Positions 1 to 64,000 of a stretch of DNA of 64,000 nt are shown here, piece by piece (positions within the stretch are counted from its first letter, which is position 1; each line of letters starts with the position of its first letter). A program made the position numbers and the translations under genes. The notes beneath the pieces were generated by a model. It was not told where the DNA came from and ran no database searches. It saw nothing but the letters and a program-made list of their open reading frames with translations. The stretch spans positions 1 through 64,000 of the forward strand of contig JAEUUJ010000014.1 of NCBI GenBank assembly GCA_016786495.1, given 5' to 3'. This DNA comes from Cyclobacteriaceae bacterium (GTDB taxonomy: Bacteria; Bacteroidota; Bacteroidia; Cytophagales; Cyclobacteriaceae).

Positions 1-333
1 GCGTTTCCTGTCTAATACACTCCAGAGAATTGTTCCGATTGCGGCCATCGCTGCCATAGCGAAGTAAAGCAAATAAACATAGGTTCTGTCGTTATGCTGG
101 GCGTCATACGGTGATATGATGGTGTAGGAAATCTGAAACAGGTGCTTGCCTAACCACGCCACGATCCCATCCAATGCCTGCGCAAGGTTTCCCTCATAGT
201 AGAAGAACGAGAAAACCGGATTAACCGACCAGTCGAGCAGAATGATAAACAGCATGAAGAAAATAAACGCGAAACGAAATGCTATTCGTTTGTACAGATT
301 CCAGGGTGAAAGTTGTGCTGACAGATCTTCCAT
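1..333 (-). CDS. Membrane protein, N-terminal part, runs off the window (DoxX-like family?)
   Basis: This is the first 111 codons of a gene that continues beyond the left edge. The ATG at 331-333 is the only ATG after an in-frame TGA about 75 bases upstream. The product has a hydrophobic segment at about residues 19-36, a second one at about 88-105 ending in the motif LDRKR, and an aromatic loop between them. An N-terminal NLYKR..FRF motif, LGKH..QISY and a closing W..LDRKR recall a Bacteroidota membrane family that I remember as annotated DoxX-like. That assignment is from memory of the pattern, not a search. The catalytic or functional part is not in view, so no function is claimed. Confidence 0.6.
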   Translation of the reverse strand, partial: MEDLSAQLSPWNLYKRIAFRFAFIFFMLFIILLDWSVNPVFSFFYYEGNLAQALDGIVAWLGKHLFQISYTIISPYDAQHNDRTYVYLLYFAMAAMAAIGTILWSVLDRKR

Positions 334-401
334 AGTTTCAACGGTTACCGATTCGTATGTTTCTGCCAAATGTGTTGTTAGCGGTTCGGCTTTCTTTTCT
401 G

Positions 402-1178
402 TCAGTCACCCAATCTAAATTGAGGTTCCAAAATTCCTTTGTCGCCATATATTTCATTAACGTCAATTTCAAATGGTTCATCTAAGGTTGCTTCGTAGTC
501 TGTTGTCGAGTTACGAAAACCTAAAATCTTTGCACTTATGATTTTATTAAACCTTTTTACTACTCGAACTTTTGTCTCCGGGCAATAAATCCCTGGTCTA
601 AATTCGTCTCGGATTCCATATTTTAGGACAAATTCTTTCAGTTCCTTTGAGTCTGTGGTAGTTTCAAAAATGTGGTCAGGTGTAATTGCAAAAGTTATTT
701 TATAATCTTGTTTATCGTTGTCAATGTAATACCAACAATTAAATTCGTTTGTGTGTGGTTTTCTTACAAATGACAGAAGTCCGATTGCAGCAATTCCTAT
801 AATCAACAAGGTTGGAAATTTTAAGCTAAATGGCTTTTCTTTTATGTCTTGACGAGCCTTGTAAGTAAGTGTCAAAATAATAGTTGATAATAAAATTGGA
901 ATCATTACAATAACCCATCTGCCTAAATTTTGGCTATCGTAAAGTGTCAAAAAGCCAGCGTGTTCAAAATACCTCAGCAACCAACCACTGCAAACAAAAA
1001 ACATTACTGTCAAGCCGGCAGTCCTTTTTGCGAGTAAGGCTATAAATCCTATCAGTGTCGAAAAAGTCAATATGGCAGTGTAAGTCCCAATTCCCCAATA
1101 GAGTATTGAACTGAAGAAAATCAAAAATCCAAAGAGGAATAGAATAAAAGTCAATATAGGAATAAAGTATTTTGTCAT
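402..1178 (-). CDS. Orphan multi-pass membrane protein, A+T-rich
   Basis: This 258-residue product has about five hydrophobic segments (residues about 5-30, 32-50, 56-70, 88-106 and 122-138), then a soluble C-terminal half with no motif I recognise. The gene is visibly richer in A and T than the housekeeping genes nearby. Its upstream side at 1204-1301 carries a long imperfect palindrome. High A+T, no recognisable homology and flanking palindromes fit a captured gene or cassette. The soluble half (FAITPDH, a single Cys pair) suggests a membrane-anchored globular domain on one face. Function is unknown. The reading frame is intact from ATG to TGA and I see no frameshift. Confidence 0.7.
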   Translation of the reverse strand: MTKYFIPILTFILFLFGFLIFFSSILYWGIGTYTAILTFSTLIGFIALLAKRTAGLTVMFFVCSGWLLRYFEHAGFLTLYDSQNLGRWVIVMIPILLSTIILTLTYKARQDIKEKPFSLKFPTLLIIGIAAIGLLSFVRKPHTNEFNCWYYIDNDKQDYKITFAITPDHIFETTTDSKELKEFVLKYGIRDEFRPGIYCPETKVRVVKRFNKIISAKILGFRNSTTDYEATLDEPFEIDVNEIYGDKGILEPQFRLGD

Positions 1179-1203
1179 TGTTGTCGTCTTTTAAGCTGAC
1201 TGC

Positions 1204-1301
1204 TGACGTTTGGCTATAAGCAGTGGCGGGTCTTGGAAGCGCTTCACTTTCCCACGAAACAAAACGTTGAACGAAGATAGAAACTTATAGCATACACGTC
1301 A
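1204..1301. repeat. Imperfect long palindrome, attC-like, between two orphan genes
   Basis: TGACGT at 1204-1209 and GCTATAAG at 1213-1220 are matched in inverted order by CTTATAGC at 1284-1291 and ACGTCA at 1296-1301. The arms are separated by about 63 bases that include GCAGTGGCGGG. Outer and inner arm matches at both ends give a folded-site architecture like integron attC sites or the related dispersed Bacteroidota elements. No integrase gene is in the window, so recombination activity is inference only. Confidence 0.5.
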
Positions 1302-1336
1302 CCCAATCATTGCGCAAACATTGTGTTGGCAAACGT

Positions 1337-1960
1337 TTATTCTACTCGAATCGTCATCATGTCACTCTCAATGCAATCCTCCGAAATCACTTTGTACATC
1401 ACTAACTTCTCTTTTTTAAACGGCTGAACGTTGAATTCTAGTTCCTTCTTGTCAGTCACTTCTAAGTGAATCAATTCATCAAACATAGTTGAGAATACGA
1501 CATAGTAGAATCCTTTGTATTCAGCCTTGTTCTCCCATTTCAACGCTACTCTGTCGGTCTTAGCAACAATGGTATTGTCCTTACGCTTATGGTTAGAATT
1601 AAAATATTGATTTACGTCCAGGCACTGTATCCCCGCTTTTCGACAATTCAATAGTGCACGATTTTTTAGAATGGCATAAATGCTGTCATCCACTATAAAC
1701 TCACGTCTTTGTCGTTGTCCGCGAATCACTGAATCCATCTCATAAATACCCGACTCAAGAGAGAATGTCCACCTACCATATTTAACAATCAGATGTCCTT
1801 TGTCGTTGACCTTCACTTTGCGATGTAAATTGATTCTGTCCCCTTCTTTTATTTTTGGTCCCTTTAGGTAGGTCGCCTTTTCACCACCCCATGCAACTAC
1901 GTCCTGTGCGGTTGATTCAAAACATGGGATTATGAATAGTATCAGCAGAATATGTCTCAT
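1337..1960 (-). CDS. Secreted protein of unknown function
   Basis: The product is 207 residues if translation starts at the ATG at 1958-1960. That start gives a clean signal peptide: MRH, then a hydrophobic run to about residue 17, then a likely cleavage after STAQ. A longer frame from 2068 would put 36 charged residues before the signal and cross the hairpin at 1984-2010, so I reject it. The mature part is basic, holds two Cys in an NCRKAGIQCLD stretch (about residues 105-117), and ends with a beta-rich region. I do not recognise a family. Like its downstream neighbour it is A+T-rich and bordered by palindromes. Confidence 0.6.
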   Translation of the reverse strand: MRHILLILFIIPCFESTAQDVVAWGGEKATYLKGPKIKEGDRINLHRKVKVNDKGHLIVKYGRWTFSLESGIYEMDSVIRGQRQRREFIVDDSIYAILKNRALLNCRKAGIQCLDVNQYFNSNHKRKDNTIVAKTDRVALKWENKAEYKGFYYVVFSTMFDELIHLEVTDKKELEFNVQPFKKEKLVMYKVISEDCIESDMMTIRVE

Positions 1961-1970
1961 GAATAAATGT

Positions 1971-2010
1971 GCGCTAACGTTTTGATATAGGACGCAATGT
2001 GTCCTATATC
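1971..2010. repeat. Perfect 10-bp hairpin next to a GCGCTAACGTT core
   Basis: GATATAGGAC (1984-1993) and GTCCTATATC (2001-2010) form a perfect 10-bp inverted repeat with a 7-base loop, just after GCGCTAACGT (1971-1980). It sits before the start of the secreted orphan gene on the minus strand. It may be a half of the same attC-like element type seen at 1204-1301, or an mRNA leader hairpin. Confidence 0.45.
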
Positions 2011-2150
2011 CCTCTATCGTCTCCTCAAGATAACTCCTTCCTGATCCGGCTGCAAGCCTGAAGATCACAACAAAAAGTCAACCTGTGTCAACCCTGCTTT
2101 TTAAGCCTGATTTTATTTCCATAAAACCACCTAGAAATCATCCCTTCTCT

Positions 2151-2158
2151 TATTTTTG
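2151..2158 (+). promoter_or_regulatory. Bacteroidota -7 box (TATTTTTG) of tex
   Basis: TATTTTTG fits the Bacteroidota -7 consensus TAnnTTTG exactly. Transcription would begin near 2163, about 14 bases before the ATG at 2177. This makes the upstream TTG at 2156 part of the promoter rather than a start codon. I see no clear -33 TTTG. Confidence 0.6.
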
Positions 2159-2176
2159 CACGCTATTTTAGTTTTT

Positions 2177-4486
2177 ATGGAAGAGAATCTCGCGCGCTGG
2201 ACCGATCAAATCGCCAAAGAATTTGCACAGCCCCTCAAGTACGTTAATGCCGTAGCCGAATTGCTGGCCGAAGGCGCCACCATTCCGTTTATCTCGCGCT
2301 ACCGCAAGGAGATGACGGGCAGCATGGATGAGGTGATGATTGCGAACGTCCGCGACCGCATCGAACAACTGCGCGAACTCGACAAACGCAGGGAAGCGAT
2401 CATCAGCTCGGTTGAAAAACAGGGTAAGCTTACGCCTGAACTGATGTCGGCCATTGTGGCGGCACAAACGCTGGCGGAACTCGAAGATATTTACCTGCCC
2501 TATAAACCGAAACGCAAAACGCGCGCGAGTGTGGCCAAAGAACGTGGCCTGGAACCGCTTGCACAGAAACTGTTCGGCCAGGAAAAATTTGACGTGGACG
2601 CATTTGCTGCTTCGTTCATCGATGCAGGCAAAGATGTGGCCGATGCACAGGCTGCATTGGATGGCGCCCGCGACATTATTGCCGAATGGGTAAGTGAGAA
2701 TCCGGATACGCGCAAAAACGTGCGCGAACTGTTCTGGAAGGAAGGCGTAGTGACCTCGAAGGTGATGAAGGGAAAAGAAGCGGAAGGCCAGAAGTTTAAA
2801 GACTACTTCGAATGGAATGAACCGATTGCCAAAACGCCTTCGCACCGGTTGCTTGCCATGCGCAGGGGTGAGAAGGAAGGTATTCTCGCGCTCGACATTT
2901 TCCCGCCTGAAGAAGAAGCGATTGCGAAAATGGAGCGTCAGTATGTGAAGCACGACAACGCTGCCGCGGAACAGGTGAAGCTGGCCATCAAAGATTCGTA
3001 TAAGCGGTTGCTGCGGCCGTCACTCGAAACCGAAGTGCGCATGGAGTCGAAAATGAAGGCAGACGAAGAAGCGATTAAAGTGTTTGCTTCAAACCTGAAG
3101 GAGCTGCTGCTGGCGGCACCGCTCGGACAAAAAACTGTGCTCGCGCTTGATCCGGGTTTCCGGAGCGGGTGTAAGGTTGTGTGCCTCGACCGGCAGGGAA
3201 AACTACTGCACCATGATGTTATTTATCCGCATGAGCCGCAGCGTCAGGCAACACAAGCTGCAGCGTTGATTAAGTCGCTGTGCGAAAAGTATGAGATTGA
3301 AGCGATTGCGATCGGAAACGGAACGGCAAGCCGCGAAACGGAAACGTTCGTGAAGGCTATCGGGCTGTCGAACAAAATAATAATCGTGATGGTGAATGAA
3401 AGCGGAGCTTCGGTGTACTCCGCATCGGAAGTGGCGCGCGATGAGTTCCCCGACAAGGATGTAACCGTGCGGGGTGCTGTGTCGATCGGAAGACGTCTTG
3501 TTGATCCGCTTGCGGAACTGGTGAAGATTGATGCCAAGTCGATTGGTGTAGGTCAATACCAGCACGATGTGGAACAAACCAAACTGAAGCAGGGCCTGGA
3601 TGACGTGGTGGTGAGCTGTGTGAACTCGGTGGGCGTTGAAGTGAACACGGCCAGCAAGGAGCTCCTCTCCTACGTGTCGGGATTGAGTCCGGCACTGGCC
3701 AAGAACATCGTTGAGTATCGTAATCAAAACGGACCGTTTAAAGATCGCGAGTCGCTGAAGAAAGTAGCGCGCCTGGGTGAAAAGGTGTTTGAACAGGCGG
3801 CGGGGTTTTTACGCATCCGCGAAGCGAAGAATCCGCTTGACGCAAGTGCGGTTCACCCGGAGAGCTACCGGATTGTTGAACAGATGGCGAAAGACTTAAG
3901 CTGTTCGGTAAAAGACCTGATGACGAGCGCGGAGCTTCGCAAGCAACTCGATTTAACGAAGTATGTAACGGATAAAGTGGGTTTGCCAACGCTGACGGAT
4001 ATTTTATCGGAGCTTGAGAAGCCGGGCCGCGACCCGCGGAAGGTGTTTGAATTTTTCAGCTTCACGGAAGGTGTTAACACGATTGAGGATTTGAAGATCG
4101 GCATGAAGATGCCCGGCATTGTTACGAACGTGACCAACTTCGGAGCGTTTGTGGATATTGGTGTTCACCAGGACGGGCTTGTGCACATCAGCCACCTGAG
4201 CGACAAGTTTATCAAGGACCCGAAAGAGGCGGTAACAGTAGCGCAGAAAGTAACCGTAACGGTTGTGGAAGTTGACGTTCCGCGGAAGCGCATTGGACTG
4301 TCGATGAAGAGTAACCCGTTTGCGGATCAGGCCCCACCGGCTGAGAAGAAGTCGGCCCCGAAAGGCAAGCCGAATGCGAAAGGCGGTAATGCGGGTAAAC
4401 GTGATACAAAGCAGTTTAAGCCGAAGGAGAAGGAAATGAGCATGGAGGAAAAACTGGCGTTGCTAAAGGAGAAGTTTAAGCGGTGA
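2177..4486 (+). CDS. tex: Tex family RNA-binding transcription accessory protein
   Basis: The 769-residue product has the full Tex layout: an N-terminal helical region with the family stretch LPYKPKR..RASVAKERGLEPLA (about 107-130); a YqgF/RNase-H-like domain opening with TVLALDPGFRSG (about 320); helix-hairpin-helix modules (about 480-560) with LSPALAKNIVEYRN and GPFKDR; and a C-terminal S1 domain (about 645-715) with G.V.NV..FGAFVDIGVHQDGLVHIS. A Lys/Pro-rich basic tail follows. Tex is a nucleic-acid-binding cytoplasmic protein that affects transcript stability and transcription. The ATG at 2177 lies just after a -7 box and is preferred over the TTG at 2156. Part of its 3' end is copied at 5641-5670. 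Confidence 0.96.
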   Translation: MEENLARWTDQIAKEFAQPLKYVNAVAELLAEGATIPFISRYRKEMTGSMDEVMIANVRDRIEQLRELDKRREAIISSVEKQGKLTPELMSAIVAAQTLAELEDIYLPYKPKRKTRASVAKERGLEPLAQKLFGQEKFDVDAFAASFIDAGKDVADAQAALDGARDIIAEWVSENPDTRKNVRELFWKEGVVTSKVMKGKEAEGQKFKDYFEWNEPIAKTPSHRLLAMRRGEKEGILALDIFPPEEEAIAKMERQYVKHDNAAAEQVKLAIKDSYKRLLRPSLETEVRMESKMKADEEAIKVFASNLKELLLAAPLGQKTVLALDPGFRSGCKVVCLDRQGKLLHHDVIYPHEPQRQATQAAALIKSLCEKYEIEAIAIGNGTASRETETFVKAIGLSNKIIIVMVNESGASVYSASEVARDEFPDKDVTVRGAVSIGRRLVDPLAELVKIDAKSIGVGQYQHDVEQTKLKQGLDDVVVSCVNSVGVEVNTASKELLSYVSGLSPALAKNIVEYRNQNGPFKDRESLKKVARLGEKVFEQAAGFLRIREAKNPLDASAVHPESYRIVEQMAKDLSCSVKDLMTSAELRKQLDLTKYVTDKVGLPTLTDILSELEKPGRDPRKVFEFFSFTEGVNTIEDLKIGMKMPGIVTNVTNFGAFVDIGVHQDGLVHISHLSDKFIKDPKEAVTVAQKVTVTVVEVDVPRKRIGLSMKSNPFADQAPPAEKKSAPKGKPNAKGGNAGKRDTKQFKPKEKEMSMEEKLALLKEKFKR

Positions 4487-4543
4487 AACATTTTCTCCCC
4501 AAAATTTTTGTATAAATTTAGTCGCGCCTTTTACATCTTTGTT

Positions 4544-5626
4544 ATGCGAAAAATATTGGTTTACATTTCATTGATTCCTGTTTCATTTCTTACGCTGACA
4601 TGTAGTGAAGACGAATCCGGAACAGTTCCAAAATTAACGACACTCCCAATCACCAATATTTCCTTAGAAACTGCTGAGAGTGGCGGGAACATAACATCCG
4701 ATGGAGGATCGGAAATTACTGCTCGCGGGGTTTGTTGGAGTACAACCGATAATCCAACCATTGGTGATGATAAAAGTTCGGATGGCATTGGATCAGGGGA
4801 ATTTACAAGTAACCTGATTCTGGTTTCCGGGACAACGTACTACGCGCGCGCGTACGCCACTAATAAATCCGGAACAGGATATGGCAACGTACTTTCATTT
4901 ACCACCCCAAGCTTTAGTATTACGACTGAATCTGCCTTTGTACTTTCTCGAACCGAAGCAGTAGTAGAAGGCAGCGTACTTGGTACTGGATTTACGGAAC
5001 GCGGAATTTGTTGGAGCTTGACTGATAATCCGACTACTGCCGACAACAAAAAAACAAGCAACTCCGAAAATGGAAGTTTTACAATTACGCTTACAGAGCT
5101 ATTTGCCAGTACCAAATATTTCGCCCGCGCATATGCCATTAATGAGGCCGGAACAAATTATGGCGAGTCAATTTCTTTCAACACAAAAAATCAATTTAAA
5201 GGTGTTTATGAAATTACAGATGGAGAAGTTGTTATTAATACGGCAACAGGCATTGACCCCATATTGAGCGGGAACTATAACGAAGGACTTGAAATGCAGT
5301 TGGGCGAAATTAGTAATACCACTGTGAGCATTCTACCTCAATACCGCGATGGATCATCTATCGGTGGAACCGGAGACTTTAGATTAACAATAAATAAATC
5401 CGTTGTGTTATCTGATGGATCCCATCCCGTTACCATTAGCTCTGTTTCAAACGCAACCCTCATTAACTCATCTGAGGAAAATAAGTTTTTCCCAGGTCTA
5501 CCGGGTACTTCTGGCGCTTCTGAGCAACAAGAGTTTCTATTAAATTTCGAATGGATGAGCGCAACGAACCCCTCCTACAAACGTACAGTTAAGAACCTAC
5601 GAATAAAAAGTATCGATCTCGAATAG
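4544..5626 (+). CDS. Lipoprotein with fibronectin-like RGVCWS repeats
   Basis: The product is 360 residues from the ATG at 4544. The signal peptide ends in a lipobox LTLTC followed by acidic SEDES, so it is likely exported and lipidated. Two tandem beta-sandwich repeats follow (about 28-115 and 118-205), each with ARGVCWS/ERGICWS, a DNPT motif, and Y(Y/F)ARAYA..(S/A)GT.YG. This repeat type is common in Bacteroidota surface proteins and resembles fibronectin type III. The last 150 residues are a separate beta-rich domain. The start-less relic at 5671-6051 carries the same repeat type, so the two look like tandem paralogues. The ligand is unknown. Confidence 0.75.
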   Translation: MRKILVYISLIPVSFLTLTCSEDESGTVPKLTTLPITNISLETAESGGNITSDGGSEITARGVCWSTTDNPTIGDDKSSDGIGSGEFTSNLILVSGTTYYARAYATNKSGTGYGNVLSFTTPSFSITTESAFVLSRTEAVVEGSVLGTGFTERGICWSLTDNPTTADNKKTSNSENGSFTITLTELFASTKYFARAYAINEAGTNYGESISFNTKNQFKGVYEITDGEVVINTATGIDPILSGNYNEGLEMQLGEISNTTVSILPQYRDGSSIGGTGDFRLTINKSVVLSDGSHPVTISSVSNATLINSSEENKFFPGLPGTSGASEQQEFLLNFEWMSATNPSYKRTVKNLRIKSIDLE

Positions 5627-5640
5627 CTACAGAAAAAAGG

Positions 5641-5670
5641 AAAACTGGCGTTGCTGAAGGAGAAGTTTAA
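5641..5670 (+). repeat. Copy of the tex 3' end
   Basis: Bases 5641-5670 match 4450-4479, inside the last codons of tex, at 29 of 30 positions. The match stops before the tex stop codon. The copy is not attached to any tex reading frame and runs straight into the truncated lipoprotein frame, so it marks a duplication junction. Confidence 0.85.
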
Positions 5671-6051
5671 CCGACAACGTGTATCTTCCCTGTATTTCTC
5701 TTCGTTGCAGCGATCGTAACCGGCTGTGGCGATTCAGACGATTTTGAGGCTCAAACCAACACTGTTGTATGGGATGGCAGCACGGCTGAAGTGAGCGGCC
5801 GCATCCTCAATACAGGTGGGAATAAAATTGATGAGTTTGGCGTGTGTTACGGTCTGTCAAATGAAGAGGACCCCGCAATTAAATCGGCTCAGACATTATT
5901 CTACAACGAGCTGAAGACGCAGAAATTCAGTATTACGATTCCAGACCTTCAGCCCGAAACGGTGTACTACGTGCGGGCGTATGCGGTTAGTAGCAATCAG
6001 AAGGTGGCGTACGGAAAAACGCTTGAGGTGAGGACGTATTACGTGCGATGA
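5671..6051 (+). pseudogene. Lipoprotein gene relic without a start codon
   Basis: The frame is open from 5671, just after an in-frame TAA at 5668-5670, to the TGA at 6049-6051. It encodes a signal-peptide core (FPVFLFVAAIVTGC) with a lipobox Cys at codon 5725-5727, then one repeat with FGVCYG and VYYVRAYA. No ATG, GTG or TTG lies between the TAA and the lipobox; the first usable codon is the GTG at 5791, which would lose the signal. The missing N-terminus begins exactly where the tex fragment ends. I read it as a 5'-truncated paralogue of the upstream lipoprotein gene. Use of an unusual start such as ACG is the alternative. Confidence 0.65.
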
Positions 6052-6096
6052 GGGTGCGAAACGTCGTTGCGAGGCATACGCTTGGCTTCGGTTGAT

Positions 6097-6660
6097 GAGA
6101 TTGCTTCGGTCGGATAAGGGCCGACTAGTGATTACTCCGGGTACCTCCCTCGCAATGACGTGGGGCTTCGAATGGGGGGATTCTTCGGTCGTGCCGACCT
6201 TCAGAATGACAGCAAGACAAAGTGCCGACCTCCTGCCTGATCGGCAGGCAAGCGCAATGACGAGATTGCTTCGGTCGGATAAGGGCCGACCAGTGATTAC
6301 TCCGGGTACCTCCCTCGCAATGACGTGGGGCTTCGAACAAGCGGATCCTTCGGTCTTGCGACCTCAGGATGACAGCAAGACAAAGTGCCGACCTCCTGCC
6401 TAGTCGGCAGGCAAGCGCAATGACGAGATTGCTTCGGTCGGATAAGGGCCGACCAGTGATTACTCCGGGTACCTCCCTCGCAATGACGTGGGGCTTCGAA
6501 TGGGGGGATCCTTCGGTCTTGCGACCTCAGGATGACAGCAAGACAAAAGTGGCAACCTACTGCCGGACGGCAGGCAAGCGCAATGACGGCAAGAGATTGC
6601 TTCGGTCGTGGGAGACCTGATTATCGAATCTTTCGAGTTACTCCCTCGCAATGACGGGGG
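6097..6660. repeat. Tandem array of about 165-bp mosaic repeats (3.4 units)
   Basis: Three near-identical units start at 6097, 6262 and 6425 with GAGATTGCTTCGGTCG, and a shorter fourth starts at 6593. Each unit contains the modules CTCCCTCGCAATGACG, GGATCCTTCGGTC..GACC and CCTGCCT..CGGCAGGCAAGCGCAATGAC, several of them short inverted repeats. The array fills the whole gap of about 610 bases between the lipoprotein relic and the GH13 gene. The open frames that cross it are by-products of the repeats. The same modules recur at 8226-8510 and, as one short palindrome, at 19324-19344, so this is a dispersed REP/BIME-like family. Confidence 0.9.
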
Positions 6661-6665
6661 CGTAC

Positions 6666-8201
6666 TCAGTTGAGTTTGAAGACCTGTACTTCATACGGAG
6701 GCAACTCCAATGCGAACCGGTTGTTATCAAGCTTACGGGTTTCTCTGTTTAGCAAGCTCCCCGCGGATTTGCATTTGCGACTGCCATCCAGCTTGATATT
6801 CACCCGTTCCGGAATGCCCGACAGGCTAACGACCACCAAAACGGTTTCGTTGCTGGTGTACCGGATAAAGCTGAAGAAATCGTCCTGATCGTTCTCAACA
6901 CCCCGATACTCACCGTTCGCCAATGCCTCGCTCGATTTCTTCAATGCGATCATCTTCTTGTAGTGATTGTACAGCGAGCGCGGATCGTTCTTTTGTTCTT
7001 CCAGGGAGATCCGGTCGTTTGGTTTTACGGTAGTACTATCCCACCACGGGCCTGTGTTCTTGTACCAGAACGTCATGCCGGGGCCATCGGCTTTTGCATA
7101 CCACTCGAATGCCTCCCGTACGGGGATATCGTTTCCGTCGGTTGCGCCTTTCATCTGCTTGCCCTTCATGCCTAACTCCTGACCGTAATAGATCAATGGA
7201 ACCCCGCCCAACAACAGGTTTAACGTAGCGGCAGCCTTGAGTTTCTCCGTGGTCATGCCTGCAACGGAGGCTATCCTGCGCGTATCGTGATTTTCGATGA
7301 ACACAATCTGTTCTTTACCGGCCGGATTTTTTGTAAGCGTGCTATCGGCTGCTTTTATCAGTTCTTTTTTATCCAGTCGCTCGATGGCCCAACTCAGGTA
7401 AAAGGCAAACACACGATCGACTTCGGCATCCCTGAAGTACTCGCGACCAAGTGAAAACCAGTTGGCCTGCTCGGCAATGATTTTGATTTCGGGATTGGTT
7501 TTCTTTAAGTCCTTGACGACTGGAGTCCAGAAGGTGCTGAACAGGTCCGAAACTTTCTTGAAGTTATCGAGGTCGTCCATCATGTGGTCGAAGCGGAAGC
7601 CGTCTACCCCATCGTCAAACTTGCCGTCTTTATTTGGATCCAGCCAGAAGTTCAACACATCGAAGGTGTACTGCCGAACGTCCGGGTTGTTCATGTTCAC
7701 GACTGCAATCTTATGTTTAGACCCGTCATACAGTGTGAATTCGGGAACGTTGTAAAAGAAGAACGGCTTTTGGTTCAGGCTGTCGAGGTAGTACACATAT
7801 GTGCTGTATTTCGACTTCGGATTATTGAACGAGTCTTTATACCAGTCATGATCCTGCGTTACGTATTGCATTTCTACATCCTGGTAGATTTTCATGTTCC
7901 GCTTGTGGACTTCCTTCACCAGGCTCAGGTATTCCGTCATGGTTCCGTATTCGGGATCGATCTTTTCGAAATCAATCGCGAAGTAGTTGTGATAGAAACC
8001 GGAGTAATATAAGGGTGTCAGCAAAATGGATGTGACGCCAAGGTCCTGCAGGTAATCGAGTTTTTGTTCCATTCCTTTCAGGTCGCCATGACCATCGCCA
8101 TTGCTGTCGAAAAAGCTGCGCTGGAACACGTGGTAGATTACTTCCTGGGCTTGGGATTCCAGGGCGGTGATCAGACAGAAGAGAAGGAGAAGTTTTTTCA
8201 T
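6666..8201 (-). CDS. Secreted GH13 alpha-amylase family enzyme
   Basis: The 511-residue product has a signal peptide (about 1-19, ending SQAQ), then a GH13 TIM barrel. Catalytic positions visible are the nucleophile D205 in GFRFDH, the acid/base E244 in IIAEQANW and D306 in FIENHDTRR. The entry motif YHVFQRSFFDSNGDGHGD resembles a calcium site. Region I is unusual: DVEMQYVTQDHDW replaces the common DVV.NH, so the usual Asn-His pair is absent. The C-terminal 90 residues form the expected beta domain. It probably hydrolyses alpha-glucans in the periplasm or outside the cell. The gene stands alone between two repeat arrays (6097-6660 and 8226-8510), with no sus genes beside it. Confidence 0.88.
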   Translation of the reverse strand: MKKLLLLFCLITALESQAQEVIYHVFQRSFFDSNGDGHGDLKGMEQKLDYLQDLGVTSILLTPLYYSGFYHNYFAIDFEKIDPEYGTMTEYLSLVKEVHKRNMKIYQDVEMQYVTQDHDWYKDSFNNPKSKYSTYVYYLDSLNQKPFFFYNVPEFTLYDGSKHKIAVVNMNNPDVRQYTFDVLNFWLDPNKDGKFDDGVDGFRFDHMMDDLDNFKKVSDLFSTFWTPVVKDLKKTNPEIKIIAEQANWFSLGREYFRDAEVDRVFAFYLSWAIERLDKKELIKAADSTLTKNPAGKEQIVFIENHDTRRIASVAGMTTEKLKAAATLNLLLGGVPLIYYGQELGMKGKQMKGATDGNDIPVREAFEWYAKADGPGMTFWYKNTGPWWDSTTVKPNDRISLEEQKNDPRSLYNHYKKMIALKKSSEALANGEYRGVENDQDDFFSFIRYTSNETVLVVVSLSGIPERVNIKLDGSRKCKSAGSLLNRETRKLDNNRFALELPPYEVQVFKLN

Positions 8202-8225
8202 AAGGGGTTAGGTTATTGAGGTTTT

Positions 8226-8510
8226 GAACAGGGGATCCTTCGGTCGTGCCGCCCTCAGGATGACGGCGTTGAAAATAGATTGCTTCGCTCCTGCCTGGTC
8301 GGCAGGCAAGCGCAATGACGGAACGGAAGAGATCGCTTCGGAACAGGGGATCCTTCGGCCGTGCCGCCCTCAGGATGACGGTCCTGAAAATAGATTGCTT
8401 CGCGTTGCTCCTGCCTGGCCGGCAGGCAAGCGCAATGACGAGATTGCTTCGGTCGCTTGTTCCAAGCTCTCTCGCAATGACGGAAGGTTCCCTCGGAATG
8501 ACGGTATGGA
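8226..8510. repeat. Second mosaic repeat array, 115-bp period
   Basis: Two units starting GAACAGGGGATCCTTCGG begin at 8226 and 8341, a 115-base period. Each holds GCCGCCCTCAGGATGACGG, ATAGATTGCTTCGC and CCTGCCTGG.CGGCAGGCAAGCGCAATGACG. A degraded tail with CTCTCGCAATGACGG runs to about 8510. The modules are the same as in the 6097-6660 array but arranged differently. It fills the 318-base gap between the GH13 and GH127-like genes. Confidence 0.88.
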
Positions 8511-8519
8511 AAAAGATCA

Positions 8520-10472
8520 TCATTTGCCGGAAGGTTTAAAAGTCACCTGGCGTAAGATTGTTTGGCCCATCGGCACCAGTTTCACAGGCTCGGTGATCTT
8601 TGTTTCGGGATTATAGAGCGAAGTGGTAAACGTAAGTGTACTGGCATCGATCGCCACCGGGTTGCGCGTGTATTCGTACACTACCAGTTTCTTCGGTGCA
8701 TACTTCAGGTTATAAAATCCGGGAACGGGCCACGACTTGGTTTCCTCTTCCACTCCTTCGATGGGTATCGACAGCACAAGCGCGCCCCACGTAAAGTACT
8801 TCTCCCCGTTGATGTCATCGCGCACCTGAACATTGGTATCAAAGCTCACGTCCACGGTTTCCGTGCCGCTCCACGTTTTATCGATGACGATAAATCCGTC
8901 GGACACCGTATGTTCTGCGGAAACCTTAACGCTTGTTGCCCACTCCGGCTTGCGGATTCTTAACTGGACTGCTGCACTAGCCGTAACCACAAAACGGAAC
9001 GTGTTTTCAAACGGGTAATTCGTTTGCTCTTCTACAACAATCTTATTACCCCCAATCGTGGTCTCCACACGACTGGGCCCGAGCAGTGACGCCACCAGGG
9101 CGTGGTCATTTTTCATCCACATGTACTGCACATAATACGGAGCTATTCTTCCGGCCATCGGCACACAACACACGGCTGCCTCCTGATGCACGGGCGAATA
9201 CGAATACCGCGTTTGATTTTTATCGGAGGTATCGCCATTCAATCCGCCCGTCATGTAATACGAGTTGTCGGACTTCAGGTAGGCTACACAACTTTCTGAC
9301 GGATGACGTGCGCCCTGCGCTGCGTTCAGGAATATCTTCTCGGCTTTATCCGCGAATGTGCGATCACCCGTTTTTCGCACCAATTCCGCGTAGCTGTGCA
9401 TGAGCTCGTGCATGGAGCAATATTCATAGCCGCGTTTCGTGGCATCCGCTTTTCTTCCTCCAATCCATTCATCGCCTACTCCGGCACCGGAGGCTGTTGT
9501 TTCCAACGCAATCTTTTCCAGAAAGTGATCGAGCGCATGCTTCAACTCCGGGTTCCCGGAAGCATAATACGCTGCCGTAACACTGCGCAAGTGTTCGTAC
9601 ACATGAACTCCGTGGGTACTCAACAACAAGGTGTCATTAACAAGCTTTTTGTATTGTGCAGATTCATTCAACTCCTGTTCGGAAAAATCTTGATACAGAA
9701 ACAGACAATAATCGCGGTAAGCAGGCTTTCCGGTTATCCGGTAAAGCGCCTCAAACACATCCGTGATCGCCAAACCATGCGAGGTTCCACCTACATTGGG
9801 TTGCTTCGAGTAAAACGGATGGGATGTTCCCGCAGAATAGTTATCCATCACGTTTTGTATCGCACGTTCGATTGCTGACAATACTTTCTGATCGTTTGAA
9901 TATTCATACCACGCCAGAAGTCCCCGCAGCAAGGTTGCTTTTGCCCAGAGTTCCCCGTTCTCGTTGTCGAACTTGTAGCGAAGGTCTTTGTCGTAAATTC
10001 CGAGGTAGCCGTCCTCATCCTGCGTAGCGAGGATGTAATCGACATACAATTTTAGTTTTGCGAGATGCTCCTGATCCTGTAACAGGATCGCGCTGCGGAT
10101 GTAGCCATCACGCCAGTTGCTTTGGGTTTCGCTGTTCCACCATAAGAACTGCACCTGCCAGTCGCCTGCTTCACCCAGCGCCCCTACATCTTTGCTTTTT
10201 ACTTTTTCCGACAAACGATTTTCGCCATAGATTTTGTCTTCCATGGTAAGTTTTGGCACCAACGTATCTAACCGTCCGACAAATCCATCGAGGTTCTCAC
10301 GAATTTGCTTTTTGATCCATCCTTCCGGTTTTACTTCTGCCAGGGTTACCGGTTGATAGACTTCCTGCAGCGGTTCGATCTTATCGAAGGGAGGTTGAAC
10401 ATTGTCCGGCTGACTACACGCAAACGTGATCACACAAAACAAACCTGACAAGACACGCGTAGTAGTTTTCAT
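8520..10472 (-). CDS. GH127-like (DUF1680) beta-L-arabinofuranosidase lipoprotein
   Basis: The 650-residue product begins with a signal peptide and lipobox (FAC, Cys19), so it is lipid-anchored. The N-terminal pattern PLQEVYQPVTLAEVKPEGW and the alpha/alpha barrel fit the DUF1680 group. Its founder members are zinc-dependent beta-L-arabinofuranosidases using a Glu and a Cys cluster. Candidate equivalents here are EYCSMHE and the adjacent CysCys in AVCCVPMAGR. The C-terminal third is beta-rich. It is last in a minus-strand run with the isomerase and PhyH genes, after a 10-base gap, so likely in one operon. The exact sugar is unknown, since relatives act on several arabinose- or xylose-containing chains. 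Confidence 0.82.
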   Translation of the reverse strand: MKTTTRVLSGLFCVITFACSQPDNVQPPFDKIEPLQEVYQPVTLAEVKPEGWIKKQIRENLDGFVGRLDTLVPKLTMEDKIYGENRLSEKVKSKDVGALGEAGDWQVQFLWWNSETQSNWRDGYIRSAILLQDQEHLAKLKLYVDYILATQDEDGYLGIYDKDLRYKFDNENGELWAKATLLRGLLAWYEYSNDQKVLSAIERAIQNVMDNYSAGTSHPFYSKQPNVGGTSHGLAITDVFEALYRITGKPAYRDYCLFLYQDFSEQELNESAQYKKLVNDTLLLSTHGVHVYEHLRSVTAAYYASGNPELKHALDHFLEKIALETTASGAGVGDEWIGGRKADATKRGYEYCSMHELMHSYAELVRKTGDRTFADKAEKIFLNAAQGARHPSESCVAYLKSDNSYYMTGGLNGDTSDKNQTRYSYSPVHQEAAVCCVPMAGRIAPYYVQYMWMKNDHALVASLLGPSRVETTIGGNKIVVEEQTNYPFENTFRFVVTASAAVQLRIRKPEWATSVKVSAEHTVSDGFIVIDKTWSGTETVDVSFDTNVQVRDDINGEKYFTWGALVLSIPIEGVEEETKSWPVPGFYNLKYAPKKLVVYEYTRNPVAIDASTLTFTTSLYNPETKITEPVKLVPMGQTILRQVTFKPSGK

Positions 10473-10482
10473 GTGGGAGCAA

Positions 10483-11316
10483 TTAAGACTTTAGCTTCAT
10501 CGACAACATATTCTTCATCTGTATATTCACCTGCCATTGATCGGCCAACGGCTTTTGTGAATATGGCATGACAGGCATGTACGGGACCGGTCCGAACTCG
10601 GGCGTGATCGTCATAAACGGCATTTCCTTTTGCTCCTCACCCGACAGAATTTCTTTCCACCAACCAATAAAGGTGTCGACATGATTCTTCCATTCCGGTG
10701 CGAACGGATCATTTACCTGCGGTGAATGTTCGAATCCGACCCGCGCATGGATATGCCGAACGCGGGGGAACACGAGTTTCAATATTTCATGCTGATCGTG
10801 CAGCAACGTTTCCGACACGGCACACCAGTGTGAAAAGTCGGCCGTTAATTTCAGGTTTGGGTACTTCTGCAGGTACGGCAACAACGAAGCGGAATGAAAG
10901 GTAAATCTTCCGCGATGCGTTTCATGAAAAACCGGAATGCCGGATTGGCGCGCAACATCTTCCGCTATCGCAATAGCCCGGCAATTATCTTCAAACGAAA
11001 AATAATCTTTACCAGTATGGCTGTTGATGAAGTCAGGCTTCAGGCTGGCCAGGTATTCGAGCCGCGACCGCATCCGCGTGAGATAAGCATCCACCGATTC
11101 ATCAGCAGGGCCTAAAACCTGTTGCGCAATGAATAGAAAGTCGGGTTTGGCCAACCGAACACTGGCGAGTGCCGACTGAAATTCATCCACAAATATTTTA
11201 TCCTCAGGCGGGTTGATCTCCACACCATCGAATCCTTCCGAGATTACGCGCGCGAGAAACACAGTTGGGGTTGTTCCCTCCTGTCCCCAAAAGGAACATG
11301 CGAACCGGACGTTCAT
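10483..11316 (-). CDS. Sugar phosphate isomerase/epimerase (xylose isomerase-like TIM barrel)
   Basis: The 277-residue product has the AP-endonuclease-2/xylose-isomerase-like barrel pattern: GFDGVEINPPED near the start, INSHTGKDYF (about 98-107), PVFHETHRGRF (about 132-142), LTADFSHW (about 157-164) and HIHARVGFEHS (about 190-200). The acidic and His residues in these segments are the usual metal ligands. Such enzymes interconvert or epimerise free or phosphorylated sugars; the substrate cannot be told here. Its ATG shares one base with the stop of the PhyH gene upstream (TGATG), so the two are translationally coupled. This supports a shared catabolic pathway with the GH127-like lipoprotein. 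Confidence 0.8.
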   Translation of the reverse strand: MNVRFACSFWGQEGTTPTVFLARVISEGFDGVEINPPEDKIFVDEFQSALASVRLAKPDFLFIAQQVLGPADESVDAYLTRMRSRLEYLASLKPDFINSHTGKDYFSFEDNCRAIAIAEDVARQSGIPVFHETHRGRFTFHSASLLPYLQKYPNLKLTADFSHWCAVSETLLHDQHEILKLVFPRVRHIHARVGFEHSPQVNDPFAPEWKNHVDTFIGWWKEILSGEEQKEMPFMTITPEFGPVPYMPVMPYSQKPLADQWQVNIQMKNMLSMKLKS

Positions 11317-12134
11317 CAGTACAATACCGGGTTAATGGGTGAATTAATCACTTCACCAACAATTGCTCCCGGGCACCAGGTGTTCCAGTCGTTAATCTGA
11401 TTTTTATTTTCCGGCTGCTTCAATCGCATGTCGCGGTCCATGTAAATTACCGTCATGACTTTCCGCATTTTGTCGGTGGTGTTTGCACCTGCGCGATGGA
11501 ACACCCAGCCGGAATGAAAGCTCACTTCCCCGATATCGAATGCTTCAATAACATGTTTAAAGTCGGTTACCCGCAAACGCTGCTGGATCAGGGTCTCGCT
11601 TTCGTCTCCAATTTCAAGTTCGCGGCCCTCAACAATCTGGTGACTGCCGGCACTGAATTCGAGCGGACCCATCTCAAGCGGAGTAGCCTGCAACGGAATC
11701 CACGCGGTAACGGTTTTATCGGTTTGTAATGGCCAGTAGTATTGATCGGCATGCCACGGAGTAATTCCGCCACCACCTTCTTTGAATAAGGCCTGATCGT
11801 GATACAATCGAACACCATCAACCTGCATCAGGCCGGCCGCAATTTTCGCCAGTCGTTTACTGAATACAAATTGTTTGACCTCTTCATCTTCGCGCCACAA
11901 GTTGAAAAGTTGAAGAAACGCTTTTCCGTAGGTATCGCGTTCATCCACTTTCGTTTTCACGGTATTCATTTTAGCCACCCGGTCGGAAATGGCTTTATTG
12001 AAATACTCAATTGTTTCCGGATTAAATACCTGCCGGAGTTTGATGAATCGGTTCTTCTGGTAGAAGTCGATTTGTTCGGGCGAAAGCTCAAAAGGTTTAT
12101 CGAGCCATTCGCGGACAGAAAGGGGTATCGCCAT
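11316..12134 (-). CDS. PhyH-family Fe(II)/2-oxoglutarate dioxygenase
   Basis: The 272-residue product matches the phytanoyl-CoA dioxygenase family. The iron-binding HxD is visible at H128-D130 in TPWHADQYYW. The distal His is probably H213 in GWVFHRAGANTT, with the following Arg a candidate for 2-oxoglutarate binding. A jelly-roll core and LEF.AGSHQ are typical. Bacterial PhyH enzymes hydroxylate small molecules, sugars or secondary metabolites; the substrate is unknown. It is the first gene of the minus-strand run PhyH, isomerase, GH127-like, and is divergent from the AraC regulator across 126 bases. An oxygenase coupled to a sugar isomerase is not a textbook sugar pathway. Confidence 0.82.
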   Translation of the reverse strand: MAIPLSVREWLDKPFELSPEQIDFYQKNRFIKLRQVFNPETIEYFNKAISDRVAKMNTVKTKVDERDTYGKAFLQLFNLWREDEEVKQFVFSKRLAKIAAGLMQVDGVRLYHDQALFKEGGGGITPWHADQYYWPLQTDKTVTAWIPLQATPLEMGPLEFSAGSHQIVEGRELEIGDESETLIQQRLRVTDFKHVIEAFDIGEVSFHSGWVFHRAGANTTDKMRKVMTVIYMDRDMRLKQPENKNQINDWNTWCPGAIVGEVINSPINPVLY

Positions 12135-12192
12135 ACGAATTAGTTAGTGTTCAAAAGTACACGATCGGACGCCCGGCTGTTTACACAAAAAA

Positions 12193-12247
12193 GTCAATTA
12201 ATAGCACTATATTGACACTGTTACGCTACAGGCAGTTCTCTACAGGC
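12193..12247. promoter_or_regulatory. Candidate operator sites between phyH and araC genes
   Basis: The 126-base divergent intergenic region has GTCAAT (12193-12198) inverted as ATTGAC (12211-12216), and an exact direct repeat CTACAGGC at 12226-12233 and 12240-12247. Direct repeats beside an AraC-family gene are plausible binding sites for that regulator. The 14-base period is shorter than the roughly two-turn spacing typical of AraC half-sites. Confidence 0.35.
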
Positions 12248-12260
12248 TAAAATTGTACTA

Positions 12261-13100
12261 ATGAAGGCTCAATTTGAAGACATCGCGAGCAAGAAAGGTG
12301 CTGAGTCATTCCTGGCGTACGCGTTTAACGTGCCATATTTTGAGTTCAAATGGCACTATCATCCCGAATACGAGCTTACGCTGATCACACAAGGCGAGGG
12401 CAAACGCCTCGTGGGCGATTCGTACGAGAGTTACACATCGGGTGATCTGGTGTTGTTGGGATCGGAATTGCCGCACACCTGGACGAGTGAGCCCCTTCAA
12501 GACAAAACGGTATCCGCTGTAGTGGTTCAATTCCCGCACGACTTGATCAACAGATTTTCCGGATTGGTAGAATTTAAGTCCATCGAAGCGCTGCTGGCTG
12601 CATCGGGGCGAGGGCTGTTCTTTCCTGATGCAGAATCTGTTCGGGCCGAACTCGAATTACTTCCGGCACGTCGGGGTGTTGAAAAGATCACGTCACTGAT
12701 CAACATTCTTCAACACCTGAGCGCCCACCGGCACCAGAAGCTTTCGTCAGCCTCCTTTCATCCCGTTAAGGGAGAGGAGACAGAAAGCCGGGTGAACAAA
12801 GTTTGCCAGTACATTCAGAAGCATTCCGATGAGCCGCTCAGTCTGGATCAGGCGGCCGCACTGATTCATTTATCGCGCAGCGCGTTCAGTAAGTTCTTCA
12901 AACGTGCCACCGGGAAAACCTTTTCAGACTATGTAAATGACATTCGTATCGGGAAAGCCTGCCGCCTGCTTACGGAAAGTGATAAGGCCATTAATGAAAT
13001 AGCGTATGCCACTGGGTTCGACAGCCTGACGTATTTTAACCGGGTATTCCTTAAGAAGAAAGGTGTTACACCACGACAATTTCGTACCGGACTTCGTTAG
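12261..13100 (+). CDS. AraC-family transcriptional regulator with cupin sensor
   Basis: The 279-residue product has an N-terminal cupin-like effector domain (about 15-100) with FKWHYHPEYELTLI and a second His in LPHTW. A C-terminal pair of helix-turn-helix motifs follows (about 185-279) with LDQAAALIHLSRSAFSKFFKRATG and INEIAYATGFDSLTYFNRVFLKKKGVTPRQFR, the standard AraC signature. Its divergent position suggests it controls the PhyH, isomerase and GH127-like genes in response to a sugar or derived metabolite. It has no membrane segment, so it is a cytoplasmic one-component regulator. Confidence 0.9.
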   Translation: MKAQFEDIASKKGAESFLAYAFNVPYFEFKWHYHPEYELTLITQGEGKRLVGDSYESYTSGDLVLLGSELPHTWTSEPLQDKTVSAVVVQFPHDLINRFSGLVEFKSIEALLAASGRGLFFPDAESVRAELELLPARRGVEKITSLINILQHLSAHRHQKLSSASFHPVKGEETESRVNKVCQYIQKHSDEPLSLDQAAALIHLSRSAFSKFFKRATGKTFSDYVNDIRIGKACRLLTESDKAINEIAYATGFDSLTYFNRVFLKKKGVTPRQFRTGLR

Positions 13101-13104
13101 GTGA

Positions 13105-13131
13105 GATTAATCTTTACAACCCCAACTCGAT
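13105..13131 (+). repeat. Copy of the parC 3' end
   Basis: Bases 13105-13131 match 13223-13249 at 25 of 27 positions. The second copy is the true parC terminus, including its stop (complement of 13232-13234). The two copies bracket about 91 bases that contain the hairpin at 13171-13209. It parallels the copied tex end at 5641-5670. Confidence 0.8.
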
Positions 13132-13170
13132 AATGAAATAACAAAAGGGGTATTCATAACAAATAACAAA

Positions 13171-13209
13171 GGGACGCAATGCTTCGACAAGCTCAGCATG
13201 TTGCGTCCC
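13171..13209 (+). terminator. Hairpin terminator after the araC-type gene, REP-like
   Basis: GGGACGCAA (13171-13179) pairs with TTGCGTCCC (13201-13209). The loop holds CTTCGACAAGCTCAGCAT, an intergenic motif I recall as common in Bacteroidota. A T-run follows (13213-13220), so on the plus strand it can end the regulator transcript. Confidence 0.55.
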
Positions 13210-13231
13210 TACATTTTTTTCGGATTAATCT

Positions 13232-16099
13232 TTACAACTCCAACTCAATCGTCTGTCCAACGTCAAAGGCCGTGTCACCGGGTTTCGGTTTATCAACCTT
13301 AGGCTTCACGATTACTTTTTCACTTTTTTCTTTTTGGACTGGTTTTTCCTGCTTTGGCTTTTCCGCTCCGAAGAGGTCTTGCTGCTCGGCTTTGACTTTT
13401 GGCTTTGGACGGGCTGCTTTTTGGACTTGTCCCTTTGGCTTTTCCGGCTCCGCGAAGAGGGCTGCTTGTCCTTCCTCGCTGACCGGAGGTTGCTGCTCTT
13501 TTTTTTTTGACGACTGAGAACCCTTTCCGGTTTCGGTCGCCTCGATGAGCTCATTGTCATCATCTCCTTCTTCAAGCCCGGTTTCTTCCGGTTCTTGGGT
13601 GAGTTTAACACCCGTAACCTTGTGCTGACTGAGCCTGTTTCCAAGTGCCTTCCACCCTTTCACATCAATGATATCTTCCAGGTTAACGACTTCCTTCACC
13701 TTCTCCTTGCTTGCACCCTTTACCAGGTCTATCTCAACTTCCGGTGTATCGGATGTAGTTACCACCACGAGGCGCGAACCAATGCTTTCAGAAATGAATC
13801 CGAATTCCTTATCGGCTGTGCTGGTCTCAATCAGGAACCGTTTCACCATGTACTGTTTCGTTTCGCCATCAATGTACACGGCCGAAATCGGCTTCTTCGG
13901 ATTAAACTTCTCAACCAGCAGGGTCTTTTCAGGATCGAAACGGGTGGTTAGATCGTACCCGGAAATCCGGTACGAACCGTTGCGCATAAACGTGATCAAC
14001 TGATCATCTCCGTCAAATTTGCCAACATAGATACCCCGCTTGTCTTTATTCAGTCGTCCTCCGTCAGCATCATACCACAAGTCGAGTTTGCTGAGCGTAG
14101 AGGTCCCGGCCTGCAGGAAATCCACCTTACGTATTGGATACTTTGTAAGTGTGTTACCCCTTGATCCTCTTCCTTTTATCTCAAGCTCAGAGAAGTCGAA
14201 CTCGAATACTTTCTTACGGGCCGTGCTCGATTGCGACAGCTTCACCTCCACCACTTCCGCTTCACCGTTTGGATTGCCCGAAACGTAGTGAATCATTGAA
14301 TTTGGATGACCCTGTGTGAGATCGTATTCCTTATCCCGGATCACACCCGGCATCGCAAAACGCTTCACAAAGCCTTTGCCACTCTTGCCATCGGAATAAA
14401 TCACGTTGTAGACCATCCGGTCGTCACCCTTCTTCCACACCCCGATGTAGAGGATGTCTTTGCCCATGAACACCTTCTCCTTGATTTTGGAGATAAATGC
14501 CTTTCCGTCTCTGCGGATGGCGATAATGTCGTCCAGGTCGGAGCAGTCGCAGATGTATTCATCACGCTTCAGGCCATAGCCTGCGAAACCGTCTTTGCGG
14601 TTCACATACAGTTTCTGGTTGATGGCGATAACCTCCGTAGCCGTAACCGACTGGAAGCTCTTGATTTCGGTTTTGCGTTCGCGACCCTTGCCGTATTTAT
14701 CGAGCAAGCCCTGATAATACGAAATTGCATACTCAGTAAGATGCTTAAGGTGATGAAGGGTGTCCTTGAGTTCTTTTTCAAGATCGCGCATGAGTTCGTC
14801 AGCCTTGAACGAGTCGTAGCGCGAAATACGTTTGATTTTGATCTCCGTCAGGCGGATGATATCGTCACGGGTAATCTCGCGATAAAACTTCTTCTTATGC
14901 GGCTTAAGGCCTTTGTCGATTGTAGTAATTACCTCCTCCCAGCTTTCAGCTTCTTCAATGTCGCGGTAGATGCGATTCTCAATAAAAATTTTCTCGAGCG
15001 AAGAGAACAAAATCTTCTCCATTAACTCGGCCTTTCTGATTTCAAGCTCCTGCTTGAGCAGTTGAACCGTTTGTTCGGTATTGCATCGCAGAATCTCACC
15101 TACGGGTAAGAACTGCGGTTTCTCTTCAACGATTACGCAGGAGTTCGGGGAGATACTGATCTCGCAGTCGGTAAAGGCATAGAGTGCGTCCAGCGCAATT
15201 TCGGGCGACTGGCCCGGCTGCAGGTGAATTTGAATCTCTACGTCTTTGGCGGTGTTGTCGACCACCTGTTTCACCTTGATCTGCCCTTTCTCGCTCGCCT
15301 TTACGATCGATTCCATCAACGATGTTGTGGTGGTTGAGAACGGGATCTCACGAATCGTGAGCATCTTCTTATCGGTGATGTCGATCTTGGCTCTTACCTT
15401 GATTTTACCTCCACGCAAGCCCTGATTGTATTCCGAGAAATCGGCAATACCACCCGTTGGGAAATCAGGATAGATCTTTGGTTTCTTACCTTTCAACACA
15501 TCGATCGATGCCTTGATGAGTTCATTAAAGTTGTGCGGAAGAATTTTCGTGGAAAGACCTACCGCAATACCTTCTACCCCCTGCGCCAGCAACAGCGGGA
15601 ATTTTACCGGCAGTGTAACGGGCTCTTTCTTCCGGCCATCGTACGACAGCTGCCATTCGGTAGTTTGCGCGTTGTATGCAACATCCAGTGCAAATTTCGA
15701 AAGCCGCGCCTCAATATAACGAGGAGCAGCAGCACTGTCGCCTGTACGCACATCACCCCAGTTACCCTGGGTTTCTATTAAAAGATCTTTCTGACCAATG
15801 TTAACGATCGCTTCCCCGATGGATGCATCACCATGCGGGTGATACTGCATCGTATTTCCGATAACGTTGGCCACTTTGTTGAACCGGCCGTCATCCATCT
15901 CTTTCAGCGAGTGCATGATCCTGCGTTGTACGGGCTTAAACCCGTCTTCAATACGCGGAACAGCACGTTCGAGGATTACATAGGATGCGTATTCGAGGAA
16001 CCAGTTTTCATACAGACCGTCAATGGCTACGCTGTGAACCACATCGCCATTTTCATTCTTCTGCCTCTTAACCGGTCTTTCTACTTTCTTCTTACTCAT
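13232..16099 (-). CDS. parC: DNA topoisomerase IV subunit A (GyrA/ParC family)
   Basis: The 955-residue product is the DNA breakage-reunion subunit of a type IIA topoisomerase. ERAVPRIEDGFKPVQRR (about 44-60) and the catalytic Tyr128 in AAAPRYIEARLS are clear, with YHPHGDASI before it. The C-terminal half holds beta-propeller-like repeats. The last 130 residues are an acidic, then Lys/Pro-rich, low-complexity tail (KPKPKVKAE, KPKVDKPKPG). The lack of a canonical GyrA box and the partner ParE-like gene upstream argue for topoisomerase IV rather than gyrase. A DUF559 gene separates it from its partner. The protein acts in chromosome decatenation. Its 3' end is copied at 13105-13131. Confidence 0.92.
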   Translation of the reverse strand: MSKKKVERPVKRQKNENGDVVHSVAIDGLYENWFLEYASYVILERAVPRIEDGFKPVQRRIMHSLKEMDDGRFNKVANVIGNTMQYHPHGDASIGEAIVNIGQKDLLIETQGNWGDVRTGDSAAAPRYIEARLSKFALDVAYNAQTTEWQLSYDGRKKEPVTLPVKFPLLLAQGVEGIAVGLSTKILPHNFNELIKASIDVLKGKKPKIYPDFPTGGIADFSEYNQGLRGGKIKVRAKIDITDKKMLTIREIPFSTTTTSLMESIVKASEKGQIKVKQVVDNTAKDVEIQIHLQPGQSPEIALDALYAFTDCEISISPNSCVIVEEKPQFLPVGEILRCNTEQTVQLLKQELEIRKAELMEKILFSSLEKIFIENRIYRDIEEAESWEEVITTIDKGLKPHKKKFYREITRDDIIRLTEIKIKRISRYDSFKADELMRDLEKELKDTLHHLKHLTEYAISYYQGLLDKYGKGRERKTEIKSFQSVTATEVIAINQKLYVNRKDGFAGYGLKRDEYICDCSDLDDIIAIRRDGKAFISKIKEKVFMGKDILYIGVWKKGDDRMVYNVIYSDGKSGKGFVKRFAMPGVIRDKEYDLTQGHPNSMIHYVSGNPNGEAEVVEVKLSQSSTARKKVFEFDFSELEIKGRGSRGNTLTKYPIRKVDFLQAGTSTLSKLDLWYDADGGRLNKDKRGIYVGKFDGDDQLITFMRNGSYRISGYDLTTRFDPEKTLLVEKFNPKKPISAVYIDGETKQYMVKRFLIETSTADKEFGFISESIGSRLVVVTTSDTPEVEIDLVKGASKEKVKEVVNLEDIIDVKGWKALGNRLSQHKVTGVKLTQEPEETGLEEGDDDNELIEATETGKGSQSSKKKEQQPPVSEEGQAALFAEPEKPKGQVQKAARPKPKVKAEQQDLFGAEKPKQEKPVQKEKSEKVIVKPKVDKPKPGDTAFDVGQTIELEL

Positions 16100-16134
16100 T
16101 TTTGTTGCTGGTATTCAGTATCGGTTGTTATTAT

Positions 16135-16614
16135 CTATTTCTCAATATCTGCATGACGTACCTCGGTAGTCAAAATCTCATTGTTATCATGAGCGTGCGG
16201 TTGTTGACCCTCACCAATCCCCCTTTGAAGGGGGCCAGGGGGATGGATTCTCTCAAACTCATCGATAAACCCCTCAATTACCTTTAACACCTCACCTATC
16301 CGTTCTTTCACATCCAGGTCGTCAAACCTCAAAAACGACAGCCCAATGCCCTCCAATTCTTTTTGTCGTTTCATATCCCGTTCGTATGCGCCTTCGAACG
16401 TATGGGTAATTCCGTCCACCTCAATAACTAAGTTCAATTTCTTACAATAGAAATCGGCTATGTAGTTGAGAAGAGGCTTTTGCCTGTTAAACTTATATCC
16501 TCTCAACTTCCCCGCTTTCAATTCATTCCACAACAATACCTCTGCGTATGTCGAATGATTACGCAACTCACGCGAAAACGTCTTCAGGTTCTTGTTGTAC
16601 GGAAGCGGACTCAT
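16135..16614 (-). CDS. DUF559 domain protein (very-short-patch-repair-like nuclease fold)
   Basis: The 159-residue product has the DUF559 core: ELRNHSTYAEVLLWNELKAGKLRGYKFNRQ cut at about 15-44, YIADFYC, LVIEVDG and LRFDDLDV. The E-xn-D-xn-EVDG pattern matches the catalytic acids of the restriction-endonuclease-like fold used by Vsr nucleases. Residues from about 121 on (IHPPGPLQRGIGEG) are a translation of a REP-like hairpin, so the C-terminal tail was gained from repeat DNA. It sits in the same orientation between parE and parC, with another repeat just upstream of its start. Its role is unknown; members are often scattered singly in Bacteroidota genomes. Confidence 0.85.
   Translation of the reverse strand: MSPLPYNKNLKTFSRELRNHSTYAEVLLWNELKAGKLRGYKFNRQKPLLNYIADFYCKKLNLVIEVDGITHTFEGAYERDMKRQKELEGIGLSFLRFDDLDVKERIGEVLKVIEGFIDEFERIHPPGPLQRGIGEGQQPHAHDNNEILTTEVRHADIEK
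16219..16234. repeat. REP-like hairpin CCCCCTT-TG-AAGGGGG inside the DUF559 tail
   Basis: A perfect 7-bp inverted repeat with a 2-base loop, followed by CCAGGGGGATGG. It lies within the last codons of the DUF559 gene and a related hairpin is just before that gene. Confidence 0.75.
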
Positions 16615-16633
16615 TTTTCTAATCCCCCTTCAT

Positions 16634-16654
16634 CCCCCTTTTCAAAAAAGGGGG
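16634..16654. repeat. REP-like hairpin CCCCCTTTT-C-AAAAAAGGGGG before the DUF559 gene
   Basis: CCCCCTTTT (16634-16642) is inverted as AAAAGGGGG (16646-16654), preceded by a partial copy TCCCCCTTCA. With 16219-16234 it brackets the DUF559 coding region. On the minus strand it may also act as an attenuator after parE. Confidence 0.7.
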
Positions 16655-16717
16655 ACATGCGGAGTTACAATCTGTTTGCAGTTAAAACCATCAAGCGTTT
16701 TTTTCAAAAACTCCGTA

Positions 16718-18619
16718 CTAAGGTTCTTCCACAACTGCCAGCTCTCCGGCTTTCGCTTCAACCTTGTCAGTTTCTATTTTGAGATTTTCGATAATAAACT
16801 CCTGGCGATCAGGGGTGTTTTTACCCATGTAAAACTCAAGCAGCTTCGCCACCTGGCCTTCCTTGCCCAGTATAACGGGCTGAAGGCGAATGTTCTCACC
16901 AATGAACTCTCCGAATTCCTCCGGAGAAATTTCTCCCAATCCTTTGAATCGTGTGATCTCAGGTTTGGTACCCAGCTTTGCAATGGCTTTTACGCGCTCA
17001 TCATCGCTGTAGCAGTAAATAGTCTCCTTCTTGTTCCGGACGCGGAACAGCGGTGTTTCCAAAATGAACACATGGCCCGCCTTCACCAATTCCGGAAAGA
17101 ATTGTAAAAAGAACGTCATCAACAGCAACCGAATGTGCATACCGTCAACATCGGCATCGGTAGCAATAATCACTTTGTTGTAGCGCAATCCCTCAATGCC
17201 GTCCTCAATGTTCAGCGCATGCTGCAGCAAGTTGAACTCCTCGTTTTCGTACACGACCTTTTTGGTGAGCTGAAAACAGTTTAACGGCTTACCGCGCAAA
17301 CTAAATACCGCCTGTGTTTCTACATCGCGTGATTTGGTGATGGATCCGGAAGCTGAATCACCCTCTGTTATAAAGATCACCGACTCTGCACCCTTCTCTC
17401 CTTTTGCATCATCGAAATGGAAACGGCAATCCCGCAACTTGCGGTTGTGCAGGTTGGCTTTCTTCGCCCGATCGTTCGCCAGCTTCTTAATGCCGGCAAT
17501 CTCCTTGCGCTCGCGCTCCGACTGCAGGATACGCTTTAACAATGCATCGGCTGTGGTCGGATTTTTATGCAAATAAATTTCAAGCTCTTTCGCTACGAAA
17601 TCTCCTACATAGCTACGCACCGAAATACCATCGGGCGCCATATTGGTTGACCCCAGCTTGGTTTTGGTTTGCGATTCGAATACCGGCTCCTGAATCCGCA
17701 CGGCAATAGCCGCCAGGATACTCGCCCGGATGTCGGACGCATCAAAATCCTTCTTATAAAAATCACGAACACCTTTTACAACGCCTTCGCGGAAAGCCGC
17801 GAGGTGTGTTCCGCCCTGGGTGGTGTTCTGACCGTTCACAAATGAATAGTACTCTTCGCCATACTGCCCGCCATGAGTCAGGGCCACTTCGATGTCATCG
17901 CCTTTGAAATGGATGATCGGATACCGAAGATCCTCCTCATTACTTTTCTGCTTTAACAGATCGAGCAGTCCGTCTTTCGAAAAGAACTTCTGGCCATTAT
18001 AGTTGATTGTTAAACCGGCATTCAGAAACGCGTAATTCCACATCAAATCATCCAGGTACTCCGGAATGAAATGGTAGTTCTTGAACATGGTCTCGTCCGG
18101 CTCAAATTCAACGAGTGTTCCGTTACGTTCGCTGCTCTTGGTTTGTTTGGCATCGTTGGTAAGCTTGCCGCGTTTGAATTCTGCCAGCTTGGTCTGGCCA
18201 TCGCGGAACGCCTGAACCTTGAAGTAGTTCGACAGCGCATTCACCGCCTTGGTACCTACCCCGTTCAAACCGACTGATTTCTGAAAGGCGCCTGAATCGT
18301 ACTTGGCTCCGGTGTTAATCTTCGATACCACATCTACCACTTTACCCAGCGGAATGCCGCGGCCGTAGTCGCGCACTACCACTTTCTGATCGGTGATTTT
18401 GATATCGATGGTTTTACCGTACCCCATCATGTGCTCATCGATACAGTTATCGACCACCTCTTTTACCAGCACATAAATTCCATCGTCTTTTGACGAGCCG
18501 TCGCCCAGCTTTCCGATATACATCCCGGGCCGGAGGCGGATGTGTTCGCGCCAGTCGAGGGATTTAATACTGGATTCGTCATACTGATTGGAAGCCGGAG
18601 CCTTCTCTGCTTTCGCCAT
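16718..18619 (-). CDS. parE: DNA topoisomerase IV subunit B (GyrB/ParE family ATPase)
   Basis: The 633-residue product has a GHKL ATPase domain with EVVDNCIDE (E54, N58), [10 protein letters not shown] and [14 protein letters not shown], a transducer domain, and a Toprim domain with [11 protein letters not shown] (about 415-425) and [15 protein letters not shown]. The length of about 630, without the large insert of many GyrB proteins, and the parC gene downstream fit ParE. It powers strand passage in topoisomerase IV with ATP. The normal parE-parC order is interrupted by the DUF559 gene. A strong hairpin lies about 80-110 bases upstream of its start. Confidence 0.92.
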
Positions 18620-18695
18620 CGTTAATTAAGGATTGTAAGAGTTAAAACAGTTAAAAAAATAGAGTCGCACTACAGTCTAAAAAATGTTCATAGGT

Positions 18696-18730
18696 AAGAC
18701 CCGGATAGTCATGCTGGCCGTCCGGGTCTT
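18696..18730. other. Strong hairpin upstream of parE
   Basis: AAGACCCGGA (18696-18705) is inverted as TCCGGGTCTT (18721-18730), 10 bp perfect with a 15-base loop. Reading on the minus strand it follows the membrane-protein gene at 18875 and precedes parE. It could end the first transcript, although only a weak T-run follows (ATTTTTTAG further on), or form the parE leader. The rest of 18620-18874 shows only A+T-rich sequence. Confidence 0.5.
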
Positions 18731-18874
18731 GGAAAAATTCAAATCGCTTCGAAGTAAGCCATTTTTTAAAGGTGCTTCAAGGTTTAGGGGCATTTCTTTA
18801 ATTACAAAAATATCTGAAGTAGATAGGGTTAATTATCTGACTAACAATTGATAACATGATCTTTTCTACATGAA

Positions 18875-19309
18875 TTATTTAGCAAAAATCCTTCTGCCAA
18901 TTGCGTAAAGCGGCCATGCAACGGCCCACGCGCATACGAGGATTACACTTCCATAGATAATGGGCCCGATTCTGTCGAAATCAAAAACCTCTGCACTGTT
19001 ATAGAGCCCGATGAAACTGAAGGCGACCACGAAGAAGATGTTCAGGGTGATTACTAATCCGTGCAGCCACGCCCGGAAACCTTCGTCAGGCGTGAGCGAT
19101 TTGGAAAACAGGTAAACCAATACATTCAGGATGGCGATGAACGCGAGGGCCGCGTAAAACAGGGCATCCTTGTTCATGACATAGGCTGTAGCTCCCCCCT
19201 CTTCCGCAACGCTTACCTGCTCCGGCAACCCGGCATACACATACATGAGATTGGCAAAAACTCCCAGCAGGGAAAGAAACCATACCGCCCTGAAAACTTT
19301 TAAGATCAT
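18875..19309 (-). CDS. Four-helix membrane protein, unknown function
   Basis: The 144-residue product has hydrophobic segments at about 5-27, 48-68, 83-104 and 116-137, with a periplasmic-looking loop between the first two (GLPEQVSVAEEGG) and a short basic C-terminus. No catalytic motif is visible. It is divergent from the AGMO-like hydroxylase gene, with a REP-like palindrome in the 56-base gap. I infer only that it is an integral inner-membrane protein. Confidence 0.7.
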   Translation of the reverse strand: MILKVFRAVWFLSLLGVFANLMYVYAGLPEQVSVAEEGGATAYVMNKDALFYAALAFIAILNVLVYLFSKSLTPDEGFRAWLHGLVITLNIFFVVAFSFIGLYNSAEVFDFDRIGPIIYGSVILVCAWAVAWPLYAIGRRIFAK

Positions 19310-19323
19310 ATACTAACTTTACC

Positions 19324-19344
19324 CCTGCCTACCGGCAAGGCAGG
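19324..19344. repeat. Solo REP-like palindrome CCTGCCT...AGGCAGG
   Basis: CCTGCCT (19324-19330) and AGGCAGG (19338-19344) flank ACCGGCA. It is a single copy of the palindromic module found in the arrays at 6097-6660 and 8226-8510. Confidence 0.65.
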
Positions 19345-19365
19345 TGCAAATAAACAATAAACCAC

Positions 19366-20616
19366 GTGAAGTTTAACCCCATCGTTCTCTCAATCCCGAT
19401 CTTTTTTCTGCTCATGGGAGTTGAAATCCTGATCGAGCGCTGGTCGCACCAAAAGCTTTACCGATTGAATGATTCTGTGGCCAATCTGAGTTGCGGAATA
19501 ACACAGCAGATTTCCGGTCTCTTTCTGCGTGTGCTGGCGATTGGCGTGTATGTTTTTGTATACGATCATTTTGCACTGTTTACACTACCCGTAAACTGGA
19601 TATACTGGGTCAGTCTGTTTCTGTTAGCGGATATGGCCTACTATTGGGCTCACCGGATGAGCCACGAGATCAATCTGTTTTGGGGCGGTCACGTAGTGCA
19701 TCATCAAAGTGAAGAATACAACCTCTCCGTAGCGCTGCGTCAGAGTTCCTTTCAGGTTGTCTGGACATTTGCCTTCAGTCTGCCGCTGGCCATCATCGGG
19801 TTCGACCCGATCCACTTTACCCTGGTTTCAGCATACATTACCTTATACCAGTTCTGGATTCACACCGAACTCATCAACAAAATGGGTTGGTTCGAATACA
19901 TCTTCAATACACCATCCCACCACCGGGTGCACCACGGCCGCAATCCAAAATACATCGATAAGAATCATGCAGGCACGCTGATTATCTGGGACAAGATGTT
20001 CGGAACGTTTCAACCGGAAGAGGAGCGCCCAACCTACGGCATCACGAAACCCATCAATAGCTGGAATGCCGTGTGGGCTAATTTCAGTCATTATGCCGAC
20101 ATGAGCCACGATCTGAAGCGCATTCCGAAGTGGTCAGATAAAATCAAATACCTTTTCAAAAAACCGGGTTGGCTTCCCGAATACCTGGGCGGCTATCGCG
20201 CAGCACCGGACGTGGACAAATCCACCTACAAAAAGTATGACACCCGCTCAACCTTGTCATTAAACCTGTACGTATCCTTCCAGTACCTTCTTTGCCTGGC
20301 AGGGACTTCGATCTTTCTGTTCAGTCAGAAGCTGCCGGACGGAACCGATCGCTTCACCATCTGGGAGAATCTCTTTCTGGCGTCATTAATCGCCTGGGTG
20401 GTGATGAACTGCGGGGTGTTATTTGAAAACAAAAGCTGGGTAAACGCTTCCGAATGGCTTCGGATTATCATTTTCCCGGTACTCCTTATTCTTGAAACCA
20501 ATTTGTACGGATTTTCACCCTGGCTGTATGCGCTGGCTGTGGTTTACTTCGTGATATCAGCCGTTTGGTTTGCGGCCATCCATAAACAGCAACAGCATGT
20601 TCAACAAACTTTATAG
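19366..20616 (+). CDS. Sterol desaturase/fatty acid hydroxylase family, AGMO-like
   Basis: The 416-residue product is a polytopic di-iron enzyme. The His motifs are HRMSHE (about 96-101), HVVHHQSEEYN (about 109-119), and HRVHHGRNPKYIDKNHAG (about 185-202). Extra transmembrane helices after the catalytic core, up to the C-terminus, match the alkylglycerol monooxygenase (TMEM195) type rather than the short C4-methyl oxidases. It probably hydroxylates an alkyl chain of a membrane lipid. A serine palmitoyltransferase-like gene lies about 700 bases downstream on the other strand, so a role in sphingolipid or ether-lipid chain modification is possible but not shown. It overlaps the next gene by 20 bases. 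Confidence 0.88.
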   Translation: MKFNPIVLSIPIFFLLMGVEILIERWSHQKLYRLNDSVANLSCGITQQISGLFLRVLAIGVYVFVYDHFALFTLPVNWIYWVSLFLLADMAYYWAHRMSHEINLFWGGHVVHHQSEEYNLSVALRQSSFQVVWTFAFSLPLAIIGFDPIHFTLVSAYITLYQFWIHTELINKMGWFEYIFNTPSHHRVHHGRNPKYIDKNHAGTLIIWDKMFGTFQPEEERPTYGITKPINSWNAVWANFSHYADMSHDLKRIPKWSDKIKYLFKKPGWLPEYLGGYRAAPDVDKSTYKKYDTRSTLSLNLYVSFQYLLCLAGTSIFLFSQKLPDGTDRFTIWENLFLASLIAWVVMNCGVLFENKSWVNASEWLRIIIFPVLLILETNLYGFSPWLYALAVVYFVISAVWFAAIHKQQQHVQQTL

Positions 20617-20986
20617 AAGATTCAGTTTCGCAGGTACGATTCTGCTGATGGTACTTTTTTCGGGATGTGGCCGGGATCTGCCTACGCTTAATTCCTTTGA
20701 TACAGAGGCCTGGAAGAGCGACCGAAACGCGTGTGGAACCTATCGGGCAACCGCGGCAACATCGCTGGCGTCTCAAAAGGAAAAACTGCTGGCGCTAAAA
20801 GAAATGCAGATCGTGGAACTCCTGGGTCGCCCCGACCGGAACGAGCTTTACAGAAGGAATCAGAAGTTCTATTATTACTACCTGAAGCCCTCCCCCGACT
20901 GTCCTGCGTACGATGCTGCAAACAGCACCCGGCTGGCTATCCGCTTTAATGCTATGGGACTGGCAAAAGAAGTGCTGATTGAATAA
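20597..20986 (+). CDS. Small lipoprotein, BamE/SmpA-like pattern
   Basis: The 129-residue product starts at the ATG at 20597, inside the end of the hydroxylase gene, which gives a proper signal peptide with lipobox LFSGC. The mature part has SDRNACGTYRA, then LKEMQIVELLGRPDRNELYRRNQKFYYYYL. The last segment is reminiscent of the small beta domain of BamE/OmlA proteins (short helix, LGRPD, then aromatic strands). Overlap with the hydroxylase gene suggests co-translation. A terminator follows at 21022-21050. Confidence 0.65.
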   Translation: MFNKLYRRFSFAGTILLMVLFSGCGRDLPTLNSFDTEAWKSDRNACGTYRATAATSLASQKEKLLALKEMQIVELLGRPDRNELYRRNQKFYYYYLKPSPDCPAYDAANSTRLAIRFNAMGLAKEVLIE

Positions 20987-21021
20987 TTACCAGTAAAGAA
21001 TATTCAACCTGAATAAAACAA

Positions 21022-21050
21022 AAAAGGATAGCCCATTGAGCTATCCTTTT
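21022..21050. terminator. Bidirectional hairpin terminator
   Basis: AAAAGGATAGC (21022-21032) pairs with GCTATCCTTTT (21040-21050), an 11-bp perfect stem with a 7-base loop and T-rich flanks on both strands. It serves the lipoprotein gene on the plus strand and the histone-H1-like gene on the minus strand. Confidence 0.85.
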
Positions 21051-21070
21051 CTAAGATCTTTGGAAAATCC

Positions 21071-21247
21071 TTATTCTTTATTCTTAAGTTCCTGAACCTC
21101 TGCTCTGATAACCTGAGCCAGGTTTTTCAGTTCCTGCATGCCTTTTCTCAGACGAGTTCCTGCTGCGCTGTTAGCTTTAGTATAGAACTTTTCAGCATCA
21201 CCTTCCAGTGAAGAGATGAGATTTTTGAGGTCTTGAAATTTTTGCAT
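21071..21247 (-). CDS. Histone-H1-like small protein (58 residues)
   Basis: This short gene starts at the ATG at 21245-21247 and stops at TAA (complement of 21071-21073). The product begins MQKFQDLKNLISSLEGDAEKF cut here at 1-21, continues with FYTKANSAAGTRLRKGMQELK, and ends ELKNKE. It is a single charged helical protein rich in Lys and Glu. The pattern matches the small proteins called histone H1 (Hc1-like) in Bacteroidota. DNA binding and nucleoid packing are inferred from the name of the family, not from a motif here. The minus-strand terminator follows directly. It lies between the lipoprotein gene and the serine palmitoyltransferase-like gene. Confidence 0.8.
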   Translation of the reverse strand: MQKFQDLKNLISSLEGDAEKFYTKANSAAGTRLRKGMQELKNLAQVIRAEVQELKNKE

Positions 21248-21332
21248 TTTCCTAAAAGTTTAAAATTGTTAATTGTTTCTGTACGCCAATTTAAATAAAA
21301 ACCTTAGAAATCAACTCAGAAACCCATTTTTT

Positions 21333-22586
21333 TTACCCTTTTGTCACCGAAACGAGCTCTTCCTTGAGGTAAAAACCGCTGTCGAGCTTCGATTTTAGCG
21401 CAGAAAACGCGTTTAGCGTCCGTTCAACGTCTTCCAGCGTGTGGGCGGCCGTAGGGATAATTCTGAACATAATTACGTCTTTCGGCACCACCGGATAGAT
21501 CACCACCGAGCAGAAAATGCCGTAATTCTCCCGTAAATCCATCGCCATATTGGCTGCCTCGCCTACCCCGCCCTTGAATAAAACAGGGGTTGGAGGAGTC
21601 TGTGTTTCGTTGATCGCGAAGCCTCTTTCTTTCAGACCCGACTTAATCGCCTTCATGATCATCTGCAAGTTGGTGCGCAATTCAGGATGCTTTTTCAGCA
21701 ACTCCAAACGCTTCAAACCACCGATCACCAATGGCATCGGCAATGACTTCGCATAAATCTGCGAACGCATGGTATAGCGTAAGAATTTCAGGATGTTTTT
21801 GTCGCCGGCTACGAACGCACCAATGCTAGCCATTGATTTTGCAAACGTTGAGAAGTACAAGTCAACCTGATCCTGTACACCCAGTTCTTCGCCAACACCC
21901 GCTCCGGTTGGTCCCATCGTTCCAAAACCGTGCGCATCATCCACGAACAAGCGGAAGTTATATTTCTTCTTCAATGCAACCACGCCTTTGAGGTCGCCCA
22001 TGTTGCCCGACATTCCGAAAACGCCTTCGGTAATCACCAGGATGCCGCCACCTGTCTCGTTTGCAAGTTTGGTCGCGCGCTCGAGTTGCTTCTCGAGACT
22101 GTCCATATCGTTGTGGGCATACACAAAACGCTTACCCATGTGCAAGCGAACCCCGTCGATGATACATGCATGCGATTCCGCATCGTACACAATCACATCT
22201 TTGCGGTTCACAATGGCATCAATGATTGAGATAACACCCTGATAGCCGAAGTTCAGCAGCATGGCATCCTCTTTCTTAACGAAAGAAGCCAATTCTTTTT
22301 CAAGCTGAATGTGGTATTTGGAGTTACCGGACATCATGCGGGCACCCATCGGGTAACCCAGTCCGAATTCCGCTGCCGCATCCGCGTCCGCCTTGCGGAC
22401 TTCCGGGTGGTTCGCGAGACCCAGGTAGTTATTTAAGCTCCAGTTCAGCACCTTTTTGCCGTTAAAAATCATGTGCGGACCGATTTCGCCTTCCAGTTTG
22501 GGGAAGAAGAAATAGTCATCCGGCAGGTGTGAATATTTGGCCAGCGGGCCGGCCTCCATCTTAAGCTTCTCGAATAAGTCTACCAT
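21333..22586 (-). CDS. spt: Alpha-oxoamine synthase, probable serine palmitoyltransferase
   Basis: The 417-residue product is a PLP fold-type I enzyme of the AONS/KBL/SPT group. Visible are the His stacking on PLP in DAESHAC (H139), DDAHGFG (216-222), and the Schiff-base Lys250 in FSTFAKS. GLGYPMGARMMSGNSKYHIQLE (about 75-96, cut here) covers the substrate-binding loop. It condenses an amino acid with an acyl-CoA and releases CO2. In sphingolipid-making Bacteroidota this sequence type is serine palmitoyltransferase, the first step to ceramide. No biotin or heme genes are nearby, which argues against AONS or ALA synthase. The AGMO-like hydroxylase nearby is a possible later chain-modifying enzyme. 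Confidence 0.8.
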   Translation of the reverse strand: MVDLFEKLKMEAGPLAKYSHLPDDYFFFPKLEGEIGPHMIFNGKKVLNWSLNNYLGLANHPEVRKADADAAAEFGLGYPMGARMMSGNSKYHIQLEKELASFVKKEDAMLLNFGYQGVISIIDAIVNRKDVIVYDAESHACIIDGVRLHMGKRFVYAHNDMDSLEKQLERATKLANETGGGILVITEGVFGMSGNMGDLKGVVALKKKYNFRLFVDDAHGFGTMGPTGAGVGEELGVQDQVDLYFSTFAKSMASIGAFVAGDKNILKFLRYTMRSQIYAKSLPMPLVIGGLKRLELLKKHPELRTNLQMIMKAIKSGLKERGFAINETQTPPTPVLFKGGVGEAANMAMDLRENYGIFCSVVIYPVVPKDVIMFRIIPTAAHTLEDVERTLNAFSALKSKLDSGFYLKEELVSVTKG

Positions 22587-22726
22587 GGGTAAAATTGATT
22601 AAAGTCTGTTGTAAAATTTGCTGCAAAAATAACCAAAAAAAGCGAGTTTCAAGAGGTGGATTTGGCGCGGAAAACACACGCATTTCACCGACCGGTTTTG
22701 GCGTGTTCCTTTCCTGAACCGGATAT

Positions 22727-22748
22727 TCCGGGAAACCGGAAATTTCCG
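22727..22748. promoter_or_regulatory. Palindrome cluster upstream of accC
   Basis: TTCCGGGAA (22727-22735) and the perfect 12-bp palindrome CGGAAATTTCCG (22737-22748) sit 60-80 bases before the accC start. A further CCGGTT occurs upstream at 22692. The clustering suggests a repressor or activator site in the 222-base divergent region shared with the serine palmitoyltransferase gene. Confidence 0.4.
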
Positions 22749-22808
22749 AATTTGCAATCGCCGTGCAACCGTTTTAATTGATTAGCATTGCACTTTTACC
22801 CGGTCCCT

Positions 22809-24302
22809 ATGCCACAAATCAACAAGATACTGGTCGCCAATCGCGGTGAAATCGCGTTGCGTGTGATGCGCAGCGCAAAAGAAATGGGAATTAAAACCGT
22901 AGCCGTTTACAGCGAGGCCGACCGCCAGGCGTTGCATGTGCGATTTGCCGATGAGGCGGTTTTCATCGGGGCACCGGCATCATCAGAATCTTACCTCCGG
23001 ATCGACAAGATTATTGACGCGGCCCGTAAAACCGGGGCGCAGGCGATCCACCCGGGCTATGGCTTTTTATCTGAGAACGAAGATTTCGCACAAGCCATCG
23101 AGGATGCAGGAATGATCTTCATCGGCCCGTCAGCCAAATCAATTGAGGTCATGGGAAGCAAGCTGGCAGCAAAAGAAGCGGTAGCGAAGTTCAATGTGCC
23201 CCTGGTTCCCGGTACTTCGGAACCCATTGATGACATCAACAAGGCAAAAAAAATTGCAAGGGATATCGGCTATCCAATCCTGATCAAGGCAAGTGCAGGG
23301 GGTGGCGGCAAAGGAATGCGCATCGTGGAAAATGAAGGTGAATTCCAGGAACAAATGGAACGCGCGGTAAGCGAAGCGACTTCGGCATTCGGTGATGGTT
23401 CGGTATTCATTGAAAAATACGTTACCAAACCACGACATATTGAGTTTCAAATTTTTGGCGATAAGCACGGAAACGTAATTCATTTCTTTGAACGCGAATG
23501 CTCCATTCAGCGCAGGCATCAGAAAGTTGTGGAAGAAGCACCCTCTTCTGTCTTAACACCTGAAATCCGCAAGCGCATGGGGGAAGCGGCCATCAACGTG
23601 GCTAAGTCATGCGGATACTATGGTGCCGGAACGGTTGAGTTTATCCTCGATGAAAATCTGAATTTCTATTTCCTGGAGATGAATACCCGCCTGCAGGTTG
23701 AACATCCGGTAACGGAAATGATCACCGGAATTGACCTCGTGAAACTTCAGATTAAAGTGGCGCAGGGCGAAAAGATTCCTTTCAAACAGGAAGACCTCAA
23801 AATTCACGGACATGCCGTGGAAGTACGGGTGTACGCAGAGGACCCTTCCAACAACTTCCTTCCGGACATCGGAACGTTGCAAACGTATAAGCGTCCACAG
23901 GGCAATGGTATTCGCGTGGATGACGGCTTTGAACAGGGAATGGAGATTCCGTTCTACTACGATCCGATGATTGCCAAATTGATTTGCCATGCGGAAACGC
24001 GTGAAATGGCAATCGAAAAAACAATCCGCGCGATCCATGAGTATGAAATCACCGGACTGGAAACTACCCTGGGCTTCTGCAACTTTGTGATGCATCACGA
24101 AGCTTTTCGCACAGGAAAGTTCGATACCGGATTTGTTGGCAAGTATTTCACCCCCGCGGTATTGGCCGGGAAACCGGATGCGGACGAAGAAAAGATTGCA
24201 GCCGCACTCAGTGCCCATATCCTGGCAACGTCAACCCGTACAAGTACTACAGCCCATGTCGTTGAGGCTCCGGTAAGCAAATGGAAAAAGAATAGAATAT
24301 AA
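22809..24302 (+). CDS. accC: Biotin carboxylase subunit of acetyl-CoA (or propionyl-CoA) carboxylase
   Basis: The 497-residue product from the ATG at 22809 has the ATP-grasp biotin carboxylase layout: KILVANRGEIALRV at the N-terminus, HPGYGFLSEN, KASAGGGGKGMR (glycine-rich ATP loop), ERECSIQRRHQKVVEEAPS, FLEMNTRLQVEHPVTE and RVYAEDP. It carboxylates biotin on a carrier protein using ATP and bicarbonate. A C-terminal extension of about 50 residues beyond the E. coli length is present. No accB gene is adjacent, so the carrier is encoded elsewhere, and acetyl-CoA and propionyl-CoA complexes cannot be told apart here. An upstream TTG at 22788 is less likely. Confidence 0.93.
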   Translation: MPQINKILVANRGEIALRVMRSAKEMGIKTVAVYSEADRQALHVRFADEAVFIGAPASSESYLRIDKIIDAARKTGAQAIHPGYGFLSENEDFAQAIEDAGMIFIGPSAKSIEVMGSKLAAKEAVAKFNVPLVPGTSEPIDDINKAKKIARDIGYPILIKASAGGGGKGMRIVENEGEFQEQMERAVSEATSAFGDGSVFIEKYVTKPRHIEFQIFGDKHGNVIHFFERECSIQRRHQKVVEEAPSSVLTPEIRKRMGEAAINVAKSCGYYGAGTVEFILDENLNFYFLEMNTRLQVEHPVTEMITGIDLVKLQIKVAQGEKIPFKQEDLKIHGHAVEVRVYAEDPSNNFLPDIGTLQTYKRPQGNGIRVDDGFEQGMEIPFYYDPMIAKLICHAETREMAIEKTIRAIHEYEITGLETTLGFCNFVMHHEAFRTGKFDTGFVGKYFTPAVLAGKPDADEEKIAAALSAHILATSTRTSTTAHVVEAPVSKWKKNRI

Positions 24303-24373
24303 TTCCGATTCAGAATTTCGAATAATGCTCCAGCCCGTTCGTAATTCTAAATTCGCAATTCGAAAATTGAAAA

Positions 24374-25675
24374 ATGCCTGAAATTAAACCCCTTCGCGCC
24401 TGGCGCTACAACCGGAATCTTTCAACCGCGATTGACGACCTAACCTCTCCCCTGTTTGATGTTGTGTCGGAAAAGCAACGCAAGGCACTGTATCAAAATG
24501 CATACAACAGCATTCACCTTTCTGTGCCTCAGGGTCCCGATGCCGCGAATCACGCACAGGCATTACTCGATCAATGGAAGGCGACCGGAGTACTCGAGCA
24601 GGACAAACTCCCCGCCATTTACGTGTACTACCAGTATTTTACACTGTATGGGTCTGCCAAAGAGTTATGCCGCAAAGGCTTTGTGTGCAACATCCGTGTA
24701 CACGCGTGGGAAGATGATGTAATTCTGCGTCATGAGAACACGATCCCTAAATCCGTTAACGATCGAATCGAACTACTCAAGAAAACGGAGTTGAATGTGA
24801 GTCCGACCCATGGGTTATATACCGATGCTTCGTTTGAACTGGAGAAGTATATGGATGAAGCCATTCAGAGTCCGATTTATGAAGCAGAAGATTATCAGGG
24901 TGTGCGGGATGTGCTCGCGGTCATTCACGATGCCGGCATCATTGAAAAATTTATCAAAGTTCTGTCCGACAAGCAGGTAATCCTCGCGGATGGTCACCAC
25001 CGGTATGAAGGTTCGCTGATTCATATGGAGCAGCAGCGCAAAGCAAACCCCAACCATACCGGCAAAGAAGGCTACAACTTTCATCTGATGTACCTGACGA
25101 ATACGGAGGCTGGTGATTTGCGTATCCTCCCTACCCACCGGTTAATTAAAGATCTGCCCGATTTCGATGAAGAACAAATCATGAAGAAACTGGAGCAGGA
25201 TTTTACCATCAAGCCGGTGGAAGATGCCGACACGTTGAACGAAATCATTGCCGGCAAACCATGGGCCTTTGGGTTAATGTTTAACGATAACGCTTACAAA
25301 CTCCGGCTGAAGCCGGAAGCCCTCGCTACCATGACGTGGAATTTCCCGGACGTTGTGAAGAAACTCGACCTGACCGTGATGCACTACTTTATCATTGAGA
25401 GGGCGTTGGGTATTCCGGGAAAAGACCAGCGCAAATCGGAAAATATTTTCTTTGACCGCAGTTTCTCCGATTGCCTGAAACGGGTTCTCCAGCGCGAGGC
25501 CCAACTCGCGATCATCACCAACGAGGTATCGATTGATGATGTGAAAAATGTTTGTCACAGCGGTGCCACGATGCCGCAGAAATCCACGTATTTTTACCCG
25601 AAGGTTATTTGTGGATTTCTGTTTGCCTCAATCAAAGAAGATGAATTTTACACGCCCGCTTATTCTTGGATCTAG
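24374..25675 (+). CDS. DUF1015 family protein
   Basis: The 433-residue product matches the DUF1015 (YdfB/SerC-linked) family: KPLRAWRYN at the start, then LTSPLFDVVSEKQR, YQYFTLYG, DGHHRYEG (about 213-220), ILPTHRLIKDLP, and FFDRSFSDCLKR. It has no signal peptide or membrane segment, so it is cytoplasmic. In many bacteria this family lies next to serA/serC and has been tied to serine metabolism, but no such genes are here. Its 3' end overlaps the maf start by 35 bases, so it is probably translated with maf and the CPBP gene. The function remains unknown. Confidence 0.85.
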   Translation: MPEIKPLRAWRYNRNLSTAIDDLTSPLFDVVSEKQRKALYQNAYNSIHLSVPQGPDAANHAQALLDQWKATGVLEQDKLPAIYVYYQYFTLYGSAKELCRKGFVCNIRVHAWEDDVILRHENTIPKSVNDRIELLKKTELNVSPTHGLYTDASFELEKYMDEAIQSPIYEAEDYQGVRDVLAVIHDAGIIEKFIKVLSDKQVILADGHHRYEGSLIHMEQQRKANPNHTGKEGYNFHLMYLTNTEAGDLRILPTHRLIKDLPDFDEEQIMKKLEQDFTIKPVEDADTLNEIIAGKPWAFGLMFNDNAYKLRLKPEALATMTWNFPDVVKKLDLTVMHYFIIERALGIPGKDQRKSENIFFDRSFSDCLKRVLQREAQLAIITNEVSIDDVKNVCHSGATMPQKSTYFYPKVICGFLFASIKEDEFYTPAYSWI

Positions 25676-26210
25676 TTCTCCCCGCAGACAATTTTTAATG
25701 CGGGAAGCGGGATTCAATTTTTCCGTTGAAAAACCTGACGTGGATGAGGCTTTTCCGCACGACCTTCCGGTTGAACAGGTAGCTAAATATCTTGCGGTTA
25801 AAAAAGCCGAATTCTTCCGCAACAACCTTCAGGATCAAGTGGTGGTGACGGCCGATACTGTCGTGATCATCAACAATTATATTCTTAATAAGCCGCAGGA
25901 TCGCAACGAGGCGGTCAGCATGCTGAATGTACTCAACGGAAAGACACATCTTGTGATGACCGGAGTGTGTATTCTTTCTGCAGAAAAAGAAGACAGTTTT
26001 GACGATACCACAGAAGTGACCTTTAAAACGCTTTCGCAGACCGAAATTGAGTTCTACGTAGATAATTACAAGCCGTTCGACAAAGCGGGTGCGTATGGCG
26101 CACAAGACTGGATTGGCATGGTTGCTATTGAAAAAATTAACGGGTCGTACTTTAATGTGATGGGATTGCCGATTCACAAAGTATACCAGCATCTAACCGG
26201 CTGGTCATGA
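25641..26210 (+). CDS. maf: Maf-like nucleoside triphosphate pyrophosphatase
   Basis: The 189-residue product starts at the ATG at 25641, inside the DUF1015 gene, just ahead of the family motif LILGSSSPRR. Other Maf hallmarks are VKKAEFF, the catalytic ADTVV, the LNGKTH..MTGVCI segment and DKAGAYGAQDW. Maf proteins hydrolyse non-standard or pyrimidine nucleoside triphosphates to monophosphates and pyrophosphate, with a role in house-cleaning or cell division. Which subfamily (dTTP/UTP or m7GTP type) is not clear. Its stop overlaps the next start (ATGA). Longer TTG/GTG-initiated frames from 25548 would add 31 residues unlike the family. Confidence 0.9.
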   Translation: MNFTRPLILGSSSPRRQFLMREAGFNFSVEKPDVDEAFPHDLPVEQVAKYLAVKKAEFFRNNLQDQVVVTADTVVIINNYILNKPQDRNEAVSMLNVLNGKTHLVMTGVCILSAEKEDSFDDTTEVTFKTLSQTEIEFYVDNYKPFDKAGAYGAQDWIGMVAIEKINGSYFNVMGLPIHKVYQHLTGWS

Positions 26211-27148
26211 AGAAAATCTGGCAATTTCTTAAGCAGCACATCGCGGAAGATTTTAATGTGGCATACTACGGCTTCGTTGCGGTGTTCCTGACCTGCTGCA
26301 TTTACTACAATTACCGGGTTGATTTCGAAGACAGTTTTCTCGACTATCAGGAAGGGTTCACCAAGTTCCTGTACTATTTCCTGACCAACGTATTCGCGTA
26401 CGTCACTCCCCTCCTTGCCTATGCCTTGATCTCAAAAAACCGGTCGTTTCTTTTCTCGCCTGAATTCTGGGTTAAAAGTCTGGTGGCGCTCGCATTCCTG
26501 AGTTTCGACCGCTGCTCTTTTTTCATTGACGACCTCGCAAGTGAACTGTTCCATCCCAGAATGTATCGCTGGGTTTCGAAGATCTTCAATAACCTGTTGG
26601 GCATCTTTACCATGATGATTCCCTTCCTGATCCTGTATCGGATTTACGATCGTGAAGAAAAACATCTGTACGGTTTGGCTCCGAAGAAATTTGACGTGAA
26701 GCCATACTTTACCATGCTGGCGATTATGTTACCGCTGATCGTTGCTGCTTCCTTCCTGCCGAGCTTCCTGCATCAATATCCGATGTATGAGTCGTCACGG
26801 GCTCACTTGCAAATGCACGTGCCGGAATGGGCAACTGTCGCGGGCTATGAGATTGCCTATGCCCTTAATTTTGTTTCGATTGAGTTCTTCTTTCGCGGAT
26901 TTCTGGTAATCGGGATGATTTCCGTGCTCGGCCGGAGAGCCATTGTACCGATGGCGTGCGTGTACTGCTTCCTCCACTTTGGCAAACCGATGGGCGAAGC
27001 CATCAGCTCGATATTTGGCGGATACATTCTAGGGGTTGTAGCCTACGAAACCCGGGGCATCTGGGGCGGGGTGATTGTTCACGTGGGGATTGCCTGGATG
27101 ATGGAGCTCGCAGCGTTTGTGCAGAAAATCTTTCAGGATAACACGTAA
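26207..27148 (+). CDS. CPBP-family intramembrane metalloprotease-like protein
   Basis: The 313-residue product has about seven or eight transmembrane helices. The CPBP/Abi signature appears in the last third: SIEFFFRGFLVIG (family EExxxR region, here with E then FFFRG, so the second Glu is replaced), CFLHFGKP (FxxxH-like) and IVHVGIAW. The family includes CAAX prenyl proteases and bacteriocin self-immunity proteins. Loss of one motif Glu leaves activity uncertain. It overlaps maf by 4 bases and closes a DUF1015-maf-CPBP operon. Its substrate is unknown. Confidence 0.8.
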   Translation: MKKIWQFLKQHIAEDFNVAYYGFVAVFLTCCIYYNYRVDFEDSFLDYQEGFTKFLYYFLTNVFAYVTPLLAYALISKNRSFLFSPEFWVKSLVALAFLSFDRCSFFIDDLASELFHPRMYRWVSKIFNNLLGIFTMMIPFLILYRIYDREEKHLYGLAPKKFDVKPYFTMLAIMLPLIVAASFLPSFLHQYPMYESSRAHLQMHVPEWATVAGYEIAYALNFVSIEFFFRGFLVIGMISVLGRRAIVPMACVYCFLHFGKPMGEAISSIFGGYILGVVAYETRGIWGGVIVHVGIAWMMELAAFVQKIFQDNT

Positions 27149-27197
27149 CGATTACGTCAGCGTGTTCGCAGAAGCCACGAGCCTGCCCGACCGGATC

Positions 27198-27734
27198 CTA
27201 CTTCTTAAACGTTTCTTTATAGTACTGAATGCTCCGCTCGATAATCGGGTATGCCTGCGCGGCTCCCAGAAACTCATCAACAACCACCTTCTTGTTCTCC
27301 AGCGTTTTATAGTTTTCGAAGAAGTGCTTTAGTTCAATGCGGAAGAATTCCGGCAGTTCGCTCACATCGCGGATATGGCTTACACTGGCATCCTGCTCGG
27401 CCACGGCAATGATTTTATCGTCAGCCTCGCCCCGGTCGATCATGCGCATTACACCAATCACTTTTGACGGAATCAGGCAGCGCGGCACCACGGAAACCTG
27501 TGTTAGCACCACAATGTCGAGCGGGTCTTTGTCCTCGCCCAGCGTTTGGGGAATAAATCCGTAATTCAGCGGATAATACATGGAGGCGTAAATAACGCGG
27601 TCAAGCTTGATTAACCCACTTTCCTTGTCGATCTCGTATTTGGCACGGGAGCCTTTCGGGATTTCAATAATCGCGTTCACGCGTTGCGGGACCTGATCGC
27701 CAATCCGGACTTCATGCCAGGGGTGCTGTACCAT
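27198..27734 (-). CDS. ppa: Inorganic pyrophosphatase (family I)
   Basis: The 178-residue product starts at the ATG at 27732-27734. It has the soluble family I signature: [23 protein letters not shown], the metal-binding DKDPLD (about 69-74), and DDKIIAV near the substrate loop. It hydrolyses pyrophosphate to phosphate and drives biosynthetic reactions. The start is conserved with other members; an upstream extension to 27782 would add 16 hydrophobic residues unlike the family. It is divergent from the GT90 gene over 82 bases. Confidence 0.94.
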
Positions 27735-27798
27735 GTTTAAAAGTTTATTGTTAAAATTATTAATAAAAAGACCAGTCTCCAATTTCCCGCCAAACGGC

Positions 27799-27806
27799 TA
27801 TCTTCG
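27799..27806 (+). promoter_or_regulatory. Near-consensus -7 box of the GT90 gene
   Basis: TATCTTCG differs from TAnnTTTG by one base. It implies a start of transcription only about 7 bases before the ATG at 27817, so the leader would be very short. Confidence 0.35.
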
Positions 27807-27816
27807 TACCATCAGT

Positions 27817-28839
27817 ATGCGGCCCTTTCTCAAACGACTCGACATTCGGAACAAGAACAGCAAGCTGTTGTACTACATCAAGGTTCTGGCGTGGCAATTA
27901 ATTCCTTCATCCACCTTCAGGGCCAAACTTCCCGAAAAACTAAAAGCACTTAAAAATCTTAGTAACTCCGCAAGGCTCCGGGTTCCCGCGCGAGTCCATT
28001 ATTACAACAAGCTTTCAGCCGATAAAACGCTTTCTTCTTCCGCAATCCCGATTGGCAAATTAAAACTTCCGAAGCGTCAAAAGGCCTACTATTTCGACAC
28101 ACAGGAGTATACCCGGTATTTCGATCCGTCTTTGCGCGCAAATTTCTTGTTTGGGGATATTACCAAAGTCCCGGATGAACCAACCATAGTGAAGAGCCGG
28201 CCGATTCATGGTAACAACGAGAACTCAATTCTCCTCAACCTCGACAAGCTTCGCCATTTCAATTTCATCAAAGACGAAATTCATTTCGAAGACAAAAAAA
28301 ACATGCTGGTTGGCCGGGGCGTGGTGAAGCGCGAGCATCGCATCCGGTTCTTTGAGATGTATTTCAATCACCCAATGTGCAACCTCGGTCAGATCAATCG
28401 AAATAAGAATCCGCAATGGATTCGCGAGTTTCTCACCATCCAAGAACACCTGAAATACAAGTTCATTCTTTGCCTGGAGGGAAACGATGTAGCCACCAAC
28501 TTAAAGTGGGTGATGTCATCCAATTCGCTGGCGGTGATGCCCAGGCCAAAATTCGAAACGTGGTTTATGGAGGGCACGCTGGTCGGCAATAAGCATTACG
28601 TTGAAATTAAGGACGACTATTCCGATCTGGAGGAACGGCTTACGTATTACATCAATAATCCGCAAGAGGCCATTAAAATTCTTCGGGAAGCACACCGTTA
28701 CGTGGAAGACTTTCAAAATACGGAAGAGGAAGACCTGACCTCACTGCTGGTACTTGATACGTACTTCAGTAAAACCGGTCAAAAAGCACCGCTCAATCTT
28801 GAATCATTGATTCCTCCACCCGATCGGTCGTCTTACTAA
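27817..28839 (+). CDS. GT90 (CAP10-type) glycosyltransferase
   Basis: The 340-residue product resembles the glycosyltransferase family 90/CAP10 domain: KSRPIHG.NENSILLNLDKLRHF near the middle, MLVGRGVV, then GNDVATNLKWVMSSNSL (about 227-243) and MPRPKFETWFMEG (about 246-258). Such enzymes add xylose or glucose to glycans or capsule and lipopolysaccharide cores. It has no signal or membrane segment, so it is likely cytoplasmic on the lipid-linked glycan side. The ATG at 27817 is preferred; the frame from 27733 overlaps the ppa start. It stands alone, ended by the terminator at 28848. Confidence 0.82.
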   Translation: MRPFLKRLDIRNKNSKLLYYIKVLAWQLIPSSTFRAKLPEKLKALKNLSNSARLRVPARVHYYNKLSADKTLSSSAIPIGKLKLPKRQKAYYFDTQEYTRYFDPSLRANFLFGDITKVPDEPTIVKSRPIHGNNENSILLNLDKLRHFNFIKDEIHFEDKKNMLVGRGVVKREHRIRFFEMYFNHPMCNLGQINRNKNPQWIREFLTIQEHLKYKFILCLEGNDVATNLKWVMSSNSLAVMPRPKFETWFMEGTLVGNKHYVEIKDDYSDLEERLTYYINNPQEAIKILREAHRYVEDFQNTEEEDLTSLLVLDTYFSKTGQKAPLNLESLIPPPDRSSY

Positions 28840-28847
28840 ACAGAAAA

Positions 28848-28874
28848 AGCCCTTCCGAGCGTATCGAAAGGGCT
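28848..28874. terminator. Convergent hairpin terminator
   Basis: AGCCCTT (28848-28854) pairs with AAGGGCT (28868-28874), with A- and T-runs outside, between the convergent GT90 gene and the fusion-protein gene. Confidence 0.7.
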
Positions 28875-28894
28875 CTTGTATTGTTGCGCGGATA

Positions 28895-30304
28895 TTAGTC
28901 TTTCTTCTCCGCAGGCTTTTCTTCCTTCTTCTTGTCTTTCTCAACCTCTCCGCGGATACGTTCTCCGTCTTTCAGTCGCTTCGACACCACCAGGAACGGC
29001 CCGGTCACAACCTGTGAACTGTCGCTCAATCCCGAAAGGATTTCAATGTTGTCGTAGTCACTGATACCAGTTTTAACCTCAATCATTTTTGCTTTGCCGC
29101 CTTCGTTCACAAAAACAACTACTTTATCCTTCTTCTTCTCGGCCGGCTTTTGCTGACCGTTGCTGCTTTGTTGATTGTTATTGTTGTCTGGAGGACCTTT
29201 CTGCTCATTGTCCGACTTTTTCTCATCCTCCGGGTTACGCGTAGTTACGGCCGACAAAGGAACCGACATCACATTCGTTTTGCGGTTCGTAAGAATTTCC
29301 ACGCTGGCGGTCATACCCGGACGGAACGGATAGCGGTTGCCTTTTGCAACAAGGTCTTTGTACGAATCATTGAGGATCAGAATCCGAACCTCAAATTCAG
29401 TAATCGCATCCGCTGACGTTTTGTCTTTTGCCGTGTTCGCAATATTGGTAACAACACCTTTAAATTGCTTTCCTTCGTTGGCATACGCATCAACATCAAT
29501 CATCGTAGTGTCGTTCAGGTGCACGCGAACAATATCGTTTTCATTCACATTTACCCGTACTTCCATTTTACTCAGATCGGCAATGCGAAGCATTTCGGTA
29601 CCCTGCATTTGCGCAGTTCCCAACACACGCTCACCTTTTTTCACACTCAGCTTGGAAACAATGCCGTGCATCGGTGCGGCCACGCTGGTCAACCGCACAT
29701 TTTCACGCGCTTCGCGTACGGTTGCCTCGCTGCTTCGTACAACGTATTTTGATGCCTCCAGCGACTGCTTAGCTGACTTGTAGTCGTTCTCTGCAATCGA
29801 TTTGTTTTGCTGCGCAAGTTGCCAATCGGCTTCGGAGATAACCTTTTGATCATGAAGCGATTCCTGGCGCTTGTATTCCTGCATGGCACGTGTAAGTGAT
29901 GCATCTGCGCGCGAAAGCGCTGCTTCAGCCGACACCACGTTTGCCTTCTGCTGATTCAACGATGCCTCCGCACGATCCAACTGCGATAACCAGGTATCAG
30001 GGCGGATCTTTACCAGCATCTGATTCTTTCCAACAGAGTCACCCTCCTCAATCAACAACTCGCGAATTTCACCCGACACCTCCGGAGCAATCTTTACTTC
30101 AATCACCGGCTGCACAGTACCGGAAGCGCTCACCTTTTCCACAATGGTCGTGCGCTTAACTTTTGCCAGCTCTACTTCCAGTTCCTGGGGTTTCCCGATC
30201 CAGCCCTGCGATTTTCCGACGATGACGAGCAGGAGCAGAATTCCCAAAACTCCGATAAGCCAGTAAATGAATTTGTTCGATTTGCGTTTTTGCGTTGTTG
30301 CCAT
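28895..30304 (-). CDS. Membrane fusion (HlyD/MacA-like) efflux adaptor
   Basis: The 469-residue product has one N-terminal transmembrane anchor (about 12-30), a biotinyl-lipoyl-like half-motif (SGTVQPVIEVKIAPEVSGEIRELLIEEGD..), a long alpha-helical hairpin (about 100-200) and beta-barrel domains with VAAPMHGIVSKLSVKKGERV. A charged Lys/Glu/Pro-rich tail, with a Gln/Asn-rich insert at about 375-395, ends it. It would link an inner-membrane transporter to TolC across the periplasm. Its operon has TolC upstream but no ABC permease or RND pump at this locus. The tail is longer than usual for MacA. Confidence 0.85.
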   Translation of the reverse strand: MATTQKRKSNKFIYWLIGVLGILLLLVIVGKSQGWIGKPQELEVELAKVKRTTIVEKVSASGTVQPVIEVKIAPEVSGEIRELLIEEGDSVGKNQMLVKIRPDTWLSQLDRAEASLNQQKANVVSAEAALSRADASLTRAMQEYKRQESLHDQKVISEADWQLAQQNKSIAENDYKSAKQSLEASKYVVRSSEATVREARENVRLTSVAAPMHGIVSKLSVKKGERVLGTAQMQGTEMLRIADLSKMEVRVNVNENDIVRVHLNDTTMIDVDAYANEGKQFKGVVTNIANTAKDKTSADAITEFEVRILILNDSYKDLVAKGNRYPFRPGMTASVEILTNRKTNVMSVPLSAVTTRNPEDEKKSDNEQKGPPDNNNNQQSSNGQQKPAEKKKDKVVVFVNEGGKAKMIEVKTGISDYDNIEILSGLSDSSQVVTGPFLVVSKRLKDGERIRGEVEKDKKKEEKPAEKKD

Positions 30305-30327
30305 TGAAATCTTTAGTTGATAAGTTA

Positions 30328-31800
30328 TTAGTATTCGAGTGATTTTCCCTGATAGAAATCAAGCACCTTCTTCTTAAAGATGAAGTCGTACTTCGCCCTG
30401 GCCAGATCAGTTTGAGCCTGAAAAAGACTGTTTTGAGAAACCTGAACCTCAAATGAGTTTGCAGATCCCGCTTGGAGGCGCTGGTCCATCATGCGGTAAG
30501 CCTCTTCCCTCGCCTTTACTTGGCGAAGCGAGGCATTATATGTTTTTGAAGATGAGAGCGCGTCGTTATAGGCAGTTTCAACACTTTGACGCAATGTTTG
30601 CTCTGTTTCCTGAGCGGTAATCTGAGCAAGACGATGCTGAATGGAAGACCGTCTTATCGATGCCCGGGTTGCGTATCCATTGAAGATTGGTATAGACAAA
30701 TTTACTCCTAGCGTCTTATAGATATTGTCTTGAAATTGATCAATTGCGCCATAATCACGAAATTCTCCCCCTCGGTTAAGCGTATAAATGCCCTGAGAAA
30801 GATCTTGATTTAGGTACGCTACTGGCTCAGCATCGGGTGCAAAGAAGAACGTTCCATCAGGGTAGAACCTGACGTTTTGCGCGCTTGAGTAATTCGTATT
30901 AATTGCGCCGTTCAATGTAATTCTTGGAAATAAACTCCCTCTGGCCGCCTTCAACGCAAAGCGTGTGCTTTGAATCCGAAGTTGAGCTGCTTTCACTTCC
31001 GGCATTGACTGTCTCGCGATGGAAAAAATTTCATCACGAGATTGATCGATTACCAAGTCCTCAGGTTCCAGTTGTGGCACTTCGGCATCAAATGCTTCAG
31101 AGGCGGGAATGCGCAAAGCCTGCTTTAAACGAAGAATAGAAAGTGCTAACGCGTTTTCCTGCTGTACAAGTGTAACTTCATTAGATGCAACCTGAGCGTC
31201 CAAATTAAGCTGCTCAGATAAGGGCAAAGACCCTGCTTCCACCTGTTTTCTTGCACGCTCCAATTGCTGTTGGCTTGATGCCAGTTGAAATCGAGCATTT
31301 TGGACTAATTCCTTGTTAAAGACAACGTTAATAAAAAGTGCGGCCACATTCAGGATAAGATCATTCTTCGCTTTTAATAAATCCTGCTCGCTCGCACCTA
31401 ACGAAGAACGAGTTTGATTAACCGTATTATGCTGACGAAGACCATTAAAAAGCAACCATGATGCATTAGCTGATAGATTCGATGAGTTAATCTGCTGAGC
31501 AGCAAAGCTGTTTGTTACCGGATCAAGGCCACGACCCCAACTTGAACCATAAGAAGCCGCACCATTAATGCTCGGCAACCTGGAGAGACGTGCTTGATCA
31601 AAGTCAACCTCAGCACTACCAACACCGAGTTCACTCCGCTCAACCGTGAGGTTGTTAGCCAGTGCATAGTCGATGCACTCTTTCAGGTTCCACTTCTTGA
31701 TCGATGGCGGTGTTTGCCTTTCTTGCTTCAATGTATCAATCTGAGCAAAAGAGCTTACGCTAAAAAATGCAGCTAAAAAAACAAGGACGATTCTTTTCAT
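30328..31800 (-). CDS. TolC-family outer-membrane efflux protein
   Basis: The 490-residue product has a signal peptide (about 1-20, ending FAQ), then two repeated halves of long coiled-coil helices with beta-strand segments. NLKECIDYALANN and the duplicated NLDAQVASNEVTLVQQEN and LRQSVETAYNDALSS stretches are typical of OEP domains. It forms the outer-membrane tunnel for export. The adaptor gene follows by 23 bases and sdaAB precedes by 6 bases, so all three are probably co-transcribed. Export and serine breakdown in one operon is unexpected. Confidence 0.88.
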   Translation of the reverse strand: MKRIVLVFLAAFFSVSSFAQIDTLKQERQTPPSIKKWNLKECIDYALANNLTVERSELGVGSAEVDFDQARLSRLPSINGAASYGSSWGRGLDPVTNSFAAQQINSSNLSANASWLLFNGLRQHNTVNQTRSSLGASEQDLLKAKNDLILNVAALFINVVFNKELVQNARFQLASSQQQLERARKQVEAGSLPLSEQLNLDAQVASNEVTLVQQENALALSILRLKQALRIPASEAFDAEVPQLEPEDLVIDQSRDEIFSIARQSMPEVKAAQLRIQSTRFALKAARGSLFPRITLNGAINTNYSSAQNVRFYPDGTFFFAPDAEPVAYLNQDLSQGIYTLNRGGEFRDYGAIDQFQDNIYKTLGVNLSIPIFNGYATRASIRRSSIQHRLAQITAQETEQTLRQSVETAYNDALSSSKTYNASLRQVKAREEAYRMMDQRLQAGSANSFEVQVSQNSLFQAQTDLARAKYDFIFKKKVLDFYQGKSLEY

Positions 31801-31806
31801 TTCGTG

Positions 31807-32484
31807 TTAACGGTCAATATCCGGGATATAAATAACTTCCTTAACCCAACTTAGACTCCGAACGTAGGCCAATGTTACAGGTTTCACTCCGGAGTCCATT
31901 TCTATCACTAAACATGCTAAATCGTTCTTTCCTTTCCGGGAAACCGACATGGTAGCGATGTTGCAGTCGTCATGCGCAAGCACATTGGCGAGAAACGCAA
32001 CGCTTCCTTTCACGTCATCGGCAAAGATGATCAGCGTATGCAGACTGGCCGAAAAGTCGGCCTTAAAGCCGTTTACCTCGGCAATATTGATAACTCCGCC
32101 ACCTTTGCTCTCGCCCAAAACCTCGATTTTCTTGTCGCCAAGCGCCAGATTCAACCGAATGGTGTTCGGATGCAACGCGGAAGCATTTCCGATCGACTTA
32201 AAGGTGTAGTGAAGATTATTCTCCTTCGCCAATTCCAGCGCATCCTTGATGCGTTTGTCATCGGTTCGGTAGTCAAGCAAGCCCGCGATAATGGCGCGGT
32301 CGCTTCCGTGACCTTCGTATGTTCTGGCGAACGAATTATAAAAAATGATCTCAGCCTGTTCAGGGATTCCGCCAAGCAGTTTCAGTGCCGTGCGGGCGAT
32401 GCGAACCACACCTGCCGTATGAGAGCTTGACGGGCCAATCATAACGGGGCCAATCATATCAAAAACGCTGCTTTTTTCTGGCAT
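31807..32484 (-). CDS. sdaAB: L-serine dehydratase, beta subunit-like
   Basis: The 225-residue product starts MPEKSSVFDMIGPVMIGPSS cut here at 1-20, then SHTAGVVRIARTAL, the clear start of the iron-sulfur L-serine dehydratase beta domain. A C-terminal ACT domain (about 145-220) with IFADDVKGSVAFLANVLAHDDCNIATMSVSRKGKND is present. It pairs with an alpha subunit to deaminate serine to pyruvate. The alpha gene is not in the window. It overlaps no gene but lies only 6 bases before tolC. Confidence 0.86.
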   Translation of the reverse strand: MPEKSSVFDMIGPVMIGPSSSHTAGVVRIARTALKLLGGIPEQAEIIFYNSFARTYEGHGSDRAIIAGLLDYRTDDKRIKDALELAKENNLHYTFKSIGNASALHPNTIRLNLALGDKKIEVLGESKGGGVINIAEVNGFKADFSASLHTLIIFADDVKGSVAFLANVLAHDDCNIATMSVSRKGKNDLACLVIEMDSGVKPVTLAYVRSLSWVKEVIYIPDIDR

Positions 32485-32598
32485 CCTGGATTCGGGTTAA
32501 ACATTTGTCGTTAAAAAGGCCTATTTGTTACAAAGCCAACGCGAGATTTGCTACTAAAAGGCGTGCAATATCTCTATTTTTAGGTAAAAAATCGGTCT

Positions 32599-34161
32599 AT
32601 GCTTCGGGTAATTTTGACATGTATCATACTGGTAAACAGTGGATTACTTTCAGCGCAACAGCGACTCAAGATCGATACAGCCGACCTTACGTATACCTCA
32701 CCGTTTGAACGAAAAGCTTTCGCGGATTATGCCCGTAAGCAGCCCGATTACTTTGCGTTGTTCCTGGCGATCGACTCCACCGTGACCGATGAGCAATACA
32801 CCTCCTGGAAGGGCGTATTCGACCGCAACATTCAGACCTTATCGGCAAGCGTTGACGACAAGAAGAAGAATGATAAGAAAGCGCGCTTTCTGTACGAAAG
32901 TGTACACAAGAACTTCCTCTCGAAGTATGAAGAGGTAAGCTACTTCAATCAAATCTTCCGGAACGGTGTTTACAATTGCGTTACGGCAACAGCTCTTTAC
33001 AGCCTGGTGTTCGACCAGTTCTCTATTCCCTATGCCATCCAGGAAAGACCCACCCACGTGTACCTGGTTGCGTTTCCGGCTGCCGAGCGCATCCAAATTG
33101 AAACCACCACTCCGATCGGAGGCTATCGGGTGTACGATCAGGCATTCAAGCAACAGTTCGTTAAAAAAATGACGGACTACAAAATGATCAGTGCAGCCGA
33201 ATACCAGTCGCAACCGGTTGACGCGTTGTTCGACAAGTACTTCTTTAACAACGAAGTGATCAATATCACGCAATTGGCCGGCATTCAGTATTATAACTCG
33301 GCACTCACCTACATGGACGCGGGTGAAAAAGAGAAGGCTTTGCAGCAATTTGAAAAATACTACTTCCTCTACCCCGATGAAAAATCGCGGTTTCTGATGT
33401 TCGCCCTCACAGTGGATATCTTTAATCGTCTTGCCTATGGCGACAAAAAGAAATCACAGTATCTGATTAAGCTGTGCAAGTTCAAGCGCGAAGGCATTAC
33501 CACCGATATGATTACCGGAGAGTTTTACCGCATCACACAACAGGTGTTCAAGCAGGATGGTGATCACGAACGATACGAAAAAATCTACCAACAACTGATG
33601 GAGGTTACGGCAAACACTGACATCCCGGAACAGCTTACCTACATTTACAATTATGAGATCGGGCATACCGCCTATAACCAGGAACGGTACACCGAAGCTG
33701 CAACCTACTTTGAGAAAGCACTTACGGCAAAACCGAATAGTGTCGACATGAGCCGCATGTTTATCGCGAACCTGGAAATGATGCGCAAGAACGCGCGCGA
33801 CCGGGCTTCGTTTATCACACAGGCAAAAGCTTACGGAGAAAAATATCCGACACTAAAAAAGGACAATAACTTCTTTGAACTGGTGAGCAGCACCATGCTG
33901 GAAGCGTTCGGCAGCGGGTATGAAAAATCCAATCCTGCTGAAGGAGAAAAATACCGGCTGATGTTTGAGGACTGGCTGGCCAAAAATCCTGACGCATCGA
34001 TTGTTGATATCGATTTCGAAATCGGGCAAGCGTATTCGGCCGCGTGCGTCTACTATTTCAGGCGCAATCAAAAAGCGAAAGCAAAATCGTTTATCGACAG
34101 GGGCCTGGAACTCTCCCCCAATAACTACACACTTCGCTCGCGCAGGGAGATGCTCAATTGA
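32599..34161 (+). CDS. Secreted TPR protein with transglutaminase-like segment
   Basis: The 520-residue product has a signal peptide (about 1-20, ending LLSAQ). Residues about 95-160 hold a Cys in NGVYNCVTATALYS and a His in PTHVYLVAF, spaced as in transglutaminase/cysteine-protease-like folds. The rest is helical with TPR features (YNQERYTEAATYFEKALTAKPNS at about 355-377, AKSFIDRGLELSPNN near the end). A near-consensus -7 box TATTTTTA is at 32575-32582. It is likely periplasmic and may serve in protein assembly; the catalytic role is inferred only from the Cys/His pattern. Its TGA meets the stop of the opposite gene with no gap. Confidence 0.7.
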   Translation: MLRVILTCIILVNSGLLSAQQRLKIDTADLTYTSPFERKAFADYARKQPDYFALFLAIDSTVTDEQYTSWKGVFDRNIQTLSASVDDKKKNDKKARFLYESVHKNFLSKYEEVSYFNQIFRNGVYNCVTATALYSLVFDQFSIPYAIQERPTHVYLVAFPAAERIQIETTTPIGGYRVYDQAFKQQFVKKMTDYKMISAAEYQSQPVDALFDKYFFNNEVINITQLAGIQYYNSALTYMDAGEKEKALQQFEKYYFLYPDEKSRFLMFALTVDIFNRLAYGDKKKSQYLIKLCKFKREGITTDMITGEFYRITQQVFKQDGDHERYEKIYQQLMEVTANTDIPEQLTYIYNYEIGHTAYNQERYTEAATYFEKALTAKPNSVDMSRMFIANLEMMRKNARDRASFITQAKAYGEKYPTLKKDNNFFELVSSTMLEAFGSGYEKSNPAEGEKYRLMFEDWLAKNPDASIVDIDFEIGQAYSAACVYYFRRNQKAKAKSFIDRGLELSPNNYTLRSRREMLN

Positions 34162-34890
34162 TTATTCGAATTTGCGTTCAACAGCTACGTTCATGGATTT
34201 CTGAATCACCAGAACGTTGCCCGCGATGGTTTCCACCTTCGCTACAATGTTGATTGTTTCCATAACAAACTGCCCCGGACTGAGCGCGTAGGCATACATG
34301 CCTTTGTTCTTACCATCCGCATAAATGGTTTCGAGCCCTTTATGCAGGCAACCATCTTTTAAACGCCCTTTATAATACGTGACTTTATGCACCCGTTCGG
34401 AGAGTGACACGTGCAGGTAGTAATATCCCTCGGAAAGAGTCTTGTTCTCCGGGGTAATCACGATCTCCGGGTAATGCGGGCGCGGCTCTCCGCTCAGGAT
34501 GTATTCTTTTAGTCCGGTACACTCCTCCCCGTTTTTATAACGCATCTCGGCTTTGAGCTTTCCGTCTTTATGGTACTTCTTCAGCGTACCGGTGATCTGA
34601 CCGCTGTCGTAGTAGGTTTCAGAATACAGGATCCCGTTTTGAAAATACTGTTTGGTTAGCCCGTGGCGTTTGTCGTTTGCCCATTCTGTTTCGAGGTAAA
34701 GCTTTCCGTTGGGATGGTAAATCTTAGACAGGCCGTGAAGCTTACCGTCTTTGTAAGATAGCTCCTTGTGCAAACTGCCATCATCACGATACACGCTGAT
34801 GATACCATTCTTGATGGCACTTTCAGGTTCCTTCTTTTTTGGCGAGCTGCAGGCAATCAACACGATTACCAGCCAACATACATATCTCAT
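34162..34890 (-). CDS. YwqK/MORN-repeat lipoprotein
   Basis: The 242-residue product has a lipobox LIAC in the signal peptide. It then has four to five MORN-type repeats (about 30-125) of the form [20 protein letters not shown], where each unit ends in an aromatic and Gly pair. Databases name such proteins antitoxin YwqK family, but no toxin gene is adjacent, so that label should not be taken as function. The C-terminal 90 residues form a separate beta domain. Its ATG overlaps the thyA stop (ATGA), so translation is coupled. Confidence 0.78.
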
Positions 34891-35681
34891 ACAGCTATCG
34901 GAGCCTTGATGGTTGGATGTGCCTGATAGTTGAGGATTTCGAAATCTTCGTATTGATATTCGAAGATCGAAGCCGGCTTGCGTTTGATGTTAAGTGTCGG
35001 CAGCGGATACGGCTCGCGCGAGAGCTGAAGCCTCGCCTGTTCCAGATGATTGGTATATAAATGAACATCACCACCCGTCCACACAAAATCGCCTGGTTCG
35101 AGGTCGCATTGTTGTGCAAACATGTGGGTTAACAGCGCATACGATGCAATGTTGAACGGGACCCCTAAGAAGTAGTCGGCACTGCGCTGATACAGTTGGC
35201 ACGACAGTTTTCCATCTGCAACATAAAACTGGAACATCGCATGGCACGGAGGCAACGCCATCTTATCCACTTCCGCGGGATTCCAGGCGGAAACTATATG
35301 CCTGCGTGAATCCGGTTTTTGTTTGATCTGGTTCAATACGTTTGTGATCTGATCGATCGTTTGACCATTGGGTGTTGGCCAACTTCGCCATTGGTGTCCG
35401 TACACCGGACCGAGGTCACCGTTTTCGTCAGCCCACTCATCCCAAATCGTTACGCCATTATCGTGCAGGTATTTAATATTTGTGTCGCCCTTCAGGAACC
35501 AGAGTAACTCGATAAAAATCGAACGCGTGTGGAGTTTTTTAGTCGTGACGAGCGGAAACCCGGCTGATAAATCGAACCGGAGCTGCCGGCCGAAAACGGA
35601 GAGCGTTCCCGTGCCGGTGCGATCTGTTTTGGATGTTCCTGTTTCCAGAATGTCCTTCATCAGGTCGAGGTACTGCTTCAT
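34887..35681 (-). CDS. thyA: Thymidylate synthase
   Basis: The 264-residue product equals the usual ThyA length when started at the ATG at 35679-35681. Family landmarks are [10 protein letters not shown], the catalytic Cys146 in [39 protein letters not shown] and DVHLYTNH. It makes dTMP from dUMP with methylenetetrahydrofolate. No folA (dihydrofolate reductase) gene is next to it; instead a MORN lipoprotein gene overlaps its end by 4 bases. A terminator at 35715-35734 separates it from the gene upstream. Confidence 0.96.
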
Positions 35682-35714
35682 GACGAAAAGTTTAATCACA
35701 AAGAAAACAAAAAA

Positions 35715-35734
35715 GCCCGGCTTTAGTGCCGGGC
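35715..35734 (-). terminator. Intrinsic terminator of the upstream minus-strand gene
   Basis: GCCCGGC (35715-35721) pairs with GCCGGGC (35728-35734); on the minus strand the stem is followed by a T-run (TTTTTTG). It lies after the lipoprotein gene at 35760 and before thyA. Confidence 0.85.
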
Positions 35735-35759
35735 CCCTGTCAAATGAAGGTCAAATTTT

Positions 35760-36650
35760 TTATCTCCGCGAACCCACGTTCCGGATGTTGCCATTAACCG
35801 TTAGCGTAATGGACGCATCGCAATCGCCACTGCCATAGTCAATTATAATTTCCTTGCCGCTGTCGACTTCAACAAACTTTTTAGTACCTGAAATGGCCAT
35901 CGGGCATCCCCTTTTGTACACCAACGGCTTGGTGATGAAAACCCGATAATGAACTCCGTTCCGGTTAACACCCTCCGCTGCCTGATCGGCATCCGGGCAT
36001 TGCGTCACGGTAACCAGGTCGTCAGTCGGATCCAGCAATGCACCCCGCTCCCAGGTGTTGCTGAAACAATGCTCGCGCGTAACAATCCCTCCATCCCACG
36101 ATACCGATCCATCGGTGAGTTCGATCTGAAACTTGGGGGCACCTACCGTGCTCGTCGACAGGTTTGTGAGCGTGCGTACGCCATTGAGCGTTACGTTGTT
36201 GATTTGATAATTCTCGAATGAAATCGAGATAACAGAACCGGGACGGAACTTACGTCCACGGAAGTGTACTTTTATTTTGCCTTTACGGATGTTTCCGCGG
36301 ACATCTTCACAGCCATTTCCAAAGTCGATGGTGATATCACCGACCGGCACAGAAGGAACTTCAACATTTATTGAAATGGCGGTACAAAAACGATCATCAT
36401 CCACTTGCAGTTCGCGCGCTCCGGATGTGATCCGGCCTCCCGCACCTTCCGTTTCTTCGCTTTCCGCTACCGCTACACCGGCCATATCATCGGCATCGGC
36501 ATAGTACGCATCCACGTTCGATTCCTCCACCGCGTAGCGCGCTTCCCGGGAAAACTGAGGTTCATCATCTGAACACGAAAAGGCGAATCCGAGACTCAGT
36601 ACTGCCGCTACCGACACCATTTGAATTAAAAAAGACCGGTTTCTCATCAT
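35760..36650 (-). CDS. Secreted lipoprotein of unknown function
   Basis: The 296-residue product has a signal peptide ending in a lipobox (AFSC), followed by an acidic stretch (about 28-70). The core repeats the phrase (D/N)I.IDFGNGC near 115 and IIIDYGSGDCDASITLTVNG near the end, which reads as two beta domains with paired Cys. It has six Cys in the mature part, which may form disulfides. I do not recognise a family with a known role. It may start at the second Met. It is divergent from the DUF4159 gene. Confidence 0.65.
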   Translation of the reverse strand: MMRNRSFLIQMVSVAAVLSLGFAFSCSDDEPQFSREARYAVEESNVDAYYADADDMAGVAVAESEETEGAGGRITSGARELQVDDDRFCTAISINVEVPSVPVGDITIDFGNGCEDVRGNIRKGKIKVHFRGRKFRPGSVISISFENYQINNVTLNGVRTLTNLSTSTVGAPKFQIELTDGSVSWDGGIVTREHCFSNTWERGALLDPTDDLVTVTQCPDADQAAEGVNRNGVHYRVFITKPLVYKRGCPMAISGTKKFVEVDSGKEIIIDYGSGDCDASITLTVNGNIRNVGSRR

Positions 36651-36736
36651 GTTTTGGCTTTTTAGCGCAATTTTTTGTTTGTTTTGGCGATTAGACCCGT
36701 TAAGGGGATCAAGGTTTAATCAATAGCCAGTTAAAA

Positions 36737-37405
36737 ATGCAGATTCTTTCAAGTTCTTTTGGTGTCCTTTTGATCGTTGGTTTTTGCCTTTCGGCAGAAG
36801 CCCAAAGTTCTGTAAAAATAGCAAAACTCAAGTACGGTGGTGGTGGCGACTGGTACGCCAATAAAACCGCCTTGCCGAACCTGATCAAGTTCTGCAATGC
36901 CGAACTGAATACCTCACTCGCAGCGGATGAAGACGTGGTGGAAGTGGGAAGTAAGGAATTGTATCTGTACCCCTACGTGTATATGACGGGCCATGGTAAC
37001 GTAGTATTCAGCGAAAGCGATGCTGCGAATTTGCGCAATTACCTGATCGGGGGCGGCTTTTTACATGTTGATGACAATTACGGCCTTGACAAATTTATTC
37101 GCATCGAATTAAAAAAAGTTTTCCCGGAACTGGAGCTGGTTGAACTCCCCTTCGACCATCCGGTGTATCACCAGAAATTTAACTTTATAAAAGGCCTTCC
37201 GAAGATTCACGAACATGATGGTAAACCTGCCCAGGGTTTTGGGTTGATCTATGAAGGACGTTTGGTAGTTTTTTACTCATATGAATGTGACCTGGGCAAT
37301 GGTTGGGAAGATATGCGGGTACACAATACACCGGAAGCGAAGCACCAGCAAGCCTTGCAAATGGGCGCGAACCTGATTTCGTATTGCTTCACTACATCGA
37401 AGTGA
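36737..37405 (+). CDS. DUF4159 domain protein, secreted
   Basis: The 222-residue product has a signal peptide (about 1-22). It then follows the DUF4159 pattern: KLKYGGGGDWYAN, YPYVYMTGHGNVVFSESDAANLRNYLIGGGFL cut at about 73-104, VDDNYGLD, and ELVELPFDHPVYH..F. The fold resembles a GATase-like or MoxR-associated alpha/beta domain. Such proteins often sit near MoxR/vWA genes, but none are present here. Function is unknown. Confidence 0.8.
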   Translation: MQILSSSFGVLLIVGFCLSAEAQSSVKIAKLKYGGGGDWYANKTALPNLIKFCNAELNTSLAADEDVVEVGSKELYLYPYVYMTGHGNVVFSESDAANLRNYLIGGGFLHVDDNYGLDKFIRIELKKVFPELELVELPFDHPVYHQKFNFIKGLPKIHEHDGKPAQGFGLIYEGRLVVFYSYECDLGNGWEDMRVHNTPEAKHQQALQMGANLISYCFTTSK

Positions 37406-37414
37406 GGCAAATAA

Positions 37415-37439
37415 AAAACCCCGGGAGTGCCGGGGTTTT
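37415..37439. terminator. Bidirectional terminator
   Basis: AAAACCCCGG (37415-37424) pairs with CCGGGGTTTT (37430-37439), a 10-bp stem with a 5-base loop. It ends the DUF4159 gene and the convergent TonB-locus operon. Confidence 0.85.
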
Positions 37440-37460
37440 AGTTGAAATTATTGAAATAGT

Positions 37461-40124
37461 TTACCTAGCCTCTACCTTCACGTTATCTACTCGATTGGTT
37501 CCTCCAGTAGCGATCCCACTACCTGTGTGAACAAGCCTGAAGACAAGTGTTGATTGATTATTCAATGCTGTTACTGAACTCAAATCGTAACTGAAGGAAG
37601 TAGTTGTGATTGCAGCGCCAGAGGCCCACGTTGCCTGAATAACCGTGTAATCCGCATGCTTTGTAAAATTGGTGCCATCGGTCGAATAGTACAATGCGAA
37701 GGCCGAAGGACCGCTGCCACTGCGAGTTTGATCCCAACTTATCTTGAGGTCCGCCATTCCGGTGGAATTGGTTGCAAACTGATAGTAATCATTGGTATCC
37801 CAAAAATTTGAACTAAATGATTCGGCGCTTCCATTGCCAGCGGGATTGCTGTATACTGTTGAAGCCGACAAATGGACCCCTGAAGCTATTGACGCAACTG
37901 CCAGGGTTCCTGACTCCGCTTGTAAATTAGCACTTACCGCTCCTGTTGAGTTTGGAAGCGAGGTTTCGAAAGTCCACAATGCGAGCGTCTGCAACGGACT
38001 GGCTCCAACCCCTGTTCCGCTCACATTAACAACAACACTCGCAGCACCTAATGACTTATGCGCAATCGTGCCATTTTGTGCTCCACCATTGGCTGGTATA
38101 AATTTGACATATACCGTTGTGGCCAAATTGGCGCTAGCAGCAGGGATTGTAACAGAAGATTCATAGGTTCCGCCTTGTGTTAGCGAAACTTTAAACCCGG
38201 CGGACGCAGTCACGATGATATCGCCTATCAAACTTGTTCCCTGCACAACGTAAGACTGATCAGCTGATTCAGCACCCGTATTCACCGAGCCGAAATCTGC
38301 TAATGCTCCCGTTATACCTATCGTTCCGGAAGGGTTATTCGTAAACACGTCATTTGCAAACACGATCGGGATAATCTGCGCTGCCCCGCTATTTTCTCCG
38401 GCAAGGCCGGTGATCGTTCCAAAGCCGTAAGGCATAACCGATGCCGCGTGAGGAGCCGTCGTTTCCGTTCTCACGTTTGTGGTGGTGGTTCCATTAGAAA
38501 CCGCACGTGTGCCTGACATAGTCGCAGTTCCGTTCGCGTCAACAAATGCGACATCGCTGATGCTAACCAGTTTACCTTCGAACGCATTTGAATTAAGTTG
38601 TGCTACGGTAATGACCTCGGGTGTTGGCAGAGCCGCACCCTTGCTGTTCACTACCACATTGGCATTAGGAACATTCTGAATCTGAAGCAAGCCACTGAAT
38701 TCAAAATACTGTCCGCCATTCAACTGGATGGTTACATCATCGCCCCGTTCAACAGTGTTGTTGTTGGCTGCAGCCAGGCGCACCACGATTCCGCCTGTGT
38801 TATCCTGCACCCAAATGTTGTTGGTATTCACTTGCGGATTGCTTGAAGTTACTACACCACGGATGCGCAACGAACTGGTAATGTTCGTGGTTGTTCCCGG
38901 GAACGCAGCCCGTACATCAGCGATCGTAGCAATCGCATCGTCTTCCTCGATGGTTACTTCGTAGCTTGTGCCGGTGGTACCCAGTGTTACCACACCGGTA
39001 GATTCAGTCAATGTGAAGGTTAGCTCACGATTAGCAGTTACCTCCGTATCGTTTACCGGAATAACTTTGAAGCTGGAGCTTCCAGTGGATGTAGCAATGT
39101 TCAGTGTAATTTTTCCACTTACCGCTGCCGGATCGGTGGTAAAATCTTCGCCATAGGTGCCGCCTGTGAACGAAATCACAGCTGTTCCTGTACCATTCGT
39201 TGCAGGTGTCAATGTCACCGGCACGGTTATTCCGGTAGCATTATCTTCCGATGTTGATGCTGTCGTGCCGTCAAATGCTGCAACAGAAGGAGTTTCATTA
39301 TCCGTAATCGACAGGGTGTGTGACGTAATGGTTGTGCCCAGTTCAACGGCACCGGTTGCCTCTTCAAATGTAAAGTTGATCGTTCGTGTAGCATTAACAG
39401 ATCCATCGTCAACCGGCTTCACTTTGAAGTGAACCGTGGTCTCTCCTACTGCCACCGGAACTTCGAGCAGACCCGATGCAACGGCAGGCTCGGTAATGAA
39501 GTTAGTCGTGTACGTTGCGTTCGCTGACTCAAATGCAACAACCACAGAACCTGTTCCCGGAGCCGGGCTTGTCAGGTTGATGGTAACATCGATACCATCG
39601 GTAAGGTTTTCCGCAGTACTGCTGGATGCTACAGCAAAGTTTGCACGGGTCGGGCCCTCATCATCGTTAATGGTGATCAGGTCGGAATCCGTTGCTCCGA
39701 TCTCAAATCCACTGCTGACATCCGCAATCGTGAAGGTTACTGTTTTGTCCTCTTGAAGAAGCGCGTTGTTTACAGGCGTAAACGTGAACTGCGTAGAGGT
39801 TTGGCCTTTTGAAACCTCCAGCTCAAGGGTGCCCGAACTTCCGTTTGGGTTGGTCAGGTAGTGGGTTGTATAATCCGTTTCAGCACCTTCCGTGGCTGTT
39901 ACCGTAATGGTACCATCGCGGCCGGCTGCTTTGTCAAAATTCAGCAACACGGTTATCGAACTTCCGCTTTCAGAAACAGACTGTTGAGCGGTCGAAAATT
40001 GTACGGTTGCAACGGCTACCGGATTCTCATCGTCCTTACACGATGATATCAGTACCAGCACAAATAAAACAATGCTGGCGGCAATTTTGCTCATTAAACC
40101 AAAGATGTGATTCTGCTTTATCAT
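37461..40124 (-). CDS. Calx-beta/DUF5689 surface lipoprotein
   Basis: The 887-residue product has a signal peptide and lipobox (LISSC). Three Calx-beta-like repeats follow (about 40-390), each ending in an (ITINDDE/ITDNE/IEEDD) acidic calcium-type motif. A DUF5689 segment follows with IADVRAAF..TSSLRIRGVVTS, NIWVQDNTGGIVVR and VTIQLNGGQYFEFSGLLQIQN (about 400-560), the last an OB-fold-like strand set. An Ig-like domain and a C-terminal jelly-roll complete it. It is fourth in the operon with the TonB receptor and two choice-of-anchor lipoproteins. I infer a surface-exposed binding protein. OB-fold nucleic-acid binding is a plausible but unproven role. Confidence 0.82.
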   Translation of the reverse strand: MIKQNHIFGLMSKIAASIVLFVLVLISSCKDDENPVAVATVQFSTAQQSVSESGSSITVLLNFDKAAGRDGTITVTATEGAETDYTTHYLTNPNGSSGTLELEVSKGQTSTQFTFTPVNNALLQEDKTVTFTIADVSSGFEIGATDSDLITINDDEGPTRANFAVASSSTAENLTDGIDVTINLTSPAPGTGSVVVAFESANATYTTNFITEPAVASGLLEVPVAVGETTVHFKVKPVDDGSVNATRTINFTFEEATGAVELGTTITSHTLSITDNETPSVAAFDGTTASTSEDNATGITVPVTLTPATNGTGTAVISFTGGTYGEDFTTDPAAVSGKITLNIATSTGSSSFKVIPVNDTEVTANRELTFTLTESTGVVTLGTTGTSYEVTIEEDDAIATIADVRAAFPGTTTNITSSLRIRGVVTSSNPQVNTNNIWVQDNTGGIVVRLAAANNNTVERGDDVTIQLNGGQYFEFSGLLQIQNVPNANVVVNSKGAALPTPEVITVAQLNSNAFEGKLVSISDVAFVDANGTATMSGTRAVSNGTTTTNVRTETTAPHAASVMPYGFGTITGLAGENSGAAQIIPIVFANDVFTNNPSGTIGITGALADFGSVNTGAESADQSYVVQGTSLIGDIIVTASAGFKVSLTQGGTYESSVTIPAASANLATTVYVKFIPANGGAQNGTIAHKSLGAASVVVNVSGTGVGASPLQTLALWTFETSLPNSTGAVSANLQAESGTLAVASIASGVHLSASTVYSNPAGNGSAESFSSNFWDTNDYYQFATNSTGMADLKISWDQTRSGSGPSAFALYYSTDGTNFTKHADYTVIQATWASGAAITTTSFSYDLSSVTALNNQSTLVFRLVHTGSGIATGGTNRVDNVKVEAR

Positions 40125-40146
40125 AAGTGGTTGTTTACTATACTGG

Positions 40147-41112
40147 TTATTCTACTTTAAAGGTCAGGTTGTCGATGTCCCACGATGAAGACGAAGAACT
40201 TAATCCGCCCGTGTATACAAAGGCGAGGTAAACCGAGTTGCCGGATATGTTGGTAAAAGTTCCGGTAACGGTAGTCCAAACCTGTGATGCGACTGCGGGG
40301 AATTGACTGTCAAGCGTTGGCAAACTAGTCCATGTTGCGGTAAGCGGATTGCCCGAACCGGCATAGTTGTTCGACCACTTCATATTAATCACACCGGGAC
40401 CCGAGAACTGTGAGAAGGTTGAGAAGGTGATCGTTACGGTAGCCCCTGAAGGAACATTCACAGGATTCATGATCAGCCAGGCCCGGTCTTCACCAGCCGA
40501 ACCGCCAAACGCACTGGCGCGCGGTGCGCGCGAAGGCCCAACACCAAAGGCGCGACATCCCCAGCCGCGATCTGTTTTCGATCCCGGTTCAAAGGCTTCC
40601 ACAAAACCCGTGGGTGTCGAGAAGTCGGTGGTACATCCGTTAAAGTCATGAAAAATTGTTACCGGCTGGAACCCTGTGATCGATAACGTATAGGAAAGGG
40701 TTGCTGCCTGACCCGGATTGAGTTTGTTACCCGATACTTCAATAATTTGAAAGTTAATGTTACGCAGGTCATCGGTGCTGGCCGCCGGAATCACCCAGAA
40801 CGATGGCTGTTCATCCTCCGGATCGATGGTTACCGTAATGATCCCGTCAACGGGTTCCGGATCGGTCGTGAAGTCTGCACCGTAGGTTAGACCGTCAATA
40901 TTGTTTACCTGAATTTTCACCGTTACAGGCTCGGTGATTTCTACGTTCGAATAGAACCCGATGCGAATGCCTGTGGAGTTAGTCTCCAGCACGCTTCCCG
41001 AACTGGCTGTAAAACCCAGCGAAGGTTTCACCGAAAAGCTGCTTTCATCGCCATCGCATCCGAGCGTAAAGGCGGCCAAACCAGCAAGTACAATAGAATA
41101 TATCCGCTTCAT
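40147..41112 (-). CDS. Choice-of-anchor domain lipoprotein, second copy
   Basis: The 321-residue product has a lipobox TLGC, one Calx-beta-like repeat (about 30-150), then a choice-of-anchor-J-like jelly-roll (about 165-321) ending SSSSSWDIDNLTFK. The protein upstream ends almost the same way (SSSSSWRIDDFSIK), and shares ITVTI and SFWVIP/SFAFTP-type strands. The pair is therefore a tandem duplication with diverged sequence. Likely cell-surface exposed and co-expressed with the receptor. Confidence 0.75.
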   Translation of the reverse strand: MKRIYSIVLAGLAAFTLGCDGDESSFSVKPSLGFTASSGSVLETNSTGIRIGFYSNVEITEPVTVKIQVNNIDGLTYGADFTTDPEPVDGIITVTIDPEDEQPSFWVIPAASTDDLRNINFQIIEVSGNKLNPGQAATLSYTLSITGFQPVTIFHDFNGCTTDFSTPTGFVEAFEPGSKTDRGWGCRAFGVGPSRAPRASAFGGSAGEDRAWLIMNPVNVPSGATVTITFSTFSQFSGPGVINMKWSNNYAGSGNPLTATWTSLPTLDSQFPAVASQVWTTVTGTFTNISGNSVYLAFVYTGGLSSSSSSWDIDNLTFKVE

Positions 41113-41115
41113 AAC

Positions 41116-42093
41116 TTAGTTTCCTTTAATCGAGAAATCATCAATTCTCCAACTGGAAGAAGAACTGGTTGTTCCGCCTGCATGGTGTATGGCGATATAA
41201 ACCGGTTCATCGCCTATGCCCTCCAGCAACTGCGCCACACCTGTCCACTCCTGTGAACCTGCTGCAGGTAACCCGCTGTTAATGTCAGTGAGTTCAGTCC
41301 AGGTTACGCCATCAGCTTCCGGACTTCCGGTTCCGGGATAGTTGGTACTGTACAAAAACTTAATTCCACCACTTCCGGTAAAGCGCGAATAAACCTGCGC
41401 GCTGATGTACAGGTTATTGTATTGTGTGCCATCGATCGGGTTTGTCGTAACCAGGTAGGTGTTCGATCCGGTGGTACCGCCCTTATTAAATGCATTCGCT
41501 TCACGGCACGAGTTCGAAGAAACTTCATCCGGATATCCAAAACCTGAACAGCCCCATGTACTTACACCTGACGCAATACGTTCGGTAAAATTTGTACCGG
41601 GACATGTGCTGAAATTGTCGAAGAAGAATGCAGCAGTATTGTCAGTAACCTTCATCGAGAAATGCTTCTGCCCGATTGATTTGATTTCGTTATCGGTTTC
41701 TTCAATCGTGAATGTATACTGATAGTCGGTTGGAATGAAAATACCGTCATTTTTGGGCGTAAAGGCGAACGAAGCTTCAACCTCGCCGCGCGGAATGGTT
41801 ACGGTGATAATACCCGGCTCAAGCTGCGGCGGAAATGTTGTATACGAATTCCCGTAACCGGCTCCGTTGCCAGCAATCCGAATGTTAACCCGTGAATCTT
41901 CCGCCAGCACGCGCGAAGTCCGAAGCACAACGGTCAGCGGAAGTCCGGCTGCATTTTCTTCAGGCTCCGCACCTGTGGCATTCAGGGACGGATAAAACGT
42001 GATGGTTGCCGGTTCGTAGTCTTCTTCACACGAAAGAAGAAATGCAAACGCGAACAACGATGCGATACTATATAGTTTAAGCGTACGACTCAT
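41116..42093 (-). CDS. Choice-of-anchor domain lipoprotein, first copy
   Basis: The 325-residue product starts at the ATG at 42091-42093, which gives a lipobox LLSC after a short hydrophobic stretch. It has a Calx-beta-like N-terminal domain (about 25-135) and a jelly-roll with six Cys-free strands ending SSSSSWRIDDFSIKGN. It follows the receptor stop by 4 bases. It is paralogous to the next gene in the operon. Confidence 0.76.
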   Translation of the reverse strand: MSRTLKLYSIASLFAFAFLLSCEEDYEPATITFYPSLNATGAEPEENAAGLPLTVVLRTSRVLAEDSRVNIRIAGNGAGYGNSYTTFPPQLEPGIITVTIPRGEVEASFAFTPKNDGIFIPTDYQYTFTIEETDNEIKSIGQKHFSMKVTDNTAAFFFDNFSTCPGTNFTERIASGVSTWGCSGFGYPDEVSSNSCREANAFNKGGTTGSNTYLVTTNPIDGTQYNNLYISAQVYSRFTGSGGIKFLYSTNYPGTGSPEADGVTWTELTDINSGLPAAGSQEWTGVAQLLEGIGDEPVYIAIHHAGGTTSSSSSWRIDDFSIKGN

Positions 42094-42097
42094 GATC

Positions 42098-44716
42098 TTA
42101 GTTAAAATAAACGGTGGCAGAAATCGAGAAATTGATTGGGAAGCCATAAGCCTCCTGAACACCAAACGCTTCGTCTGATCTGCGGATGAACGTGTCGTTT
42201 AACAGGTTGTGAATGTTGAATCCTAACCTCGACCGGATGTCACTGATGTCGAAATAATATCCGCCATAAATGTCAACAATGACGTAATCGGGCAACTTTC
42301 TAACCTGCTTGAAACCAGGTTGAATGCGATCGGCCGGCTCGAACGATTCATACAAATCACCAAAGTAGTTTACACGAATACCTACGTACGTATCTTTTAT
42401 CCGTTTGTAGTGAACTCCCAGGAAGGCAGTGGTCTGCGCTGTGTTTCCAACTTTCAAGCCTTTCGTATACACACCCTGCTCCTGCACTTCGCCCGCCACG
42501 GTATCGCGGGTTATCGCGTTGCTTGTCCAGCGCCAGTCGCCTTTAGTGAAAGCACCGGTGATTTCGATTCCCTGGAAAGGCTCGTAGCGGAAGTCAAGCT
42601 CTACTCCTTTGTGCACCGCAGCAAGACCGCTCAGCGCCTGCCGTTGCAGCGTTTGCGGATCAACAAACGCTTCGTTTGCAAGAATGCGATCTTTCCATTG
42701 TGTGTAGTATACATTCAGATTGGCGCGGAACCTGGAACTGCGGTATGAGTATCCCGCTTCCGCAGAATAGATACTTTCGTTCTTAAGGTTTTCCAGGAAC
42801 TGATTGCCGTACCGGGAATCGACAAACACATTGCGCATGTAGGGAGCGCGCTTGAACGTTCCGCCATTGACGAACACGTTGTGACGACCCGTGATGCGAT
42901 AGTTTACCCCGGCCTTTACATTGTAATTGTTGAATACGCGTTTATCGGAACTTCCAAGGGAGTTGTTGATAAAATCAGAATCACCGCTCCAGAAGTTACC
43001 CACACGCCACATCTGAATGCGTGAGTAGTTGGCTGAACCAAATATGTCGAACTGCCCGATGGTTTTCTCGACTTGCGCAAAGGCCGATCCCCAGCGAACA
43101 TTGCCATCGTAGTTATACCGGATCTTGTCGCCCTTTAACGCTACGCGGTTTGGCGTTAACAGGTTATTGTCGGTACCGGAGAACTGATCAACCCAGAAGT
43201 CGCCACCCAGCAAATGATGTACTTTCGCATAGTGCGTAGCCGTATAGTCGCGCAAGTCGACACCGGCAACAATGGATGTGGATGGATCAATCTGATAGTT
43301 CAGGTTCGAGATTACTCCATACCAGTTGTGGTTGTTGTAACGCGCTTCGATGATGCGTGTGGATTGTGATCCGGTAAGAGAAGTTCCGTATGCACCGTAC
43401 GGATTCTGAATGGTCTGAACGTTCGCGATGTTCGCAGCTTTATACGCGTCAAAATCCTGATAACCTTCCTTGGTTTGGATTTCAGATGCTCCTGCTCGTG
43501 CAGTTCCGTACGCCCGCGCGATGGATACATAGGCTGACGTAGTGAGCGTCATCCGGTCGTTGATATCCCAAAGCGACATGAGTGTTGCCTGCGGCTTGTG
43601 AGAATAGTTTTGAGATACTGACGTAAGCTGACCGTTGTAATACCCCATGGCCGAGTTATGCAGGTAGTTGTCGTACTTCTCATAATTTTCGGTGTTCGTA
43701 TTGTATGCGCGACCGCGATCGGCAGGCGCCCCGAAAATGGTAAAGAGCAGCGTATGATTGTCTGCCACTTTTTTAGATGCGGTTAAAAAGTATGACCAGG
43801 CGTCCACGTAGGTACCTTCCCGGATACCCGAGTTTGCGCCCGAGAAGTAGCCATTATTTTTATTGAAAATATTTGTACCCGTGGTGCGGGATCCCTGAAA
43901 CGTAAATGCCCAGCCGTTCTTAAGCTGGCCACTGTTTAACGTTAGCCGATATCGGTTGGCAAATGAGCCATTCCCAAACGTCACATCAGCATTGCCGCCC
44001 CGTTTGCGTTCCGATGGTGTGGTAACAATGTTAACCGTTCCGCCCACGGAGTTCACTGCCAGTTTGGATGCTCCGAGTCCGCGCTGTACCTGCATGTTGC
44101 GAGTGATCTCGCTCAGGCCGGCAAAGTTTGCCCAGTACATGATACCGTTTTCCATATCGTTGGTGGGAACACCGTTGATCATGAAAAGAACTTCTTCTTG
44201 TCCAAACCCGCGAATGTTCATGTAAGCATCGCCGTATGATCCATCGCCCTGCGTGGCATAAATGCCGGGTGTTGAGTTGAGAATTTCAGGCAGGGCCATG
44301 CCACCAAGCTGCTCATCAATTTCAATCTGACTGATATTGGAAACTGCTACAGGTGTTTTCCGGTCTTCAACGATGTTTGCAAAAACTTCAATTTCCTGGA
44401 GGCCGATGGCTGTTGACCGAAGTTCGATTTGCCCGAGCGCAACCGTTTGGCCCTCAACCACGGTTACTTCGCGGGTAATTTCTTCATAGCTGACATACTT
44501 AATCCGGATGGTTTTCTTTCCGACCGGAACATTTTTAAGCGTAAACGCTCCGTTCAAATCGGTGATTTCTCCGAGGTTGGTTCCGTCAACAAGCACGGTT
44601 ACCCCAATCAGGGCTTCTTTGGTTTCAGGATCAGCGATGGTTCCGGTGATGGTACCGGTTTGTGCGAAAATGAGGGAGGTGCAAAAGAGTAATGAGATAC
44701 AAACTAGAATTCGCAT
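42098..44716 (-). CDS. TonB-dependent receptor (CarboxypepD_reg-like N-domain)
   Basis: The 872-residue product has a signal peptide (about 1-19, FAQ). A carboxypeptidase-regulatory-like beta domain follows (about 20-106) with GTITGTIADPETKEALIGVTVLVDG cut at 24-43 and onwards, then a plug with SNISQIEIDEQLGGMALPEILNSTPGIYATQGDGSYGD cut to its key PEILNSTPG, and MNIRGFGQEEVLFMINGVPTNDMENG. A 22-strand barrel ends TVYFN. It imports a large or scarce substrate with TonB energy. The three downstream genes encode its likely surface partners and no SusD is present. The divergent endonuclease genes suggest a nucleic-acid or phosphodiester substrate. Confidence 0.92.
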   Translation of the reverse strand: MRILVCISLLFCTSLIFAQTGTITGTIADPETKEALIGVTVLVDGTNLGEITDLNGAFTLKNVPVGKKTIRIKYVSYEEITREVTVVEGQTVALGQIELRSTAIGLQEIEVFANIVEDRKTPVAVSNISQIEIDEQLGGMALPEILNSTPGIYATQGDGSYGDAYMNIRGFGQEEVLFMINGVPTNDMENGIMYWANFAGLSEITRNMQVQRGLGASKLAVNSVGGTVNIVTTPSERKRGGNADVTFGNGSFANRYRLTLNSGQLKNGWAFTFQGSRTTGTNIFNKNNGYFSGANSGIREGTYVDAWSYFLTASKKVADNHTLLFTIFGAPADRGRAYNTNTENYEKYDNYLHNSAMGYYNGQLTSVSQNYSHKPQATLMSLWDINDRMTLTTSAYVSIARAYGTARAGASEIQTKEGYQDFDAYKAANIANVQTIQNPYGAYGTSLTGSQSTRIIEARYNNHNWYGVISNLNYQIDPSTSIVAGVDLRDYTATHYAKVHHLLGGDFWVDQFSGTDNNLLTPNRVALKGDKIRYNYDGNVRWGSAFAQVEKTIGQFDIFGSANYSRIQMWRVGNFWSGDSDFINNSLGSSDKRVFNNYNVKAGVNYRITGRHNVFVNGGTFKRAPYMRNVFVDSRYGNQFLENLKNESIYSAEAGYSYRSSRFRANLNVYYTQWKDRILANEAFVDPQTLQRQALSGLAAVHKGVELDFRYEPFQGIEITGAFTKGDWRWTSNAITRDTVAGEVQEQGVYTKGLKVGNTAQTTAFLGVHYKRIKDTYVGIRVNYFGDLYESFEPADRIQPGFKQVRKLPDYVIVDIYGGYYFDISDIRSRLGFNIHNLLNDTFIRRSDEAFGVQEAYGFPINFSISATVYFN

Positions 44717-44806
44717 CAAGGCTTAGAGTTTTAGTGGCTGTTTCAGGCAGGCGCAAATATAGAATTCACGTATGCCCTGTTTCAGGTTGCGATATTAACA
44801 AATCTT

Positions 44807-44814
44807 TATCTTTG
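44807..44814 (+). promoter_or_regulatory. Consensus -7 box (TATCTTTG) of the EEP operon
   Basis: TATCTTTG matches TAnnTTTG exactly, with TTGC at 44787-44790 as a possible -33 element. Transcription would start near 44819, 16 bases before the ATG. This is one side of the divergent TonB/EEP intergenic region. Confidence 0.65.
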
Positions 44815-44834
44815 ACGCCACCGGATTCAGAAAA

Positions 44835-45863
44835 ATGAAAAGGAAAACTAATTTTGCGCCCGTGAAAAACACCTTGATCGTTCTCCTTTTTCTTTTACTC
44901 GACTTCACTTTCTCCATTGCCCAGCAAAATACCAAGCCCTCGCAGGCTATTGTAGGTTTTTACAACCTTGAAAACCTGTTCGACACGATCAATGATCCGA
45001 AAACCATTGACGAAGAATACCTTCCGGAAGGTGCCAATAACTGGACAGACGAACGGTACGCGATCAAACTCGCCAACATGTCGAAAGTGATTGCTTCCTT
45101 CTATCCGGATATTTTAGGCGTAAGCGAAATTGAGAACAGAAAAGTACTCGAGGATCTCGTAGCCCATCCAAACATAGCTTCAAAACGTTACCAGATTATA
45201 CATTTCGACATGACTGACGACCGTGGGGTGGATGTTGCCCTGCTGTATCGGGCTTCAGTTTTTAAGCCTTTCAGCATCAAAAAGTTAGTCATCAAAAATC
45301 CCGAAGAACCCAATTTCAAAACCCGTGACATTTTATGGGTGAAAGGACTTTGCCTGGGTGATACCCTGCATGTAGCCGTGAATCACTGGCCTTCACGCAG
45401 GGGCGGAAAAGAAGACATGCGGTTAATTGCTGCGGCCGTTCTTCGCAAGGCTGTAGATTCCGTACTGGCGATCAATCCGAAAGCCAACATTGTGATGCTC
45501 GGTGATTTTAATGACGACCCGAATAACCGAAGTATCAAAAAGATTCTGCTGGCGGGGGATGACGCACAAAAAAAGCATACGCTCGTAAACACGGCTGAAC
45601 CTACTTTCAAAAAAGGATATGGTACACTGTCGTTCAACGGTGCGTGGAATTTGTTCGACCAGATTATCATTTCGAAAGCACTGAATGATCAGTCCGGTAT
45701 CGATTACTCACCGGAAAGTTTCACCGTGTACGTGCAGCGCTGGATGCTCGTGGAGAGCGGAAAGTACAAAGGAACTCCCAGCCGGACCTTCAGTAGCGGA
45801 GTTTTCAATCCGGAAGGGTACAGCGATCACTTACCCGTATTTATTTTACTCAAAAAGTATTAA
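44835..45863 (+). CDS. Secreted endonuclease/exonuclease/phosphatase family enzyme, copy 1
   Basis: The 342-residue product has a signal peptide (about 1-29, ending SIAQ). EEP-fold motifs are GFYNLENLFD (N), ILGVSEIENR (the Glu metal ligand), NHWPSRRGG, MLGDFNDDPNN (Asp, Asn catalytic set) and a final YSDHLPVF (Asp-His). This full set is typical of DNase-I-like phosphodiesterases. It is exported to the periplasm or medium. The second copy follows after 9 bases. Both are divergent from the TonB operon. Whether the substrate is DNA, RNA or a lipid head group is not shown. Confidence 0.88.
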   Translation: MKRKTNFAPVKNTLIVLLFLLLDFTFSIAQQNTKPSQAIVGFYNLENLFDTINDPKTIDEEYLPEGANNWTDERYAIKLANMSKVIASFYPDILGVSEIENRKVLEDLVAHPNIASKRYQIIHFDMTDDRGVDVALLYRASVFKPFSIKKLVIKNPEEPNFKTRDILWVKGLCLGDTLHVAVNHWPSRRGGKEDMRLIAAAVLRKAVDSVLAINPKANIVMLGDFNDDPNNRSIKKILLAGDDAQKKHTLVNTAEPTFKKGYGTLSFNGAWNLFDQIIISKALNDQSGIDYSPESFTVYVQRWMLVESGKYKGTPSRTFSSGVFNPEGYSDHLPVFILLKKY

Positions 45864-45872
45864 GCTTATCAC

Positions 45873-46802
45873 ATGAAAAAAGTATTCGCCTTGTTGTTCA
45901 TTACGGTATTGATCTCGTGTCAGGAAGAAATCACGCCCATTGTGAAGTTGAATGAAGATCCGACAGAAAATCCGGGCGAAGATCCCGATGAAGAACCTGC
46001 AAGCTGTGAACTCCCTGCCGTTACCATGGTGGCCGGGAAATATGCCAATTGCATTCCGCTGCTTAGCAATTCAACCTTCGACATTGTCACATGGAACATT
46101 GAACAGTTCCCCAAAACCGGTAACACGATTTCTTTGCTGGCGGAAATTATCCCAACCCTGAATGCCGACATCATTGCGGTTCAGGAGATCGGCAGCACGA
46201 CCAACTTTACGTCACTGGTGGCTGCGTTGCCGGGTTGGAGCGGTGTGGTATCGGGCGGCTCACTAAAAACAGGCTACTTGTATAAGACCGCGGAGGTGTC
46301 TGTATCTGCCGCAACCTATCCCCTCTCCGATGCAAGCGCATTTCCGCGTCAGCCGATGTTCATTACGGCTACTCACACCAATGGCATGGAAGTCACGCTG
46401 ATCAACCTGCATTTAAAATGCTGTGATGATGGAAACAGCATCGACCGCAGACGAAGCGCTTCCGAACAACTGAAGGCTTATATTGATGCAAACCTCAGCA
46501 ATAAAGCTGTGGTGATGCTTGGAGACTATAACGAAGACATTACCCAACCGGAGGGCAACAACGTGTTTGAAAATTTTGTGTCAGACGAAGCCAACTACGA
46601 GTTTGCCGATATGACCATCGCAGAATGCAGCTCTGCTTACTGGAGCTATCCAAGCTGGCCAAGTCAGCTCGATCATATGCTCATCACCAACGAGCTTTTC
46701 GGAAAAGTGAAAGATATCCGGGTGTTGCGGTTGAATGAGTGTGACGGGGCGTATTACAGCACGATTTCCGACCACCGGCCGGTTTTAATGCAGCTCCAAT
46801 AA
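45873..46802 (+). CDS. Lipid-anchored endonuclease/exonuclease/phosphatase enzyme, copy 2
   Basis: The 309-residue product has a lipobox (LISC) then an acidic linker (EDPTENPGEDPDEEP). EEP motifs are VTWNIEQFP, IIAVQEIGS, LHLKCCDD, MLGDYNEDIT, SQLDHMLITN and ISDHRPVLMQLQ. The distinct N-terminal anchor and linker set it apart from the first copy, which is secreted. A Cys pair (CC in HLKCCDD) is unusual. A terminator follows at 46810. The pair suggests one soluble and one cell-tethered phosphodiesterase. Confidence 0.87.
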   Translation: MKKVFALLFITVLISCQEEITPIVKLNEDPTENPGEDPDEEPASCELPAVTMVAGKYANCIPLLSNSTFDIVTWNIEQFPKTGNTISLLAEIIPTLNADIIAVQEIGSTTNFTSLVAALPGWSGVVSGGSLKTGYLYKTAEVSVSAATYPLSDASAFPRQPMFITATHTNGMEVTLINLHLKCCDDGNSIDRRRSASEQLKAYIDANLSNKAVVMLGDYNEDITQPEGNNVFENFVSDEANYEFADMTIAECSSAYWSYPSWPSQLDHMLITNELFGKVKDIRVLRLNECDGAYYSTISDHRPVLMQLQ

Positions 46803-46809
46803 AAATTTC

Positions 46810-46831
46810 AAGCGGAAAATTTCTTCCGCTT
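46810..46831 (+). terminator. Intrinsic terminator of the EEP genes
   Basis: AAGCGGAA (46810-46817) pairs with TTCCGCTT (46824-46831), followed by TTATTTT. Confidence 0.8.
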
Positions 46832-46845
46832 TTATTTTGATCCTA

Positions 46846-46885
46846 TTAACTAAAGATTTAGTTTTAAAACGTAATCATTAGTTAA
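46846..46885. promoter_or_regulatory. Candidate BlaI-type operator
   Basis: AACTAAA (46848-46854) and TTTAGTT (46857-46863) form an inverted repeat across GA, and TTAACTAA (46846-46853) is inverted again as TTAGTTAA (46878-46885). These half-sites lie within 45 bases of the start of an operon that encodes a BlaI repressor, so self-regulation is plausible. Confidence 0.45.
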
Positions 46886-46890
46886 GGTCG

Positions 46891-47904
46891 ATGAAAAAAG
46901 CTGTCTTTTCACTGATTTTGAGCATGTTAACACTATGCGTGAGTGCTCAGATAACCCTGGAGGTGAGAGCCGATGTCGCGGTTGACAGCATATTTTTTTC
47001 CAACATCACGCAGGACAAGGAGTACCAATTCATCCCCTACTCCCCTTACCGCTACATTAAAATGAACGGTCCGATCAACGACCTCTATAACATTACATTT
47101 TACGGCAGCACGGGCAAGCGCATGAATCAGCTTTGGCTGAACGGAACTAACGTCACGATAAAGGGAACGTTCACCGGAAGGAAACTGGAGGTTGATACTG
47201 TGATCGGATCAGACCTCTATTATAAATCACTTGACTTTCGCAACCGTTACGATCAACTGAAAGAAAGTAAAGCCGACTCTTTGGCCATTAATACATTCCT
47301 GCTGAACGAAATCAAAGAAAACATTGGCAATGTGTTTTCGGTTGAGATCGGGCAGACGTTTTTCTATCGTAACATGAGCCGCAAACCTGAACTCACAAAG
47401 CTCTACACGCTGCTGCTCCATCAGGACGTGGGCATTCGCAACCATTTATTCAGTCCGTACCGGAAAATTGAGAACATTCTTTCCCGCGATAAAATCGACT
47501 TTTCAACGTTCCAATTTTATACACCCGAGGGTAAACTGGAGGAATTAACCCTTTCACCGGAAAAGAAATATTTGATTGACATGTGGTTTGTCGGTTGCGC
47601 TCCATGCATCGAACAGCACAAGGAAATCTTAAAGAAGCTGGAAATGCTAAAGCATGATAACATCGAAGTTATCGGAATCTCGGTGGATCAGCAGCAGCAG
47701 CAATGGGCAGATTTTTTAACGGCCAAAAAATACCCGTGGAAAAACCTGCGTGAGGTAGACGACTACACGAAAAAACTAAGAACCGATATGCTGATCGACA
47801 GCTACCCCACGTATTTCCTGCTTGACGGCAGTGGCAAAATCTCCTATCGGGCCAACGCATTTACTGAAATCCTCAAATACCTTCAACCGGAAACCGCACC
47901 ATGA
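46891..47904 (+). CDS. TlpA-like thioredoxin-fold protein, secreted
   Basis: The 337-residue product has a signal peptide (about 1-19, VSAQ) and an N-terminal beta domain. A C-terminal thioredoxin fold follows with the redox motif CAPC (about 236-239) in WFVGCAPCIEQHKEIL, and VIGISVDQQQQQWADF plus the cis-Pro in SYPTYFLLDG. It would act as a periplasmic thiol reductase/oxidase. It overlaps the BlaI gene by 4 bases and is first in that operon. The QQQQQ run is an oddity. Confidence 0.85.
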   Translation: MKKAVFSLILSMLTLCVSAQITLEVRADVAVDSIFFSNITQDKEYQFIPYSPYRYIKMNGPINDLYNITFYGSTGKRMNQLWLNGTNVTIKGTFTGRKLEVDTVIGSDLYYKSLDFRNRYDQLKESKADSLAINTFLLNEIKENIGNVFSVEIGQTFFYRNMSRKPELTKLYTLLLHQDVGIRNHLFSPYRKIENILSRDKIDFSTFQFYTPEGKLEELTLSPEKKYLIDMWFVGCAPCIEQHKEILKKLEMLKHDNIEVIGISVDQQQQQWADFLTAKKYPWKNLREVDDYTKKLRTDMLIDSYPTYFLLDGSGKISYRANAFTEILKYLQPETAP

Positions 47905-48263
47905 AAGAACTAACCAAAGCTGAAGATCAAATCATGCAAGTGTTATGGAAGCTTGAAAAAGCTTTCGTGAAAGACATCATTGAAGAATTACCCAAGCCGA
48001 AGCCGGCTTACAACACGGTGTCTACGATTATCCGGATTTTAGAAACAAAAGGGTTTGTTGATCACACCGCCTACGGAAAAACACATGAATACTTTCCGTT
48101 GATCTCGAAAGAGCAGTACACCAAGTTTTACCTGAACTCCATGCTCAAGGGATATTTCAACAATTCGTTTGAAAACCTTGTGTCGTTCTTCGCCAAGGAA
48201 AACGATATGGACCTGAAAGACATTGAAAAATTGTTGAAGGAGGCTAAAACCAAAAAGCCATGA
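47901..48263 (+). CDS. blaI: BlaI/MecI-family repressor
   Basis: The 120-residue product is a winged-helix BlaI/CopY-type repressor: LTKAEDQIMQVLWKLEKAFVKDIIEELP cut at about 3-22, AYNTVSTIIRILETKGFVDH and a dimerisation tail. It is normally released by cleavage when a linked M56/BlaR1 protease is activated. Two such proteases follow directly (ATGA overlap), and a thioredoxin precedes. It probably controls this operon through the palindromes at 46846-46885. No beta-lactamase gene is nearby, so the inducer may differ from beta-lactams. Confidence 0.92.
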   Translation: MKELTKAEDQIMQVLWKLEKAFVKDIIEELPKPKPAYNTVSTIIRILETKGFVDHTAYGKTHEYFPLISKEQYTKFYLNSMLKGYFNNSFENLVSFFAKENDMDLKDIEKLLKEAKTKKP

Positions 48264-49777
48264 ACGCATATCTGAACTATCTTCTCGAAGCCAGCATCGG
48301 ATTGTGCTTGTTTCTCGTGGTGTACCAGCTGTTGCTTAGAAAAGAGACGAACTTCCGGTTCAACCGGATATTTCTGCTGATTGGTCTTGGCGCCTCGGTG
48401 CTCTTTCCGCTTATCAAACTGCCCGCGTCCAACTCCCCTGTCCCGTCACTTAACCTGTCGGTTCAACCCGCTGCTACAGAAGCAGACCTGATTTATTCGC
48501 AGCAAGTGATTCCGCAAAACACCTGGACAACCTGGGAAGTTTTAACCGTGATTTATACTATCGGACTGGCGTTGTTCTTTCTGGTATTTGCCGTTCGACT
48601 GGGCAGGATGATCATCGCCCTGCGGGCATCAGCCAAATACAACCTTCAAAACCATCACATAGTTGAATTAAGCAACACAAGCAGTTCGTTTTCATTTTTC
48701 AACTACATTTTTATCGGCAGTACGCCTCCCCTGACAGAAAGCGAGAAACAGCAAATCATTGAACATGAAAGAATTCATGCAAAGCTTTTTCACTCGGTTG
48801 ATATTGTGTTGTTGAACATACTCGGAATTGTCTTCTGGTTTAATCCGGTGATCCGGGTTTACAAAAAAATATTTGTTCAGCTTCATGAGTTCGAGGCAGA
48901 TGCGCGCGCAGTCGAAATCCATGATGTGAACGAGTACTGCAGCCTGCTGGCAAGGGTTGCTTTACATTCGGCCAATTACCGACTGGCCAATCACTTTAGT
49001 AATTCATTAACCGTTAAACGAATTGAAATGATGCGAGCAATCAAACAAAAGATAAGAAGCTGGAAGATGATCGCAGTAGCGGCATTTGTTCCGATGTTGT
49101 TTTTCGCGATTTCATGCCAGGATCAGGTAAGCGATATCGTCTACACCGAAAAAGATGGACGTGTGCCTGTTGCGATTGAATATTCTCCTGAGCCAATTGA
49201 ACAACGCATTGACGCTCTAAATAAAGCGAACCCTGACCGAAACTACGTGGCAGTTGACATAACCGAATATTTCCGCGCCACCGAGCAAATTTTCGATGAT
49301 CATCTCGCGTTCAGACGTGATATCAAAAAGTATAACCTGCCAGAGATTGTTGAGATGCGTTTTGAATATGTTGATGATCCAAAATCTCCTGAAAGATACC
49401 GAAGCTACGCGGTAATCGATCTTAATCAACGAAGTGTAAATCCAGCGTCTGTCAGAACAAAACAGGTGCCGCTTCCCAATAGTGTCAGGGAAATCGCATC
49501 GGGCTTGAAAGCAAAGTTCCCAAAACGCCACTATAAAATCTTTGGGCCATCTGAAGATGCACCAGAAGTTAAAGATACCGACCCCCGAACCGGCATTACA
49601 CCAATCGTATTTCAAGGTATTATCTGGGGATCCGTATCGCATGAAACAGTGCGGGCGAAAGACAAAAAAGGAGATAACGTTTACTACTTGATCCTTGAAA
49701 TAGTTCGCGGAAAAAAGCTTGCCCCGGAGGAGATCGAAGAAATTAATAAGAAAAACCCTGGCAATCCAATTATCTAA
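48260..49777 (+). CDS. BlaR1-like M56 metallopeptidase, sensor type A
   Basis: The 505-residue product has four N-terminal transmembrane segments. The zinc motif is HERIH (169-173) within EKQQIIEHERIHAK, with E213 in HEFEADARAVE as probable third ligand. Residues about 1-290 are nearly identical to the next gene, including long exact stretches of DNA. Residues 291-505 form a different, largely beta extracytoplasmic domain with no family I recognise. By analogy it cleaves BlaI after sensing a signal through this domain. It has a hydrophobic segment at about 269-286, ending in ISC. Confidence 0.88.
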   Translation: MNAYLNYLLEASIGLCLFLVVYQLLLRKETNFRFNRIFLLIGLGASVLFPLIKLPASNSPVPSLNLSVQPAATEADLIYSQQVIPQNTWTTWEVLTVIYTIGLALFFLVFAVRLGRMIIALRASAKYNLQNHHIVELSNTSSSFSFFNYIFIGSTPPLTESEKQQIIEHERIHAKLFHSVDIVLLNILGIVFWFNPVIRVYKKIFVQLHEFEADARAVEIHDVNEYCSLLARVALHSANYRLANHFSNSLTVKRIEMMRAIKQKIRSWKMIAVAAFVPMLFFAISCQDQVSDIVYTEKDGRVPVAIEYSPEPIEQRIDALNKANPDRNYVAVDITEYFRATEQIFDDHLAFRRDIKKYNLPEIVEMRFEYVDDPKSPERYRSYAVIDLNQRSVNPASVRTKQVPLPNSVREIASGLKAKFPKRHYKIFGPSEDAPEVKDTDPRTGITPIVFQGIIWGSVSHETVRAKDKKGDNVYYLILEIVRGKKLAPEEIEEINKKNPGNPII

Positions 49778-49787
49778 TTTCAATTCA

Positions 49788-51329
49788 ATGAACGCGTATC
49801 TGAATTATCTTCTTGAGGCAAGCATCGGATTGTGTCTGTTTCTGGTGGTGTATCAGCTGTTGCTTAGAAAAGAGACGAGCTTCCGGTTTAACCGGATATT
49901 TCTACTGATTGGTCTTGGCGCATCGGTGCTCTTTCCACTTATCAAACTACCGGCATCCAACTCCCCTGTCCCGTCTCTTAACCTGTCGGTTCAACCTGCA
50001 GTTACGGAAGCGGACCTGGTTTACGTGAAGGAAATTCTTCCGCAACAAACCTGGACTACCTGGGAAATCGTAACCGTGATTTATACTGTCGGACTGGCGT
50101 TGTTCTTTCTGGTATTTGCCATTCGGTTAGTCAGGATACTCATGACCTTACGCAACTCGGTTACGTATGAATTCCAAAATCACCGCATCGTAGCGTTGGA
50201 AAATACGAGCAGTCCGTTTTCATTCTTCCACTACATTTTTATCGGAAACACGCCCCCGCTAACGGAGCATGAAAAACAGCAGATCATTGAACACGAACGC
50301 ATTCACGCAAAGCTTCTGCATTCGTTCGACATCGTTTTGCTGAATCTGTTGGGGATTATCTTCTGGTTTAATCCGGTGATCCGGGTTTACAAAAAAATAT
50401 TTGTTCAGCTTCATGAGTTCGAGGCAGATGCGCGCGCTGTCGAAACCCATGATGTGAATGAGTACTGCAGCCTGCTGGCAAGGGTTGCTTTACATTCGGC
50501 CGACTACCGGCTGGCCAATCACTTTAGTAATTCCTTAACCGTTAAACGAATTGAAATGATGCGAACAATTAAACAAAAAATAAGAAGCTGGAAGATGATC
50601 GCGGTCGCGGCATTTGTTCCTGTGCTGTTCTTCGTGGTGTCTTGCCAGGATCAGGTTGAAACAACAGCCGCTGTGGCGGATGCCAGCTATCCGAAAAGTG
50701 TGCAGCAGGCAATTGACCGGCTGAAAGCTACCAACCCCAATGCTGATTTTATTGTGGTACCTCCGTCCGGGCCCAACCTCAAAGACTTCGAAGGCAAGCA
50801 TGCCAATCACATCAGCGTGATCGATGGTGAATACGTTTTTGAAGCTGTCTCCATGTTGATGATCAAAGCGGGCGAAGATGCCAACGGAAATCCGCAGAAC
50901 TATATGATTCTGGATTACAGCTCCGAGCGATCAACGCGACTTCCTACGGAAGATGAGTGGAAGAGAGCCAGTGAAGTTTGGGAAGAAAAGCTTGACAATT
51001 CTATCGATGGCGAACCGATTTTCATAGCCGTTGAGCAACAAGCCTCTCCTAAAGAAGGAATCAACGCATTTACGAATAGCATTAAGCAAAAAGTACGTTA
51101 TCCGGCAGAAGCAAAACGTTTGGGCTTGCACGGGAAAGTATTCGTTAAGTTCGTGATCAAAAAGGATGGAACTGCAACAGACTTTGAGATCGTAAAAGGT
51201 ATTTCAAAAGAACTTGATCTGGAAGCCTTGCGCGTCCTTCAGGCGGAAATAAAGGGATGGAATCCTGCCAAACAAAATGGCAAACTAGTCCACTCACAAT
51301 TTGTTATGCCGATACAATTTGGTGACTAG
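49788..51329 (+). CDS. BlaR1-like M56 metallopeptidase with TonB C-terminal domain, sensor type B
   Basis: The 513-residue product from the ATG at 49788 has the same N-terminal transmembrane and HERIH protease domain as the previous gene. After about residue 290 it carries an unrelated linker and, at about 430-513, a TonB C-terminal domain: VRYPAEAKRLGLHGKVFVKF cut at that length, GTATDFEIVKG and LDLEALRV. M56-TonB fusions occur in Bacteroidota and may couple sensing to outer-membrane receptors. A start at 49719 would overlap the first gene and is not supported. A terminator follows at 51339. Confidence 0.88.
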   Translation: MNAYLNYLLEASIGLCLFLVVYQLLLRKETSFRFNRIFLLIGLGASVLFPLIKLPASNSPVPSLNLSVQPAVTEADLVYVKEILPQQTWTTWEIVTVIYTVGLALFFLVFAIRLVRILMTLRNSVTYEFQNHRIVALENTSSPFSFFHYIFIGNTPPLTEHEKQQIIEHERIHAKLLHSFDIVLLNLLGIIFWFNPVIRVYKKIFVQLHEFEADARAVETHDVNEYCSLLARVALHSADYRLANHFSNSLTVKRIEMMRTIKQKIRSWKMIAVAAFVPVLFFVVSCQDQVETTAAVADASYPKSVQQAIDRLKATNPNADFIVVPPSGPNLKDFEGKHANHISVIDGEYVFEAVSMLMIKAGEDANGNPQNYMILDYSSERSTRLPTEDEWKRASEVWEEKLDNSIDGEPIFIAVEQQASPKEGINAFTNSIKQKVRYPAEAKRLGLHGKVFVKFVIKKDGTATDFEIVKGISKELDLEALRVLQAEIKGWNPAKQNGKLVHSQFVMPIQFGD

Positions 51330-51338
51330 ACGGACACC

Positions 51339-51375
51339 AAAAGCAATGGCTCTCTTACCGAGGGCTATTGCTTTT
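51339..51375. terminator. Convergent terminator
   Basis: AAAAGCAAT (51339-51347) pairs with ATTGCTTTT (51367-51375), with further pairing inside. It overlaps the stop of the TlpA lipoprotein gene on the minus strand and follows the M56-TonB gene on the plus strand. Confidence 0.8.
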
Positions 51376-52513
51376 TACTAAACACTTCTCCCAGCTTTTT
51401 ATCCAGTTCTCCTTCCCGCAGATTCTTGGCAATGATCTTTCCCTCCGGATCGAGCAACAGGGAGAATGGAATGAAACTAATGTTGTACGTTGCTGCAGCT
51501 TCCGATTGAAAATACTTCAGGTCAGACACGTGTGTCCAGGTTAAGCCGTCTTCCGCAATGGCTTGTACCCAATCGGCCTTCGTGCGATCAAGCGACACGC
51601 CATACACCGTAAAGCCTTTATCCTTGTACTTGTTGTACGCGGCAACAACATTCGGATTTTCTCTGCGGCACGGTCCGCACCACTTGGCCCAAAAATCCAC
51701 GAGCACGTATTTTCCCCGCAGGGAAGAAAGTTTAACGACTTGTCCGTCCGGATTCGGTAAGGCGATCTCGGGAGCAAGCTGCCCGATGGCAAGCGCTTTC
51801 TCTTTATCGACCATGGCGACAAACTCCTTCGCATGCGAAGAGTTTGGCAATTCCTTTTTCAGCTTCTCGGCATAGAGAATATACACATCCATGTATTTCT
51901 CTTTGCTCAGCATCTGTCCTCCCTGAAGAATATTGATACCGCCCAGCGAGGCCGGAGCGCTTTTCAAAAGTGCGGCAATCTGGTCGGTTGCTGTTACCGT
52001 CATCTGCTGATACTGTGTCTGCAGCGCAACCATCTTCGCCTGATCGTTGGCGGTTCGGGCCGCATCAAACTGTCGGCTAAGTTCCAGAAACTCCGGTGTG
52101 GTTTGCAGCGACTGCAAATACCCCTGCGCCTTTTTTACAAGGTCGATGTCGGGCGAGCCTTTTACTTCCGAGAAGCCCGTGCGGTTGTTGCCGTCAACAT
52201 TTACCTCCAGGTTATTCTTATCCAGAATGATGTCAACCGACTGCTGATTGTAGAAATTCAGGCGATAGTAGCCAGGCTCGTTTACCGTAACTTTCTTTGA
52301 AAATGAATAGTTGCCCTTCAGCGTAATCGTGTCCTGCCACCCCTGACCATTGTTTTTCAATTCGGTAATGGTGATGGTTCCAACCTGAGGGAATCCGACT
52401 TTTCCGCTTACGGTTACTACCTTCCCAGCCGGCTTTGATTGTTGCTGACCGTTGGATGAGCATCCGCTGAACAATAGAATCACGGACAATAAAAAGACTG
52501 CTGTAGTTCTCAT
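51365..52513 (-). CDS. TlpA-family thioredoxin lipoprotein with DUF4369-like N-domain
   Basis: The 382-residue product has a lipobox (LFSGC). A DUF4369-like beta domain follows (about 35-135), a helical region, then an AhpC/TSA-thioredoxin domain with the redox motif CGPC (about 275-278) in WAKWCGPCRREN. FTVYGVSLD and the cis-Pro loop ISFIPFSLLLD are also present. It is likely a periplasmic thiol oxidoreductase bound to the membrane. It overlaps gatB by 4 bases, so is co-translated with it. Its fold relates it to the thioredoxin gene at 46891. Confidence 0.88.
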   Translation of the reverse strand: MRTTAVFLLSVILLFSGCSSNGQQQSKPAGKVVTVSGKVGFPQVGTITITELKNNGQGWQDTITLKGNYSFSKKVTVNEPGYYRLNFYNQQSVDIILDKNNLEVNVDGNNRTGFSEVKGSPDIDLVKKAQGYLQSLQTTPEFLELSRQFDAARTANDQAKMVALQTQYQQMTVTATDQIAALLKSAPASLGGINILQGGQMLSKEKYMDVYILYAEKLKKELPNSSHAKEFVAMVDKEKALAIGQLAPEIALPNPDGQVVKLSSLRGKYVLVDFWAKWCGPCRRENPNVVAAYNKYKDKGFTVYGVSLDRTKADWVQAIAEDGLTWTHVSDLKYFQSEAAATYNISFIPFSLLLDPEGKIIAKNLREGELDKKLGEVFSKKQ

Positions 52514-53964
52514 ACTTCTTTTAGCGTGTTGAGTAATAAATCTTTGGTTGTTTTCGGATCGGCTTTTCCCTGGCTCCGCTTCATCACTTCACCCATAAAC
52601 ATGCCAATCAAAGCGCCCTTTCCCTTTTTAAATTGCTTCACTTCCTCGGGAAATGCCGCGATTACTTCCTCAATAATAGGCAAAATTGAATTCTGGTTGC
52701 TTTCCTGTGCCAGGCCGAGCTGATCCACGAGGTTGCGCACCGGAACTTCCGGATGTTGAAGCATTTCCGGAAACAAACGTTGCGAAGCTCCTGTAAAGTT
52801 CAGGGTACCCGAATCAATTAATTCGATTACGTCAGCCAGGTTTTTCGGAATCACCGGAAATTGATCTGCGTTCTTTTGACTTTCGTTTAGCCACGATTTA
52901 ACGGGACCCATCATCCAGTTGGCGGCCGCTTTATAATTCTTCGTATGCCCGCAAAGTGCATCCATATACAACGCAATGTCCTTCGAATCGGTAAGCACCG
53001 TGGCGTCATACTCCGAAAGTTTGTACTGCGAAACAAACTTGTTGAAAAGCTCGTGCGGCAGCGCAGGCATCGTTGCTTTGATCTGGTTAAGCCATTCATC
53101 TGACACAACCACCGGACTTAAATCAGGATCCGGGAAATACCGATAGTCATTCAACTCCTCTTTTTCGCGCATGCCGAACGTTTTGTTTTTATCGGCATCG
53201 TACGTGCGCGTTTCGGATGCAATGACCTCTCCTTTTTCTGCCAGCTCCATCTGCCGTTCAATTTCAACGTTAATCGCCCGCTGCACGTTGCGGATCGAGT
53301 TCATGTTTTTGATCTCCACTTTTTTTCCGAACACGGTCGCGTCCTTTAACATGATCGACACGTTCGCGTCACATCGCAACGAACCTTCTTCCATATTGCC
53401 ATCACAGATGTCGAGGTAGCGCACTAACTTTCTCACCTCCGTAACAAACGCAGCAGCCTCCTCTGCTGTGCTCATGTTCGGTTCGGTAACAATTTCAATC
53501 AGCGCAACTCCTGCCCGGTTCAGGTCAATGAAGGTATCCGGCCCTTCCGTGTGAATTGATTTGCCGGCATCTTCTTCGAGGTGAATGCGATTGAGTTTCA
53601 CATCCCGAACGCCATCCTTGGTTTTGATGGTAACTGATCCGCCCCGGCAAACAGGCGTACGATCTTGCGTGATCTGGTAGCCTTTCGGCAGATCGGGATA
53701 GAAGTAATTCTTGCGATCGAAAATATTGTTGCGCGAAATTTCGGAACCACAGGCCAACCCCATTTTGATAGCCAGTTCGAACGCGCGTCTGTTGAGTTTG
53801 GGCAACGTACCGGGATGCGCCAGTGTAATTACACCAACCTGTGTATTGGGCGCAGCCCCGAATGAAGAAGGTTCTGCACTGAAAATTTTACTGGACGTTA
53901 GCAACTGCGCATGAACCTCAAGCCCGATAACAACCCTGTACTTTTGTCTGATCTCCTCCTTCAT
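52510..53964 (-). CDS. gatB: Aspartyl/glutamyl-tRNA(Asn/Gln) amidotransferase subunit B
   Basis: The 484-residue product starts at the ATG at 53962-53964, just before the family start YRVVIGLEVHAQL. GatB landmarks are SSKIFS, GTLPKLN, IFDRKNYFYPDLPKGYQITQ cut at length, MEEGSLRCDANVS and the C-terminal helical YqeY-like domain (GKGKGALIGMFMG-type KGKGALIGMFMGEVMKRSQGKADP cut). With GatA and GatC it makes Gln-tRNA(Gln) or Asn-tRNA(Asn). gatA and gatC are not in the window. A secreted-protein gene lies 22 bases upstream and a TlpA gene overlaps its end. Confidence 0.94.
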   Translation of the reverse strand: MKEEIRQKYRVVIGLEVHAQLLTSSKIFSAEPSSFGAAPNTQVGVITLAHPGTLPKLNRRAFELAIKMGLACGSEISRNNIFDRKNYFYPDLPKGYQITQDRTPVCRGGSVTIKTKDGVRDVKLNRIHLEEDAGKSIHTEGPDTFIDLNRAGVALIEIVTEPNMSTAEEAAAFVTEVRKLVRYLDICDGNMEEGSLRCDANVSIMLKDATVFGKKVEIKNMNSIRNVQRAINVEIERQMELAEKGEVIASETRTYDADKNKTFGMREKEELNDYRYFPDPDLSPVVVSDEWLNQIKATMPALPHELFNKFVSQYKLSEYDATVLTDSKDIALYMDALCGHTKNYKAAANWMMGPVKSWLNESQKNADQFPVIPKNLADVIELIDSGTLNFTGASQRLFPEMLQHPEVPVRNLVDQLGLAQESNQNSILPIIEEVIAAFPEEVKQFKKGKGALIGMFMGEVMKRSQGKADPKTTKDLLLNTLKEV

Positions 53965-53986
53965 CGGCAGCGTGACGCCTTTGCGG

Positions 53987-54568
53987 CTAGTTGAGAAGTT
54001 CAGCCGGAATGAATTGCGAAAGCATCGGCTTCTGTGAATCGTCATCGATGGTAATAAACTTCCATGACTTCTGATCAGCCGAAGAGGCGATCACCGGTTT
54101 CGTGGCCTTTATCTGAAAGAACTGAGTCTGTTCATCGTACGATACGTTGTTCGCCCCAAATTTCGCATCAAAGCTTTCCTTCATTTTCTGCGTGGTCGCC
54201 TGAATTTCCGCTGGCGTTTTATCAGGAGTGAACAGCCCCGTAAATTTCATCTTAATCACATTGAAGCTTTTAAACTTCACGTAGTAGGTCTCACCAATCT
54301 TCTTGACATCGCTGAACTCAGAAACTTCCGGCATGCTAACTTCAAGTGCTATGGCAGGGTTGTTGAGCGTTTGATTCATAACCTCCAGCAACTGTTCTTT
54401 CGGTGCGATGTCAAAGATGCCCGGATTCAGGTAATCAAATGCCTTTTCGAAATTCTTCTCCGAGAGAAGTTTGCTATAGGCATTGTAGTCTTCTGTGATT
54501 TTCTTAGCGTCCTGACCGTTTGCATTCGCTACAATCACAACCAAAAACATCCAAACAATCTTTTTCAT
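53987..54568 (-). CDS. Secreted protein of unknown function
   Basis: The 193-residue product has a signal peptide (about 1-18, NANGQ). The mature part is alpha/beta with a DYNAYSKLLSEKNFEKAFDY helix and a YYVKFKSFNVIKMKF strand, and no Cys or catalytic motif. The pattern resembles small NTF2-like or DUF-type periplasmic proteins of Bacteroidota, but I cannot name one. It lies 22 bases before gatB on the same strand and may be in its operon. Confidence 0.65.
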   Translation of the reverse strand: MKKIVWMFLVVIVANANGQDAKKITEDYNAYSKLLSEKNFEKAFDYLNPGIFDIAPKEQLLEVMNQTLNNPAIALEVSMPEVSEFSDVKKIGETYYVKFKSFNVIKMKFTGLFTPDKTPAEIQATTQKMKESFDAKFGANNVSYDEQTQFFQIKATKPVIASSADQKSWKFITIDDDSQKPMLSQFIPAELLN

Positions 54569-54614
54569 TTTATCGTGGTTTAAATTTTTAAGAAGTCTAC
54601 AAATCTTTCAGTAA

Positions 54615-57209
54615 TCAAATCAATTGTTTGGCTTTTACCAGCACGCTATCGAGTCCATTAAGATTCTTACCGCCCGCGGTTGCAAAAAACGGCTGACCGC
54701 CTCCGCCACCGTCAATCTCTTTCGCCAACTCTTTTACCATATTGCCTGCGTGGTATTTGTTGGACTTCATCAACTCCTCCCCGATCATTACCGATACCTG
54801 AGGCTTACCATCTACATCCGCGGCAAGCACCAGCAACAAATCGCTGAACTGGTTGCGCAACGCATAGGCTATATTCTTTAATGCATCACCGTTGGGTACT
54901 GAAATCTTCTCCACAATAAGTGAATAGCCATTATTCTTCACCGCTTTGGCGGCCAGCTGATCTTTGATCTGGTTAGCTTTCTCCTGGTTAACCGCTTCGA
55001 GCTTTTTCTCTAACTGGTTCTTTTCTTCAATCAGATTCCGGGTAGCGGTTAACAGGTCTTTCGGATTCTTCAACAGGTCTTTAATCTGCTCGAGCAGCTT
55101 TTGATTATCGTTTACAAACTTTTCAGCTTCATCGGCTGTGATAGCTTCAATTCTGCGAACGCCTGCGGCAACCGAGCTTTCCGAAATGATTTTGAATAAG
55201 CCGATCTGACCGGTTGCAGGCACGTGGGTTCCTCCGCACAGTTCCACGGAGAACTTAGGGTCGAATGTGATCACGCGTACGAAATCGCCATATTTTTCAC
55301 CGAAAAGGGCCATCGCGCCAAGCTTCTTCGCTTCTTCAATCGGTACGTTACGCTTTTCATCGAGCAGGATGTTTTCGCGGATTTTACGATTCACAATGTC
55401 TTCAACGTTCTGAAGCTCCTCGCCTGTCATCGCTGCAAAGTGCGAGAAGTCGAAGCGAAGAATTTTATCGTTGACCAAAGATCCTTTCTGCTCAACATGC
55501 TTTCCCAACACCTGGCGTAACGCCGCATGCAGCAAGTGCGTAGCCGAGTGATTATCCATACTCAGTTCACGCTTGCTCCGGTCGACAACTGCGTTGAACG
55601 TTGCATTCAAATTTTCCGGTAACGCATCCGAGAAGTGAACGATCAGTTCGTTTTCCTTCCGGGTGTCGGTGATGTAAATCTTTTCGTTTGCGCTTTCAAT
55701 GAATCCTGTGTCGCCTACTTGACCACCGCTTTCGGCATAGAAAGGAGTTCTGTCAAATACAAGTTGAAAGAGTTCTTTATTCTTTTGCTTGAGCTTACGA
55801 TACTTAACAACCTTCACTTCCGATTCAAGGTTATCGTACCCGATAAACTCCGTCTTCACATCTTTACCAACAGCAACCCAATCGCCTGTCTCCTTCGTGG
55901 CGTCTGCTTTCGACCGGTTCTTCTGTTTTTCCATCTCGGTCTTAAATCCTGCTTCGTCAACTGTAAAGCCACGTTCGCGCGCAATGAGCGATGTAAGATC
56001 CAGCGGAAAGCCGAATGTATCATATAGCTCGAAAGCCTGCTCTCCGGAAATAGCTTGCAGCCCTTCGATGCGTTTGAGTCCGCGTTCGAGTGTTCTCAGG
56101 AATGACACCTCTTCTTCGAAGATTACTTTGCCGACATAATCTTTCTGGGCTTCCAGTTCAGTAAAAACGTTTTTAAGCTGATGGGCCAATACCGGCACAA
56201 GCTTATACATGAACGGCTCTTTGAAATTCAGGAAGGTAAAGCCATACCGAACCGCACGTCTTAAAATTCTGCGGATTACATATCCCGCGCCCGTGTTGGA
56301 GGGAAGTTGTCCGTCACAAATCGCAAACGACACGGCCCTGATGTGATCGGCCATTACGCGTAACGCGATATCGGTCTTCTCATCCTGCTTGTACTTGACT
56401 CCGGCTGCCCCGGCAATAAAATTGATCAGCGGAGAAAATACATCCGTATCGTAGTTGGAGGTTTTCTTCTGAATGGCCATGCACAGGCGTTCGAAACCCA
56501 TACCGGTATCGACATGCTGTGCCGGTAATTTTTCGAGCGAACCATCGGCTTTGCGGTTGAATTCCATGAACACGAGGTTCCAGATTTCGACCACCTGCGG
56601 ATGATCGCTGTTGACCAACTCACGGCCCGATTTCTTTTTGATCTCATCATCCGGGCGCAAGTCGATATGAATCTCCGAACACGGTCCGCACGGACCCGTA
56701 TCACCCATCTCCCAAAAGTTATCCTTCTTGTTTCCGTGAAGGATATGATCTTCCGAGGTATAGGCTTTCCAGAGTTGCTTCGCCTCCTCATCTACCGGAA
56801 GGTTATCACCTTTGTCACCACCAAAGACTGTAACGTACAATTTCTCTTTCGGAAGTTTATATACTTCGGTCAGCAGTTCCCACGCCCACGCGATTGCATC
56901 TTTCTTGAAGTAATCGCCAAAGCTCCAGTTGCCGAGCATCTCGAACATGGTGTGGTGGTATGTGTCGATACCTACTTCTTCGAGGTCGTTATGCTTACCG
57001 CTTACGCGGAGACATTTTTGTGTATCCGCGATACGATTTGTTTTTGGTGTTGCGTTCCCGAGGAAGTAGTCCTTGAATTGAACCATCCCGGAATTCGTGA
57101 ATAGCAGCGTAGGATCGTTCTTCAGCACGAGCGGGGCCGAGGGCACAATCTGGTGTCCTTTCTTCTCAAAAAACTCTAAAAACAACCTCCGTATCTCAGC
57201 CGATTCCAT
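54615..57209 (-). CDS. alaS: Alanyl-tRNA synthetase
   Basis: The 864-residue product has the class II core with the start EIRRLFLEFFEKKGHQIVPS cut at that length, motif-2-like TNSGMVQFKDYFLG and LRRAVRYG. The editing domain has the zinc site HSATHLLH and CGGTH, and a C-terminal DHHA1 domain ends with GGGGGQPFFATAGG. It charges tRNA-Ala. The start MESAEIRRLF at 57209 is the normal one. It is divergent from the M23 genes over 146 bases, which hold a three-fold AGATTTCGC-type repeat (57319-57345). Confidence 0.96.
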   Translation of the reverse strand: MESAEIRRLFLEFFEKKGHQIVPSAPLVLKNDPTLLFTNSGMVQFKDYFLGNATPKTNRIADTQKCLRVSGKHNDLEEVGIDTYHHTMFEMLGNWSFGDYFKKDAIAWAWELLTEVYKLPKEKLYVTVFGGDKGDNLPVDEEAKQLWKAYTSEDHILHGNKKDNFWEMGDTGPCGPCSEIHIDLRPDDEIKKKSGRELVNSDHPQVVEIWNLVFMEFNRKADGSLEKLPAQHVDTGMGFERLCMAIQKKTSNYDTDVFSPLINFIAGAAGVKYKQDEKTDIALRVMADHIRAVSFAICDGQLPSNTGAGYVIRRILRRAVRYGFTFLNFKEPFMYKLVPVLAHQLKNVFTELEAQKDYVGKVIFEEEVSFLRTLERGLKRIEGLQAISGEQAFELYDTFGFPLDLTSLIARERGFTVDEAGFKTEMEKQKNRSKADATKETGDWVAVGKDVKTEFIGYDNLESEVKVVKYRKLKQKNKELFQLVFDRTPFYAESGGQVGDTGFIESANEKIYITDTRKENELIVHFSDALPENLNATFNAVVDRSKRELSMDNHSATHLLHAALRQVLGKHVEQKGSLVNDKILRFDFSHFAAMTGEELQNVEDIVNRKIRENILLDEKRNVPIEEAKKLGAMALFGEKYGDFVRVITFDPKFSVELCGGTHVPATGQIGLFKIISESSVAAGVRRIEAITADEAEKFVNDNQKLLEQIKDLLKNPKDLLTATRNLIEEKNQLEKKLEAVNQEKANQIKDQLAAKAVKNNGYSLIVEKISVPNGDALKNIAYALRNQFSDLLLVLAADVDGKPQVSVMIGEELMKSNKYHAGNMVKELAKEIDGGGGGQPFFATAGGKNLNGLDSVLVKAKQLI

Positions 57210-57355
57210 CGATCTCGCAACTTTATATTTTTCCTGATTTTTACTATCTTTACCCTTCGTTCAATAGTGGTAGCTATCGAACAGGGATGAACGGGCAAAA
57301 ATAACTGTCCAAGGGGTGAGATTTCGCAGATTTCGCAGATTTTTTTAAACCTAGC

Positions 57356-58324
57356 ATGGGCCTATCGAAGTACTACTACAATCCTGAAACGTGTCGCTAC
57401 GAACCTAAGAGAACTGCGTATGGCAGTCTGATTGGCTATACCATCCTGTTCGGTGCGTCAACCTTCGTGATCTTCGCAGGCATCCTGTTTCTTCACAGCA
57501 AACTATTTCTTACCGAGCGCGCCAAGCAACTGAAGAAGGAAATTCATGCCCTCGAGAAATATCATGCTTCACTCGGAACAGAGTTGGAAAGTCTGGAAAG
57601 CCAGATTTCCGATCTCGAGAAAAAGGATGCTGCCCTGTATGAAAAACTATTTGAATCACCGCTTGAAAAGCAGGTAAAAGCTGTTTCACCGCGGGCTGAC
57701 CTGCTTCTTGCTGATGCATCAACTTTTCAGGAAGAACTTGGCAACCTGGCCAGCAAGGCTTCCCTGATTAAACGAACTGCCGAAAGTCATAATGCAGAAA
57801 TTGCCAGCTACGCGATCCGTGAACACGATAAGGTGTTCCTGCTTTCGGTTCCGTCTATTCAACCGCTAAAAATTTCAGAAGACACCAAGCTCGTATCCGG
57901 TTTTGGTATGCGCATCAACCCCTTTCACAAAGGCAATTATCAGCACCCGGGTGTTGACTTTACCGCTGCGCGCGGAACAGAAGTATTGGCAACGGCTAAT
58001 GGTCGCGTGATCCGGGCCGTGAGCGGCTCATCGCTTCAGGCGGGATACGGAAATTATGTAGATATCGAGCACAGCAACGGATTAACCACCCGCTACGCCC
58101 ACCTCGACAACGTAACCGTACGGGTCGGGCAAAGTGTGAAGAAAGGATTTGCCATCGGCACCGTAGGGATGAGTGGCGGTTCGGTAGCTCCGCACGTGCA
58201 TTACGAGATTATCCGCAATGATAAGCAGGTAGATCCGCTGCCGTACATGCTTGAGGGGTTGACCAGCGATCAACACACCGAATTGCAGAAGCTTGGTGCT
58301 AAAATGAATCAATCGCTCGACTAA
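57356..58324 (+). CDS. M23-family (LytM) peptidase, membrane-anchored, copy 1
   Basis: The 322-residue product has a cytoplasmic N-terminus with YYYNPETCRYEP, one transmembrane segment (about 25-50), a coiled coil (about 60-110) and a C-terminal LytM domain. Metal ligands are visible in HPGVDF (His, Asp) and HVHYEI (second His pair). It would cleave peptidoglycan cross-links or activate other enzymes. The next gene has the same architecture and the same short N-terminal motif. Confidence 0.87.
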   Translation: MGLSKYYYNPETCRYEPKRTAYGSLIGYTILFGASTFVIFAGILFLHSKLFLTERAKQLKKEIHALEKYHASLGTELESLESQISDLEKKDAALYEKLFESPLEKQVKAVSPRADLLLADASTFQEELGNLASKASLIKRTAESHNAEIASYAIREHDKVFLLSVPSIQPLKISEDTKLVSGFGMRINPFHKGNYQHPGVDFTAARGTEVLATANGRVIRAVSGSSLQAGYGNYVDIEHSNGLTTRYAHLDNVTVRVGQSVKKGFAIGTVGMSGGSVAPHVHYEIIRNDKQVDPLPYMLEGLTSDQHTELQKLGAKMNQSLD

Positions 58325-58326
58325 GC

Positions 58327-59292
58327 GTGAGAAAAAGAACGTTCATATATAACCCGCAAACCTGCCAGTACGAACCCGTATTCATCTCGGGCAATCAGTT
58401 CATGCGCAGAATGGGTATCTTTTTCGCCAGCTCGTTTGTTGTTGCGCTTGCCCTCTTCGTGTGGTACATCAATAACTACACAACCATTGGAGAGCAATAC
58501 CTCGAGGATGAGAACATTACGCTTCGTGCCGAATGGAAACAGCTCGAGGAACACATTGCACACGCCAATCATAAGCTTACCGAGCTGATCAATCAGGATG
58601 ATCATAATTACCGGGTAATTCTTGACCTTCAGCCACTTAGCGCGAATGAACGCTATGCCGGTACGGGGGGTGCAAAGCCTCCGTATTTCGATGAAGTTCA
58701 GCCATACGATTTTATGGCCGGAACCTTCAAACGGTTCGAAAAGCTGAAGCACCAACTGGATGTTGAGCAGCAGTCGTATGAAGAATTAAGCAAAACAGCC
58801 GACCGCAAACTGGCCATGTGGGCATCACGTCCTGCGATTCAACCGATCGATAACAAAGACCTCACGAGGCTTCACACCATTTTCGGCATGCGCTTCCATC
58901 CCCTGCTCGGCTATGTTCGTCCGCACAAGGGACTAGACTTCACAGCCCCGCACGGTACGCCTGTGTATGCGACCGGTGATGGCCGGGTGGATAACTCGTA
59001 CTATTCTTCCAGTTTCGGCAATGTTATTTATCTGAACCATGGCTTCGGCTTCGAAACCCGGTATGCACACTTGTCGAAGTACATCGTACAGCCGGGCGAC
59101 AAAGTGAAGCGTGGCCAGATTATCGGCTATGTGGGTAATACCGGTACGTCAGTATCCGATCACCTGCACTACGAGGTGCTTTTCCAGGGTGAGCATATTA
59201 ATCCGATCAACTTCTTCCAGCGCGACCTCAGCAACCAGGAATACGAGAAGCTGATCGTACAGGGCGAGAAAGAAATCATATCGCTGGATTAG
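58327..59292 (+). CDS. M23-family (LytM) peptidase, membrane-anchored, copy 2, GTG start
   Basis: The 321-residue product starts at a GTG 2 bases after the first copy's stop; this places MRKRTFIYNPQTCQYEP in register with YYYNPETCRYEP of the first copy. One transmembrane segment (about 26-50), a coiled coil and the LytM domain follow with HKGLDF and HLHYEV. The shared N-terminal motif before the membrane suggests a common partner or folding signal. It is the likely partner or duplicate of the first copy. Confidence 0.87.
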   Translation: MRKRTFIYNPQTCQYEPVFISGNQFMRRMGIFFASSFVVALALFVWYINNYTTIGEQYLEDENITLRAEWKQLEEHIAHANHKLTELINQDDHNYRVILDLQPLSANERYAGTGGAKPPYFDEVQPYDFMAGTFKRFEKLKHQLDVEQQSYEELSKTADRKLAMWASRPAIQPIDNKDLTRLHTIFGMRFHPLLGYVRPHKGLDFTAPHGTPVYATGDGRVDNSYYSSSFGNVIYLNHGFGFETRYAHLSKYIVQPGDKVKRGQIIGYVGNTGTSVSDHLHYEVLFQGEHINPINFFQRDLSNQEYEKLIVQGEKEIISLD

Positions 59293-59434
59293 GTTTTCGA
59301 CATGCCTGCCATGCTTCGACAACATCAGGCTGACAATCCAACGCACATCGCATTTCAACTGAACAAGTGAGGCATCTTCCGGTAAAAGGCCAAATAACGG
59401 AAGTCATCGGTATGTACTGAATCGCACACTTTGC

Positions 59435-59442
59435 TATTTTTG
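59435..59442 (+). promoter_or_regulatory. Consensus -7 box (TATTTTTG) of the capA-like gene
   Basis: TATTTTTG fits TAnnTTTG; transcription would start near 59447, 14 bases before the ATG at 59461. This rules out the upstream start at 59431, which lies in the promoter itself. Confidence 0.6.
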
Positions 59443-59460
59443 CAACATACTAATCACTAC

Positions 59461-60519
59461 ATGCGCAATCTCATTGCCCTTGCATTTTGCTTTATCTCTA
59501 TTGTTTCCTATTCACAATCAGTTTCAAAAAAAGACACCATCACCGTAATCGGTGTGGGCGACATCATGATGGGAAGCAACTACCCTTCGCCTGTGTTACC
59601 GCCTAACGATGGCGAATTTCTGATGAAGGAAGTTCAACACATTCTGCGCAATGCAGATGTTACGTTTGGCAACCTGGAGGGAACGCTTCTGAATGAAGGT
59701 GGCAACGTTAAGACCTGTAAGGATCCGAAGATTTGCTATGCATTTCGCAGTCCGGAAAAGTATGCCCAGAACCTCGTGAATGCCGGATTTGATGTGATGA
59801 GCATCGCCAACAACCACGCAGGTGACTTTGGCGACACCGGCCGTAAAAGCACGATCAAAACCCTCGAGGCCGCGGGGCTTTATCATACCGGGCAGCTGCC
59901 CAGACGTTACGTGATCTTTGAGAAAGAAGGTGTCAAATACGGAGTTGCGGCTTTCTCGCCCAACAGCAACTGCATCAGCGTAAATCACATTCAGGAGGCG
60001 AAGGCCATCGTGCGGGAACTCGACTCACTGACAGACATTGTGATTGTTTCTTTTCATGGAGGGGCTGAAGGTGGTCAGTATCAGAATGTTCCGCGCAAGC
60101 ATGAAATCTTCCATGGCGAAGACCGGGGCGATGTGTACAAATTTGCGCACACGTTAATCGATGCCGGAGCCGACATTATTTTCGGCCATGGGCCGCACGT
60201 AACCCGGGCCGTAGAGGTTTACAAGAACCGGTTTATTGCCTACAGCCTGGGCAATTTCTGCACCTATGGCGGCATCAACGTGGCAGGCATTAATGGCTGG
60301 GCGCCCATCATCAAAGTGTACACCAACCGGAAGGGCGATTTCATCAAAGCGAGGATAACTCCGACCTATCAAATCGCCCGGGATCGGGTTAAAATAGACA
60401 CCGCTAACCGCGTGATTACCAAGATTCAAGAGCTCACAAAAAAAGATTTCCCTGAAGTGCCGGTGCGCATTGATGATAATGGATTAATTACTTACCTTGC
60501 TCGACAAGATGGCTTATAA
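59461..60519 (+). CDS. capA: CapA-like metallophosphoesterase, secreted
   Basis: The 352-residue product starts at the ATG at 59461 with a signal peptide (about 1-20, ending YSQS). CapA/PgsA-type metallophosphoesterase motifs are GVGDIMMGS, FGNLEGT, SIANNHAGDFG, SFHGGAEGG, FGHGPHVTRAVE and YSLGNF. It is linked in other species to poly-gamma-glutamate or capsule processing; no partner genes are here. It overlaps the MerR gene by 11 bases. Confidence 0.88.
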   Translation: MRNLIALAFCFISIVSYSQSVSKKDTITVIGVGDIMMGSNYPSPVLPPNDGEFLMKEVQHILRNADVTFGNLEGTLLNEGGNVKTCKDPKICYAFRSPEKYAQNLVNAGFDVMSIANNHAGDFGDTGRKSTIKTLEAAGLYHTGQLPRRYVIFEKEGVKYGVAAFSPNSNCISVNHIQEAKAIVRELDSLTDIVIVSFHGGAEGGQYQNVPRKHEIFHGEDRGDVYKFAHTLIDAGADIIFGHGPHVTRAVEVYKNRFIAYSLGNFCTYGGINVAGINGWAPIIKVYTNRKGDFIKARITPTYQIARDRVKIDTANRVITKIQELTKKDFPEVPVRIDDNGLITYLARQDGL

Positions 60520-60847
60520 GGAAAAAGAAATCGAAAAACTCTACTACTCCATTGGAGAAGTAGCCGAACAGTTCAACGTAGCTCCTTCCTTGATCCGTTT
60601 CTGGGAATCGGAATTTGATCTCATCAAGCCAAAAAAGAATCGCAAGGGCAACCGCCAGTTCACCAAGGAAGACATCGACAACGTAAGAACGATTTACCAC
60701 CTGGTAAAAGAAAAGGGCTTCACGTTGCAGGGTGCGAAGGAAATGCTCCGCAATTCCGACAACTCGGTAAAGGACAAAATCGAGTTGATCGATTCGTTGA
60801 AAAACGTCCGCAGGTTCCTCGTTGAGCTGCGCGACAAAATAAACTAA
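60509..60847 (+). CDS. MerR-family regulator, short form
   Basis: The 112-residue product starts at the ATG at 60509 and has the winged helix-turn-helix of MerR proteins: YSIGEVAEQFNVAPSLIRFWESEF cut at about 12-35, then NRQFTKEDIDNVRTIYHLVKEKGFTLQGAKEML. It lacks a C-terminal effector domain. Such short MerR proteins are conserved next to alaS/M23/dprA genes in Bacteroidota. It overlaps the CapA-like gene. Its target is unknown. Confidence 0.88.
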   Translation: MAYKEKEIEKLYYSIGEVAEQFNVAPSLIRFWESEFDLIKPKKNRKGNRQFTKEDIDNVRTIYHLVKEKGFTLQGAKEMLRNSDNSVKDKIELIDSLKNVRRFLVELRDKIN

Positions 60848-60994
60848 CCGGTTTTTTTACGATTTAACACCTCGCTCAGGTTGACCACGTCAACCCTGAC
60901 AATTTCTGTCGCACTTTTTATGCCGACTTTCGGTGCAGCGTGTATTTGAATACCTTCATCGCTGAATTGTTCATCGTTAACCGGACTAATTGCT

Positions 60995-62098
60995 TTGGAT
61001 CAAAATCGGCTCTCCCTCCTCGCCTTGCATTTTATTGATGGTGTTGGTGATTACGTTGTCAAGCAGGTAATCAGCTACACCGGCTCAGCAGAAAAAGTAT
61101 TTAAAACTCCGAAGGGAAAACTGATGCAGATTCCCGGAGTTGGTGAAGTAACCGCGGACGCAATCTTAAACGGGAAACCCTTCGCCCGGGCGGAACAGGA
61201 ACTTCGCAAGGCCGAAAAGGATTCGGTTGAACTTGTTTTTTATATGGATAAAAAATATCCATCGCGACTAAAGAACATACCAGACGCACCTTCCATTCTT
61301 TACCTGAAAGGAAATATCGATTTCGAAAATCCGCGATCGGTTGCCATCGTAGGAACACGGCAGGCTACTGCCTACGGTAAAGAACGTGTGGAGGAACTTG
61401 TACGCGACCTTGCACCGCATCAGCCACTGATTATCAGTGGGCTTGCCTACGGAATCGACATTCACGCGCACAAGCAGGCAGTTAAATTCGGACTTTCAAC
61501 TGTTGGTGTGATGGGCAGCGGCATGGACCGGATTTATCCCGCGGCACATAAAGACACGGCCCGGAAGATGTTTGAACACGGAGGGCTGGTAACTGAAAAC
61601 ACGTTCGGCACAAAACCCGATGCCCATAATTTCCCGCAACGGAACCGGATCATAGCCGGTCTCTGTGATGCATTGCTGGTGATTGAGGCGGCCGAAAAAG
61701 GCGGAGCGCTGATCACCGCAGAGATCGCGAACAGTTATAACAAAGACGTTTTTGCGTGCCCCGGAAGTGTAGGCGAAACCTATTCAGCCGGATGCAACAA
61801 CCTGATCAAATCCAATAAAGCTCATTTATTAACATCGGTGAAAGACATCGAATACATTATGGGTTGGGATGCGGCTAAACCTCAAAAGAAAAAGGTTACC
61901 GTCTCGCTGGAAGGATACGATGAGCATGAGCAAACGGTGTTGAAAGTGATGCTCGACAAAAAAGCGAACGTGCTGATCGATGAGCTAAGCTGGAAATCAA
62001 ACCTTCCCGTGAGTCAGCTTGCGTCTGTTTTACTGGGACTTGAGTTTAAGGGAGTTGTGAAGTCGATGCCGGGGAAACAATATTCGCTGGCGGGATAG
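60995..62098 (+). CDS. dprA: DNA processing protein DprA (TTG start)
   Basis: The 367-residue product has an N-terminal helix-hairpin-helix (LMQIPGVGEVTADAIL), the Rossmann-like DprA core with SVAIVGTRQAT, SGLAYGIDIHAH, VMGSGMDRIYP, FPQRNRIIAGL and EKGGALITAEIA, and a C-terminal winged-helix segment. It protects incoming single-stranded DNA and loads RecA in natural transformation. The start is a TTG at 60995, consistent with LSLLALHFIDGVGD. A heptamer repeat begins right after its stop. Confidence 0.92.
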   Translation: MDQNRLSLLALHFIDGVGDYVVKQVISYTGSAEKVFKTPKGKLMQIPGVGEVTADAILNGKPFARAEQELRKAEKDSVELVFYMDKKYPSRLKNIPDAPSILYLKGNIDFENPRSVAIVGTRQATAYGKERVEELVRDLAPHQPLIISGLAYGIDIHAHKQAVKFGLSTVGVMGSGMDRIYPAAHKDTARKMFEHGGLVTENTFGTKPDAHNFPQRNRIIAGLCDALLVIEAAEKGGALITAEIANSYNKDVFACPGSVGETYSAGCNNLIKSNKAHLLTSVKDIEYIMGWDAAKPQKKKVTVSLEGYDEHEQTVLKVMLDKKANVLIDELSWKSNLPVSQLASVLLGLEFKGVVKSMPGKQYSLAG

Positions 62099-62101
62099 AT
62101 T

Positions 62102-62169
62102 GGGGATTAGGGATTGGGGATTGGGGATTGGGGATTGGGGATTGGAGATTGGAGATTGGAGATTGGAGA
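62102..62169. repeat. Heptamer tandem repeat (GGGGATT, then GGAGATT)
   Basis: From 62102 there are six units of GGGGATT type (one AGGGATT), three of GGAGATT and a partial unit, ending at 62169. The array starts 3 bases after the dprA stop and lies between dprA and the convergent HMG-CoA lyase gene. The smooth switch from one variant to another points to expansion by slippage. Confidence 0.9.
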
Positions 62170-62196
62170 ATGCAACGACAGAATGCTCATGCCCGA

Positions 62197-63048
62197 TTAA
62201 TGCTTCGGGAAAATTTCATCGGCTATTGCCATGGCTTTCGCAAACTCTTCCGCGTTAATTCCGGCAGAGACCTTTTTTTCATCGAGGTACGACAGGATGG
62301 TTTCGGTAGCGAGGTTTCCAACCAGGTCATCCTTCGCCATCGGGCAACCGCCAAAACCTTTTATCGCTCCATCAAAACGATTACACCCAGCTTCGTAAGC
62401 GGCCCTGATTTTTTCAACAGCCGTTTGTGGCGTAGAATGTAAATGGGCACCTAACTCAACATCCCTGAATTTGCCGGATAGTTTTTCAAACAGGTACTTG
62501 ATCTGCTCAGGAGTAGAGACTCCGATGGTATCGGCCAGTGAAATGATCTTCACCCCCAGCGTGTTCAGGATGTCCACGAACTGCTCGACCAGTGTTATAC
62601 TGTATGGATCGTTGTATGGGTTACCGAAGCCCATGCTAATGTACACCACCTGCTGCTTGCCACTTGATTCGCAGATGGTTTGAATATCAGAGAGCGTGTT
62701 TAACGCTTCGGTTATGGATTTGTTGGTGTTGCGTTGCTGGAACGTTTCAGAAATCGACAGTGGAAAGCCGAGGTAAGTTATTTGTTGAAATTGCGCTGCT
62801 TCCTCCGCGCCACGCGTATTGGCCACAATCGCCAGTAACTTTGATTTTGTGGCAGAAATGTCCAATCCAGCAAGAACTTCCTTCGTATCGCGCATTTGCG
62901 GGATTGCCTTGGCGGAAACAAAACTCCCGAAATCGATTGTATCAAAGTCGACTTTCAGTAACTGGTTGATGTACCGAATCTTATCATCGGTAACAATAAA
63001 TTTATCAATGCCTTGCATGGCATCACGGGGGCATTCAATAATTTTCAT
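62197..63048 (-). CDS. Hydroxymethylglutaryl-CoA lyase
   Basis: The 283-residue product is an HMGL-like TIM barrel: ECPRDAMQG (catalytic Asp with a conserved Arg), DFGSFVSAK, NTRGAEEA, SISETFQQRN, SLADTIGVS, LGAHLHSTP (metal His pair) and the Cys in FGGCPMAKDDLVGNL. It cleaves HMG-CoA to acetoacetate and acetyl-CoA in leucine or ketone-body breakdown. Substitution of the common GLQ by AMQ after the first Asp is minor. No other leucine-pathway genes are in the window. Confidence 0.9.
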   Translation of the reverse strand: MKIIECPRDAMQGIDKFIVTDDKIRYINQLLKVDFDTIDFGSFVSAKAIPQMRDTKEVLAGLDISATKSKLLAIVANTRGAEEAAQFQQITYLGFPLSISETFQQRNTNKSITEALNTLSDIQTICESSGKQQVVYISMGFGNPYNDPYSITLVEQFVDILNTLGVKIISLADTIGVSTPEQIKYLFEKLSGKFRDVELGAHLHSTPQTAVEKIRAAYEAGCNRFDGAIKGFGGCPMAKDDLVGNLATETILSYLDEKKVSAGINAEEFAKAMAIADEIFPKH

Positions 63049-63092
63049 ACCTGTTAAATACGGTAAACATCAGTAAAAGAAAAATAGTTACG

Positions 63093-63133
63093 ATGATCGT
63101 TTGTATACGCAACTTGTCTGCAAAAACGATCAT
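63093..63133. other. Perfect 10-bp inverted repeat between HMG-CoA lyase and DUF1800 genes
   Basis: ATGATCGTTT (63093-63102) is inverted as AAACGATCAT (63124-63133) across 21 bases. It lies in the 129-base divergent region and 45 bases before the DUF1800 start. It could be a regulator site or an mRNA leader stem. Confidence 0.45.
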
Positions 63134-63177
63134 TTATCACTTTTTGCAAGGATATAGCCTCAATTATTATTCCCCCT

Positions 63178-64000
63178 ATGCCGCTAACCCCACATTCAGG
63201 ACCACTAGGAAGACGAGGCGCTGCGCATTTGCTGAGAAGGGCGACTTACGGGCCGACCATTCAGCAGATCAAAGCCTTTTCGGGCTTAACCGCAGCGCAA
63301 GCTATTCAACAATTGTATCACCAGGCTATTCCGGATGCACCGCCCCCGGTTGATCCCGACACAAACGAACCCTGGGTAATCACGGGCGTCACCGACCCCG
63401 AGAAAATGGAGTTCCAATACCAGGAATACTTCAAGCGCTGGTTTATCGGACAAATGATGAGTACGGGCGTTCCCGCGGGCCAGTCGCTCGCATACTCCGC
63501 GCGCGAAAAAATTGTATTCTTTATTCACACAGTTCTTACTGCCATTGCTGAAAAAATCGGCAGCAGCCGCGCGATGTATTACCAGAATCAACTGTTCCGC
63601 CTGTATGCGCTTGACGGTGTGACGTCTCCGGTGGTGCCGGCTGCCAAACTCAACTTCAAAGAACTTACAAAAAAAATCAGCGTGGATAATGCCATGCTAA
63701 ACCTGCTGGACGGGACTATCAACATCCGCGGAGGTAATGAAAACTACGGACGTGAACTGCTGGAACTGTATTCCATCGGTCGCGGGCTTGAAGGTTCAGA
63801 TCTATCCGTTAACGATCCCGGGGATTACTTCTACTATACGGAACAGGATGTTCAGGCTGCAGCCAAAGTATTCTCTGGTTTTCAGTTCGATGACCAATTT
63901 GCAGTAATTGACCCGGACACCTTGCTGCCCCGCGGGAAAGTGAGAGGGTCGGTCACCAATGCATCGGCACACGACAACAGCTCCAAACAATTCAGCAATC
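63178..64000 (+). CDS. DUF1800 family protein, N-terminal part, runs off the window
   Basis: The frame from the ATG at 63178 is open to the window end (274 codons). It begins MPLTPHSGPLGRRGAAHLLR cut at 20 and continues with RATYGPTIQQI, the DUF1800 entry. YQEYFKRWFIGQMM, REKIVFFIHTVL and ENYGRELLELYSIGRG (about 188-203) are family marks. No signal peptide is obvious, although many DUF1800 proteins are exported together with a DUF1501 partner, which would be expected beyond the edge. Confidence 0.85.
   Translation, partial: MPLTPHSGPLGRRGAAHLLRRATYGPTIQQIKAFSGLTAAQAIQQLYHQAIPDAPPPVDPDTNEPWVITGVTDPEKMEFQYQEYFKRWFIGQMMSTGVPAGQSLAYSAREKIVFFIHTVLTAIAEKIGSSRAMYYQNQLFRLYALDGVTSPVVPAAKLNFKELTKKISVDNAMLNLLDGTINIRGGNENYGRELLELYSIGRGLEGSDLSVNDPGDYFYYTEQDVQAAAKVFSGFQFDDQFAVIDPDTLLPRGKVRGSVTNASAHDNSSKQFSN

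Follow-up and report, generated by a model that had tools for sequence, protein, structure and literature searches.

Genes for DNA uptake in Riemerella anatipestifer

Riemerella anatipestifer is a duck bacterium. The receptor RA0C_RS04915 and the DUF5689/DUF5017 lipoprotein RA0C_RS04920 of this species are essential for natural transformation, together with ComEC, DUF1343/NamZ_N, DprA, ComF, RecA, and an HHH protein (PMC8459023). The published model consists of a DNA-binding lipoprotein, a barrel, and a nuclease left unidentified, and no mention of a nuclease neighbour of the two genes was seen in that paper (PMC8459023). Transformation was also impaired in tonBA and tonBB mutants; the tonBB effect may act via iron (PMC8383284). 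F. johnsoniae possesses the homologues, yet was not transformable (PMC8459023).

We analysed 64,000 nucleotides of a Cyclobacteriaceae genome (GCA_016786495.1, contig JAEUUJ010000014.1, positions 1 to 64,000; hereafter the window), in which a receptor, three lipoproteins, and two DNase-I-like (EEP) enzymes are encoded side by side. On balance, we favour the reading that this locus is a TonB-driven DNA capture-and-import system of Bacteroidota, for which transformation and phosphate/nucleotide supply are about equally likely purposes. No description of the module of EEP1, receptor, and DUF5689 protein was found among the open-licence PMC papers listed by the searches.

Organization of the locus

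An ORF check of the window recovered all six ORFs of the initial annotation at the same coordinates, arranged as two divergent units, and the six are real genes. The minus strand encodes a TonB-dependent-type outer-membrane receptor (42098..44716), a first (41116..42093) and a second (40147..41112) anchor-type lipoprotein, and an 887-aa DUF5689 lipoprotein (37461..40124), whereas the plus strand encodes EEP1 (44835..45863) and EEP2 (45873..46802). Two starts were corrected, that of the receptor to the ATG at 44716 and that of the first anchor lipoprotein to the ATG at 42093, the ORF list having given a TTG at 42165.

The shared regulatory region that had been suggested corresponds to the 118 bp between the ATGs of the receptor and EEP1 (44717..44834), in which each strand has one correctly oriented TAnnTTTG box, TATATTTG on the minus strand (44754-44761) and TATCTTTG on the plus strand (44807-44814). 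We take these boxes to be of regulatory meaning; in the whole window such boxes were rarer than in shuffles (29 vs 41.7), and a sigma-70-type promoter scan gave 8 sites vs 11.9 expected. Terminator-like hairpins lie 3' of the receptor operon (37415..37439, minus strand, 10 pairs) and of EEP2 (46810..46831, plus strand, 8 pairs), such sites being not enriched in the region (11 vs 10.2 in shuffles). A TlpA-like gene at 46891-47904 was excluded from the system, because the hairpin 3' of EEP2 precedes it and inspection by eye showed no thioredoxin-like gene beside EEP2 at two other loci, L037 and L187 (a third, L023, ends there).

The locus was absent from all 16 other genomes of the genus, with up to 16 candidates scored per genome, and 11 of these had an empty site. 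A recent foreign insert is not favoured, since the GC content of the locus (0.487) is near that of the window (0.477) and the module at L187, in another genus, adjoins the same DUF4159, Penicillinase_R, and M56 genes. The source genome has one DUF1343/NamZ_N gene and one ComEC gene, the latter on another contig; the ComEC search also gave matches in 10 of 14 control genomes.

Lipoproteins and the DUF5689 domain

The 887-aa protein has a lipobox followed by KDDE, and its C-terminus is an anchor-like region. Pfam placed DUF5689 (PF18942) at residues 398-586 (38367-38933) with an E-value of 6.3e-27, the single match in the genome at E 0.001. Residues 37-396 form three repeats of about 120 aa, which are mutually 25-39% alike; in both anchor lipoproteins, the N-terminal half is related to these repeats as well. 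The two anchor lipoproteins are 31% identical to each other, and the second (choice-of-anchor J-like) and first scored 29.5 and 28.5 bits against NF038128, just below the 30-bit cut-off. The two tandem choice-of-anchor lipoproteins and the DUF5689 domain of the initial annotation stood, the former narrowly under the cut-off, whereas the Calx-beta assignment did not: Pfam called no such domain in the 887-aa lipoprotein at E 0.01, although the three repeats were found there.

The OB-fold-like strands noticed earlier agree with the predicted model of DUF5689, which is a tandem OB fold. All 38 structural matches at E ≤0.001 were HIN-200, Teb1, or RPA entries; the TM-scores of these matches, for rows sharing 18-28% identity with the window protein, were modest (0.27-0.46). 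HIN-200 and RPA, the best fold matches, are DNA binders, and we propose from this model that the 887-aa lipoprotein may be a DNA-binding subunit.

Fusions of endonuclease I, DUF5689, and a sorting tail occur two genes after two paralogues of the receptor (sister loci). When each gene is counted by one domain and matches of 56 bits or more are taken, 17 of the 24 strong DUF5689 genes have PF19580 no further than 10 kb away. PF18942 served as a cross-check on our in-house lipoprotein profile, because that profile was built from neighbours including the anchor proteins. Between the DUF5689 proteins of the window and R. anatipestifer there was no pairwise match, only a profile match.

Two EEP enzymes

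The two DNase-I-like enzymes were confirmed by Pfam, EEP1 as PF19580 (Exo_endo_phos_3; E = 7.2e-104, 347.6 bits vs a cut-off of 27) and EEP2 as PF03372 (E = 1.9e-12, 47.9 bits vs a cut-off of 24.5). The stretches NHWP, GDFNDD, and YSDH of EEP1, which we take to be catalytic, were invariant in 22 rows. One enzyme had been described as secreted and the other as tethered. The latter holds for EEP2, which carries a lipoprotein signal whose Cys is followed by an acidic stretch (C-QEE, within C-QEEI) and is proposed to be a surface nuclease. For EEP1 the description is refined: since its signal peptide is of the plain type and it lacks a sorting domain, the periplasm is its more likely location, and we propose from these sequence features that it is a periplasmic nuclease.

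EEP folds act also on lipids, sugars, and RNA. In a fold search, the EEP1 model (pLDDT 68) matched the EEP superfamily with mixed substrates, including nocturnin and ANGEL2 (RNA/nucleotide enzymes) and, at rank 50, a Bacteroides mannosyl-6-phosphatase. This breadth of substrates, among which the fold search showed no preference, weakens the DNA-import reading. At sequence level, no solved structure was matched by EEP1, EEP2, the receptor, or the DUF5689 protein.

Receptor

Pfam found CarbopepD_reg_2, Plug, and TonB_dep_Rec_b-barrel domains in the protein annotated as a TonB receptor, and no SusD family among the locus proteins, in agreement with the absence of SusD remarked on before. The receptor was the single match in the source genome to an R. 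anatipestifer-type receptor search. It is 24% identical to the R. anatipestifer receptor, and in both trees it fell outside the RA0C_RS04915 clade, belonging instead to a different deep clade that is closer to receptors lacking EEP1; the second tree, from which eight long-branch or near-copy rows were left out, has a weak outgroup root.

Some paralogues adjoin an M14 carboxypeptidase, which suggests varied ligands in the clade of the window receptor. The imported ligand could be another phosphodiester or phosphate compound (phospholipid parts, a phosphorylated glycan, RNA, or cyclic nucleotides) that the EEP enzymes release. The fold matches of EEP1 and the failure to detect DUF5689 at L023 and L187 agree with this, but the DNA-binding fold matches of DUF5689, the endonuclease I fusions, and the transformation phenotype of the homologues (PMC8459023) speak against it, and we consider it unlikely.

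Conservation of the module

The same gene set and the linkage of its two strands, which the initial annotation had suggested looking for, recur in other genomes. In the phylum sample, the receptor stood divergently beside EEP1, with a DUF5689 lipoprotein next in line, in 15 of 78 PF19580 neighbourhoods (12 genera): 15 of 30 in the class of the window and 0 of 48 outside it. From about 98 PF19580 genes, 80 regions were examined, the remainder coming mainly from the two commonest genera of one family, f34; of these 80, all except L121 and L123 contained a recognised EEP1, which gives the 78. The divergent pair was present in 4 of 20 order-level regions, sampled from 86 places, and in 16 of 20 Weeksellaceae-type regions; among the best 80 of 258 named Weeksellaceae loci, mostly Chryseobacterium, 79 had the divergent trio, R. 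anatipestifer included, and the 80th ends at a contig edge. The receptor, DUF5689 lipoprotein, and EEP1 are thereby shown, at the level of sequence, to be a conserved module.

Since the divergent pair recurs in 15 of 78 neighbourhoods, the arrangement goes beyond chance, and the locus as a set of chance neighbours was rejected. EEP1 might still be a chance or regulatory neighbour of a self-sufficient receptor-lipoprotein pair: the receptor is missing beside the PF19580 gene at 63 of 78 loci, EEP1 and the receptor are 15-41 kb apart in some Flavobacterium-like genomes, and a transposon screen of 3,000 insertions did not hit EEP1 (Table 1, PMC8459023). We regard this as improbable, because every one of the 15 adjacent pairs sampled across the phylum, from 12 genera, was divergent, and the linked EEP1s belong to one clade (one set of 52 rows in the EEP1 tree holds 41 of the 43 linked rows, support 95); moreover, a screen of that size may not be saturating.

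L023 and L187, which have the closest relatives of the window receptor, keep EEP1, EEP2, the receptor, and the anchor lipoproteins, but PF18942 was not detected in the neighbouring lipoproteins tested there, which lowers our confidence in both DNA import and strand conversion for ComEC. Two EEP enzymes, one of them surface-type, beside a receptor of the window type, at these loci as in the window, would also suit a nutritional use of the same machine, in which EEP2 cuts extracellular DNA or RNA at the surface, the pieces are imported, and EEP1 digests them to nucleotides for phosphorus and nucleosides. This is compatible with DNA import, and we give it nearly even chances. The absence from 16 genus genomes and the empty sites resemble an accessory nutrient trait, and R. 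columbina transformation is higher without phosphate or peptone (PMC7965970); in contrast, that of R. anatipestifer is lower without phosphate (PMC8383284), the tested relatives function in transformation (PMC8459023), and Pfam recognised neither a phosphatase nor a nucleoside transporter in the six proteins.

Proposed mechanism

The strand linkage, the tandem OB fold, the endonuclease I-DUF5689 fusions, and the genetics of the R. anatipestifer homologues (PMC8459023) support the surface complex envisaged initially, which would bind, cut, and import a phosphodiester polymer; in our reading this polymer is probably DNA. In the DNA-import reading, lipoproteins on the outer face would use the tandem OB fold of DUF5689 to hold DNA, EEP2 would nick or shorten it at the surface, and the TonB-energised receptor would pass it into the periplasm; in R. 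anatipestifer, full transformation depends on a homologue of this receptor and on two TonB proteins (PMC8459023, PMC8383284). EEP1, which would be expressed from the divergent promoter and is most likely located in the periplasm, would trim the incoming DNA to a single strand for ComEC or to nucleotides. The reading is weakened by the divergence of the window receptor (24% identity), the non-transformable F. johnsoniae, the 0 of 48 linkage outside the class, the possible iron effect of tonBB, the modest OB TM-scores, and the profile-only DUF5689 match.

More tentatively, a TonB-driven beta-barrel may take the place, in Bacteroidota, of the pilus and secretin with which other Gram-negatives take up DNA, a tandem-OB lipoprotein feeding it DNA and PF19580 being the missing duplex-to-single-strand nuclease for ComEC, with the window as a two-nuclease version; we hold this to be possible but doubtful. 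The linkage names an EEP1-type enzyme as a candidate for the nuclease of the R. anatipestifer model, whose lipoprotein domain gains a predicted DNA-binding-type fold, and the module is present in the order of the window too. If DNA is indeed imported through a TonB-dependent barrel, this would be unusual for the receptor class.

Comparison with known systems

SusC/SusD systems likewise combine a TonB-dependent receptor containing a CarbopepD_reg domain with surface lipoproteins, but a SusCD locus was ruled out by the missing SusD and by the SusC/RagA model (TIGR04056), which scored 63 bits vs a cut-off of 368, at the N-terminus only. ExeM/NucH enzymes share the EEP nuclease domain, associated with OB-type domains, whereas in the window the two kinds of domain are on separate proteins, and NF033681 gave 36 bits for EEP1 and 22 for EEP2 vs a cut-off of 300. 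The fusion loci L024 and L026 have a related receptor, a lipoprotein, and DUF5689; their nuclease, PF04231, is fused to DUF5689 and a type IX sorting tail.

The R. anatipestifer locus likewise has the receptor and a DUF5689 lipoprotein in one operon, between which the window has two anchor lipoproteins, and a divergent PF19580 enzyme (L190, L150), a feature proposed here and not in PMC8459023. In L190 the order is ComEC (Pfam-confirmed), two genes, EEP1, the receptor, and DUF5689, whereas in the window ComEC is not adjacent. R. anatipestifer has one lipoprotein of 469 aa and the window three, two of which are the extra anchor lipoproteins; the window also has the surface-type EEP2 and a receptor of another clade.

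Gene organization of the module

The receptor gene is located on the minus strand (42098-44716, with its ATG at 44716) and is followed on that strand by two genes for choice-of-anchor J-like lipoproteins (41116-42093 and 40147-41112) and one for an 887-aa lipoprotein (37461-40124), with gaps of 4, 3, and 22 bp, respectively. On the plus strand, the genes of the two enzymes EEP1 (44835-45863) and EEP2 (45873-46802) are separated by 9 bp. Profile searches indicated CarbopepD_reg_2, Plug, and barrel domains in the receptor, DUF5689 (PF18942) in the 887-aa lipoprotein, PF19580 in EEP1, and PF03372 in EEP2, and found no sorting domain in EEP1. PF19580 and PF18942 gave a single match each in the window genome (E 1e-30 and 0.001, respectively), both at this locus. 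The N-terminus of the 887-aa lipoprotein comprises three repeats of ~120 aa that are akin to the anchor lipoproteins. A lipobox pattern matched the DUF5689 protein (C-KDDE) and EEP2 (C-QEE); by eye, C-EEDY and C-DGDE were recognised past the signal peptides of the anchor lipoproteins and a plain signal peptide in EEP1. Their acidic start is similar to the signal by which Bacteroidota export lipoproteins to the cell surface.

Terminator-like hairpins were found 3' of the receptor operon (37439-37415, minus strand) and 3' of EEP2 (46810-46831, plus strand) by a scan whose total in the region was not above that in shuffled sequences (11 versus 10.2). Since these hairpins close both units, the limits of the system drawn in the initial annotation were upheld. 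The divergent ATGs of EEP1 and the receptor are 118 bp apart, and TAnnTTTG, which we take to be the Bacteroidota -7 box, occurs at 44754-44761 (minus strand) and 44807-44814 (plus strand). The whole window contains 29 such boxes on both strands, below the number in shuffles (41.7); thus, approximately 0.05 would be expected in 118 bp.

Conservation of the linkage

PF19580 was present in 90 of 158 sampled Bacteroidota genomes, and 80 of its neighbourhoods were examined, 78 of them with a recognised EEP1. The receptor directly adjoined EEP1 in 15 of these 78 loci, always divergently, with PF18942 at 1.0-4.2 kb from EEP1 in all 15. The linked loci represent 12 genera in four families, all of the window's class, where the linked share was 15/30 versus 0/48 outside. 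A lack of linkage between the two strands in other genomes, named in the initial annotation as a refuting outcome, was not observed within this class. Among the unlinked EEP1 groups, labelled by look, one lies beside a polA-like gene and another in a different conserved setting.

Within the window's order, PF19580 was present in 81 of 292 genomes, and the receptor was adjacent and divergent in 4 of the 20 regions examined (loci L170, L172, L174, and L187), being split into two ORFs in L172. When DUF5689 genes of at least 100 bits were considered (24 genes), 17 were within 10 kb of PF19580, four were 15-41 kb from it on the same contig, and three were elsewhere; none of the ten weaker genes (56-90 bits) was within 10 kb. 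In four genomes of one genus, g48 (G083, G125, G198, and G079), the EEP1 and DUF5689 genes share a contig at a distance of 15-41 kb, which looks like a once-joined pair that came apart. In the control genome of Bacillus subtilis, DUF5689 exceeded its cut-off at E 0.001, not at 1e-8; the matching protein is probably the extracellular nuclease YhcR. In locus L037, the receptor, lipoproteins, EEP1, and EEP2 are all on one strand, and DUF5689 was found in two of the lipoproteins.

Locus L023, from the window's family, has the window's layout (EEP2, EEP1, receptor, two anchor lipoproteins, and a short repeat ORF). The third lipoprotein of this nearest relative is a repeat ORF of 155 aa; stop codons come after it, and then a distinct ORF of 180 aa that gave no Pfam match (L023:7100-8277). 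L187 comprises EEP2, EEP1, the receptor, and one anchor lipoprotein. DUF5689 was not seen in the neighbouring lipoproteins scanned in these two loci, the window's nearest kin; the anchors of both have DUF5017-type ends, over the cut-off in L187 only. Two genes from EEP2, L187 also encodes a protein of 2302 aa (L187:703-7611), in which four lamin-tail domains and one type IX sorting tail were found.

The module as an accessory element with a fixed location

No receptor match at 1e-40 was obtained in the 16 other genomes of the window's genus, and the flanking DUF4159 gene was present in 17/17 genomes of the genus. In 11 of the 16, the site was empty, a gene like the window's M56-peptidase gene being 0.5-2.7 kb from the DUF4159 gene; of the remaining five, four gave no M56 match and one had M56 on another contig. 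In the window (region 36737-51329, flanking genes included), the module sits between the two, and their distance is therefore 10.9 kb. Repeated loss or local exchange explains this pattern better than a recent foreign origin, since the GC content is ordinary and the module of L187 likewise has DUF4159, Penicillinase_R, and M56 genes as neighbours. The window has tandem BlaR1/M56-type genes (48260-49777 and 49788-51329) with 80% identity over 333 residues. A TonB C-terminal domain ends the second of these and the module-side one in L187 (15511-17040), and it is possible that this domain is an energy source next door.

Evidence for DNA as the probable substrate

The initial annotation had proposed a surface complex that binds, cuts, and imports a phosphodiester polymer, possibly DNA or nucleotides, for phosphate or nucleotide supply. 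The DUF5689 domain of the window was modelled together with 39 rows taken from the named loci (pLDDT 79, pTM 0.76), and the model matched HIN-200 domains (IFI16, p202, p204, and kin), the telomere protein Teb1, and RPA. With E 0.001 as the limit, all 38 matches were of these kinds, a few of them by presumed identity, and as the TM-scores were 0.27-0.46, this is a statement on the fold class. Furthermore, endonuclease I, DUF5689, and a type IX sorting tail are fused in two genes (L024:12525-14477 and L026:12867-15422), each two genes past a receptor that is a paralogue of the window receptor from a neighbouring clade. Within the DUF5689 stretch of L026, the OB-fold nucleic-acid-binding profile PF01336 matched under its cut-off. 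These loci represent a parallel pairing of receptor and nuclease with an unrelated nuclease fold. For the EEP1 model (pLDDT 68), the matches were TDP2, nocturnin, ANGEL2, and EEP proteins of Bacteroides, a set that does not single out one substrate.

A receptor paralogue in L032 (5344-7908) is divergent from an M14 zinc carboxypeptidase (Pfam), and similar ORFs were seen by look in L024 and L033; these neighbours suggest that some receptors of the clade have peptide-like ligands. For the module itself, DNA is most likely what the machine handles. The observation in the initial annotation was right and its interpretation right in kind; feeding on DNA and transformation by DNA are both possible uses in the window species and are not mutually exclusive.

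Comparison with the Riemerella anatipestifer transformation locus

One family, which the named loci identify as Weeksellaceae, has a Chryseobacterium-type receptor in 115 of its 120 genomes. The divergent trio was present in 79 of the best 80 of 258 named loci, the remaining one ending at a contig edge. In L150 and L190 (R. anatipestifer CCUG25054), ComEC (PF03772, confirmed with Pfam), a gene of 145 aa, one of 542 aa for a carboxyl transferase, and EEP1 are followed by the divergent receptor and DUF5689 protein. This order fits the tags of ComEC (RS04895), the receptor (RA0C_RS04915), and the DUF5689 protein (RA0C_RS04920), for which DUF5017 was also reported (PMC8459023); from the tag spacing, EEP1 should be RS04910. 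Markerless deletion of RS04915 or RS04920 reduced transformation below detection, and the uptake model assigns no gene to the nuclease converting duplex to single strand (PMC8459023). In that paper, RS04910 is mentioned, apparently as the upstream gene in a polarity test, and the word "endonuclease" refers to restriction enzymes only. TonBA and TonBB mutants are transformed poorly, and the effect of TonBB is described as perhaps acting via iron (PMC8383284). R. columbina, whose locus (L191) has the same trio, is also described as transformable (PMC7965970).

When the L150 receptor, which is of the R. anatipestifer type, was searched against the window genome (E limit 1e-5), only the window receptor matched (2e-33). 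EEP1 of the window and that of L190 share 41% identity in the alignment (35% by BLAST), and the motif stretches were invariant in 22 rows. The tree of EEP1 placed 41 of the 43 linked rows in a single set of 52 (support 95); the two exceptions are the second copy in L073 and that in L082. The window, L023, and L187 formed one branch within the set of 52 (support 100). In the receptor trees, these three formed a clade apart from that of R. anatipestifer and nearer to receptors without EEP1. The likeness of EEP1, the separate receptor clade, and the lack of visible PF18942 in L023 and L187 together indicate that the window and R. anatipestifer have the module in common, whereas the window receptor is not a strict ortholog.
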